From a virus: a stretch of 35,696 nt of DNA. Position numbers and translations under genes: made by a program. The stretch's first letter is position 1, and each line of letters opens with the position of its first letter. The stretch is from positions 1 through 35,696 of IMG/VR virus record IMGVR_UViG_3300007351_000036; one strand, given 5' to 3'. The notes under the pieces are model-generated. The model had not been told where the DNA came from. It ran no database searches and saw only the letters and a program-made list of their open reading frames with translations. Positions 1 through 35,696 of the stretch are shown here, piece after piece.

Positions 1-101
1 AGGATCGTGATGCCGCTCGTCGGCGAGCAGATCTTCAGCGCCTCCGGCCAGCCGTCTTCGCAGCCGGGATTCCATGCGTGGATGCCGTTCAGAGAGCGCA
101 T
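1..101 (-). CDS. 5' end of a gene leaving the window; possible TIM-barrel lysin
   Basis: Only the first 33 codons are inside the window. The start is ATG at 101, with an AAGGTG ribosome-binding site 5 nt upstream that overlaps the end of the preceding gene; an in-frame GTG sits one codon earlier. The protein begins MRSLNGIHAWNPGCEDGW and continues to a Pro-rich turn and a hydrophobic strand (GITIL). A short beta strand holding GIHAW, then a helix, then a second strand, is the opening of many TIM-barrel glycoside hydrolases. Its place after the fibres and holin would suit an endolysin or a fibre-associated hydrolase. That function is inference from 33 residues; the existence of the gene is well supported by spacing and ribosome-binding site. 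Confidence 0.55.
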   Translation of the reverse strand, partial: MRSLNGIHAWNPGCEDGWPEALKICSPTSGITI

Positions 102-110
102 CACATCACC

Positions 111-452
111 TTACGCGAGCTTCTCCGTGATCTTCACGATGTTGTACCCGTCGTTTGGGAACGTCTCGGGGTCAGTGTCCGGCCAGGTCACCTCTACTTC
201 CGCGTAGAAGGTCCCGGCCGTATCGCTATCCCCTGCCTGCCACTCATATTCACACTTGCCGCGGAGGGCCTCGGTGCCATCATCGCGATTGATCATCTCC
301 GCGTCGACCTTGATCGCACCGCCAGGCGTTTTCATATGCAGCCGCACGGCGGTCGCCGTGCTGATATTCACAGGGTTCTTGTCGGCGTCCTTCAAGATCA
401 CGACGTAGGAGGGCCGCAAGTTTCCCTGCTTCAGATAGAATATCTCACTCAC
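111..452 (-). CDS. BppU-like baseplate/fibre N-terminal domain protein
   Basis: The gene encodes 113 residues and starts at a GTG whose GTGA overlaps the TGA of the fibre gene upstream, implying coupled translation. The sequence fits the N-terminal domain of the BppU baseplate upper protein family: LKQGNLRPSYVVILKDADK near the start, an alternating beta pattern, and a C-terminal stretch with AGTFYAEVEVTW followed by FPNDGYNIVKITEKLA. In that family the domain attaches receptor-binding parts to the tail tip. Only the domain is present, with no long fibre extension. The same frame stays open much further upstream, but only because the neighbouring Ala-rich repeats lack stops in several frames. 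Confidence 0.68.
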   Translation of the reverse strand: MSEIFYLKQGNLRPSYVVILKDADKNPVNISTATAVRLHMKTPGGAIKVDAEMINRDDGTEALRGKCEYEWQAGDSDTAGTFYAEVEVTWPDTDPETFPNDGYNIVKITEKLA

Positions 453-2155
453 CCCGCCTGCACCTCCGCGTAGGTTCGACCATCGTCGACGAGCGCGGCG
501 AACGTCCGGCCATCGGTCACGAGCACAGCATACGTGGGCGACTTGACGGCCGGGATCGCCCCCAAGCCAAGGATGCTCGCCGCCAGCGCCGCGGCGAGCG
601 CCGTGGCCACCGCCGCCGGCATCGCCCCGCCGCTTTGGAACTCCGCCGCTAGGGCCTGAGCCGTGGCGGTCGCGAGTGCCGCCGCAAGGATCGACTGGCC
701 GCTCAGCGTCGCCGCCGGGCTGAGGGCCGTCGCCGTAGTCAACATCGCCGCCAGCACGGATCCGCTTTGGAGCTCCGCGCTGGGCGCGAGCGCCGAGGCC
801 GTGACGAGCTGCGCGAGCAGCGTGCTCGCCGAGACTCCGATGAGCGCCGCCGCGGGCGAGGCTGCCTGCGCTGTCGTGAGGGCGGCGAGGAGCGCGCTGC
901 CGGCGTTGAGCGAGGCCACCGGGCTTAGGGCACTGGCGATCGCGAGCTGTGCCGCGAGCGTGGCCGCGCCCTCGGCGGTGATGACGGCCGCGGGCGCCAG
1001 GGCGGTGGCGGTCACGAGCTGTGCGGCGAGCGTCGAGCCGGCGTTGAGGCTCGCCGCCGGGCTGAGCGCCGTGGCGGTCGTGAGCGCCGCAGCGAGCGTC
1101 GAGCCGGAGAGGAGGCCAGCACTCGGGGACAGCGCGCTCGCGGTGGTGAGCGCGGCGAGGAGCGTCGAGCCATTCTGAAGCGCAGCCGCCGGCGACAGCG
1201 CCGAGGCCGTCGTGAGCTGGGCCGCGAGCTGCGCGCCGCCTTGGAGCATCGCCGCGGGGCTCTGGGCGGTGGCCGTGGCAGCCTGAGCCTGCAGCGCGGA
1301 GCCCGAGTTGAGCGATCCGGCTGGCGAGGATGCGCTCGCCGTGCAGAGCGAGGCGGAGAGCGTGGCCGCACCGCCACCGGCCGGTGCCTTTACTACAGTC
1401 CAGTAGCCCCGTCGTGTCCAGTACAAATCCCACCGAGTGACGGGATCGTACATCTGCCATACTTCGGTAGGCGAGAACCAGCGATTATAGATGCGAGCGT
1501 CGCCAAACTGAGCATCGGTGTACCTATTAGCAGCACTGTCGTAGCCGATTTCCGTTGGATAGGTGTCAGTGTAGCTGATCGAGCCGGCACGGGTAGAAGC
1601 CGATTGAGCTACTTGAACCCCATTGATGTACCACCTCGCATAGTCGCCGCTTTTCCACGTTCCCAGAAGTAGATAATCTTCATTCGCGGATAGTCGAGAC
1701 TCTGAGGTTCCTCCACATCCAACATAGCCACCACTGACAACCACACCAAAAGAGGCATCCGTTGTCGAGTCGTTGCCCGACAGCTTGATGACATAGCAGA
1801 ACCACGGGCTGGTGGTGCCCGAGCGTTTGACAAGGCACTCCTCATCTTTGTGGAAAGTAGTCGTTGTCACTCTGACCCATATCGCCAACGTTATGGCTGT
1901 GGTAGGGTCTTTGATGTTGCCGAGATCGGTCTTGCTGGTCGTGCCGTTGTAGGAGTTAAGTCCACCCAGCGAGCCGCCGGTCGTTACATGGCTCACAGCC
2001 GTGTGCGTGCCGTGGCGACCTCGGCCACTCAGGTCGCGCAGCACGCTCGCCCCACTTGACGCCAAGGGCGGCCACCAGCCCACCAACCCCTGGGCCTGTG
2101 CTGAGTCCTTGTTCAGGCTGAACGGCTCGCTCGGTGGCAGCAGTAGCCTACGCAA
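449..2155 (-). CDS. Tail fibre: LamG-like lectin domain plus 22-residue Ala-rich repeats
   Basis: This 568-residue protein most likely starts at a TTG at 2155 behind GGAGAGAC and overlaps the previous gene by 8 nt. Residues about 22-237 look like a laminin-G/concanavalin-type domain: GLVGWWPPL and [10 protein letters not shown] at the start, and [20 protein letters not shown] at the end. Such domains bind glycans or proteins. Residues about 275-520 are roughly eleven degenerate 22-residue units of the form ALSPAA.L..GS.LAA.LTTAT. The tail holds short repeats containing LV.DGRT(F/Y)A. This is probably a virion fibre that binds the host surface. The repeat shaft is unusually rich in Ala, Ser and Thr. 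Confidence 0.72.
596..1333 (-). repeat. About eleven tandem degenerate 66-nt repeats inside the fibre gene
   Basis: Each unit encodes about 22 residues; two units have a 2-residue insertion. The conserved positions are ALSP, GS, LAA or LLA, and TTA(S/T). DNA copies have diverged while the protein pattern is kept, so the array is old or under selection. Low stop-codon density here makes long spurious frames on both strands. Confidence 0.85.
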
Positions 2156-2585
2156 CAGTCTCTCCGTAGGTGGTGTAACGTACCGTGTTGCTCGCTGCGG
2201 CGAGGTCTTGACCAGTCTTGTTCTCGATGAGCAGCTTGAAGTGACCGGCCGGGACCGGTAGGCCAGCTATCGTCACCGTGCGGGCATTGGTCGCCGCGTC
2301 GAAGGCAGCCGAGCAAAGATGGTTGCTCGGACTAGGATCGGTCGAGGCATCGCCATACGAGAATGTCACGCCACCGTCTACTGACGGCAGCAGGTACACC
2401 GCGATGTGCGCGCCGGCAGACCGAGCCACGCCTTGGGCGGCGAGCGCGATTTCGAGAGTCATGTACCGCGCAGTGTTGGCGGCGATTGCTGCGCCGAGCA
2501 CGTTACCGTCGTTGGCAAGGCTGTTTAGCTCAGCACCTAGGTAGTCAGTTTGTGCCGGCGGTGCAGTCCACGTTACGGCGCCCAT
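2148..2585 (-). CDS. Putative virion/fibre protein, beta-rich, 145 aa
   Basis: ATG at 2585. I do not recognise a named family. The N-terminal third is hydrophilic and Asn/Ala-rich ([21 protein letters not shown]). The rest alternates like a beta sandwich: [25 protein letters not shown], and [25 protein letters not shown]. The last segment resembles a fibre-tip domain that presents loops. The gene lies between a small helical protein and the LamG fibre and shares 8 nt with the latter, so a tail-tip or fibre-accessory role is inferred from context. Alternatives include a capsid fibre. Confidence 0.6.
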
Positions 2586-2595
2586 AGCCTACCCC

Positions 2596-2901
2596 CTAGA
2601 CCAGCAGCACGGTGTTGACCCAGTTCTCCACGATGGTCTGGAGCTGGGCGTCGGTCAAGACACCATCAGTACTCAGCGTCGTGGCGTCGGTGGCCACGTA
2701 CTTCATCGCCTGCTCGGCGTCGCCGTCGACCTGAGAATCCAGCTTGAGCGCCGAGTTGCACCAAGTCTGCTGGTTCGCTGTCGCCCCTGCCCCTAGCGCC
2801 TTAAGGTACTGGGCATACTTGACGAGCGCCACCTTGACGCGAGCCTCTATTTCACCGTTGGCGCGCCATAGGTTATAAATGCCCTTGTAGTCGAGAGCCA
2901 T
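2596..2901 (-). CDS. Small helical structural protein, 101 aa
   Basis: ATG at 2901. The protein looks wholly alpha-helical, with a Lys/Ala-rich first half (EARVKVALVKYAQYLKALG) and an acidic second half ending in NWVNTVLLV. No motif identifies a family. It sits 10 nt from the next fibre gene and inside the tail-tip cluster, so a minor virion or fibre-assembly role is likely but not shown. Confidence 0.55.
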   Translation of the reverse strand: MALDYKGIYNLWRANGEIEARVKVALVKYAQYLKALGAGATANQQTWCNSALKLDSQVDGDAEQAMKYVATDATTLSTDGVLTDAQLQTIVENWVNTVLLV

Positions 2902-2925
2902 AGCTACACCTCGCCGTAATCTTGC

Positions 2926-3237
2926 CTATCCCGCCCACTCCTGCAGCCTCTTGAGCAGGTCGGCCGGGTACCCCTCGCACCAGTCGCCCTCGGCCGTGCT
3001 GGCGACGTACGTCCCTCGATGGGTCGGCCCCTCGAGCCGGACGACGTCGTGCAGTACGAACGTGCCGACCTTCTTGAGGGCCGCCGGGTCGGCCTCGAGC
3101 ACGTCGTCCCGGATCGGGCTGCGTGGGTCGGCCGGATCTTTGCGCAGGTCCGGCCGCACCTCGTTAGTGATCACCTTCAAACTGCCAGGCACCTTGACCA
3201 GTGCCTCGAGCTGCGCGACCGCCAGTTGCTCGTCCAT
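2926..3237 (-). CDS. Hypothetical phage protein, 103 aa
   Basis: ATG at 3237 behind AGGAGGAG. The sequence is charged and lacks membrane segments or signal peptide. A central stretch (VGTFVLHDVVRLEGPTHRGTY) suggests a small beta barrel, with helices before and after (LLKRLQEWAG at the end). No family is recognised. Its place between a structural protein and a helical protein of the tail-tip cluster makes a minor structural role plausible. Confidence 0.5.
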   Translation of the reverse strand: MDEQLAVAQLEALVKVPGSLKVITNEVRPDLRKDPADPRSPIRDDVLEADPAALKKVGTFVLHDVVRLEGPTHRGTYVASTAEGDWCEGYPADLLKRLQEWAG

Positions 3238-3264
3238 TTCTCCTCCTGCTAATTGGTGATGATC

Positions 3265-3714
3265 TTATGCCGGCGCACCCACCGTGATCTCACATAGTCC
3301 GCTCGCGTTCCACTGAACGCGAAACTCGCCGTTGTTGGAGCTGATGTCGGCGTCCGACTGTTGGTAGGCGATGAGCGGCGAGGTGCCCGCGACGCCCGTC
3401 TGCCGGTCGCTCACGACGGCGACGCGGGCCGTGATCGTGGAGGCGGCCCACACGGCGTCGTTGGCGTCCATCGTGATCTTGTTCGTGGCCCCGGTGTAGG
3501 TGATCGTCTTGCCGGCGAGTTGCACGCCGCCGGTCGCGTAGTTGCCCGAGGCCGCGTGCTCGTTGCTCAGGTCATCGACGTAGTCATGGACGTCTTGGTC
3601 AGGGACATAGAGCGACGTGTGCAGCGTGCAGTGGATCGCATCGTCCAGCCAATCGATCTCCTTGTTGAAAGCCGCCAAGAAAACCTTGCCGAACAGAGCG
3701 CCAACGACTGCCAT
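3265..3714 (-). CDS. Minor virion protein of a type common in siphoviruses, 149 aa
   Basis: ATG at 3714. The first third is helical and ends in DWLDDAIHCTLHTSLYVPDQ. The rest is beta-rich, with a DDLSNEHAASGNYATGGVQL segment and a Gly/Asn-rich end. Proteins with a DLSNE...GY..GGV.L pattern recur in siphoviruses of GC-rich hosts as small structural proteins; I recall the pattern, not a named function. The gene follows the holin gene with no gap (3714/3715), so the two are probably co-translated. Confidence 0.55.
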   Translation of the reverse strand: MAVVGALFGKVFLAAFNKEIDWLDDAIHCTLHTSLYVPDQDVHDYVDDLSNEHAASGNYATGGVQLAGKTITYTGATNKITMDANDAVWAASTITARVAVVSDRQTGVAGTSPLIAYQQSDADISSNNGEFRVQWNASGLCEITVGAPA

Positions 3715-4161
3715 CTAGCTACCTCCTGAGTTATTCCGCGCGGAAACTTCCGGCGGCTCTGCTCCGGGCACCTTGGCCAAAGCGTCCCGCAACGCCTTCG
3801 GTACTGGCACGCCAGCGCGTGTCGCATTCTCAACGATACTCAGTCCCTCGTGCGCGATCAGGAAGCCGGCCACCGCGCTGGGCAAGATACCAGCGAGCTC
3901 CGGAGCGGCTGCCGCGTTGAGTAGATAGGCTACGCCCACCAGCAAGAGCATCATGGCCTTCTTCCCCGCGCCACGGAACGAGACCTCACTCGAGAGTGAC
4001 CTCGTCACGTAGCCGGCGAGCAAGCCAGAGACGACGTCGCCGAGCATCATTAGGATCAGAATCTGGACGAGGGGAGCCAGCCCACTCCACAGCTCGACCA
4101 TCACGGCCGCGGCTAGCCCGAACAGCCTGACCGCCCACGCGGTCCACGTGTCGATTTGCAT
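3715..4161 (-). CDS. Holin, phage holin family 4 (TcdE/phiLC3-like)
   Basis: Holins form the membrane lesions that release endolysin at the end of infection. The 148-residue product has three hydrophobic segments at about residues 10-25, 30-55 and 66-95. It carries the family signature: LMMLGDVVSGLLAGYV, then SSEVSFRGAGKKAMMLLLVG, then AHEGLSIVENATRAGVPVPKALRDAL. That last block, ENA...GVPVPK.L, is diagnostic of this family. ATG at 4161 follows AAAGGAGGG. The holin lies among fibre genes, and a possible lysin begins at the left edge. The last codons hold one copy of the TTCCGCGCGGAA palindrome. Confidence 0.88.
   Translation of the reverse strand: MQIDTWTAWAVRLFGLAAAVMVELWSGLAPLVQILILMMLGDVVSGLLAGYVTRSLSSEVSFRGAGKKAMMLLLVGVAYLLNAAAAPELAGILPSAVAGFLIAHEGLSIVENATRAGVPVPKALRDALAKVPGAEPPEVSARNNSGGS
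3734..3745. repeat. TTCCGCGCGGAA palindrome, copy 1
   Basis: Perfect 12-bp palindrome inside the holin C-terminal codons, read there as Ser-Ala-Arg-Asn. On the minus strand it extends as GTTTCCGCGCGGAATAAC. It is one of five copies in the window. Confidence 0.85.
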
Positions 4162-4200
4162 GTCTACCCTTCCCTCCTTTCAACTCGGGGCTTGTGCCGA

Positions 4201-4220
4201 CCCGCTCCCAGCCGAGCGGG
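4201..4220 (-). other. Hairpin directly after a fibre gene
   Basis: CCCGCTC and GAGCGGG form a perfect 7-bp stem with a 6-nt loop, lying 1 nt after the stop codon of the upstream fibre gene and about 40 nt before the holin start. There is no T tract, so it is not a convincing terminator. It could be an RNA-stability or translation-coupling element. Confidence 0.4.
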
Positions 4221-4221
4221 A

Positions 4222-4803
4222 TCATGGCAGCCAAAGCGCGCGAATCCAGCGGTAGCCCACTGCCCCGTTGCCATTGAGCTCTGCCGTGTGGACGTCCAGA
4301 CCGCAGACATGCTCGGTGGCCGAGGCTACGGCGATGACGTGCTGAGCGAACAGGCTCGAGATGGCCGAGCCGCTCCTGCGCACTTCAGGCCCATTGTCGG
4401 CGCCGACTCCCACCCGGATGTACGTCAGGTCATCCGAGAGTATCTCGGCCGCCGCCATGATCAGGAGCAGGCCGTAGGCGCCGCCCGGCGTGATCGATAC
4501 CGTGAGCACGTCGGAAACCCAGTTGTTCTGGTTGGTGCCGTTCCATGTGGCGGTCGCTGAGGCAACGGCGGTAAGAAAGCCCTTGTGCTCGAGCGCGTTC
4601 GCCCCGGCGTTGACTACCGGCCACTGGCCGGCCGTGCCGATGCCGAGACGGGCGAGGGCATTCGCGCCAGTCGCGTAGCATATGTCGCCGGCGGTCGTCA
4701 CTTTGCCCACGAACGATTCCGCCCAGTTGTAGTAAGTGCTGCCGTTCAGGGTCACCGCCGTGACCGTCTCGCCCGCAATGTAGAGGTGGTTGCTGTAGGC
4801 CAT
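4222..4803 (-). CDS. Tail fibre/receptor-binding-type protein, 193 aa
   Basis: ATG at 4803. The N-terminal half has the fibre-shaft phrase GDICYATGANALARLGIGTAGQ, followed by VNAGANALEHKGF, which recurs in phage and prophage fibres as a short trimeric repeat. The C-terminal 115 residues look like a compact beta-sandwich tip (AYGLLLIMAAAEILSDDLTYIRV, and WIRALWLP at the end). No catalytic motif is seen. Adjacent to the tail hub, it is probably a tail-tip appendage. Confidence 0.68.
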   Translation of the reverse strand: MAYSNHLYIAGETVTAVTLNGSTYYNWAESFVGKVTTAGDICYATGANALARLGIGTAGQWPVVNAGANALEHKGFLTAVASATATWNGTNQNNWVSDVLTVSITPGGAYGLLLIMAAAEILSDDLTYIRVGVGADNGPEVRRSGSAISSLFAQHVIAVASATEHVCGLDVHTAELNGNGAVGYRWIRALWLP

Positions 4804-5274
4804 TTAGCCTGCCCCCCTTCCGCGGTCCCGCAGGAGCTCCTTCACTCGCTCCGTCTCGGCCTCGAGGTCATCTATGCTCTGGCTGGGCACCCAGGAGCGG
4901 ATGGCGATGACGCGGCGCGCATCGACGTCGCGCGGTAGCCGTGCCGGTCGCTCGAGCAGCGTCCGCTCGATACGTTGGAGGATCTCCTCGTCGGGCCACT
5001 CGACGTCGTACCGGTTGCCACACAGTACGCAGGTCGTGTGGTCTATTCCCGGGGTGCAAGCGATGCCGGCGCCGCAGTCGCACTCGATCGCCCAACGCGA
5101 ATCGTTCACGAAGACTTTCTGCGAGCCGATAATGTGCTTGATCGCGATGCCTCTCATCGCTAGTGCGGACTCGATCTTCCGTTCCACCTCGGCCTCGGTC
5201 GGGATTGGCCCGCCATCAGGATGAACGAAGCGATCCATCACGTCCGCTCGGCGCATGATCCTGTCGTTTCGCAT
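4804..5274 (-). CDS. Putative zinc-ribbon tail-cluster protein, 156 aa
   Basis: ATG at 5274. Residues about 65-90 hold CDCGAGIAC and CVLCGNRYDVEW, a pair of Cys knuckles that would bind one zinc. Charged helices flank them, including an acidic C-terminal helix (IDDLEAETERVKELLRD). The gene is packed directly between the tail hub and a fibre gene, so it may be a hub-associated structural or assembly protein; its function is unknown. Confidence 0.55.
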   Translation of the reverse strand: MRNDRIMRRADVMDRFVHPDGGPIPTEAEVERKIESALAMRGIAIKHIIGSQKVFVNDSRWAIECDCGAGIACTPGIDHTTCVLCGNRYDVEWPDEEILQRIERTLLERPARLPRDVDARRVIAIRSWVPSQSIDDLEAETERVKELLRDRGRGAG

Positions 5275-5282
5275 GAGCCCTC

Positions 5283-7169
5283 CTAGTATCCGAGCACCGT
5301 GGTTTCCCCTAAGACCGCGTAGGGGGCGAACTCGTCGTCGCCGTTTGTGACATGCCAGTATTTGGTCGGATCAGAAGGCCAGAGCGTCCAGATGAACTGC
5401 CAGCGAAACTCCTCGCTGATCAGAACCTCGATGCACTGCACCTCGTAGTCAGCCTCGATCAGCGCGCCGCCGCCGGGCCGCCGTCGGATGGTGTAGCGAT
5501 CGCCGATCTCGGTGCCCAGCACGATCGGCCAGAGCCGGTCGTCCCCCTCCGGATCGAGCACGATCGTCTTGATCCGCCACTGCGGATCTTTTCGCCGCGC
5601 GAGCAGCCAGTTTGCGCGGTCGGCCATCTCGCTGTCGCTCGCCGCCAGCAGGTCCGTGTCTGGCAGGGTGCGCGCGAAGTGGTCGAACTTCGAGGCGCCG
5701 TCGCTCGCCGTCTGCGCCGCGCCGTTCTTCCTCTGACAGACCACCTCGTTGTAGAGCTCCGAGTCATCGTAGCTGGGCTCGAAGTCCACGTAGGGCAACT
5801 CGTCGCCGCCGCCGTCGCCGAAGATCGCCTTGGGGGTCTGGTGATCCGGACGCAACAGGTAATGGCGGTCCCGGAAGTACAGCGCCCCCTCGCGGCCCAT
5901 AAAGAGCTGCCCGTACTCGGCCTTCTCGACGTCCTGCAGGTGTGCCAGGGCGTCGACCTTGTCGCTAGCCGTGAACGTCTGGGCCTGCACCGTAGTCTTG
6001 CCAAGCATCACATAGCGGTCGCCACTCGTCGGGGCGAGGATGGTGCTCGTGCCGAGCTGCGAGTTGGATAGCGAGTCGAGTACCCAGGCGTCGCCCGTGG
6101 TCCAGCCGATGTCGTCGAGCACCTCGTTGACCCGCTCACTGGAGAGCTGCTCCGCGTAGGCCTTGTTCAGGATCTTCTTTGCCAGCACCTTGAAGCCATC
6201 GGTGGCCGTCAGCGTGACGTAGAAGTCGCCGACCTCGAAGGCGGGCGGCCAGCCGTCGACGTAGCCCGCGAACATCGGGTAGGTGACACCGGCCCAGACG
6301 GCGCTCTGCCAGAGGCGGCGGGTCGGCTTGAGGTTGCCGTAGTAGGGGCCGCCATAGTACGAGTAGCTGTTGTGCGCGGCGCCGGCCCACCGACAGTTAT
6401 CGAGGCCACCAATCACAGGGTAGTGCGTGACGGTAGGGCCACTCTGCAGCTGGACGTCATCGATCCGGACCGTAAACGTATCCCCATTGTCGAGATTCGT
6501 GATGTCGAGCATTGCCCGCACCTTGGCCGACAGCACCGGAGCGACGACGTTCAGCACCTCCAGCATCACCCAGTCGCCTGTGACGGCAGTCAGCGAACTA
6601 GACCCGTACTCCCCCACGAGCGTATCGTCAGCCTGCCTGATCTGAATCACTATCCTGATGGCGCAGCCGGAGATGACCGAGACGTCTAGGGTAGCCTTGA
6701 GCGACCATGAATCGCCGGGGACAGTGCTGGCATACTCCGTTTCCATCACGGTGACGCGACGCGTGGCCGTGAGGCCGGAGAGCGGGAACATAGTCAGTAC
6801 GCACTGGCTGTATCCCACGCCTCGAGGGGTGCCTATGTCTTGCAAGAAAGTGATCTGCCCGTTCAGCTCCGAGCTTGAGAGCCATCGAGTCCAGCCGGAG
6901 CTGAGGCCGGGAATCGAGCCTACTCCGCGCTCGAAGGTAGGGTCTTTGCAGTAGTTCTCAATCTCACCGGCGAAAGTCGGATCGAAGCGCCGATCTTGGT
7001 TGTCGAGCACGCCCGAGTAGGTGCCAGCTTGAAACGGCTCCCGCGGATGCGACCGGCCGCGCCTGATGTGGATCGGCCCCCGGATCTTGCCGGTCACGTC
7101 GATCTTGGTCGGCGCCTCCGTGGGCCGTGTGCTGAGGGCGAGCTGGCTTAGCAGTGCTGGCTGGGACAT
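5283..7169 (-). CDS. Tail tip hub protein with inserted carbohydrate-binding-like module
   Basis: 628 residues, ATG at 7169, 1 nt after the tape measure stop. Residues 1-70 (DVTGKIRGPIHIRRGRS, then GTYSGVLDNQDRRFDP) resume after about residue 255 (KPTRRLWQSAVWAGVTYPMF, then AGYVDGWPP). This is the pattern of phage tail-tip hub proteins that follow the tape measure. Residues about 73-250 form an insertion beginning CKDPTFERGV and ending FTVRIDDVQLQSGP, typical of jelly-roll carbohydrate-binding modules. The C-terminal half (VDALAHLQDVEKAEYGQLFMG) matches hub domains that close the tail. Likely roles are DNA exit gate and glycan contact. Confidence 0.7.
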   Translation of the reverse strand: MSQPALLSQLALSTRPTEAPTKIDVTGKIRGPIHIRRGRSHPREPFQAGTYSGVLDNQDRRFDPTFAGEIENYCKDPTFERGVGSIPGLSSGWTRWLSSSELNGQITFLQDIGTPRGVGYSQCVLTMFPLSGLTATRRVTVMETEYASTVPGDSWSLKATLDVSVISGCAIRIVIQIRQADDTLVGEYGSSSLTAVTGDWVMLEVLNVVAPVLSAKVRAMLDITNLDNGDTFTVRIDDVQLQSGPTVTHYPVIGGLDNCRWAGAAHNSYSYYGGPYYGNLKPTRRLWQSAVWAGVTYPMFAGYVDGWPPAFEVGDFYVTLTATDGFKVLAKKILNKAYAEQLSSERVNEVLDDIGWTTGDAWVLDSLSNSQLGTSTILAPTSGDRYVMLGKTTVQAQTFTASDKVDALAHLQDVEKAEYGQLFMGREGALYFRDRHYLLRPDHQTPKAIFGDGGGDELPYVDFEPSYDDSELYNEVVCQRKNGAAQTASDGASKFDHFARTLPDTDLLAASDSEMADRANWLLARRKDPQWRIKTIVLDPEGDDRLWPIVLGTEIGDRYTIRRRPGGGALIEADYEVQCIEVLISEEFRWQFIWTLWPSDPTKYWHVTNGDDEFAPYAVLGETTVLGY

Positions 7170-7170
7170 T

Positions 7171-9921
7171 TCACCGCCCCCAGATGCGGCCGCCGTTGCG
7201 GTCGCCGTGCTCGATGTGCTCCTGTCGCATGATCTCGGCCACGATGCGGCCGTTCATCTTCACGTAGACCGGCTGTTTGGCCAGCGCCATGGCGAGCCGG
7301 TCATAGTCGATGATGCCGCCCCGATCCAGCGGGGCGACGAGCTCCGGCCGCCCGTTCATCGCCAGCGCCGCGATGGTCGGGCCCGTGACGATGGCGCCGG
7401 TATCCAGCGTCGGGATCAGCGGGATGTCCGGCGTCTCGATCTTCCAGCCACCCCACTCGCCGCCGCCCATCCAGTCCGGCTTCTTCACTGAGGGCAGCGT
7501 GAAGCTGAGATCGTTCCACGCCTGCAGCAGATTGTTGAGCATCGCGATCACGGCATTGATGCTGTCCTTGGCAAACTGAGTGTAAGCCTCCCAGTTCTTG
7601 CCGGCGTTCTTCGTGAACTCGCCCCATCTACGTCCCGCCTCGTCGGCGAAGCCCTGCCACGCCTTCCCCAAGTCGTCGATGCCGCGCATGATCGGCTCTT
7701 TCATCAGCCCCCAGCCGATCGCGACCGCGGCGAAGGCCCACACGAGCGGCCCGCCGAGGAATGCGGCGATGAGCCCCACCGCGGTGAGGATGCCGCCCAG
7801 CAAGAGCCGGTTCTCGTCTACCCACCTGGCGGTATCGCGCAGCCAGCCCACGGTGTCGGTGCCCAACCGAACCATGTTGCCCAGGAACCGCACGACGTCC
7901 TTGGCGTTGTTCGTGAGCCCCCGGACGTCCTCCACGGCCTGCCCGCTCCCGATCCACTCGAAGAAGCCGACCATCGCCTCCTTCGCCTTCGGCCCGATCT
8001 CCTCGAGCCCGCCGGCTAGCACGTCGCCGATGGCCTCGCCCCACGCCATCACCTGCGGCTCGTTCGCGTCGAGGTACCCCAGCAGGTCGGCAAGGCTCTC
8101 CTTCGCTCTCGCGAAGACCGGCTTCCCCATCACCTTCTCGAACTTGATCCAGATGTCGCCGAGGTTGGAGACGATGCCGCGGAAGGTGGTCATCTGCTCG
8201 GCCATCATGCCCTTGAAGCGGACGTCGAGCGCCTCCTTGACCCGGGCGAGGGCCTCTTCGGTGGGCGTGACCAGCGAGCCCTGGGCGTCCCACTTCAGCC
8301 CCTCGATGTCGCGCAGGTTGATGCCGAGGTACCGAAACGCCTCGACGGCCTCGCCGAGCTGGCCCGCGGAGAGCCGGCCGAAGGCGGAGATCACCTGCTC
8401 GACGGGCTTGCGCATCCCGGCCGCGACGTTGCCGACGGTGTCGAAGTAGTCGACGGCGTTGAGGCGGAACGCCATCAGGAGATTCGTCGCCTCGGTGAGC
8501 TCGGGGATGTTGAAAGGCGTGCCGGCCGCCTTCTTCTCGATGAACTCGAGCATGGCAGCGGCACGCTCCTCGGCGCTGCCTAGCGTCCGGCCGACGAAGG
8601 AGGCGAGGTCGGCGTACATCTGCTTGAGCTGGTTGACGCCGCCGCCCTGCGTGCGCTGAACCCTCTGCATCGCCGCGGCGTAGCCCTGACCGGCCTTGGC
8701 GATCGCCTCCTGGGCGTCGCGCACTGTGCGCGCGTACTGCCGGGACTCCTCCGCCTGCCGCTCCTTGAGCGCCGCCAGCTTCTCGGCCTCGGACTCCTTG
8801 TAGGCGGCGAGGTCCTCGTCGTACTTCGCCTTGCGCTTGGCCACCGCCGCGGCGTACTCGGCCTCCTCCTCGGCCATCCGCCGCTGGAGCTCCGCTACCT
8901 GTCGATCGTGCGACTCGCGCGCCGCGGCCTCCTCCGCCTCGTACCGCGCCTTGGCCGCCGCCTCCGCCGCCGTCAAGGCCTCCTTGGCAGCGTTCTCTTC
9001 CTCGACCTGCTTGGCCTTCTCGCGCGCCTGAAACTGCGCGAAGGTCTGGTTTTGGAGCGACTGCTCCTGGGCGAGGCGGCTGCGCAGGGAGGCAAGGAAC
9101 GCCTGATCGGCGCGCGCGCCCTTGGCCTGCTCCTCGGCAATCGCCTGCTGGATGAACTCGGCGTTGCGCTCGGCCGCTTCCCGCTCGCGCAGGAACCGGT
9201 CGGGGGCTGTCCGCGCCTCCTCGGCGAAGCGCTGCCGGATGGTGGCGATCTCCTCCCGGTAGCGCCGCTGTCGGTCGGCCATCTCCTCGTCGAAGCGCCG
9301 GCGCCGCTCCGCGCTCTGTCGGGTGAAGGCGGCGCTGTACTCGTCGAGCTGCCGGCGAAGGCCGTCCATCGTGCGGCCGTGGCTGCCGGAGAGCTCGGCG
9401 AGCGAGTCGCCGAGATCCTTGGCAAGGCGCGCGAGCGAGCGGGTACCCTCCTTCTCGAGGTTCCCGAACTCCTTGGCCAGCTTCTCGAGGGCGTAGCGGT
9501 GGTCTTCCGCGGCGTCCGCCATCCGCTGTTGGGCGTCCTGCATCGAGGAGGCAGCTCCCGCCGTGGCGGCCGCGAGCTCCTCCTGGGACATCGCCGCCTT
9601 GCTCGACTCCGCCGCGGCGTCCGACATGAGCACCTTGAACGACTGGCGCATCGACTCCACCTCGGCGTTGAAGTTGAACATGCCGCCGACGGCGCTCTGG
9701 ATGGCGCCGGTGATGCCGCCCAAGGCCTGCAGGCCCAGCATCCCCGTCATGAAGCCCGCGGCTTGCGACGCGACGCTGCCCAGCATCGAGCCCAGCCCGC
9801 CCAGGGCGCTCGACGTCGCCCCGGCGGCCTGCTGGAGCCCCTTGAGGGAGTGGCTCGCCGCCTGCACCGGCCGGCTCAGGCCGTCCTTGCCGACTACGTA
9901 GACTTCGACGACGTTAGACAT
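7171..9921 (-). CDS. Tape measure protein (TP901-type) with large coiled-coil insertion
   Basis: This 916-residue protein sets tail length and crosses to the host with the DNA. ATG at 9921. Residues 25-110 are Gly/Ala-rich with a hydrophobic helix. Residues about 125-415 are a highly charged heptad-like coiled coil rich in Glu, Arg and Ala. Residues about 440-545 carry the TP901 core (SAEERAAAMLEFIEKKAAGTPF, split here from its N-terminal part, and GNVAAGMRKPVEQVISAFGR). Residues 705-740 are membrane-spanning. The C-terminus (LAMNGRPELVAPLDRGGIID) is typical for the family. It lies directly after the frameshifted chaperone, as expected. Confidence 0.93.
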   Translation of the reverse strand: MSNVVEVYVVGKDGLSRPVQAASHSLKGLQQAAGATSSALGGLGSMLGSVASQAAGFMTGMLGLQALGGITGAIQSAVGGMFNFNAEVESMRQSFKVLMSDAAAESSKAAMSQEELAAATAGAASSMQDAQQRMADAAEDHRYALEKLAKEFGNLEKEGTRSLARLAKDLGDSLAELSGSHGRTMDGLRRQLDEYSAAFTRQSAERRRRFDEEMADRQRRYREEIATIRQRFAEEARTAPDRFLREREAAERNAEFIQQAIAEEQAKGARADQAFLASLRSRLAQEQSLQNQTFAQFQAREKAKQVEEENAAKEALTAAEAAAKARYEAEEAAARESHDRQVAELQRRMAEEEAEYAAAVAKRKAKYDEDLAAYKESEAEKLAALKERQAEESRQYARTVRDAQEAIAKAGQGYAAAMQRVQRTQGGGVNQLKQMYADLASFVGRTLGSAEERAAAMLEFIEKKAAGTPFNIPELTEATNLLMAFRLNAVDYFDTVGNVAAGMRKPVEQVISAFGRLSAGQLGEAVEAFRYLGINLRDIEGLKWDAQGSLVTPTEEALARVKEALDVRFKGMMAEQMTTFRGIVSNLGDIWIKFEKVMGKPVFARAKESLADLLGYLDANEPQVMAWGEAIGDVLAGGLEEIGPKAKEAMVGFFEWIGSGQAVEDVRGLTNNAKDVVRFLGNMVRLGTDTVGWLRDTARWVDENRLLLGGILTAVGLIAAFLGGPLVWAFAAVAIGWGLMKEPIMRGIDDLGKAWQGFADEAGRRWGEFTKNAGKNWEAYTQFAKDSINAVIAMLNNLLQAWNDLSFTLPSVKKPDWMGGGEWGGWKIETPDIPLIPTLDTGAIVTGPTIAALAMNGRPELVAPLDRGGIIDYDRLAMALAKQPVYVKMNGRIVAEIMRQEHIEHGDRNGGRIWGR

Positions 9922-9930
9922 CTGCCCCTG

Positions 9931-10439
9931 CTACTCGTTAGGATTCTGGCGCGCCCGCATACGCGCCACCTGCAGCGCCTCCCAACGCTCTACCCAGAGC
10001 GCGGGCGCCTTCTCGATCTCCCACGGCGGAACGTGCCACGCCTCCGCCAGCAACAGCTCCTCTACCCAGTCGGGGGGCTCGACGGGGTGCCCTCGGAGGG
10101 CGAGGACGAGTCGCTGGCGCTCGCCGGGGGGACTGTCGACGCCCCCGCCGCCCTGAACAAGGCGTCGAACTGATTGGCCGAGAGCTTCGCGAGCGCCTCC
10201 TCGACGGGTGTGCCGTCGTCCGTGGCCAGTCGCGGCACGACGAAATCCTCGGCCTCGTCGAGGGCGCGCAGGATCTCCACCGGATCGTTGGAGCGCTGCG
10301 CGGCCATCATCCGGGCGTGGATCTGTCGATAGCGCTTGCGCTCGCGCCACGAGCCCTCCTCGTCGGGATCGATCGGCCGGATGAAGAGCTTCGTCTTGCG
10401 CTCTGCCTCCACGGCCTCCGGTTTCTCTTGCTCGGGCAT
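9931..10439 (-). CDS. Tail assembly chaperone, -1 frameshift product (169 aa)
   Basis: Joined frame of the chaperone pair encoded just before the tape measure gene in most siphoviruses. Ribosomes read residues 1-123 in the first frame, slip back one base at CCCCCCG (10077-10071), and continue with DWVEELLLAEAWHVPPWEIE to the stop at 9931. The last 46 residues, with many Trp, Glu and Arg, are clearly protein-like, have no start of their own, and would otherwise be untranslated. In lambda (G/GT) and relatives the long form binds tape measure and the short form binds tail tube. Confidence 0.8.
10062..10439 (-). CDS. Tail assembly chaperone, unshifted product (125 aa)
   Basis: ATG at 10439 behind AGGAGG. 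The body is helical and charged (EEGSWRERKRYRQIHARMMA, and EALAKLSANQFDALFRAAG), followed by a Ser/Pro-rich tail that ends a few codons past the slip site. Size, position between tail tube and tape measure, and the slip site identify it as the G-type chaperone. It likely coats the tape measure during tail assembly and is not in the final virion. Confidence 0.8.
   Translation of the reverse strand: MPEQEKPEAVEAERKTKLFIRPIDPDEEGSWRERKRYRQIHARMMAAQRSNDPVEILRALDEAEDFVVPRLATDDGTPVEEALAKLSANQFDALFRAAGASTVPPASASDSSSPSEGTPSSPPTG
10071..10077 (-). promoter_or_regulatory. -1 ribosomal frameshift slippery heptamer C CCC CCG
   Basis: In the zero frame the codons are AGC CCC CCG ACT GGG TAG. The last C of AGC with CCC and CCG gives the X XXY YYZ heptamer. 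After a one-base slip both tRNAs re-pair with CCC codons, the second with a wobble-position change. The zero-frame stop is 6 nt further on, and the -1 frame stays open for 46 codons. Confidence 0.78.
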
Positions 10440-10453
10440 AGGACCTCCTGTTT

Positions 10454-10467
10454 ATTCCGCGCGGAAT
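10454..10467. repeat. ATTCCGCGCGGAAT palindrome, copy 2 (intergenic)
   Basis: Perfect 14-bp palindrome between the tail tube gene and the chaperone gene, 15 nt before the chaperone ATG. It is the only one of the five copies outside a coding frame. The minus-strand context continues as TAA after the core. Confidence 0.85.
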
Positions 10468-10471
10468 TGGA

Positions 10472-11452
10472 TCATGCGAACACGGTCGTTCGGGCGGTCG
10501 TGACGATCACCTGCAGCATGTAGGTGTTGGTCGGATCGTAGACGGCGTGGAGCGTCAGCTCGTAGGTGCGCGTGCCCTCGTCTTCGCCGCCGAGGTCGAC
10601 GAGCTTCCAGGCGCCCGGGATGTCGACCGTGATCTTTTCAGTGTCGGGCCCGGCGCCGATCAGGGCATTGTTGCCGAACTCGAGCCGGACGATCCGCTTC
10701 GTCGCGGCGTCCCAGTTGTTGTACTCGGTGAGCGCTGCGGCCGGGCTCGCCTCGAACCCGATCTTGGCCTCGACCTCTACCTCGCCGATCGACATGGCGC
10801 CGGCGTTCAGGGTGTTGTCGCCGAAGTACTTCCGCTTGAGGTTGTTCTTGAGCGAGACGTCCCACGAAAGGAGCGTGTTCGCGACGTTCGTGCCGCCCGG
10901 CGCCGCCCCGAAGGCGTCGATGTACATCTTCGATTCCCAGCCCTCGAAGACGGCCGGGACGCGATCGGTCAGGCCGCCGGTGTGCGCGTTCGGGATCATC
11001 GCCTTGCCGAAGACCTCGCCCGTGAGCAGGTTCTCACCGGCGATCGAGCCGGCGATCTTCAGCGAGTCGGCGTAGACGCCAGCCGCCTGCCACGCGCGCG
11101 CGCCGTCGTGCCACTCTACCGTCGCGCTGTCGAGCGTATCGCCCGGCGTGTAGGTCCACGTCTTCGTCGCGCCGGCACCCTGGCCGGTGACACCGCCCTT
11201 CAGCCCGATCTCGAGTAGCTCGAGGATCTCGGCGGACATGGGCAGGACAAGCGTGCCTCCGACGCGGGTGGGCCCCAGGGAGAGGTTGCGAGTCGTCTGC
11301 CGGCTCGCCGTCAAGAACTTGTGGATCCGCGGCTCCCGCTCGCGCGTGAGCTTGGGATCCCGAAAGTACATCCGACGGGTCGCCGCGACCGGCGTGCCGT
11401 AGGCGACCTCCTTGCCGAATTGGACCAGACCCCGCCAGGTCTCTCCGGCCAT
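10472..11452 (-). CDS. Major tail (tube) protein
   Basis: 326 residues, ATG at 11452. It begins with a beta-rich segment (ETWRGLVQFGKEVAYGTPVA) common to tail-tube proteins that open with a strand and an AYGTPV loop. The rest alternates strands and Gly-rich loops (GGTLVLPMSAEILELLEIG, and DSLKIAGSIAGENLLTGEVFG). Its position directly upstream of the frameshifted chaperone and tape measure is where siphoviruses encode the tube subunit. A separate sheath gene is absent. Subunits should stack as hexamers around the tape measure. Confidence 0.8.
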   Translation of the reverse strand: MAGETWRGLVQFGKEVAYGTPVAATRRMYFRDPKLTREREPRIHKFLTASRQTTRNLSLGPTRVGGTLVLPMSAEILELLEIGLKGGVTGQGAGATKTWTYTPGDTLDSATVEWHDGARAWQAAGVYADSLKIAGSIAGENLLTGEVFGKAMIPNAHTGGLTDRVPAVFEGWESKMYIDAFGAAPGGTNVANTLLSWDVSLKNNLKRKYFGDNTLNAGAMSIGEVEVEAKIGFEASPAAALTEYNNWDAATKRIVRLEFGNNALIGAGPDTEKITVDIPGAWKLVDLGGEDEGTRTYELTLHAVYDPTNTYMLQVIVTTARTTVFA

Positions 11453-11641
11453 CTAGCTACCCTCCTCCGGCGCCGGGTCCGGCGCCACCTCGTACAAGAC
11501 ACCACTGTCGACGAGCCGGCGCTGCTCGTCCGATAGCGCCGCGTATTCTTCGTGCGTTAGGTCACGCGCCGGCACGTCTTGGTAGAAATGCCGGTACCCC
11601 TCGCGCTCGCCGGTGTACTTTGCCTTGATGTCCACGGCCAC
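11453..11641 (-). CDS. Small acidic hypothetical protein, 62 aa
   Basis: GTG at 11641 behind AGGAGGTG, with its stop abutting the tail tube gene (11453/11452). The protein is hydrophilic, with a helical, acidic middle (DLTHEEYAALSDEQRRLVDSG) and a Pro/Glu-rich end. No family is recognised. Its place between the tail terminator and tube genes suggests a small assembly factor or a tail-tube accessory. Confidence 0.5.
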   Translation of the reverse strand: MAVDIKAKYTGEREGYRHFYQDVPARDLTHEEYAALSDEQRRLVDSGVLYEVAPDPAPEEGS

Positions 11642-11644
11642 CTC

Positions 11645-12070
11645 CTACGGATAGTTGCGAGACTGCTTGACGCGCACCAGTACCGGGTAGCGTCGGAACT
11701 CCTGCCCCGCGATCGGCACGTACTGCGGATCGTCGGCCCCCGAGAAGTCCGCCTCGAGCGACTCCACAGTGCCCGCGAGCGTGCGGTCGTCGAAGAGAGC
11801 CTGCTCCAGCTCCTTCAAAAGATCGGCGAGTGTGCGCTCTGCCGTGCTGACGTTGCCGTCCGTACGGTAGCCGAACGTAATCAAGAAGTTCTGCCAGAGC
11901 GAGCGCAAGCCTGCCGCCTTGTCCTTGGGATTGAGCCCGCCCAGGGTGACGTAGGCGGAGACCTGATTGCTCAACGAGCCCGGGACGCCGATCTGCACGT
12001 CCTGCATGCTGGCCAGCCCGGAGACCAGCGTCTCGAGCTGATCGAGCACCGCTTTCGGATCGTAGGCCAT
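11645..12070 (-). CDS. Putative tail terminator protein
   Basis: 141 residues, ATG at 12070. The N-terminus is helical (DPKAVLDQLETLVSGLASM). It is followed by strands and an acidic helix (TAERTLADLLKELEQALFDD), and a final strand that ends YPVLVRVKQSRNYP. This small alpha/beta layout, and a position between the HK97 gp10-like protein and the tail tube, match tail terminators (lambda gpU type) that cap the finished tube and join it to the head. Assignment rests mainly on order and size. Confidence 0.5.
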   Translation of the reverse strand: MAYDPKAVLDQLETLVSGLASMQDVQIGVPGSLSNQVSAYVTLGGLNPKDKAAGLRSLWQNFLITFGYRTDGNVSTAERTLADLLKELEQALFDDRTLAGTVESLEADFSGADDPQYVPIAGQEFRRYPVLVRVKQSRNYP

Positions 12071-12535
12071 CTACGCCGCCTCCCGGTATTGGCTCCGCAG
12101 CCCCCCGCCGCGCCTGACCTCCATGTGGTAGCTGCGCCGCAGGTGAGACGTGCGCCGCCACTTCGGCTTGCCGCCCCGGCCCATCGGGATCGGCACGCTG
12201 TAGACCCGCTCGAGCAGGAGCTGCTTGGTCCGCATCAGCACGTCCAAGCCCGCGGCCTTCAGCGCCGCCAGCACCGCAGCCGCGCCCCGCGGCAACGCCT
12301 CGCGCACGCGGCCCGGAATGGTCGGACGCACCTCCTGAAAGGCGTCCGTGAGGGCAAAGCTGCCGCCCAGCCGGCGCGCGAGCCGGCCGTCCCGCCGCCG
12401 GCCGAACTCGATGCCCCAGGAGTAGACGACGTCGGTGCCCACGCGCACGACGGTCCGCCCGAAGGTGGCCGCCGCCCCCTGAATCTCTCGAAGATAGGCC
12501 TCCGCTTCGCGCAGGCCCATGACTCGCACTTCCAT
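12071..12535 (-). CDS. HK97 gp10-like tail completion/neck protein
   Basis: 154 residues. I place the start at ATG 12535, which overlaps the TGA of the preceding gene by one base; the frame is open further upstream, but that part is the antisense-like shadow of the neighbour. Features are an N-terminal EVRVMGLREAEAYLREIQG helix, YSWGIEFGRR, and a very Arg-rich C-terminus (KPKWRRTSHLRRSYHMEVRR). The G..E.G layout followed by a basic helix is typical of the HK97 gp10 family, which sits at the head-tail joint. Confidence 0.58.
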   Translation of the reverse strand: MEVRVMGLREAEAYLREIQGAAATFGRTVVRVGTDVVYSWGIEFGRRRDGRLARRLGGSFALTDAFQEVRPTIPGRVREALPRGAAAVLAALKAAGLDVLMRTKQLLLERVYSVPIPMGRGGKPKWRRTSHLRRSYHMEVRRGGGLRSQYREAA

Positions 12536-12876
12536 CACGAGGACCTCACTAGGTCGCAGCTCCGGTAGACCACCCCGCCCGACGGCGGCCAGGTCGGCGC
12601 CGCGAGCGAGCCAGCGACCACGTTCCACCGTTCGCCGGCGACCTCCACCTGGGCGCGCTCCGGCATCTCGTAGTCGGGTCCCCACACGAGCCGGCGCATG
12701 GAGACGAGCTCCGCGCGCTCCGAGGCCGACGTCGCCCCCTGGGCGGAGACGATGGCCACCCGGCAGGGCAGATCGTCCTTGGCCAGGACCGTGTAGGCGC
12801 CGGTGGCCGGATCGGACGTGTAGACATCACACAGCTTGTCTAGCAGCACGGTCGGGATCGTCGGCGTCCTAGCCAC
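12535..12876 (-). CDS. Putative head closure/head-tail adaptor protein
   Basis: 113 residues from GTG 12876, with AGGAGG about 10 nt upstream inside the preceding small gene. The product is a small beta-barrel-like protein: LLDKLCDVYTSDPATGAYTV, then DDLPCRVAIVSAQGATSASERA, and AQVEVAGERWNVVAGSL. This resembles SPP1 gp16-type head-closure proteins that follow the connector. Order (connector, closure, gp10-like, terminator) agrees. The call is moderate because family members are short and divergent. Confidence 0.55.
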   Translation of the reverse strand: MARTPTIPTVLLDKLCDVYTSDPATGAYTVLAKDDLPCRVAIVSAQGATSASERAELVSMRRLVWGPDYEMPERAQVEVAGERWNVVAGSLAAPTWPPSGGVVYRSCDLVRSS

Positions 12877-13003
12877 CCTTCACCCTCCTCGGCCAGCGTC
12901 CGAACGCCAGTACGAGCAGCCACGGCGCGAGCGGCTCGAAGATGCCGAGCGATGGGCCGAAGATCACCCGGTCGATGATCCACACGCGCCAGCGGCTATC
13001 CAT
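12869..13003 (-). CDS. Small hydrophobic protein, 44 aa
   Basis: ATG at 13003, 11 nt after the connector stop, and TAG at 12869, overlapping the next gene by 8 nt. The sequence starts MDSRWRVWIIDRVIFGPSLG and holds a hydrophobic segment (FEPLAPWLLVLAFG) between Arg-rich ends, compatible with one membrane-associated helix. Tight spacing on both sides and presence of the next ribosome-binding site within it support a real gene. Function unknown. Confidence 0.5.
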   Translation of the reverse strand: MDSRWRVWIIDRVIFGPSLGIFEPLAPWLLVLAFGRWPRRVKGG

Positions 13004-13013
13004 CGCGTCCCGC

Positions 13014-13409
13014 CTAGCCATCGCGCAGCACCTCGTTTTGCAGCCGCTCGCGGTACCCGAACGTATCGCCCGGGTAAACCATCTCGGCCACGTCGAAGGC
13101 CGCGCCCTCGTCCGCCGCCTCTTCCTTGTCGGCCTGCTCGCGCAGCTTGTCCGCGCGCTGCATCAGGGCCCGGGCCACCGCCGGGCCGTCCATCGAGAGC
13201 TCGAGCGCGCGGATCACCTTCGTAGTGAGCGCCTCGTCGGAGGCGATGGTCTCGAGGGCGAGCGCCGCCGCCCGCTTGACGACGTTCGACTCCATCGTCA
13301 GGAAGGCGTCGACCTCGTCGTCCTGAAAGATCTGGCTCGAGTAGTTGGTGTCCTTGACGAGCAGGCGCACCTTGCCGCGGGTCGTGCTCAGGTCGTAGCT
13401 GAAGGTCAT
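13014..13409 (-). CDS. Putative head-tail connector (gp6/gp15-like adaptor)
   Basis: 131 residues, ATG at 13409. The protein begins with a strand-turn-helix phrase (RGKVRLLVKDTNYSSQIFQDDEV) and continues as helices (VKRAAALALETIASDEALTT, and RALMQRADKLREQADKEEAADEG). Opening with a D...LR.L..D.......DDE.. segment and then a helical bundle is a common pattern in phage head-tail connector proteins that dock to the portal. Its place after capsid genes and before closure protein supports this. Confidence 0.6.
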   Translation of the reverse strand: MTFSYDLSTTRGKVRLLVKDTNYSSQIFQDDEVDAFLTMESNVVKRAAALALETIASDEALTTKVIRALELSMDGPAVARALMQRADKLREQADKEEAADEGAAFDVAEMVYPGDTFGYRERLQNEVLRDG

Positions 13410-13516
13410 TTCCCTGCCTCACCTCGTCCGGGCGTGCCGGTGGCTACAGGCCCCGGCCCCTCATTAGTGATGAGTGGAAAGTGATGCGTGATGAGCCCCC
13501 ACCCTTCCCCACTCAT
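13406..13516 (-). CDS. Possible small CDS filling the gap before the connector, 36 aa
   Basis: ATG at 13516; its TGA overlaps the connector ATG in an ATGA arrangement, which hints at coupling. The peptide contains LITHHFPLITNEGPGPVATG, partly produced by repeated CTCATCAC units. No good ribosome-binding site precedes it, and an inverted repeat lies across its start, so it may be only a spacer. Confidence 0.25.
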   Translation of the reverse strand: MSGEGWGLITHHFPLITNEGPGPVATGTPGRGEAGK

Positions 13517-13520
13517 CACT
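13466..13520. repeat. 12-bp inverted repeat with a third partial copy between head genes
   Basis: AGTGATGAGTGG (13466-13477) and its exact complement CCACTCATCACT (13509-13520) flank 31 nt that hold a further AGTGATGCGTGATGAG. This gap is longer than most in the operon. The stem is AT-containing with no T tract. It may fold in mRNA or be a remnant of a small repeat element. Confidence 0.55.
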
Positions 13521-13522
13521 CG

Positions 13523-13759
13523 TTACAGATCGACCTCCCCCACGTGCGCGAGCACCGCCGGCGCCATTACGCGCTGGGCATCCCGCGCCGCCTTGACCGC
13601 GGCCACCAGCGCCGCCTTCTGCTTCGCAGGCGTCAGCCCGGCGAGCAGCGCCAGCGGCACACTGGCGATGTACTCCACCGCCCCGTCCGTCTCCTCGACG
13701 CGCACCGCGAGGTAGGCATCTGTCCCGTCCTTCCACGCCGAGACAATCGTCCCCTTCAC
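13523..13759 (-). CDS. Small hypothetical phage protein, 78 aa
   Basis: Start chosen at GTG 13759, which follows GGGGGGAGGG by 5 nt and comes 14 nt after the preceding stop. The frame is open further upstream only as a shadow of the preceding gene. The product has a small beta part (GTIVSAWKDGTDAYLAVRVE) and an Ala/Lys-rich helix (LTPAKQKAALVAAVKAARDA). No family recognised; it is probably an accessory head or neck protein. Confidence 0.55.
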   Translation of the reverse strand: MKGTIVSAWKDGTDAYLAVRVEETDGAVEYIASVPLALLAGLTPAKQKAALVAAVKAARDAQRVMAPAVLAHVGEVDL

Positions 13760-13773
13760 GAATCCCTCCCCCC

Positions 13774-14460
13774 TTAGACGATGTACGCATACTCCACGGA
13801 GTAGGTCCAGTTGCCCGCCCCCGAAGGCGTCACGGTCGCCCGCCACACCCGCGGCAGCGGGAAGTTCGCCGTCAGCTCCACCCCCGTGCCGCCGCCAGCT
13901 GCACCCACGCCCGGATAGATGATGATGTCGTAGTTCCCGACCCCGCCGCCGAAGTCAGCTCCTGCGCCCACCGCCAGCCCGGTGTAGTTCGAGTCGTTCG
14001 ACCGCGCATCGACCCGCAGCGCCAGCGTCTGCCCGCCGCCCGGGTTCACCGTCACGTTCAGGCGCACCCACACGCCGCGGCAGTTGTAATTGATCTGATC
14101 GGCGCTGCTCGTCAGGGCGTTGCGCACCGCCGAGGGCAAGAGCGTGCCGGCGACGTTGTTCCGCCAGCGCTCCCAGTTCGTCCCGCCAAAGGCGTGATGC
14201 GCGGCGACCGCCTTCAGGTACTTGTGTGAAGTTGCCTGCGCGTCGGTGTCCGCGTCCCGAACCGAGACGCGCTGCCCCTGCCCCGTGTCCGGGTTGCGCC
14301 CGATCAGATAGGCCGCCACCGACAGCACGTTAGTAGGCGCCTGATCCATTGCATCGTTGATCGCCCCCGCCACCAGCAGCGGCTGCCCGTCCGGGCCATA
14401 GAGGCGTACGGCAAGGGGATTGTTTTCGTCTATCGGGTTGCCGCCAAGGATATGGCCCAT
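13774..14460 (-). CDS. Putative capsid-associated virion protein, 228 aa
   Basis: Start chosen at ATG 14460, preceded by GGGAGGG; the long upstream extension of this frame is a shadow of the capsid gene. The N-terminal half has MGHILGGNPIDENNPLAVRL and HHAFGGTNWERWRNN, and the C-terminal half is a beta sandwich (GGGQTLALRVDARSNDSN, YDIIIYPGVG). Small beta-sandwich proteins encoded beside the major capsid gene are often head fibres or decoration proteins. The role is inferred. Confidence 0.55.
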   Translation of the reverse strand: MGHILGGNPIDENNPLAVRLYGPDGQPLLVAGAINDAMDQAPTNVLSVAAYLIGRNPDTGQGQRVSVRDADTDAQATSHKYLKAVAAHHAFGGTNWERWRNNVAGTLLPSAVRNALTSSADQINYNCRGVWVRLNVTVNPGGGQTLALRVDARSNDSNYTGLAVGAGADFGGGVGNYDIIIYPGVGAAGGGTGVELTANFPLPRVWRATVTPSGAGNWTYSVEYAYIV

Positions 14461-14476
14461 CTGCCCTCCCCGATCC

Positions 14477-14509
14477 CGGGTACCGCACCCTAACCAGATG
14501 CGGTACCCG
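14477..14509 (-). other. 11-bp hairpin between capsid gene and next gene
   Basis: CGGGTACCGCA (14477-14487) and TGCGGTACCCG (14499-14509) form a perfect stem with an 11-nt loop in the 59-nt gap after the major capsid gene. No T tract follows. It may protect the 3' end of capsid mRNA or tune the level of the downstream gene. Confidence 0.6.
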
Positions 14510-14519
14510 TAGTCTCCGC

Positions 14520-15716
14520 TTACGCGCCGCTTCCGTTGCTCGCCACGCTTGCCTTCGGATCCAGCCTGGTCCCGCCGATGATGTGCATGCCCTTGTAGCG
14601 GATCTCGTTGGAGTCGAAGTCGCCCAGCGCCGGCTCGAGGCCGCCGCCGACCCGCTGCGTGTTCGGCGCCTTCTGGAAGAGCGCCGGCTCCTCGTAGCCG
14701 CGCAGGAAGGTCACCTCGAGCGCGGGCCGGCCGACGTTGGGGTCGGCGAACAGGAACCAGCTCGTGTTGCCGTTGGCCGCCGTCGCGACGATCGGGATGT
14801 AGGGGTCGACGACGAGCCGCACGCGGTTGCGCATCCAGTTCTGCGCCTTGAGCTGCTGCTGGGCCGTGCCCGCCGCGGCATTCGGGTCGATCGTGATCTC
14901 GGTCGCGTTGATGATGTTCTGCGCCGTGATTTCGAGCGCCGGCGGCACGACGAGCACGACGACGTCGATGAAGATCGGCTCGCCGTTGGCGTCGACCATC
15001 GCCGCGAGCACCTGCATCGCCGTCTGCAGCCCCGTAATAGAGAGCGCGGGGTTGCCAGTGACGATGTTGGCGTTGCCCGCGGTGTAGAGCGAGGCGTGCG
15101 GGCCGTTCGCGTCGACGTAGAGCTGCGTGGCAAAGCGCGACTCGGTGCGCCGCGCCCCGCGCGCCAGCCGGGCCGGTAGGTCGCGGAAGGCGTCGAGATC
15201 GTCGTTGATGAGCATGCGCCAGTTGATCCCGAAGGCCTTCTCGTAGACCTGCACCTGGGTCAGGTACCCAGTCTCGGCGAGGTCGTCGCTCTGCTTGACC
15301 GCGGTTTGCTCGGGCTTCAGATAGTCGGGGTAGTAGCCCCCTTCCAGCCCGTCCATGGCGATGCGCCGCGCCTGGCGGAAGTCGCGCACCGTGCCCTGCC
15401 GGGCGAAGGCTCGCCACACGGCCGGCCACTCTCGATAGTTCGCGAGGAGCTGACGGTCGAGGATGTCGCCCATCAGGAGCGGGAAGTCGCTGGTGGACAT
15501 CGCTTCCTGTAGGCGGTGAGCCGGGATGCGCCCTTCGTAGATGCCAGCAAGGAAGTCGGTGGCCTCGGCGAGGCGCTGCATGTACATCGGCGAGCGCGAG
15601 CCACCGCGGATCAGCCGGCCGCTGCGGGCATAGAGCTGCTCGACCTGGGCCTGCTCGGCCCGGATGGACTCGCGGAGCTCCCAGAACTCCATCGGCTTGA
15701 CTGCTGCAACGGTCAT
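14520..15716 (-). CDS. Major capsid protein
   Basis: 398 residues, ATG at 15716. Residues about 1-110 are helical. The body resembles the Mu gpT/HK97-fold capsid family: RDFRQARRIAMDGLEGGYYP, VQVYEKAFGINWRMLINDDL, ARLARGARRTESRFATQLY, and a C-terminal block with EVTFLRGYEEPALFQKAPN. It follows protease/scaffold and cement genes and precedes connector genes, which is the standard order. The subunits should form the icosahedral shell. Confidence 0.85.
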   Translation of the reverse strand: MTVAAVKPMEFWELRESIRAEQAQVEQLYARSGRLIRGGSRSPMYMQRLAEATDFLAGIYEGRIPAHRLQEAMSTSDFPLLMGDILDRQLLANYREWPAVWRAFARQGTVRDFRQARRIAMDGLEGGYYPDYLKPEQTAVKQSDDLAETGYLTQVQVYEKAFGINWRMLINDDLDAFRDLPARLARGARRTESRFATQLYVDANGPHASLYTAGNANIVTGNPALSITGLQTAMQVLAAMVDANGEPIFIDVVVLVVPPALEITAQNIINATEITIDPNAAAGTAQQQLKAQNWMRNRVRLVVDPYIPIVATAANGNTSWFLFADPNVGRPALEVTFLRGYEEPALFQKAPNTQRVGGGLEPALGDFDSNEIRYKGMHIIGGTRLDPKASVASNGSGA

Positions 15717-15741
15717 TGTCGTTACCTCCTCCTCTCGGTGG

Positions 15742-16515
15742 TTACGCTACCCGCACGCCAAGCACGTACACCGTGCAGGCGGCGTTGCCGCCAGCCTTAG
15801 TGCGCGTGATTTTCAGCGTGCCGCCGGCCGCAATCTCATGCTGGGCGTCGTCGATCGTTCCCGCCCGGACGACGGTCTGATCGTTGACGTTGATGTCCAG
15901 CGCGTTGGTGATGGCGTTCGCCCCGTTCTTGGCCTGAACGGTGTTTGCCGCCCCTCCGGCGGCACCGGTCTTGACCGCCCACACGTCAAGCACGCGGGTC
16001 TTGTGGGTGAGCACGGTGTCGACGTCGCCGGTGGCCGCGTCGGCGATGTCGATGCGATGCAGCACCGGGATGCCACCAACCACGTTGGCGTTCGCTACGT
16101 TAGCGAGCTTCACGCCGTTCAGAATGCCGTCCGCGATCTGCGTGAATCCGGGCGGCAGCTTCAGCACGTTGATCGTCGCCGTGGCGCCGGCGTTCACCGT
16201 CTCGAGGGCGATGCCGAAGAAGTAGCCGCTCGACTTCTTCGAGAGCTTGGGGGTGTCCGCGTCGACGTAGTAGATGGCGTCGCCTACCGCCACCGCGGAG
16301 TTGCCCCCGTCGTCCACGCCCTTAACCGAGAGGTCCCAGACCCCGACGCCGAAGTCGACGCTCGTGTTGGTCGCCGCGTTGCCGCCATCGCCCTCGTCCG
16401 TGATGGCCACACCAGTGAAGGAGCCCACGCGCACCGGGTCGCCGGAGTTTGGCGCCGCCGGGTCGCTGCAGACGACCGAGAGGATCGTGTCGTCGAAGAC
16501 CTTGTTCTTGGCCAC
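15742..16515 (-). CDS. DUF2190-like capsid cement/decoration protein
   Basis: 257 residues, GTG at 16515. The N-terminal 120 residues match the DUF2190 pattern: DDTILSVVCSDPAAPNSGDP, VRVGSFTGVAITDEGDGG, a SVDFGVGVWDLSVKGVDDGG segment, and AVGDAIYYVDADTPKLSKK. These small beta-barrel proteins stabilise capsids at subunit junctions. The C-terminal 130 residues form a second domain (IPVLHRIDIADAATGDVDTV, AQHEIAAGGTLKITRTKAGG) that may project outwards. Order protease, cement, capsid is common in siphoviruses. Confidence 0.72.
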   Translation of the reverse strand: MAKNKVFDDTILSVVCSDPAAPNSGDPVRVGSFTGVAITDEGDGGNAATNTSVDFGVGVWDLSVKGVDDGGNSAVAVGDAIYYVDADTPKLSKKSSGYFFGIALETVNAGATATINVLKLPPGFTQIADGILNGVKLANVANANVVGGIPVLHRIDIADAATGDVDTVLTHKTRVLDVWAVKTGAAGGAANTVQAKNGANAITNALDINVNDQTVVRAGTIDDAQHEIAAGGTLKITRTKAGGNAACTVYVLGVRVA

Positions 16516-16518
16516 GTT

Positions 16519-16983
16519 CTACCTCCGTCCTGCCGCCGCGATCTTGGCGGCCGATTCGTTCAGGCCCAGCCGCTTGAAGGACTCCTCGATCTGCCGCTCG
16601 GAGTCCTGCAGAGCCGCCGGCTCGCCCCCCTCGCTCGGGCCCATGCCGCGGATCTTGCCGGAGCCGACGATCGCCTCGAGGTAGGCCATCTCCTGCTTGG
16701 CCGTCTCGGCGATCTGCTTGGCGAAGGCCTCGCGGTCGAGCTTGCCCTCCGCCACCGGCGGGTTGGCGGCGAGCGCCTCCACCAGCCGATTGCGGGTGAG
16801 GTCCGGCATCCCCGCGACCCGGCCCAGCGCCTCGGCGACGAAGCTGCGCGCCTCGGCGAGGAGCGCCCCTTCCTCGAAGCGCTTCACCTTGGCCTCCAGC
16901 TCGGCATTGCGCGCTTCGAGGCGGCTGACCTTCTCCTCGAGGATTGCCTTCGCCTCGACCAGTTGCTGAAGATTCAGGTCCAC
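16519..16983 (-). CDS. Nested scaffold protein from an internal start, 154 aa
   Basis: AAAAGGAGG precedes an in-frame GTG at 16983 by 8 nt inside the protease/scaffold gene. Translation from there gives the coiled-coil scaffold alone, beginning VDLNLQQLVEAKAILEEKV. Lambda produces its Nu3 scaffold from inside the protease gene C in the same way. Such a strong ribosome-binding site inside a gene in exactly this place is unlikely to be chance. Confidence 0.62.
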   Translation of the reverse strand: MDLNLQQLVEAKAILEEKVSRLEARNAELEAKVKRFEEGALLAEARSFVAEALGRVAGMPDLTRNRLVEALAANPPVAEGKLDREAFAKQIAETAKQEMAYLEAIVGSGKIRGMGPSEGGEPAALQDSERQIEESFKRLGLNESAAKIAAAGRR

Positions 16984-18030
16984 TTGGTCCCCCTCCTTTT
17001 GGTCTGTGCGGCCTGGTCGGGCCGCCTCGAATAGCGAGAGGATCTCGCCGCCTCTCCCGGCACGGGTCACGAAATCAACGCTCTTGCCGAGCGTAATGGC
17101 CTCGACGATCGGCCCCTTGCGCCCTTCGGCCTCGCCCTCCTTGGAGAGCCCGCCGCCGCGGATCGAGAGCCCGATGTGCTCCGCCAGCTCCTCCACGGGC
17201 TTCTGGTAGGCGCCGAACACCTTGGCGCTGGCGTAGAGCCCCGGTCCCTTGGGGCCCTGCTCCTGCCACTTCGCGTCCTCGGCGAGCACCGCCGCGAGGT
17301 CGCGCAGGTCGCGCTCCGGACGGCCGGCCTCCTCGGCCTTCGTCGGGTGGTTCCAGTACATGTGCATCCCCGACTTGAAGACCTTGGGGCCGTCGCGCTG
17401 GAGCACCTCCTTCGGGTAGTAGCCCGACGTGCCCCAGCCCGGGGTGATCAGGCGCACCGGAATGGTGCCGTCGCGGCGCACCTTCGCCTCGATGAGCTCG
17501 ACGCAGTCGCCGATGAGCTCGGTGTCCGCGCCGCCCTCGGAGATCTCGGTCGGCTTAGCCGCGGGATCGCCCCCGCCCTCCTCGGTGGGCAGCTCGGCGG
17601 CCGACTCCTGAGCCTTCTTTACCGGCTCGTAGGTCGTGACCGCGACGACTTCCTCCGGCTCGCCGAGCGTGACCTTATTGTCGACGAGCGCGTAGCTGCG
17701 GCGGTAGAGCTTGCCGGGGCTAACCGAGCCCGACGGCCCCTCGTCCTCGTAGACCACGGCCTGTGGGTAGACGTCGCGGACGTATATCCACCGCTTGCCG
17801 GCGGGGTCGATCTCGTTGCGGATCGCCGCACGCAGCAGGCTCTTGATGTCGTCGAAGGACATCTCGGCCTCCTGGAGCTGGCGGAGGGCCTCCGTGGCCT
17901 CCTTGCTCTCGTCGCCGCCCGTGGCCTCCGGCACGGCGAGCAGCGCCTCGAGCGCGGTGATCGCCGCCCGGATCTGCGAGGCGGTGGCGGCGCTGATGCG
18001 CTTGCCGATCTCGGTTAGGTTGATCTGCAC
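16519..18030 (-). CDS. Capsid maturation protease fused to scaffold
   Basis: 503 residues, GTG at 18030 behind GAGAGGAGG. Residues 55-140 form a phage-specific domain (KRWIYVRDVYPQAVVYEDE). Residues 170-330 resemble a prohead protease: GMHMYWNHPTKAEEAGRPER with His228, then ELAEHIGLSIRGGG with Ser289, the likely catalytic pair. Residues 350-503 are a coiled-coil scaffold (LEEKVSRLEARNAELEAKVK). The protease should cut the scaffold and capsid N-termini during maturation. A strong internal ribosome-binding site suggests a separate scaffold product. Confidence 0.78.
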   Translation of the reverse strand: MQINLTEIGKRISAATASQIRAAITALEALLAVPEATGGDESKEATEALRQLQEAEMSFDDIKSLLRAAIRNEIDPAGKRWIYVRDVYPQAVVYEDEGPSGSVSPGKLYRRSYALVDNKVTLGEPEEVVAVTTYEPVKKAQESAAELPTEEGGGDPAAKPTEISEGGADTELIGDCVELIEAKVRRDGTIPVRLITPGWGTSGYYPKEVLQRDGPKVFKSGMHMYWNHPTKAEEAGRPERDLRDLAAVLAEDAKWQEQGPKGPGLYASAKVFGAYQKPVEELAEHIGLSIRGGGLSKEGEAEGRKGPIVEAITLGKSVDFVTRAGRGGEILSLFEAARPGRTDQKEGDQVDLNLQQLVEAKAILEEKVSRLEARNAELEAKVKRFEEGALLAEARSFVAEALGRVAGMPDLTRNRLVEALAANPPVAEGKLDREAFAKQIAETAKQEMAYLEAIVGSGKIRGMGPSEGGEPAALQDSERQIEESFKRLGLNESAAKIAAAGRR

Positions 18031-18050
18031 GTCTTACCTCCTCTCGGCGG

Positions 18051-18107
18051 TCACGCCGCCTTCAGCCGTGTGCCCGGCTTCTGCCGGTACAGGCAATCGC
18101 ACCGTCA
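18051..18107 (-). pseudogene. In-frame continuation of the minor head gene past a TGA at the conserved Cys
   Basis: The minor head frame stops at TGA (18107-18105) right after GHPA, then continues RCDCLYRQKPGTRLKAA to a second TGA at 18051. The Mu gpF-like family ends in HPxCRC; here the first Cys position of CRC is occupied by TGA. The second stop lies 20 nt before the next start, matching the tight spacing of this operon, whereas the first leaves an atypical 74-nt gap. It is either a recent nonsense change, a sequencing error, or recoding. Confidence 0.6.
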
Positions 18108-18929
18108 GGCCGGATGGCCCAGGGGCCGCTTGTGTCCGCTCTTGAACGCCTGCCGGAGCGGGATCCAACCCTGCGCCTGATTTCCCCGGCACAGCTTGCT
18201 CACCCGGTCATCCCCTACGGTCTGCCAGTACTTCTCGATCTCGTAGCCCTCGCCGGCGAGATCCTCGGCCGCGGCGAGGTTCCCCTCCTCGTAGGCGTTG
18301 CCGAGCTCCGTCGCCGCCACCAGCTCAGCCCGGTTCTTAATGTGCCCCTGCGGCCGCGGCGCCGCGAACTCGCGGAACTGGGCGACGATCGCCTTCGCGT
18401 ACTGGTTGACCGACCAGCCCTGCTCGGCGCCACGGGCGAGGATGCCGCGGATGACCGTCTTGGTGGTCGCGTCCACGTGGCGCACGAGCTCGGCGCCGCA
18501 CTGGTCGAGGTAGGCGACCGCCCGCGGGTTCTCCAGCGTGAAGGAGAGGCCTGCCGGCGCGAGGTCGGTATAGAGCGACTGGCCGGCGGCCAGCATCGCC
18601 TCGGCGACTGCTTGCTCCAAGGGCGCCGTGAAGAGCTCGCGCGCCTCGGCGGAGGCCGCATCGAGCAGCGCCAGGATCGCCTCCCAGTCGGGCTCTGGCG
18701 TGGCCACTGGCGCCGCCTCGACGAGGGGCAGCAGGTCTTTCCGCGCGGAAAGACGGCGCGCGAAGGCCTGCCCCTGGGCGACGAAGGCCTTCCCGACAGC
18801 CTTGGCCAGCCGCTTCTCGAGCTTGCGCAGACGCCAGCGCTTCGAGACCCGCCGCGCCGCCTCGAGAAACTGGTCGAGGGCATCGAGCAGGAAATCGGCG
18901 ACGGGATCGCCCAGCGCAAGCGAGAGCAT
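18105..18929 (-). CDS. Minor head protein, Mu gpF-like (head morphogenesis), C-terminus truncated
   Basis: 274 residues, ATG at 18929. The N-terminal half is helical and basic. The C-terminal half is the gpF-like domain: AVAYLDQCGAELVRHVDATT, then RGILARGAEQGWSVNQYAKAI, RAELVAATELGNAYEEGN, a KYWQTVGDDRVSKLCRGNQ block, and a final GWIPL...GHKRPLGHPA. These proteins associate with the portal and enter the capsid. The conserved last motif is cut by a TGA. Residues 61-64 (SARK) come from palindrome copy 3. Confidence 0.8.
   Translation of the reverse strand: MLSLALGDPVADFLLDALDQFLEAARRVSKRWRLRKLEKRLAKAVGKAFVAQGQAFARRLSARKDLLPLVEAAPVATPEPDWEAILALLDAASAEARELFTAPLEQAVAEAMLAAGQSLYTDLAPAGLSFTLENPRAVAYLDQCGAELVRHVDATTKTVIRGILARGAEQGWSVNQYAKAIVAQFREFAAPRPQGHIKNRAELVAATELGNAYEEGNLAAAEDLAGEGYEIEKYWQTVGDDRVSKLCRGNQAQGWIPLRQAFKSGHKRPLGHPA
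18735..18754. repeat. 20-bp perfect palindrome around TTCCGCGCGGAA, copy 3
   Basis: The longest member of the palindrome set, GTCTTTCCGCGCGGAAAGAC, inside the minor head gene. It encodes LSARKD there. Confidence 0.85.
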
Positions 18930-19333
18930 CAGAGCCCCACCTCCTTGGACCGGGCCCTGTCGAGCACTTCCTGCCAGCGCTCGGCGTGGCTCTTGACCTC
19001 TGGTGCCGGGCGGCCGGTTAGCCTTGGGACCACGGCGGCCCGGAGTCGCCTGAGGAAATCCGGCCCTTCGGCCACCTCGATACCCAGCTCACGTGTCGCT
19101 TCTTGCAGTCGGCCACCGTTTGCCTTCAGCCAATGCATGAAGATGATGTCGGGGTCGCCTGGCTTCAAGGTGCGCTCGGCGATCTTCAACAGCACGTCGA
19201 CGACCGTCACTCGCGGCGCAGTGTTTGCCCCAGCTTGCGCGGCCTCCCGCGCGCACTCTGGACACAAGCCTGGCCCACCGCAGCGCGCCCTTACTCCGTC
19301 GACGTTAGGAACCACCCAACCGTGCCCACTCAC
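18929..19333 (-). CDS. Putative zinc-binding hypothetical protein, 134 aa
   Basis: GTG at 19333, forming a GTGA overlap with the previous gene, and its TGA shares one base with the next ATG. Residues 18-27 hold CGGPGLCPEC, a possible zinc knuckle, after a short N-terminal segment. The remainder is helical (FMHWLKANGGRLQEATRELG) with a C-terminal basic helix. No family is recognised. It is encoded between the DUF6527-like protein and the minor head protein. Confidence 0.5.
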   Translation of the reverse strand: MSGHGWVVPNVDGVRARCGGPGLCPECAREAAQAGANTAPRVTVVDVLLKIAERTLKPGDPDIIFMHWLKANGGRLQEATRELGIEVAEGPDFLRRLRAAVVPRLTGRPAPEVKSHAERWQEVLDRARSKEVGL

Positions 19334-19719
19334 TCGAACCGCCTCCCCTCTACGTCGTCGCCGATAATGCCGTCCCGGATGAAGCCGTGGTACTCGCCGA
19401 CGCAGTTGATCGACGGCGTGACCGTGATACAGGGTGGCTCCCCCGTGACCGTCCAGCCTCCCTCGCCGGCCCCATCCGCCCTGCTGTCCACGCAGAACCA
19501 GCGACCTCCCTTGTAGCTCGCGCTGGGCAGGCAGACGAAGATCGGCGGCCGCTTCCCAAGCCAGTCCCGCTTGTACTCAGCCGACAGGATGTGCTCGAGG
19601 TAGAAGCCGTCGTGCTCGGGGTCGAGCATCTTGGGCGCGAACCACATATCGCCCACCTCGGGCTGCCTGCCCTCGGCGACTTGCCGCTCGCGATCGATTA
19701 GTCGACACGGCCAGCTCAC
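19330..19719 (-). CDS. DUF6527-like protein, 129 aa
   Basis: GTG at 19719 overlaps the portal stop as GTGA; the end overlaps the next GTG likewise. Features are GDMWFAPKML, RDWLGKRPPIFVCLPS, GGWTVTGEPPCITVTPSIN, and CVGEYHGFIRDGIIGDD at the end. The block W.VTG.PP.ITV.PSI...C...HGFIRDG matches my memory of DUF6527, a small family found in phages and beside bacterial ubiquitin-like conjugation genes. No ubiquitin-like, E1 or E2 gene is visible here. Its role in a head operon is unknown. Confidence 0.5.
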   Translation of the reverse strand: MSWPCRLIDRERQVAEGRQPEVGDMWFAPKMLDPEHDGFYLEHILSAEYKRDWLGKRPPIFVCLPSASYKGGRWFCVDSRADGAGEGGWTVTGEPPCITVTPSINCVGEYHGFIRDGIIGDDVEGRRFE

Positions 19720-21410
19720 GCCGCCCTCCTCATCACCTCGGCGATCGCCGCCCGCAGCTCGCGCACCGCCTCGACGAAGGTCACCATCGCCTCATCGGTC
19801 TCGGAGACGTCCCGCTCCCCATCGTCACCCTGCTCATCGTCTCCCTGCCCGGGCTTCTCGCCCTGACCCTGCTTGGCGATGGCCTGCGCCATCTGCTGCT
19901 TCTCGGCCCGCCGCTTCGCCAAGAGCGACTCGCCGTCCTCCGGCGCGATCTTCTTCAGGAGCTCGTCGAGGTCCTCGATGCCCAGCGCCGACAGAAGCAG
20001 CCGCGCGAGCGTGTGATCGTCCATCGTGCCCACCGGCTCCTTGCCGTCCAGCGTGGCGGCGGAGATGACCGCCCGGATCCGCGCCTCGACGTCGCGCTCC
20101 AAAAGGTCGGGGAAGCTCACCTCGACGGTACGATCCTTGCCCTCGGGCAGCTTCCCGTTCATCGCCTGCGCCCTCTGCTCGATCACGAAGGCGAGGATCG
20201 CCTTGAAGACGTCGGCCCAGAGCGTCCGCCGATCCAGAAACTTGAGCTCGGTCGGGCGGTCGAGCGACTTCGCCGTGGCGAGGTTCCCGGTGGACACGTC
20301 GCCGAAGAAGGTCTCGGGCAGCCCCACCGCCGCGGCGACCATCAGCAGAAAACGCCGGCCCTCCTCGGGGTTGATCGTGGCGCCGCTGACCTTCATGGTC
20401 TCGAGCTTGTTGCCGGCGGCGGCGATGAAGGCCGCGCCCGCCGTCGGCGGCGGGTTCGTCTCCGACGTGCTGACGCCCAGCGTCGTCTTCAGCTTGTCCT
20501 TCGCCGCGGCGACGCCCTTCGCCCCGCCCTGAGTAGTGAGCTGGAAGACGAACCGCGAGAGGGCCCGGCTGATCGTCGCCCGGTCCTCGAGAAACTCCTT
20601 GTAGGCCCGCGCCCAGTCGAGGGCCTGATAGGTCTCGGGCAGGCCGAAGCGCATGTCGCTCAGCGCACCCACCCTCACGTGGTAGACCGGGACATTCCAC
20701 TCGACCTTGGCGCCCTGCGGCAGCACCGCGGCCGGATCGTCATTCCGCGCGGAAAGATCGCTAGCGCCATCCAGCTCGCCGCCCGCGACGTTGCGCCGCT
20801 CGAGCCGCCAGTCCGGGTAGTAGACCGTCTTCTGCTGGCCCCCTTGCGGCGTGTACACCCGCTTGTAGAACCAGGGCGACTTGGCGTCCTCCGGGTCGGT
20901 GACGATCTCCGCCACCTCTTCGACGGGAATGGTGCGCACCTTCACGGCCCCCGTGCTCTTGTCGGTGAAGAACACGAAGAACAGGTTGCCGAGCACCTGC
21001 AGGTCGCACTCCTTCAGGGTCCGCGCTTGATGCGAGGTGAGCTCCGCGCGGTTCGCCGGGTCGTCGAGGAACCCTTGCACGACCTCGTTGACCGCGGGAT
21101 CCTTGGCCTGGATGTTCACGCCCTGCGCCCAGACGTAGTAGGCCTGGACGTTGACGGCACGGTTGACGATCGGGTTCTTGAGGTACATCAGGCGTGACTG
21201 CCTGATGATCCGCGTGAGGGCCTCGCGACTGAACTCGCGGTCATTCTGCAGGTCGCTCAGCCTCGTCCAGCCCTCCTCCTCGAGGGCGAACTCCAGCTCG
21301 GAGATACGCTCCAGGAGGAGTGTGAGCGTCTCCTGGTAGCCGCTCTGGCTCTCTCGCAGCTCCGGTCGCCCGGTGGTCTCGGCAAGCCTCTGCCGCCGCT
21401 TCCTGCTCAC
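19716..21410 (-). CDS. Portal protein
   Basis: 564 residues, GTG at 21410. The portal dodecamer forms the DNA entry vertex. Family features include an N-terminal helix, YLKNPIVNRAVNVQAYYVWA, GFLDDPANRAELTSHQART, a stem region ending VPVYHVRVGALSDMRFGLPE, and MVAAAVGLPETFFGDVSTGN near residue 360. The C-terminus is acidic and Gln-rich (KPGQGDDEQGDDGERDV). It directly follows terminase, as expected. Residues 220-223 (SARN) come from palindrome copy 4, in a loop-like stretch. Confidence 0.9.
   Translation of the reverse strand: MSRKRRQRLAETTGRPELRESQSGYQETLTLLLERISELEFALEEEGWTRLSDLQNDREFSREALTRIIRQSRLMYLKNPIVNRAVNVQAYYVWAQGVNIQAKDPAVNEVVQGFLDDPANRAELTSHQARTLKECDLQVLGNLFFVFFTDKSTGAVKVRTIPVEEVAEIVTDPEDAKSPWFYKRVYTPQGGQQKTVYYPDWRLERRNVAGGELDGASDLSARNDDPAAVLPQGAKVEWNVPVYHVRVGALSDMRFGLPETYQALDWARAYKEFLEDRATISRALSRFVFQLTTQGGAKGVAAAKDKLKTTLGVSTSETNPPPTAGAAFIAAAGNKLETMKVSGATINPEEGRRFLLMVAAAVGLPETFFGDVSTGNLATAKSLDRPTELKFLDRRTLWADVFKAILAFVIEQRAQAMNGKLPEGKDRTVEVSFPDLLERDVEARIRAVISAATLDGKEPVGTMDDHTLARLLLSALGIEDLDELLKKIAPEDGESLLAKRRAEKQQMAQAIAKQGQGEKPGQGDDEQGDDGERDVSETDEAMVTFVEAVRELRAAIAEVMRRAA
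20743..20754. repeat. TTCCGCGCGGAA palindrome, copy 4
   Basis: Inside the portal gene, read as LSARND. The minus-strand context is CTTTCCGCGCGGAATGAC, close to copies 1 and 5. Confidence 0.85.
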
Positions 21411-21418
21411 TTCGCCCC

Positions 21419-22750
21419 CTAGTAGCTCGAGATGTGGACGCGATCGTCGACCACTACCGTCTCCTCGACCTCAGTCGGCATGAGGCCGGCGACGACGTAC
21501 CGGAGGGCGTCAAGGCGGTGATACTTCTCCTTTTCCTTGATCTTCTCCGTCGTCGCCCCCAGCTCGTCGACCTCGCGGCTGTAGCTGCCCAGCTCGTCGC
21601 GCACGCCGGCGCAAGTGTCGAAGACGTAGAGCCGATACGTCTTGAAGAGCCCGATCGCGCGGTCGATGCCCGCCTCGACGTCGGCGAAGGGGGGCTCCTG
21701 CACCGGCACGCCCGCGGCCGTCCAGTCCCAGCGCTGCTGGTCCTCGGAGGGCGCGCCGCCCCAGATGGCCACCAGGTTCGTGCCCTCGGCCACCGTGAGG
21801 AAGTCGCCGGCGTGCTCGGCCGACGTCTTGCCGCCCTCGAGCGACTCGCGGTAGAGGTAGAACACGTTGGCCTTGGGATCCAGCGCCAGCCAGACCAGCG
21901 CCGTGTGCACCGGGCCGAAGTCGGCGCCGGCGAAGCGCGGCCAGTGCGGCGGGATCCGGAAGGGACGCACGAGGTGACCGCCCGCCTCGCGGTACTCGTC
22001 CCGGTAGTCGGAGTAGATCAGGCCGGCAGGCTTGGAGAAGAGCCCCTGATAGAACATGGCGAACTTCCAGTCCGGCAGCTTACGCCGGGCCCGCTCGAAC
22101 TCCCTCCGCGGGAAGGCCGGGTTGAGGATCGACTCGAACTGGACGACCTCGAAGTCCGGGTCGCCCTTGCGCCACTCGTCGAACACCTGCTGCTTGAGCC
22201 AGCCGGTGTTGTAGATCGTCGTGCCGCCGAAGATGCGCCCCTCGTTGAGCGAGAGCCGCCGCAGGATCGCGAGCCACGAGTCGAGCTTGAAGTCGTCCTG
22301 CCCCACCTCGTCGAGCCAGGCGCCCTTCGCGGTCGCCGACTCGAGGCTCTCGGGGTTGGTCGCCGAGCCGAAGATCACGCGCGTGGCGTCGCGGAAGAAC
22401 TGGAAGACCCGGTCGCCCGCGCGCCAGTAGCCGAGCTTCAGCGTGTCCTGGAAGAGCCGCAGGAACTCGGGCAGCATCTTCAGTTTGAGCAGCGGGAAGG
22501 TGCTCGTCACCGCCAAGTAGTCCCCCTCGCCGCAGCGTTGGATCTCCCGATAGAGCCAGATCGGGCCGAGGCTGGTCTTCCCTCCTTGGGTACCCGCCAA
22601 GCCGAAGACGAAGCGGCGCTCAGAGCGCAGCAGGCGGGACTGACCGGGATGCGGTTTGACGACGAGCCGGCCATCCTTCTCAACCCTCCACAGCTCCGGT
22701 TTGGGCTTCTTCGCTGGTCTCGTCGACGGGGTCGGGCTCGTCTCCTCCAT
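21419..22750 (-). CDS. terL: Terminase large subunit
   Basis: 443 residues, ATG at 22750. It is the ATP-driven packaging motor and headful or end-cutting nuclease. Walker A is GTQGGKT (residues 53-59), Walker B is GAWLDEVGQ with Asp147-Glu148, and a coupling motif is GGTTIYNTG. The RNase H-like nuclease has GADFG (Asp277), YVFDTC (Asp378) and HRLDALRY (Asp414). Length is usual for the family. The start lies inside the small-subunit gene, overlapping it by 71 nt, which suggests reinitiation. Confidence 0.95.
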   Translation of the reverse strand: MEETSPTPSTRPAKKPKPELWRVEKDGRLVVKPHPGQSRLLRSERRFVFGLAGTQGGKTSLGPIWLYREIQRCGEGDYLAVTSTFPLLKLKMLPEFLRLFQDTLKLGYWRAGDRVFQFFRDATRVIFGSATNPESLESATAKGAWLDEVGQDDFKLDSWLAILRRLSLNEGRIFGGTTIYNTGWLKQQVFDEWRKGDPDFEVVQFESILNPAFPRREFERARRKLPDWKFAMFYQGLFSKPAGLIYSDYRDEYREAGGHLVRPFRIPPHWPRFAGADFGPVHTALVWLALDPKANVFYLYRESLEGGKTSAEHAGDFLTVAEGTNLVAIWGGAPSEDQQRWDWTAAGVPVQEPPFADVEAGIDRAIGLFKTYRLYVFDTCAGVRDELGSYSREVDELGATTEKIKEKEKYHRLDALRYVVAGLMPTEVEETVVVDDRVHISSY

Positions 22751-23234
22751 CAGACGGATGCTCCACGACCATTTCGGTGACCGGCGGCATTACGTAGAGC
22801 GGGTTGTCCTTGCTGCCGAGCGCCGGCTCCTGCTTGTAGAGGTTGAGGTAGCGCGCCCGCCGGTCCATCAGCATGAGCACCCGGTCGAAGGCGAAGTAGT
22901 CGACGGTCTTCCCCGAGGCCTTGGGCCAGAGCGCGGCGAGGAGCACGTCGAGCCGCTCGAGCTCCAGCCGGCGCACCTTCTCGGCCTCCTCGGCGAGCTG
23001 GGTGTTGAACTCGGCGAGCGCGGCCATGACGTCGGCGTGGGCCTTGCCGCCGTGGTAGCTCTTCGGCACGAGCCCCTTTGCGCGCAACGTCTCGGCGATC
23101 TTGCGGTAGCTGCCGCCTTGGAGGCGCAGTGCGAGCGCCGCGGCTTGCCGCTCCTTCCGGCGCAGCTTGGCCGGCGCCGCTGGGTTCGGATTGCCATTGA
23201 ACGTCTGCCCCGTCTGGGGCGCCTCCTCGGTCAT
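22680..23234 (-). CDS. terS: Terminase small subunit
   Basis: 184 residues, ATG at 23234. A helix-turn-helix-like segment lies near residues 33-55 (LALRLQGGSYRKIAETLRAK), suited to recognising the packaging site. A helical oligomerisation region follows (AALAEFNTQLAEEAEKVRRLE) and an acidic C-terminal tail. Position directly before the large subunit supports the call. A packaging site would be expected in or near this gene, but I see no clear repeat set for it. Confidence 0.75.
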   Translation of the reverse strand: MTEEAPQTGQTFNGNPNPAAPAKLRRKERQAAALALRLQGGSYRKIAETLRAKGLVPKSYHGGKAHADVMAALAEFNTQLAEEAEKVRRLELERLDVLLAALWPKASGKTVDYFAFDRVLMLMDRRARYLNLYKQEPALGSKDNPLYVMPPVTEMVVEHPSDGGDEPDPVDETSEEAQTGAVEG

Positions 23235-23248
23235 CGTTCAGAAGTTCC

Positions 23249-23494
23249 CTACTCCGCTGGCGTGAAGTCGACGTAGAACTCGTGTCCCTTGCTCAACTGG
23301 CCGAACGCCGCCGGATTGTTGATGGAGATCTTGAAGCTCGCGCTCGGCGTCCACTTCGACCACTTGGCGTTTTCCGTCCCCTCCGGCCCGTAGACTGCCG
23401 TCAGATCAACCTGCTCCTGAGAAACCGAGCCGTCAGCTTCCTTGACCTGCAGCACCTGCTGCACCCGCATCTTGCACCGTAGGACTGGATCCAC
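23249..23494 (-). CDS. Small conserved phage protein, 81 aa
   Basis: Start chosen at GTG 23494, 6 nt after AAGGAG; the ATG two codons earlier abuts the ribosome-binding site. The protein is beta-rich, with LRCKMRVQQVLQVKEADG, then DLTAVYGPEGTENAKWSKWT, and ends GHEFYVDFTPAE. I recognise the phrase ENKxW..xTPSG...YVDFTPA from small proteins widespread in phages and prophages, but know no function. It is encoded just before terminase. Confidence 0.6.
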   Translation of the reverse strand: MDPVLRCKMRVQQVLQVKEADGSVSQEQVDLTAVYGPEGTENAKWSKWTPSASFKISINNPAAFGQLSKGHEFYVDFTPAE

Positions 23495-23638
23495 GATCAT
23501 CTCCTTCGTTCGTTCTGGGGCGTTCCATGTCTTATGCGTTCCCGCCCCGGGCCGGCCGGCGACCTCGGTGGCTGCGGCGGTGATGATGGTGATGCCGGCG
23601 CCGGGGCAGGTCTTGCGTCCCTGCAGGGGAAGAAGCCG

Positions 23639-23764
23639 TTAGGTGCCCGCCGATCGCGCCCCGCGGGGACTGGCCGCACGTCGGCCGCGGCGGCCGAGAA
23701 GTCCACCGATCGCGCCACCGACCCGCCTCGCACCGGCCCGAAGCCGAGCCATCAGGCTGTTCAC
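23639..23764 (-). CDS. First gene of the late operon: Arg/Gly-rich 41-aa protein
   Basis: GTG at 23764 behind AAGGAGGTAAGGC, one of the strongest ribosome-binding sites in the window. The product starts VNSLMARLRAGARRVGGAIG and has about 12 Arg in 41 residues. It could bind nucleic acid or membranes; a role at the leader RNA of its own operon is a speculation. The following 144 nt up to the next gene contain no start codon in frame and no clear feature. Confidence 0.55.
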   Translation of the reverse strand: MNSLMARLRAGARRVGGAIGGLLGRRGRRAASPRGARSAGT

Positions 23765-23790
23765 GCCTTACCTCCTTGGATTTGTTGGGA

Positions 23791-23836
23791 AACAAAAAGG
23801 CCACCGCCGGCGCGTGATGCGCCGTTACGGTGGCCT
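23791..23836 (-). terminator. Intrinsic terminator/attenuator in the late leader
   Basis: On the minus strand AGGCCACCG (23836-23828) pairs with CGGTGGCCT (23806-23798), with an inner CGGCGC/GCGCCG stem, followed at once by TTTTTGTTT. It stands between the promoter and the first late gene, so late transcription would need read-through, either by antitermination or by leaky termination. Confidence 0.75.
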
Positions 23837-23871
23837 GTGCAGGCCGTTTCGGCTATGGTCTGTTGGGTGGC

Positions 23872-23921
23872 GGCCCCGGGCTGGTGTCTCCCTTACTCAG
23901 GCGAGCCCCTCGCCCGGGGCC
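23872..23921 (-). other. Alternative hairpins in the late leader RNA
   Basis: GGCCCCGGGC (23872-23881) and GCCCGGGGCC (23912-23921) form a perfect 10-bp stem. A competing hairpin, GGCGAG (23900-23905) with CTCGCC (23909-23914), shares three bases with the second arm, so the two cannot form fully together. On the transcript this lies about 25 nt after the predicted start and upstream of the terminator hairpin. Confidence 0.55.
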
Positions 23922-23950
23922 AAAAACTCAAAAATGTGTTCTATGCGGAT

Positions 23951-23980
23951 ACTATAGCACGGAGCAGGCGAGCGTGTCAA
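23951..23980 (-). promoter_or_regulatory. Late promoter, sigma-70 type with extended -10
   Basis: TTGACA (minus strand, 23980-23975), an 18-nt spacer, then TATAGT (23956-23951) preceded by TGC, an extended -10. The -35 is a perfect consensus. Predicted start of transcription is near 23944, giving a leader of about 180 nt. It is the obvious driver of the packaging, head and tail genes. Confidence 0.8.
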
Positions 23981-23984
23981 TGGG

Positions 23985-24443
23985 CTAGTCGGCGCGGGTG
24001 TTTGGCGTAATGTCGGAGGAGATCGGGATACGCCTTGCTGGCAACCGGTGCTCAAGCTCGACCGTAGTGATTCCCCAGCCCGGCCGCATCGGCGGTTCCG
24101 ACCAGTGATGGCCCATTGATGGCGGAAGCCAGGCAATCTTGTCAAACTGCGCGAGCTCTATGCGAAACTCAGTCTGCTGTTTGCCAACATCATCCGTGTA
24201 CTTAGCCGTGCCTTGCAGAACCCTCCCCTTGCCGTAGATCTCCGTAATCCGAGCGAGAGTGCCGAAGTAGAACAAGACTTGATCGTGCGGGGCGAGAAAT
24301 GAAAGGTGATTGAAAATGCCTGCCTCGTTCAGCGTCCCCGTCCCAGGATACTGGGGGTGGTCCTCATCCGGATCGAAGACGATCCGGACATCCCGCGCCG
24401 CACCGGCCCCGTAGTTGCGGATCACCAAGTCGAGATGGCTCAT
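23985..24443 (-). CDS. Hypothetical beta-rich protein, 152 aa
   Basis: Start taken as ATG 24443, giving MSHLDLVIRNYGAGAARDVRI; the frame is open further upstream, and strand-like VVLDVELWPWN just before it could belong to a longer form. The pattern LDLVIRNYG..AARDVRIVFDP resembles an Ig-like fold found in unrelated bacterial membrane-anchored proteins. No membrane segment is visible here. It lies just upstream of the late promoter and outside the structural operon, so it may be an accessory (moron) gene. Function unknown. Confidence 0.55.
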   Translation of the reverse strand: MSHLDLVIRNYGAGAARDVRIVFDPDEDHPQYPGTGTLNEAGIFNHLSFLAPHDQVLFYFGTLARITEIYGKGRVLQGTAKYTDDVGKQQTEFRIELAQFDKIAWLPPSMGHHWSEPPMRPGWGITTVELEHRLPARRIPISSDITPNTRAD

Positions 24444-24773
24444 GGTTCGATTCCACGGCCACAACTCAACGTCCAGAACTACGTGCTGGGTTCGGCGAGC
24501 AAACGGACACTGGAGGTCCGGGTCTGGGCAGGCACCCTGAGTGACACGGAAGTGGTAGCAGCCATCTGCATGGCCGTGGCCCTCGTCGTCAAGGCAGCCA
24601 ACGAGCTCACCACGGATGCCAACGTGATCGACAGTGCCGACGAAGCAATCAAGACGTTCTGCAAGAGCCACTTTCGGCAAGCCGACTGCCTGATCGTTCC
24701 CGACGGGCCCATTGGGGACATCGTCTGGAAAGCCTACCACAGGGTCAAGGAGGCTCGGCAATACCTCGGGTAG
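24435..24773 (+). CDS. Hypothetical protein, 112 aa, divergent from its neighbour
   Basis: The start is uncertain: ATG 24435 overlaps the divergent gene by 9 nt, and GTG 24483 is an alternative. No good ribosome-binding site is seen for either. The C-terminal 80 residues look authentic: TEVVAAICMAVALVVKAANE, FCKSHFRQADCLIVPDGPIG, and DIVWKAYHRVKEARQYLG, with GC-rich third positions, while the opposite frames look like shadows. No family is recognised. A hairpin starts at its stop codon. Confidence 0.5.
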   Translation: MAHGSIPRPQLNVQNYVLGSASKRTLEVRVWAGTLSDTEVVAAICMAVALVVKAANELTTDANVIDSADEAIKTFCKSHFRQADCLIVPDGPIGDIVWKAYHRVKEARQYLG

Positions 24774-24802
24774 GGCCACAGAGCCCTACCCCACGGTAGG
24801 GC
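24768..24802 (+). promoter_or_regulatory. Competing hairpins after the first plus-strand gene
   Basis: GCCCTACC at 24783-24790 can pair with GGTAGGGC either upstream (24769-24776, 6-nt loop; 9 bp if extended by one) or downstream (24795-24802, 4-nt loop). The two stems exclude each other, the classic layout of an attenuator or RNA switch. The first includes the stop codon of the upstream gene. No T tract follows either stem. Confidence 0.5.
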
Positions 24803-24850
24803 CCTAGCAAGAGCCCCTATGGCCGGCCAGCTATAGGGGCTCTTGCTAGG
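24803..24850 (+). repeat. 18-bp perfect inverted repeat before the amidotransferase gene
   Basis: CCTAGCAAGAGCCCCTAT (24803-24820) and its exact complement (24833-24850) enclose a 12-nt loop containing GGCCGGCC. The repeat ends 13 nt before the ribosome-binding site of the next gene. No T tract is present on either strand, so a regulatory RNA hairpin, a protein-binding site or a recombination site are all possible. Confidence 0.7.
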
Positions 24851-24875
24851 CAGAATAAAAAGCAAGGAGGAAGCC

Positions 24876-25493
24876 ATGTTGATTGCCACCCATCCGGGCA
24901 CGTGCACTGACGTCGTCGCCGGCATCATGCGGAAGCACGGGGCCCAGCTCGACGTCATCACGAGCCTGCAGAGAGCCCAGAGGGCCGATTTCGACGGCCT
25001 GATCCTGCTGGGTGGGGCCGACGTCGGGCCCTACTGGTACGGCGAGGCCAACCGGCACGCCGGGCCGATCGACCGCACGCGAGATCTCGTGGAGTGGGTG
25101 CTGATCCGTCGGGCCCTCTCCGAAGGCCTGCCCGTGTTTGGCATCTGCCGGGGCCACCAGATGATCTGCATCGCCACCGGGGGCTCCCTCTACCAGGATA
25201 TCCACATCGACGGGGCCACCTATCGGCACGGCGGATACGGCCACAAGCTCGCCAAGGTGAGCCGGCCGCTCTCGAAGCACCTCCCGAGCGACTACGTCAA
25301 CAGCCTGCACCACCAGGCGGTGAAGACGCCGCCGCCGGGGCTCGAGGTCGCCGCGGTGAGCGAGGACGGGCTCGTCGAGGCCCTGTACCGGCCGGGGATC
25401 CTCGGGGTGCAGTGGCATCCGGAGATGCTCTACGGGCAGGATCCGCGCTGGGGCGAGCTCTTCCAGTGGTTCCTGAAGGGGCTGCGACCGTGA
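24876..25493 (+). CDS. Class I glutamine amidotransferase, peptidase C26 (PuuD-like)
   Basis: 205 residues, ATG 24876 with AAGGAGG. C26 enzymes hydrolyse gamma-glutamyl amide bonds. Visible motifs are LLGGADVGPYWYGE, the nucleophile elbow FGICRGHQM with Cys91, the family phrase VNSLHHQAVK, and GVQWHPEM with catalytic His181 and Glu183. Length is a little short of PuuD. Substrate is unknown; polyglutamylated folate, a gamma-glutamyl small molecule, or supply of ammonia for a base or cell-wall modification are candidates. No amidoligase gene is in the window. Usual phage neighbours are absent, so it may be a moron. Confidence 0.82.
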   Translation: MLIATHPGTCTDVVAGIMRKHGAQLDVITSLQRAQRADFDGLILLGGADVGPYWYGEANRHAGPIDRTRDLVEWVLIRRALSEGLPVFGICRGHQMICIATGGSLYQDIHIDGATYRHGGYGHKLAKVSRPLSKHLPSDYVNSLHHQAVKTPPPGLEVAAVSEDGLVEALYRPGILGVQWHPEMLYGQDPRWGELFQWFLKGLRP

Positions 25494-25529
25494 GCGCCGC
25501 GGCGATCGCCCCGCAGCCCGCCATCATAA

Positions 25530-25543
25530 ACAGTTCCGACTGT
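25530..25543 (+). promoter_or_regulatory. Operator-like inverted repeat in the HTH gene promoter
   Basis: ACAGT, 4 nt, ACTGT, located between the -35 region and the -10 box of the next gene. A repressor bound here would block the polymerase, and the HTH protein encoded just downstream is the natural candidate. Confidence 0.5.
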
Positions 25544-25558
25544 GGTATAATGGCGGGT
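25543..25558 (+). promoter_or_regulatory. Extended -10 promoter giving a leaderless transcript
   Basis: TGG then TATAAT (25546-25551), followed by only 7 nt and the ATG at 25559. Transcription would begin at or within one or two bases of the start codon. There is no ribosome-binding site at the usual distance. The -35 region has no clear match, which an extended -10 can tolerate. Confidence 0.62.
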
Positions 25559-25849
25559 ATGAAGGAAGAGCTATTCACCAGCAAGCAAGTCGCCGAGAAG
25601 CTCGGGCGCAGCCAGCGCGCCGTGACAAAGCAGGCCGAAGCCCTCGGCGTCGGCCAGAAGCTCGGGCCCCTCTGGGTCTTCACGGCCGAGGACGTCGAGG
25701 AGCTCAGGAAGGTCGACCCGCGGGGCGGGCGTCCGACGAAGAACGGGCGGATGCGCACCTACCGCACGCCGATCGAGAAGATGGGCTCGAGGGTGCCCAA
25801 GAGGTATCGGCGGGAAGATGAGAAGCCCCCGCTCCCCGAGGCTAGTTAA
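25559..25849 (+). CDS. Small helix-turn-helix DNA-binding protein, 96 aa
   Basis: ATG 25559. Residues 6-30 form a winged-helix/MerR-type HTH (FTSKQVAEKLGRSQRAVTKQAEALG), followed by a short wing with LGPLWVFTAEDVEEL and a basic linker (RGGRPTKNGRMRTYRTP). The size and layout suit an excisionase-like or regulatory protein. It probably binds the operator repeat in its own promoter. The 3' end overlaps the convergent minus-strand gene by 8 nt. Confidence 0.7.
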   Translation: MKEELFTSKQVAEKLGRSQRAVTKQAEALGVGQKLGPLWVFTAEDVEELRKVDPRGGRPTKNGRMRTYRTPIEKMGSRVPKRYRREDEKPPLPEAS

Positions 25850-26036
25850 CGGGCCCTCCGCGGGCGCGTAGTTGGAGGGCCTGCACCCTCACTCTCAAGT
25901 CCTCAGGACAGTCCCCCCGCTCGAGCAGCTCGCGACACTCGGCGAGCACGTCCGCCAGCGAAAGCAGCCCCAGATGCAGCCCCCTCTCCAGCGCCAGCAC
26001 TTTGCCCTCGAGCACCCGGGCCAGAACGTCGTCCAC
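25842..26036 (-). CDS. Small helical protein, 64 aa
   Basis: Start chosen at GTG 26036, 5 nt after GGAGG; a GTG two codons earlier overlaps the previous stop as GTGA and gives 66 residues. The product is a Leu-rich helical protein (DDVLARVLEGKVLALERGLH, then ADVLAECRELLERGDCPEDLR), perhaps a dimer. Function unknown. Convergent with the HTH gene and overlapping it. Confidence 0.5.
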   Translation of the reverse strand: MDDVLARVLEGKVLALERGLHLGLLSLADVLAECRELLERGDCPEDLRVRVQALQLRARGGPVN

Positions 26037-26038
26037 CG

Positions 26039-26404
26039 TCACCTCCGCACCCACGTCGCTCTCACCATGGTACACCCGCCTGTCAACCGACTGGGCTCCG
26101 CCTCGCAGAGTGCTCCGCGGTCGCGCCGCTTCCGGAGCCGGCCGTCCCGCCGATGCCTCTTTCCGCGCGGAATAATCCGCCGCTGAGGCGTGGCTATCGA
26201 CCCGACCTCGCCGGAGTCGGACGGGCCCGCCTCCTGCGAGCAGTCGTCGAAGAAGCCCGGCGTCTCCTCCGCCGGCGCCTCGTCCTCGTAGATCCACTCC
26301 GGCTGGTACCGCAGGTGATAGACGACGCCGAGGATGTGCCGGCCCGGGCGCGCGACGAGCTCCTCGCGCTCGGCGAAGATGTGCTCGGGGACGGCCGCCG
26401 TCAC
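26039..26404 (-). CDS. Hypothetical protein with basic C-terminal tail, 121 aa
   Basis: GTG 26404, overlapping the previous stop as GTGA. Residues 1-50 look folded (AEREELVARPGRHILGVVYH, YQPEWIYEDEAPAEE); residues 70-121 are very Arg-rich and low in order. The TTCCGCGCGGAA palindrome (copy 5) lies at the junction between these parts. The basic tail may be only the continuation of the frame after the repeat. No family recognised. Confidence 0.45.
   Translation of the reverse strand: MTAAVPEHIFAEREELVARPGRHILGVVYHLRYQPEWIYEDEAPAEETPGFFDDCSQEAGPSDSGEVGSIATPQRRIIPRGKRHRRDGRLRKRRDRGALCEAEPSRLTGGCTMVRATWVRR
26161..26172. repeat. TTCCGCGCGGAA palindrome, copy 5
   Basis: Plus-strand context is CTTTCCGCGCGGAATAAT, the same flanks as copy 1 read on the minus strand. 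It is the only copy in the right arm. Confidence 0.85.
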
Positions 26405-26667
26405 TTGCCCTCCCTCAGCAGACGCTGGGCCTCGGCCAGCGCTTCCTTGCGCGCCATCGTGGCGAACAACGTTTGGAGGTGCTCGTAGCCGACGCGACCG
26501 AAAGAGAGGAAGAGCAGGTCGCCGCCCTCGAGCTGGAGTTGGAGCTGGTAGATCGCCTCGCCATCCGGCAGCTTTCGACCGCCCGCTGACGGATGGTCAA
26601 GCGTGCGCAGGAAGTAGGCGCGGGGCCTGCTGCGGCGAAGCAGCCGCGTCCACAGCGTTCGTAGCAT
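26401..26667 (-). CDS. Hypothetical protein, 88 aa
   Basis: ATG 26667 behind GGAGGTGA. The N-terminus is basic (LRTLWTRLLRRSRPRAYFLR), followed by EAIYQLQLQLEGGDLLFLSFG and a C-terminal helix (MARKEALAEAQRLLREGK). No family is recognised. The first 24 codons overlap the end of the preceding gene in another frame, a larger overlap than others here, though both ribosome-binding sites are good. Confidence 0.5.
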   Translation of the reverse strand: MLRTLWTRLLRRSRPRAYFLRTLDHPSAGGRKLPDGEAIYQLQLQLEGGDLLFLSFGRVGYEHLQTLFATMARKEALAEAQRLLREGK

Positions 26668-26842
26668 TGCAGCTCACCTCCGGGAATCTGACATCTAGGC
26701 ACTCGGCGCAGATGCCGTGTGAATACCCCTTGAGCAGGCCCGGCCAACGCGGGCCGTGGGGCTCGCCGCCGGGGCCGTTGTGCTTCAGACGCAGGCACCA
26801 GGCGCACTGGCGGTGTTGGGACGCGAGAACCACGTTCCGCAT
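26597..26842 (-). CDS. Small Cys-rich protein, possible zinc finger, 81 aa
   Basis: ATG 26842, 6 nt after AAGGTGA. CAWC near residues 14-17 and CAEC near residues 45-48, with His between, are spaced for a single zinc site. The C-terminus (NATNAVDAAASPQQAPR) is low in complexity and overlaps the next gene by 71 nt. Likely a small regulatory or assembly protein of unknown target. Confidence 0.45.
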   Translation of the reverse strand: MRNVVLASQHRQCAWCLRLKHNGPGGEPHGPRWPGLLKGYSHGICAECLDVRFPEVSCNATNAVDAAASPQQAPRLLPAHA

Positions 26843-26847
26843 CGCGC

Positions 26848-27057
26848 TCACCTTTCTGCCACAAGCGGCTTCCCTTCCATTACTCGGAGGATCTGCCGCA
26901 GCTGGCGACCGCTCGTGAGAAAACCGCACTGACACTTGATCGACTGTAGACCCGAGATGGCGACCTGGAGGCCCTTCCCCTTGTGGTCGGAGTAGAAAGA
27001 GCCGCCTTCCACCTCGACGAGAATCCTCTTGCACCGTGGGCACCGTACCGACGTCAC
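26848..27057 (-). CDS. Com-like zinc-ribbon protein, 69 aa
   Basis: Start chosen at GTG 27057, preceded by GAGGAG; the upstream extension lies within the leader hairpin. CPRC near the N-terminus and CQC-G near residue 40 form a zinc ribbon (VRCPRCKRILVEVEGGSFY, IKCQCGFLTSG). Phage Mu Com, a translational activator that opens an mRNA hairpin, has such a ribbon. This gene is the first one after the right-arm promoter and attenuator, so a role in RNA control is possible but unproven. Confidence 0.6.
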   Translation of the reverse strand: MTSVRCPRCKRILVEVEGGSFYSDHKGKGLQVAISGLQSIKCQCGFLTSGRQLRQILRVMEGKPLVAER

Positions 27058-27080
27058 CCGCGCGCTCCTCAAACGCTGCT

Positions 27081-27129
27081 CAAAAACGACAAGGCCGCCG
27101 CACCAACCCATCAGGGCCGTACGGCGGCC
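27081..27129 (-). terminator. Attenuator-like hairpin before the Com-like gene
   Basis: On the minus strand GGCCGCCG (27129-27122) pairs with CGGCGGCC (27100-27093), followed by TTGTCGTTTTTG. It lies between the promoter and the first gene of this operon, just as in the late leader. The sequence GGCC(A/G)CCGTA(A)CGGC and GGYGGCCTT are shared by both hairpins. Confidence 0.65.
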
Positions 27130-27180
27130 GTCTAGCCGCGCTATAGCTCTACTATAGCAACACGGCAGACGGCCGTCTAG
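27126..27180. promoter_or_regulatory. Operator-like repeats around the right-arm promoter
   Basis: GGCCGTCTAG occurs at 27126-27135 and again at 27171-27180, 45 bp apart. The second is part of the palindrome AGACGGCCGTCT (27167-27178). Between them is GCTATAG, 5 nt, CTATAGC (27140-27158), which spans the -10 box. The nested symmetry suggests repressor binding that covers the promoter. Confidence 0.55.
27151..27179 (-). promoter_or_regulatory. Right-arm promoter with the same extended -10 as the late promoter
   Basis: TAGACG (minus strand, 27179-27174; 4 of 6 to consensus), 17-nt spacer, TATAGT (27156-27151) preceded by TGC. Predicted start near 27144; the first gene begins at 27057. The TGCTATAGT block is identical to the late promoter. 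Confidence 0.65.
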
Positions 27181-27184
27181 TACC

Positions 27185-27340
27185 TTATGCCGCAGGGTGG
27201 CAGATGATCATCAGCTTGTCGTACAGCCGGTGCGGGTTGATCCAGTCCACGGCCGGCCGCTGCGTGGGCAAGGGCGAGATCTCGCGCACGAGGAGCTGCG
27301 CGAGCACGAGGGCCTCGAGGGGTGTGATCGTGGGGTCCAT
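27185..27340 (-). CDS. Small conserved-looking protein, 51 aa
   Basis: ATG 27340 with GAGGAGG 7 nt upstream. The product reads MDPTITPLEALVLAQLLVRE and then AVDWINPHRLYDKLMIICHP. It is a hydrophobic helix followed by a short amphipathic segment, with no zinc motif. Good ribosome-binding site and codon usage support it. Function unknown. The stop lies just upstream of the repeat and promoter block. Confidence 0.55.
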   Translation of the reverse strand: MDPTITPLEALVLAQLLVREISPLPTQRPAVDWINPHRLYDKLMIICHPAA

Positions 27341-27382
27341 CCCGACTTCCTCCTCTTATTGTTTGGGGCGCAACCCAGCCCG

Positions 27383-27937
27383 CTACGCCCGTGCTGATTT
27401 GACCGTGCCGGCGATCCCCGCAAGCCCCGCCCGGGCGCGCTCCTGCGCGAGGGCCTCGAGCTGCCGCGCGATGCCCGCGGGCACCTCCCAGAGCATCTGC
27501 GCGCCTGGGCACTCGATCGGCTCCTTCAATGGTATGATGCCCTTGACGTCGAAGCCGAAGCGCCCCGGCCCGTAGTTGCCGCAGAGCCGCTCCAGGTGCG
27601 AGATCCGCGGCAAGAGGTACCCGGTCGGCCGGCAGTCTTCGAGGTAGCCAACGGCGACGATCGCGCGCCGCGGCAGCAGGGTGTGAAACACCGCCGGCGG
27701 GATCTCCCCCTTCAGCCACTTCAGGTAGTGGCGGAGGACGCGCTCGATCGGAGCCTCGTAGCAGAAGTCGACGCACTCCTGGGGAAACTTGACCGTCGCG
27801 TGTATGGCGATCGGGCCGCGGTAGTCCGTGGCCCAGTCCCGCGTCTCGATGCCCTTCGCGGGCCGCGGGCCGTCCGGCGTCTGTATCATCGCCGCCATCA
27901 GGTGTCCGTACGGCGGCCAGAGGCTAATCGCTTTCAT
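27383..27937 (-). CDS. ASCH-domain protein 1
   Basis: 184 residues, ATG 27937. It carries the ASCH signature, an opening strand with ISLWPPYG, then KGIETRDWATDYRGPIAIHA. A C-terminal phrase (YGPGRFGFDVKGIIPLKEPI, then CPGAQMLWEVP) matches the second ASCH protein of this window. ASCH is a small RNA-binding beta barrel; E. coli YqfB of this fold removes acetyl groups from N4-acetylcytidine. Lys and Glu of K.IETR are kept. A role in RNA or nucleoside handling is inferred. Confidence 0.78.
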   Translation of the reverse strand: MKAISLWPPYGHLMAAMIQTPDGPRPAKGIETRDWATDYRGPIAIHATVKFPQECVDFCYEAPIERVLRHYLKWLKGEIPPAVFHTLLPRRAIVAVGYLEDCRPTGYLLPRISHLERLCGNYGPGRFGFDVKGIIPLKEPIECPGAQMLWEVPAGIARQLEALAQERARAGLAGIAGTVKSARA

Positions 27938-27963
27938 CGTGCCTGACCCCTCAGTGTCCGGAA

Positions 27964-27991
27964 TGTGGACAACTTGCCAGATTGTGGATAA
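27964..27991 (-). other. Two DnaA-box-like 9-mers, candidate origin
   Basis: On the minus strand TTATCCACA (27991-27983), a perfect DnaA box, and TTGTCCACA (27972-27964), one change away, are in the same orientation 19 bp apart. A T-rich stretch (GTTTTTTCGG) lies beside them on the plus strand. They occupy the 136-nt gap between the first ASCH gene and a small gene. Confidence 0.5.
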
Positions 27992-27994
27992 CTT

Positions 27995-28072
27995 TTAGGC
28001 GTTTTTTCGGTCGCTTCGGCCCCGTTTGGCACGTGCTTTGCTGCTAGGACGACTGAGCGCTGCGCCACTCAT
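27995..28072 (-). CDS. Possible tiny basic peptide, 25 aa
   Basis: ATG 28072 two bases after the preceding stop, ending at TAA 27995 next to the DnaA-box pair. The peptide is Arg/Lys/Ser-rich (RPSSKARAKRGRSDRKNA). Ribosome-binding site is weak. It may be chance. Confidence 0.2.
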   Translation of the reverse strand: MSGAALSRPSSKARAKRGRSDRKNA

Positions 28073-28073
28073 T

Positions 28074-28265
28074 TCAACTCGCCCTCCGCTCTCTCAACCA
28101 TCTCTTGGCCCACGCCAAGCCAGTCTCATCAAATGGGAATGTTCGGCGGTGCCGCGCGCCGTAGACCACGACCTCGGCGAGGTAGTAGCGGTATGTCTTG
28201 GCCGGATGCTTAACTTGGAGCACCGTGAGGTTGCGCACGCCGGTCTGGCCAACAGGTGTGGTCAT
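28074..28265 (-). CDS. Small hypothetical protein, 63 aa
   Basis: ATG 28265, sharing one base with the preceding TGA. The product is beta-rich then helical: RNLTVLQVKHPAKTYRYYLA, EVVVYGARHRRTFPFDET, then a WAKRWLRERRAS tail. It resembles small phage nucleic-acid-associated proteins in composition only. No family is recognised. Confidence 0.5.
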   Translation of the reverse strand: MTTPVGQTGVRNLTVLQVKHPAKTYRYYLAEVVVYGARHRRTFPFDETGLAWAKRWLRERRAS

Positions 28266-28537
28266 CAACCCACCTCATAAAGATCATTCAGCTCCGACCA
28301 CGTTGTTAGCCTGCCTGCCGCTCGCCTCGGCTGCGGCACATCTTTTGTTGTGTGGCAGTGCTGGCAAGTCTGCTTCTTACCTTCGATCCACCACTTGTGC
28401 TTGCACTCTGGCTTGGGAAGCGTGTGGTACAATTGGCCATCCTGCGTCCGAATCACGAGGCCGCGGATCTCGCCATTGCAGGTGATCGGGCCAATCACCT
28501 CAGCGCCTTGTAGCAGCGCTGGATTAAGGCGCATCAT
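28265..28537 (-). CDS. Small zinc-knuckle protein, 90 aa
   Basis: Start taken as ATG 28537, overlapping the previous gene by 4 nt; ATG 28534 or 28549 are possible. Residues 15-45 form strands (EVIGPITCNGEIRGLVIRTQ). A zinc site is suggested by CKHKWW and CQHCHTTKD. No family is recognised. Part of a run of small Cys-rich genes. Confidence 0.5.
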   Translation of the reverse strand: MMRLNPALLQGAEVIGPITCNGEIRGLVIRTQDGQLYHTLPKPECKHKWWIEGKKQTCQHCHTTKDVPQPRRAAGRLTTWSELNDLYEVG

Positions 28538-28737
28538 CCCACCATCCATTCTCCTGCCGCTTTCCGGCAGGCGTCGCAGAAAAAGTGCTTGACGTTCAAA
28601 CACGACCACACGATGTACTGTTTCGCCGGGCTGTAGCAGATCTCGCAGGGCGCAGGCGTGCGGCTTCGGTGCACCGGGTAGCGGTTGAGCTCTTGGGCCA
28701 GCTGTCGCGGGCTGGTGAGTCCGGTTGTAAGGATCAC
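28534..28737 (-). CDS. Small treble-clef-like zinc-finger protein, 67 aa
   Basis: GTG 28737 behind GGGGAGG. CEICYSPAKQYIVW and FFCDACRK give a CxxC pair 23 residues apart, as in treble-clef zinc fingers. The N-terminus is a short helix. Likely nucleic-acid or protein binding; target unknown. Confidence 0.55.
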   Translation of the reverse strand: MILTTGLTSPRQLAQELNRYPVHRSRTPAPCEICYSPAKQYIVWSCLNVKHFFCDACRKAAGEWMVG

Positions 28738-28786
28738 GTTCGCCTCCCCTTCGGCCGTTTCGTTTTGTGGCGTATAATATGGGTAG

Positions 28787-28805
28787 AAAAGCGAAATGCT
28801 CGCTT
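28787..28805 (-). terminator. Weak intrinsic terminator after the SWIM-like gene
   Basis: On the minus strand AAGCGA, a 5-nt loop, TCGCTT, then TTC, starting 4 nt after the stop codon of the SWIM-like gene. The stem is only 6 bp, so termination would be partial. Confidence 0.4.
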
Positions 28806-28807
28806 GC

Positions 28808-29044
28808 TCAGCCTTTCCTCGCCGCTTCCACGTACTGGCTCACTGCCCGGCCGTGGTAGCAGTCCAGTTGGGCACAGACCGTGCACCAGCGCCCCCGGTG
28901 CGTCGGCAGCACCAGCACCCAGCGCGGGCTCTCGCTGTCGTCGGCCGCGCGCACGTTGACGGGATGTTGCACCAGATACGCGCCGGGCAGGAGCGGGTTC
29001 GGCTCGACCGTCATTTCCCGCTGCAGGACAGTGTCAAGGCTCAT
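28808..29044 (-). CDS. SWIM-like zinc-finger protein, 78 aa
   Basis: ATG 29044. After a beta-rich start (NPLLPGAYLVQHPVNVRAAD) there is RWVLVLPTHRGRWCTVCAQL and DCYHGRAVSQYVEAA. The C.(2)C...CxH spacing is close to the SWIM motif (CxCx(n)CxH), with one extra residue in the first pair. SWIM domains bind DNA or protein partners. The overlap with the DUF5131 gene by 11 nt suggests co-expression. Confidence 0.5.
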   Translation of the reverse strand: MSLDTVLQREMTVEPNPLLPGAYLVQHPVNVRAADDSESPRWVLVLPTHRGRWCTVCAQLDCYHGRAVSQYVEAARKG

Positions 29045-29867
29045 TGGTTGCCTCCGGAGACTCCTGATAGGGGAAGTACTCGGCGAGCCGTCCCTTCACC
29101 CAGATCGGCACCTCGGCTTCCCGGAGCTGGTGAATGAGATCTCCTGCCCAGTGCACGGCGCAGCCCACGGGGCGGCCGGACTGCTCGCCGATGATTGCCC
29201 AGCCGGGTAGGTCTTCGCGCAACTCGCTGTCGTGACCCCAGTCATCCTCGCCAGGACCCCAGGAAACCGTGCACGTGCGGTATAGGATGCTATCGACGTC
29301 GATCGGATCGAGCAGCGGCTCGAAGCTGATGAAGTGCACGGCCGCGGGGATGTCGCGCACCAACTCGTAGCGATGGAGAGCGTCGGGAGTGTCGATCGAG
29401 GCCCCCAGCCAGAAGTTGGGCGGGAAGGCGCGGCCGCTCCCGTCGAGGCTCTGCCACATCGGCAGCCATTCAAGCATAATCTCACGCATCCGCTCGGCGC
29501 ACTTCGTGAGGAATATCATCGTGTGGTGAGCGTGCCGCGGCGCCGCGAGCCAGAAGAGAATCTGCATGATACGCAGCTCGGGCACGCCATTTCCGAACAA
29601 GTCGCCCATCGACTGGACGAAGATCCGCCTTGGCCGCTTCCACCGCTTGATCTTCTCGATCTCCTCGGGGTGGTAGTGTGGCCGGAAGGCCTGGCAGTCC
29701 GGGCAGTCGCGCAGTTTGCGCTTTGCCTGCTTGTGGGCGTAGCAATAGGGACACGGGCGGGGTTCCTCTGGGCTGCCGGTCGGCCCGTAGCAGCCCCAGC
29801 CCAGCGGGTTGATGGTTTCCCCCGGCCTGCCGTCATCGCCTCTGCACCAAGGAATCTTCGTCGGCAT
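29034..29867 (-). CDS. DUF5131 family protein (phage Gp37/Gp68-like)
   Basis: 277 residues, start chosen at ATG 29867, which shares one base with the preceding TGA. It has TKIPWCRGDD, INPLGWGCYG, CPYCYAHKQ (Cys39, Cys42) and a second CPDC pair, then RRIFVQSMGDLFGNGVPELR and FWLGASIDTPDAL, ending with IIGEQSGRPVG and PIWVKG. This order matches the phage Gp37/Gp68 family. A Cys-rich N-terminus on a barrel-like body suggests radical-SAM-like chemistry. Substrate is unknown. Confidence 0.78.
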   Translation of the reverse strand: MPTKIPWCRGDDGRPGETINPLGWGCYGPTGSPEEPRPCPYCYAHKQAKRKLRDCPDCQAFRPHYHPEEIEKIKRWKRPRRIFVQSMGDLFGNGVPELRIMQILFWLAAPRHAHHTMIFLTKCAERMREIMLEWLPMWQSLDGSGRAFPPNFWLGASIDTPDALHRYELVRDIPAAVHFISFEPLLDPIDVDSILYRTCTVSWGPGEDDWGHDSELREDLPGWAIIGEQSGRPVGCAVHWAGDLIHQLREAEVPIWVKGRLAEYFPYQESPEATNEP

Positions 29868-30112
29868 CAGCAACCTCCCTCGCCTTGCCTGATGCCCAGC
29901 ATCTCGTCGGCCTCCGCGCGCAGCTCGTCCAGCGCCGCCTCCAGCCACGCGAGCGTCATCCGGATGCGCACGTCGTGCGCCCACGTGCGCAGGATCACCT
30001 GCGGCTCGGCGAGCTCGGCACCCTTCTCGATCTCGAGCACCCACGTCCGGCCGTTGTGCTGGCTCGGCAGCCGGATAGCGGCCACCGCTTTGGTTTGCAC
30101 GCCCGTCGTCAC
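29867..30112 (-). CDS. Hypothetical protein, 81 aa
   Basis: Start chosen at GTG 30112, 7 nt after GGAGG; the longer frame upstream is a shadow of the nuclease gene. Beta-rich first half (AVAAIRLPSQHNGRTWVLEIE, RTWAHDVRIRM) and a helical end (WLEAALDELRAEADEML). No family is recognised. It is translationally coupled to the DUF5131 gene. Confidence 0.5.
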   Translation of the reverse strand: MTTGVQTKAVAAIRLPSQHNGRTWVLEIEKGAELAEPQVILRTWAHDVRIRMTLAWLEAALDELRAEADEMLGIRQGEGGC

Positions 30113-30128
30113 GTTGGAACCTCCGTCA

Positions 30129-30620
30129 TCATTTGTTAGCCGCTCGCATCGCGAGGCGCGCGATGGCCGCCACGAACCGCCAGTTGGCTGGCGGCGTGTC
30201 TCGCCACGGTGCTGGCACCGTTGACCACGCCGTGCCATCCTCAACTTCCATAAGTCCCGCCTCGGGTGGTAGCTCGTCGGCCCGGATCAGGCCTTTCGGC
30301 GCCGCGAAGTAGAACAGGTTACTGAGCAAAAGCGCCCTCTTGCGTTTCGCTGGGTTCTTCAATTCCGCCAAGAAGTCGGATCGACTCACCTTGATCTCAT
30401 AGGCGACGCGCTCGTGCCCACGAGAGGGCCACATCGCCATCGCCCAGGCGTCCAGCCTCTGCTCGGCATCCCGACCGAAACCAGTGCCGATGCGCAACTC
30501 GGTTAGGAACAGCCATCCCGTGCCGTTTTTCCACGGGTGGCGCTGCTGTAGAGCGGCGATGATGGCTTTGGCGTCGATCTTCAGCGGCGCATCAACCAGC
30601 CTCTGCACGGTACTTGTCAT
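30129..30620 (-). CDS. MmcB-like PD-(D/E)XK nuclease, 163 aa
   Basis: ATG 30620. A restriction-endonuclease-like fold is suggested by TELRIGTGFG, then RLDAWAMAMWPSRGHE with Asp57, then AYEIKVSRSDFLAELK with Glu75 and Lys77 (the D...ExK triad), and PAKRKRALLLSNLFYFAAPKG. This is close to the MmcB DNA-repair family found in phages and alphaproteobacteria. It probably acts in replication or recombination with the neighbouring helicase and nuclease genes. Confidence 0.65.
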   Translation of the reverse strand: MTSTVQRLVDAPLKIDAKAIIAALQQRHPWKNGTGWLFLTELRIGTGFGRDAEQRLDAWAMAMWPSRGHERVAYEIKVSRSDFLAELKNPAKRKRALLLSNLFYFAAPKGLIRADELPPEAGLMEVEDGTAWSTVPAPWRDTPPANWRFVAAIARLAMRAANK

Positions 30621-31139
30621 TCACCACCTCACTGCCGGCAACTGCTCGCGGATCCGCTGCTCCACATCCGGCGGTAAGCGCCAGAGTCCGAGGGCGCCTT
30701 TGCAGGGGATCGGCTCGGGCAGGCGGTGGGTGTTCCGCAAGAACAGGCCATGGCGCCCTCGGGAATAGTCGCCGAAGGCATACTCCTGCTCGCTGAGCTT
30801 GTTGACCCAGGCCTCCGCGAACGTGCCGCACATCGGGCGAGAAGTGGGGCGGCAGTCGTACACTTCGGTCACAGCGACGATCACTCCGAGTGGCAAGCCG
30901 TCCGCTGGGTTGATGAGATAGCTGGTCTTGGGGTCGGCTTGTGGCAGCAGGTGGCGCTGCAGGTGGCTGTGAAATGGTTCCTCAAGGCAGAGAGCGCGCG
31001 CCCACGCTGGGAAGCCCTTGGCGGCGTGAATCGCCAGCCAGCCTCTGTAGGACGTCGACCAGCTCCTTGTTTCGATCTTCTTGGCTTCGATCGATACTAG
31101 ACTGGCATGCGGTTGGGTTAGGGATAATCCACGAATCAT
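30621..31139 (-). CDS. ASCH-domain protein 2
   Basis: 172 residues, ATG 31139, 4 nt after AGGAGG; a GTG one codon earlier is too close. ASCH motifs are GLSLTQPHASLV, AKKIETRSWSTSYRGWLAIHA, and YSRGRHGLFLRNTHRLPEPI followed by CKGALGLWRLP. It is clearly a paralogue of the ASCH gene at 27.4-27.9 kb, with the same order of motifs but a longer middle. Roles suggested for ASCH proteins include RNA binding and modified-nucleoside hydrolysis. Confidence 0.78.
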   Translation of the reverse strand: MIRGLSLTQPHASLVSIEAKKIETRSWSTSYRGWLAIHAAKGFPAWARALCLEEPFHSHLQRHLLPQADPKTSYLINPADGLPLGVIVAVTEVYDCRPTSRPMCGTFAEAWVNKLSEQEYAFGDYSRGRHGLFLRNTHRLPEPIPCKGALGLWRLPPDVEQRIREQLPAVRW

Positions 31140-31189
31140 CACACCTCCTCCAGTCCGTTCAACAGCAGCCTGCAGCAGGGGCAGCGCAT
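31139..31189 (-). CDS. Possible 16-aa peptide with CPCC
   Basis: ATG 31189 to TGA 31139, just before the second ASCH gene and sharing bases with its start. The peptide begins MRCPCCRLLL, like the start of a zinc finger. The AAGGAG before it is too close for normal initiation. It may be a truncated gene or chance. Confidence 0.2.
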   Translation of the reverse strand: MRCPCCRLLLNGLEEV

Positions 31190-31193
31190 CTCC

Positions 31194-32609
31194 TTAGCCC
31201 CTCCGCCGCCTCATCGCGTCGATCAGCTCTCGCAGGAGCGGCGTTTGGTCGGCGACCTGTCCATCTGTGGCGGCGTCCACGATTCTGCGTTTCCTTTCGA
31301 TCAGCTCGTAGATGTCGTCATCCACCGTTCCCGGCGCCAACAAGTACCAAGCGGTCACGGGCCAGACTTGGCCAATTCTGTGAACTCTGTCGGTGGCTTG
31401 GTCCATAATTCCGGGCGTCCAACCCATCTCGGCGAACGCGACATTTGAGGCTGCGGTCAAGGTTAAGCCGGCGTTGGCGGCCATCAGGCTGCAAACAATC
31501 ACTTTGCACTTCGGCTCTCTCTGGAACCTGTCCACCGCGGACTGTCGTGCTACCGCGTCGTCCTCGGCGAAGATGTGGACGGCACCAGAGCCGGCCAGTG
31601 CTTGGTATAGGCGATGCTGCACCGCCTTATGGTAGGCGAACAGCACCAACTTCTCGCCGTTGTGGATGAAGTCCTTGACCCATTCCACGATGGCCGGGAT
31701 CTTCCCTAGTGCAACCAGCCCCTTGAGTCGGTCGGCCTCGGCCCGTTGCTGCGCTTCGCGCAACCCGCGGCGCTGGTCGTCCTCCGCCGCCAAGCTACGC
31801 TCGGCCTCCTCGTAGTCGCGGCGGTTCGTGATTGAGATCGGGACCACGGCACGCGTCTTCGGTGGCAAGTCCTTCAAGACATCTGCCTTGCGCCGACGGA
31901 CGTAGCAGCGAGAGCGCAGGAGCCGGTTCAACTCGTCGAGATACGCCGGCGGCCCCACCTTCTGGCCGGCGAGGCTATAGCCACAGTAGCGACCCAGGAA
32001 CTGCGCGTAGCCGCCAAACTCGTCGATGCGCTCGATGATCTCGAGCGGACTTGCGAATTCCTCTGGCCCGTTGAGTATCGGGGTACCTGTGAGCGGCAAT
32101 CTGACCCGCGCCCTCTTCACCAGCGCCCGGGCCGCTGTCGCCCGTTGGGTAGCGCGCCCCTTGAGGTTGTGTGCCTCGTCGAAGACGATGCCGCGAAAGC
32201 CACGCTGCGCCAGACCCCGCTGATGGGCCGCCAATATGTCGTAATTGCATACGACCACGTCGGCCTTGTACTGGTGATAGTCTGGTCTGACGCCGCTCAG
32301 GACAGTGACCTTCGCACCGGGTAGCCAGCGCTGCGCCTCTCTCTGCCAGTTGAGCTTCAGGCTCGCGGGTGACACCACCAGTGCCGGGTAGGCGTTGGAT
32401 GCGTGGATGGTGGCAAGGGCTTGACAAGTCTTGCCGAGCCCGGGCTCGTCCGCGATGAAGGTGCGCTCCGTCCTGAGCGCGTAGGCGACGCCGGCGCGCT
32501 GAAACGGCCGCAGCTCACCACCCAGACCCCGAATCGTGATCGCGGCGTCCTGCGCGTAGCTCGCCTTTATGTTGTCGGAGTCCAGCTCCATCAATGCTGG
32601 TGGTGTCAC
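31194..32609 (-). CDS. SNF2-family helicase (SMARCAL1-like)
   Basis: 471 residues, GTG 32609; ATG at codon 7 is an alternative. Motif I is DEPGLGKT (54-61), motif II DEAH (144-147), motif III LTGTP, and the C-terminal lobe has MAANAGLTLTAASNVAFAEMG and QATDRVHRIGQ. The short compact form resembles phage and SMARCAL1-type enzymes that remodel forks or displace proteins. No accessory domain is present. It lies with VRR-NUC and MmcB-like nucleases, so a role in phage replication or recombination is likely. Confidence 0.9.
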   Translation of the reverse strand: MTPPALMELDSDNIKASYAQDAAITIRGLGGELRPFQRAGVAYALRTERTFIADEPGLGKTCQALATIHASNAYPALVVSPASLKLNWQREAQRWLPGAKVTVLSGVRPDYHQYKADVVVCNYDILAAHQRGLAQRGFRGIVFDEAHNLKGRATQRATAARALVKRARVRLPLTGTPILNGPEEFASPLEIIERIDEFGGYAQFLGRYCGYSLAGQKVGPPAYLDELNRLLRSRCYVRRRKADVLKDLPPKTRAVVPISITNRRDYEEAERSLAAEDDQRRGLREAQQRAEADRLKGLVALGKIPAIVEWVKDFIHNGEKLVLFAYHKAVQHRLYQALAGSGAVHIFAEDDAVARQSAVDRFQREPKCKVIVCSLMAANAGLTLTAASNVAFAEMGWTPGIMDQATDRVHRIGQVWPVTAWYLLAPGTVDDDIYELIERKRRIVDAATDGQVADQTPLLRELIDAMRRRRG

Positions 32610-32622
32610 GCGCTGCCCCCTG

Positions 32623-32892
32623 TCACGCTACGCGGTCGCCTGCAACGAACGCCGGAATCGGATCTTCGTCCAGTGGCTCTTGATCATCCTCGGTCGGCTC
32701 GTCCATCTCGGGGAACATCTCCATTTGGCGTCCTTCGATGGTGATGGTTACCGGTTGGCCGAGTAGTCGCAGCAACGCGATCCCCTGCCTTTTCGTGTCC
32801 ACTCGCGCCTTCACTGTGATGGTCGCCATCGGGTCGCCGCCAGACATCGCCTTCAGTTTGTACTCATCAAGGTTTGCTTCGAGCCTGAGCAT
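32623..32892 (-). CDS. Small hypothetical protein, 89 aa
   Basis: ATG 32892 with AAGGAG. Strand-rich (ATITVKARVDTKRQGIALL, GQPVTITIEGRQMEMFPE) followed by an acidic tail (DEPTEDDQEPLDEDPI). It precedes the helicase with a 13-nt gap. It may be a helicase partner or single-stranded-DNA-associated protein; there is no direct evidence. Confidence 0.5.
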   Translation of the reverse strand: MLRLEANLDEYKLKAMSGGDPMATITVKARVDTKRQGIALLRLLGQPVTITIEGRQMEMFPEMDEPTEDDQEPLDEDPIPAFVAGDRVA

Positions 32893-32975
32893 TGCCGTGT
32901 TCTCCTTCTGCCGATCTATCGGCTTTAGTGATTTATGGCTTCCGCAGCGCGTTCGCGCTGACTACCACCGTTCTG

Positions 32976-33044
32976 TTACAGTACGATCCTGCCGTCGTTC
33001 AACGTGGGCACTATGACCGGCCACCAGTCGCAGGGTTTCCAGAC
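32976..33044 (-). pseudogene. Orphan C-terminus of a VRR-NUC-like gene
   Basis: The 22 codons straight after the HNH stop read VWKPCDWWPVIVPTLNDGRI and two more residues to a TAA. The VRR-NUC gene upstream ends VFRPSDWPRIVEILNDGRI and three more residues. The match V(W/F)(K/R)P.DW...IV..LNDGRI, with a one-codon gap, shows a diverged copy of a nuclease 3' end with no start or body. It sits on the far side of the HNH gene, as after a homing insertion. Confidence 0.6.
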
Positions 33045-33629
33045 CTACACGTGACACCATGTATGGCCCCGCAGGATTTCTCCGACGCAGGTCTTGCTGA
33101 CTCCGTAGGCAGCAGCCAAATCCCGTTGGCTCTCACCGGCCGATGCCCTTGTCTTGATTTCCTTCACAATCACCGCGCTCAGCTTGGCGCTACCTTGACG
33201 TTCACCCCTCGCCTGACGTTCTGGATACCGCCGCATTGTCGCCCCGATGTTCGCCCGAGTCCGTCCCTTCTGTGCTCGGTCCTTGTTGTTGTCGCATCTT
33301 GTGCCTTCGAAGATGTGTTCGGGCCGCACGCACGGGGGGTTATCACACGAATGCAATCCGCAGGGCTCCGGCCATCGTCCATAAATCAGGAAGAACGCCA
33401 CCCGGTGGGCCAACTCGCTCTGCCCACGAAAATTGAAGATGCCGTAGCCCTGATCTTGCAGGCCGCCTCGCCATAGCCAGCAGCCCTCACCCTTCTCAAC
33501 CTTCGCCCAGAATCGTTCGGCTTCGCTCTTGCGGTATCGGCACTCGCGGGAACAGAACTTACGCCTACCGATCCGCGAAGCAAAGACGAAGAAAGTCTTG
33601 GAGCAGCCTTCACATACGACTTCGGGCAT
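33045..33629 (-). CDS. HNH homing-type endonuclease
   Basis: 194 residues, ATG 33629. An N-terminal zinc knuckle pair (CEGCSKTFFVF, FCSREC) is followed by the HNH core: CWLWRGGLQDQGYGIFN, AHRVAFFLIYG with His75, LHSCDNPPCVRPEHIFEG, and RCDNNKD. The C-terminus (SAGESQRDLAAAYGVSKTCV) is an HTH that binds the target. This is typical of free-standing phage homing endonucleases. It lies between an intact VRR-NUC gene and a stray nuclease C-terminus, the probable footprint of its insertion. Confidence 0.85.
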   Translation of the reverse strand: MPEVVCEGCSKTFFVFASRIGRRKFCSRECRYRKSEAERFWAKVEKGEGCWLWRGGLQDQGYGIFNFRGQSELAHRVAFFLIYGRWPEPCGLHSCDNPPCVRPEHIFEGTRCDNNKDRAQKGRTRANIGATMRRYPERQARGERQGSAKLSAVIVKEIKTRASAGESQRDLAAAYGVSKTCVGEILRGHTWCHV

Positions 33630-33641
33630 CTCTCACCTCTC

Positions 33642-34061
33642 TCAATCCACCGCAATCCGGCCATCGTTCAGGATTTCCACTATCCGAGGCCAATCTGAGG
33701 GTCGAAAAACCCACGTCTCGACCCCGGGGCACGCGCGCAGCGCTTCGATCCACTCGACCTGCCCCGGCTCGAATCTGCGGACCACTCGCCGCGTTCCGTC
33801 CGGTCGCCGCACGATGTCGCCCGGCTGGTGGCCCTTGCGCAGCCGCCCCCGTTGCGTCTTCAACTCCAAGAACAGCGCCCGCGGCGGCCGGACCGCGATA
33901 AGGTCTGGCAGTCCGCTGTCGCTTCGACGCGAATCGTGCGCGTGGTGATGCAGCCAGCCGGTGAGGTCAAGGAGCTCCTCCACCTGCATCTGAAACGCCG
34001 CCTCGCTGATCGCCTCGTCCAGCGACCGGGCGACGTAGATGCGCTTGAGATCAGTCGCCAT
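33642..34061 (-). CDS. VRR-NUC domain nuclease
   Basis: 139 residues, ATG 34061, which lies within the end of the preceding small gene; a TTG upstream is possible. The core is EAAFQMQVEELLDLTGW, GLPDLIAVRPP (Asp53), ALFLELKTQRG (Glu66, Lys68) and EPGQVEWIEAL (Gln101), the standard VRR-NUC order. Such phage enzymes cut branched DNA. The C-terminus matches the orphan fragment beyond the HNH gene. It probably works with the SNF2 helicase. Confidence 0.87.
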   Translation of the reverse strand: MATDLKRIYVARSLDEAISEAAFQMQVEELLDLTGWLHHHAHDSRRSDSGLPDLIAVRPPRALFLELKTQRGRLRKGHQPGDIVRRPDGTRRVVRRFEPGQVEWIEALRACPGVETWVFRPSDWPRIVEILNDGRIAVD

Positions 34062-34146
34062 TGCTCGTGGCCGCAATGACGCAGAACATCCAGACGAAGA
34101 ACATGAACAGAGCCCCTACGATCAGCCCACTGATGAAGAGCAGCAC
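34051..34146 (-). CDS. Single-pass membrane peptide, 31 aa
   Basis: GTG 34146 with GAGGAGG 7 nt upstream, stop TGA 34051. The sequence VLLFISGLIVGALFMFFVWM and a further FCVIAA form one hydrophobic helix. Strong ribosome-binding site supports it. It might be a small regulator of a membrane process or a holin-like peptide. No homologue recognised. Confidence 0.5.
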   Translation of the reverse strand: MLLFISGLIVGALFMFFVWMFCVIAATSNGD

Positions 34147-34161
34147 GATCGCACCTCCTCG

Positions 34162-34476
34162 CTAGTTGTACCGTCCACCGGAAATGGGGTAGCCGAACTC
34201 GCGTATCTTGCCCGCCAGCGCGGCCTTCTGCTCCACGGCCTCGCGGCTCAGCCCCTCCGCGTGGGCGTACGAACCGCAGCGCCCCCGATACTCGACGACG
34301 GCCGTCACGCCCGAGCACTCCGTGACGTAGGTGGCGACCAGTATCAGGTGGTAGAGCCCGAGCCGGCTGGCGTCCTGCGCTCGCTCGAAGGTCATCCGCA
34401 CCGGCGTGCCCGGCAGCGGCTCGCTGCTCGCGAACTCCTCGAGAAACTCCTCTTCGCTGTCGAAACTGATGCGCAC
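34162..34476 (-). CDS. Hypothetical protein, 104 aa
   Basis: GTG 34476, ending 2 nt from the next upstream gene. Acidic start (FDSEEEFLEEFASSEPLPG), then strands and a Gly-rich end (AALAGKIREFGYPISGGRYN). Its beta-alpha order could be a small enzyme or adaptor. No family recognised. Sits between the radical SAM gene and the membrane peptide. Confidence 0.5.
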   Translation of the reverse strand: MRISFDSEEEFLEEFASSEPLPGTPVRMTFERAQDASRLGLYHLILVATYVTECSGVTAVVEYRGRCGSYAHAEGLSREAVEQKAALAGKIREFGYPISGGRYN

Positions 34477-34478
34477 GG

Positions 34479-35381
34479 TTAGCCCTCCTTCGTCCAGTCG
34501 GTGGACTGGATTGCCGCCGGGCGGTAGTCTGCGAAGTCAATGCCGCCCAGCCAACGCTGGCGGTTCCAGAACTTGGCTGTGTCGCGTAGCTGCCGCTCCG
34601 TCCATCCCGGCGCTACGTAGTCATTGCGAGTCAGTGCCCTGAGTCGCTGGTAGCGCATGGCGTTCATTCTGATCTTCTTCGCCTTCAGCACCTCGAACCG
34701 GTAGAGTGCATCCTCTGGCGAGTCCTCGAAGCCGAACAGCACGTAGACCTGAATCCTGCGGTTGCCGATCCCGGCCCGGTTCAGCATGTCGATGGCCTGC
34801 ATCACGGCCGACTCATCGTCCGTCCTGTCCCACGCTAGCCGCGCCACCGCGAGATCAAGCTCGGCCAACCGGCCTGCATGGTAGGCCGTCAGCAGGCGGG
34901 CATCGAGACCTTGATTGAAGTCGACGCAGGGTACCGGCTTTAGACCATCGATCACCCGGTCGAAGTGCTTGCGGCTGCACGCCAGCAGGTTGTTGTCGCA
35001 GACGATGGGTTTGGGCTCCCAATTGGATAACTCGCGTAGACCACCCTCAATCAACGGCACGGCGCAGAACGGGCAATTGTTTGGACAGCCTCGGCTGGTG
35101 AACGTGGCCTCAGGATTGTGGTGGGGCAGGGCGCTGACCTCGCCATCCAACTCAGCTACCGGCCTACCGTCTTTACCGAATAGTGCGCGTGGATGGAGTG
35201 CTACGGCCGGTCCGCCGGCGCGGACGTGGTAACCCGCCGACTTGAGCCAAACGCAACGCGAGAAGGCGCGCGGCAGCAGCCAAGTAAACGGCACAGAGAC
35301 AAAGGCTGTGTTCCCCTCAACCCATTCGGCGATGCCCTTGCGCCAAGGGGCGTGTTGCTGCCGTTTCCTTCTGCCGCTCAC
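34479..35381 (-). CDS. Radical SAM enzyme
   Basis: 300 residues, GTG 35381 overlapping the preceding TGA as GTGA. The SAM-binding cluster motif is FTSRGCPNNCPFCAVP with Cys99, Cys103 and Cys106 (CxxxCxxC). The N-terminal 90 residues have AFVSVPFTWLLPRAFSRC and YHVRAGGPAVALHP, a possible cofactor or substrate domain, and the C-terminus (LLTAYHAGRLAELDLAVARLA, RIQVYVLFGF) completes the barrel. Substrate is unknown; tRNA or DNA modification, or small-molecule chemistry, are options. Confidence 0.85.
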   Translation of the reverse strand: MSGRRKRQQHAPWRKGIAEWVEGNTAFVSVPFTWLLPRAFSRCVWLKSAGYHVRAGGPAVALHPRALFGKDGRPVAELDGEVSALPHHNPEATFTSRGCPNNCPFCAVPLIEGGLRELSNWEPKPIVCDNNLLACSRKHFDRVIDGLKPVPCVDFNQGLDARLLTAYHAGRLAELDLAVARLAWDRTDDESAVMQAIDMLNRAGIGNRRIQVYVLFGFEDSPEDALYRFEVLKAKKIRMNAMRYQRLRALTRNDYVAPGWTERQLRDTAKFWNRQRWLGGIDFADYRPAAIQSTDWTKEG

Positions 35382-35696
35382 GACTCCACCCTCCTCTTGT
35401 GCGACCGTCCGCCCGGCTTCATCGGCCTAGCCCGATCCACCTTGTTCGCCCGCCGATACGCATACTCGCAGTCGTGGCTACAGTACACGTGCTCGCCCAC
35501 CGCGCTGGGAATCCGCCAGACCTCGCCGCCGCACCAGTCGCACGCGTACTGCTGCGCGGTGCTCACCCGCTCCTCTGAGACGCTCCGCCGCGGCACGCCC
35601 AGCCGATCGCAGATCCGGTCGACCTCTTCGCGGCCGGCTGCTGTCAGCACGTAGTCGCAGCCGTCGCGCACGAGGAGGCCGGCGTCGACGAGCGCT
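35378..35696 (-). CDS. Winged-helix-like plus zinc-finger protein, 5' end cut by the window
   Basis: The frame is open to the right edge, so the true start is outside; in-frame text before the internal GTG at 35671 (ALVDAGLLVRDGCDYVLTAA) is itself the second half of a winged-helix domain. After AGREEVDRICDRLGVP there are CDWCGGEVWRIP and YCSHDCEYAYRRA, a pair of zinc knuckles. It might bind DNA. The frame ends at 35378, overlapping the radical SAM gene by 4 nt. Confidence 0.55.
   Translation of the reverse strand, partial: ALVDAGLLVRDGCDYVLTAAGREEVDRICDRLGVPRRSVSEERVSTAQQYACDWCGGEVWRIPSAVGEHVYCSHDCEYAYRRANKVDRARPMKPGGRSHKRRVES

Follow-up and report, generated by a model that had tools for sequence, protein, structure and literature searches.

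A TGA codon at a conserved cysteine of a MuF head morphogenesis gene in a phage contig, most probably a single-base nonsense change

The Mu gpF-like (MuF) head morphogenesis gene of the phage analyzed here is interrupted near its 3′ end by an in-frame TGA at the site of an otherwise invariant cysteine. We consider it highly likely that this TGA is a single-base nonsense change, either a very recent mutation or an error in the metagenome consensus, the two being taken together. The DNA examined (the window, 35,696 nucleotides; IMG/VR record IMGVR_UViG_3300007351_000036) makes up the whole of contig C13 in a draft genome of 2.3 Mb and 82% completeness, and its features of interest are collected in Table 1.

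The head gene starts at an ATG at position 18929 on the minus strand and has 274 codons before the TGA at 18107-18105. A sequence-only reading of the window had reported that the frame runs on past this stop, which it does for 17 codons (RCDCLYRQKPGTRLKAA) before a second TGA at 18053-18051. The same reading had given 74 nt between the first stop and the start of the downstream gene (GTG at 18030) and 20 nt between the second stop and that start, and both distances are correct. Its proposal that the TGA stands in place of the first cysteine of the family's C-terminal HPxCRC also held, the motif in relatives being [HF]P[AGN]C[RH]C, and both the homologue alignments and the family profile bear out RCDCLYRQKPGTRLKAA as genuine coding sequence of the MuF head protein.

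Table 1. Features of the window that bear on the interrupted head gene, with the evidence for each.
Feature	Position	Strand	Evidence or remark
Capsid gene	14520-15716		Among the neighbors of the head gene
Head maturation protease-like gene, next gene	16519..18030	-	PHROG head maturation protease 2.2e-28; frame intact against homologues
Second TGA, expected end of head gene	18051..18053	-	20 nt before start at 18030
17 sense codons RCDCLYRQKPGTRLKAA, rest of family C-terminus	18054..18104	-	Homology past the TGA
Hairpin AGCCG-GGCACA-CGGCU, marginal SECIS fit	18064..18079	-	5 bp, 6-nt loop starting GG
Hairpin CGGUGCG-AUUGCC-UGUACCG, directly past the TGA	18085..18104	-	Predicted RNA fold
In-frame TGA, residue 275, site of invariant Cys	18105..18107	-	Homologue alignments
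MuF head morphogenesis gene, interrupted	18105..18929	-	274 aa + TGA
Portal protein gene, intact	19716..21410	-	PHROG portal 1.1e-84; 73 sense alignments without a stop

The contig is that of a siphovirus-like phage with a MuF head morphogenesis gene. The head protein matches the PHROG head morphogenesis families phrog_3517 (1.3e-18) and phrog_2468 (5.3e-18), is 31-49% identical to its homologues over its whole length, and scores 22.7 bits (E=1.7e-4) against Pfam Phage_Mu_F (PF04233), which is under the gathering score of 29.6. The gene is set among portal, protease-like, cement and major capsid genes, and the presence of these portal, protease and capsid neighbors is consistent with membership of the MuF family. 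The C-terminal CxC of the family is incomplete in the frame, its first cysteine being the TGA, and is completed only on read-through. Elsewhere in the window, two genes (27383-27937 and 30621-31142) match the same family, phrog_3193 (unknown function), and may be paralogues, and a radical SAM domain protein (phrog_9298, 2.2e-33) is encoded at the contig edge (34479-35381).

Homologues were collected from two IMG/VR searches and one GTDB search, giving a set of about 85 loci; in GTDB a single-sequence query found nothing, and an alignment query gave a single relative, from an Actinomycetes MAG. When the homologue frames were compared with the window by tblastn, 82 alignments spanned the TGA and a cysteine lay opposite it in all except one (81/82). 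The exception, L018, has a two-residue insertion that misaligns it in tblastn, and its cysteine falls at the site in the multiple alignment; a further locus, L094, stops short of the TGA. At the position of the TGA the homologues have GCRC, ACRC or a close variant, after which the frame runs on for anything from a few codons up to a few dozen. The C-termini of L036 (GCRCDCLYRRKP) and L044, which end CRCDCLYRRK, are almost identical to the tail in the window, and remoter relatives in other genomes have the pattern CPxC...HPxCRC. The homologue alignment that the sequence-only reading had suggested as a check thus supports it, as every relative that reaches the site has the cysteine and no relative without the tail was found.

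Among 52 aligned sequences, C275 is invariant (with the TGA of the window recoded as U and counted) and so is C277, while at the first cysteine, C247, a single sequence has His and the other 51 have Cys. Judged from these alignments, MuF proteins have an essentially invariant CxC at their C-terminus. The exchange of Cys and His at C247 and a spacing typical of a metal site lead us to suggest that the CxC cysteines are metal ligands, a reading that depends on the sequence pattern, since no solved relative was found by sequence or, at E <= 0.001, by fold. A motif scan of 2.9 million viral contigs in IMG/VR returned 36 with TGC or TGT at the site and 0 with TGA, and in a profile search of 399 genomes the one internal stop in the MuF family was that of the window itself. 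Two further loci of the family are of interest in their own right. In L039 (IMGVR_UViG_3300037722_000103, from ~2819 onward) an apparent intein is inserted exactly at a conserved cysteine of the head gene, with the pattern FPG/CLPGWQGVV...TCTPNHPIL...GGIVTHN/CRCDEFYRVKSQEAG (slashes mark the ends of the insert), and the cysteine directly after the insert is the one that the TGA replaces in the window. The draft genome that contains the window also has a second, distant MuF relative (L161, L159; contig C72, about 6904-7731) that ends HQQCRC and perhaps belongs to another prophage.

The tail beyond the TGA has the appearance of that of an intact gene. In a leave-one-out comparison with the family profile, the eight codons past the TGA scored 21.3 bits, where intact members average 19.8; the window ranks 22nd of 52. 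This match is not due to chance, because among all eight-codon stretches of the window, 71,344 over the two strands, only one reaches that score, the tail itself being counted. An AlphaFold model built with 52 sequences (mean pLDDT 87.6, against a poor 63 when only 10 sequences were used) has values of about 88-92 for residues 271-290 and predicts that residues 278-283 form the last beta strand, with pLDDT near 90. That the tail is undecayed in a protein only 31-49% identical to its relatives indicates that the stop is recent, is absent from the molecule, or is read through.

The genetic code of the phage contig is ordinary. In a frame check of the seven structural genes with enough homologues, in which sense frames only were counted (most further stops stemmed from antisense or other frames), no internal stop was present besides the head gene TGA; the other stops crossed lie in frame, immediately upstream of start codons. 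A change of code across the contig was rejected, with one interrupted gene among the seven tested and TGA terminating 10 of the 21 genes checked, in agreement with the earlier claim that TGA is a stop elsewhere in this phage. A decaying prophage was likewise rejected, as the head gene is the one interrupted gene among the structural genes that have homologues. Neither a terminal repeat nor a tRNA gene is present in the contig, and no integrase was found among the families searched.

Of the four explanations listed by the sequence-only reading, a nonsense change and a sequence error are favored by these data, selenocysteine insertion is disfavored, and read-through is possible, with programming of it unsupported. 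If selenocysteine were inserted at the UGA, the product would be a phage head selenoprotein, a reading that we regard as extremely improbable. It has in its favor a TGA opposite the cysteine of many homologues with conserved flanks, a hairpin that marginally fits the bacterial SECIS model, and the frequency of selB in the class of the binned host. Selenocysteine use is patchy in the lineage of this draft genome, with selB over the cut-off in 63 of the 101 genomes searched (its own and 100 relatives), one in the same family, and not in its own. A search of the binned host for the sel genes, one of the checks suggested earlier, found no selA, selB, selD or tRNA-Sec over the cut-off in this 82% complete genome. 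The tRNA-Sec candidates coincide with ordinary tRNA genes or adjoin them, and none of them is a Sec tRNA in the ARAGORN list. As relatives often have selB and the genome is 82% complete, these absences are meaningful but not final. The host was assigned by binning, and the link is unproven because the tetranucleotide correlation between contig and host (0.49-0.58) is below that among host contigs (0.65-0.74). Prediction of a SECIS downstream of the UGA, under a bacterial model and its limits (PMC13188914), gave a hairpin at 18079-18064, 30 nt beyond the UGA, that fits marginally (-7.8 kcal/mol relative to a limit of -7.5); however, 4.4% of phage codon positions pass the same test on the MFE structure and 10.2% if any local hairpin is allowed. 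The UGCC/GGCA stem noted earlier after the TGA can pair, but the RNA prefers the CGGUGCG/UGUACCG stem, most pairs of which are kept, in a comparison by eye, by the matching codons of the Cys homologue L012; this hairpin is therefore a by-product of the codons for CRCDCLYR. In a published survey, two or more TGA sequences were demanded, and a lone TGA/Cys pair was treated as a candidate only, for which sequencing error is possible (PMC1088965); the window is the sole family sequence with a TGA (0 TGA against 36 Cys in IMG/VR). The site also resembles a metal ligand, as far as its pattern indicates, rather than a redox cysteine.

Somewhat less improbable, and still unlikely, is that the stop is tolerated because it leaks. 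A near-cognate tRNA could decode, in a small fraction of passes, the UGA, which is followed by C, a weak stop context as cited for the RF2 frameshift site (PMC5289835); a few full-length copies might suffice, and the stop may even set their dose. The undecayed tail and the copy number of SPP1 gp7, the studied MuF protein, present in just 1-2 copies per capsid (PMC5576092), are compatible with this. Yet decoding by a near-cognate tRNA would put a residue such as Trp in place of the invariant cysteine, no other family member has a stop at the site, and the contig has no suppressor tRNA; as the stop is absent from all relatives examined, the conservation expected of programmed read-through is lacking among them. 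That the stop is fixed, that this lineage can do without the tail and that 274 residues make the working protein is, in our estimation, as remote a prospect as selenocysteine. While the remainder of the head gene is intact, the CxC and the last strand are invariant in all relatives, none of which is without the tail, and the tail is without decay.

We therefore return to a single-base nonsense change, in which TGC or TGT would have become TGA at the first cysteine of the C-terminal CxC. This requires one substitution and no indel, and it agrees with the presence of the cysteine in all homologues that reach the site and with structural genes that are otherwise uninterrupted. Against it are the marginal SECIS-like hairpin and the difficulty that a thriving phage would not be expected to have a nonsense codon as the majority allele of a head gene. 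The stop is probably young or not real, because the tail has not decayed in so diverged a protein. If the TGA is real, the ribosome would halt at 274 residues and the last 18 residues would be lost, among them both CxC cysteines (putative metal ligands) and the C-terminal strand predicted by the model. The protein would then presumably have lost its function recently, although leakage at UGA-C could soften the effect. We think it very unlikely that the UGA at this probable metal-ligand cysteine encodes selenocysteine, or that its leakiness is deliberate and sets the number of full-length copies per capsid. Were such recoding true, a phage virion protein would be a selenoprotein or would have its dose set by read-through, and our literature search found no phage example of either. 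When a TGA/Cys pair turns up just once, in a metagenome contig, a nonsense change or a base error is the simplest account, and caution is warranted; the TGA in this head gene is most likely an ordinary event rather than a new reading of the code.

Comparison with known systems places the window as follows. It resembles phages with a reassigned stop (e.g., genetic code 15, PMC9523058) in having an in-frame stop within a gene, but differs from them in that one gene only is affected and TGA still ends genes elsewhere in the contig (10/21). With bacterial selenoproteins that have TGA/Cys pairs it shares an in-frame TGA opposite a conserved cysteine and a frame that continues, but here the pair occurs once, no Sec machinery was found in the binned host, the SECIS fit is at background level and the residue is a probable metal ligand. 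Relative to MuF proteins (PF04233), including Mu gpF and SPP1 gp7, the protein scores under the Pfam gathering cut-off, meets a TGA before its motif is complete and has no C-terminal toxin domain; it is like them in the site of its gene between the portal and protease genes, its PHROG head morphogenesis matches and its C-terminal [HF]P-x-C-R-C motif.
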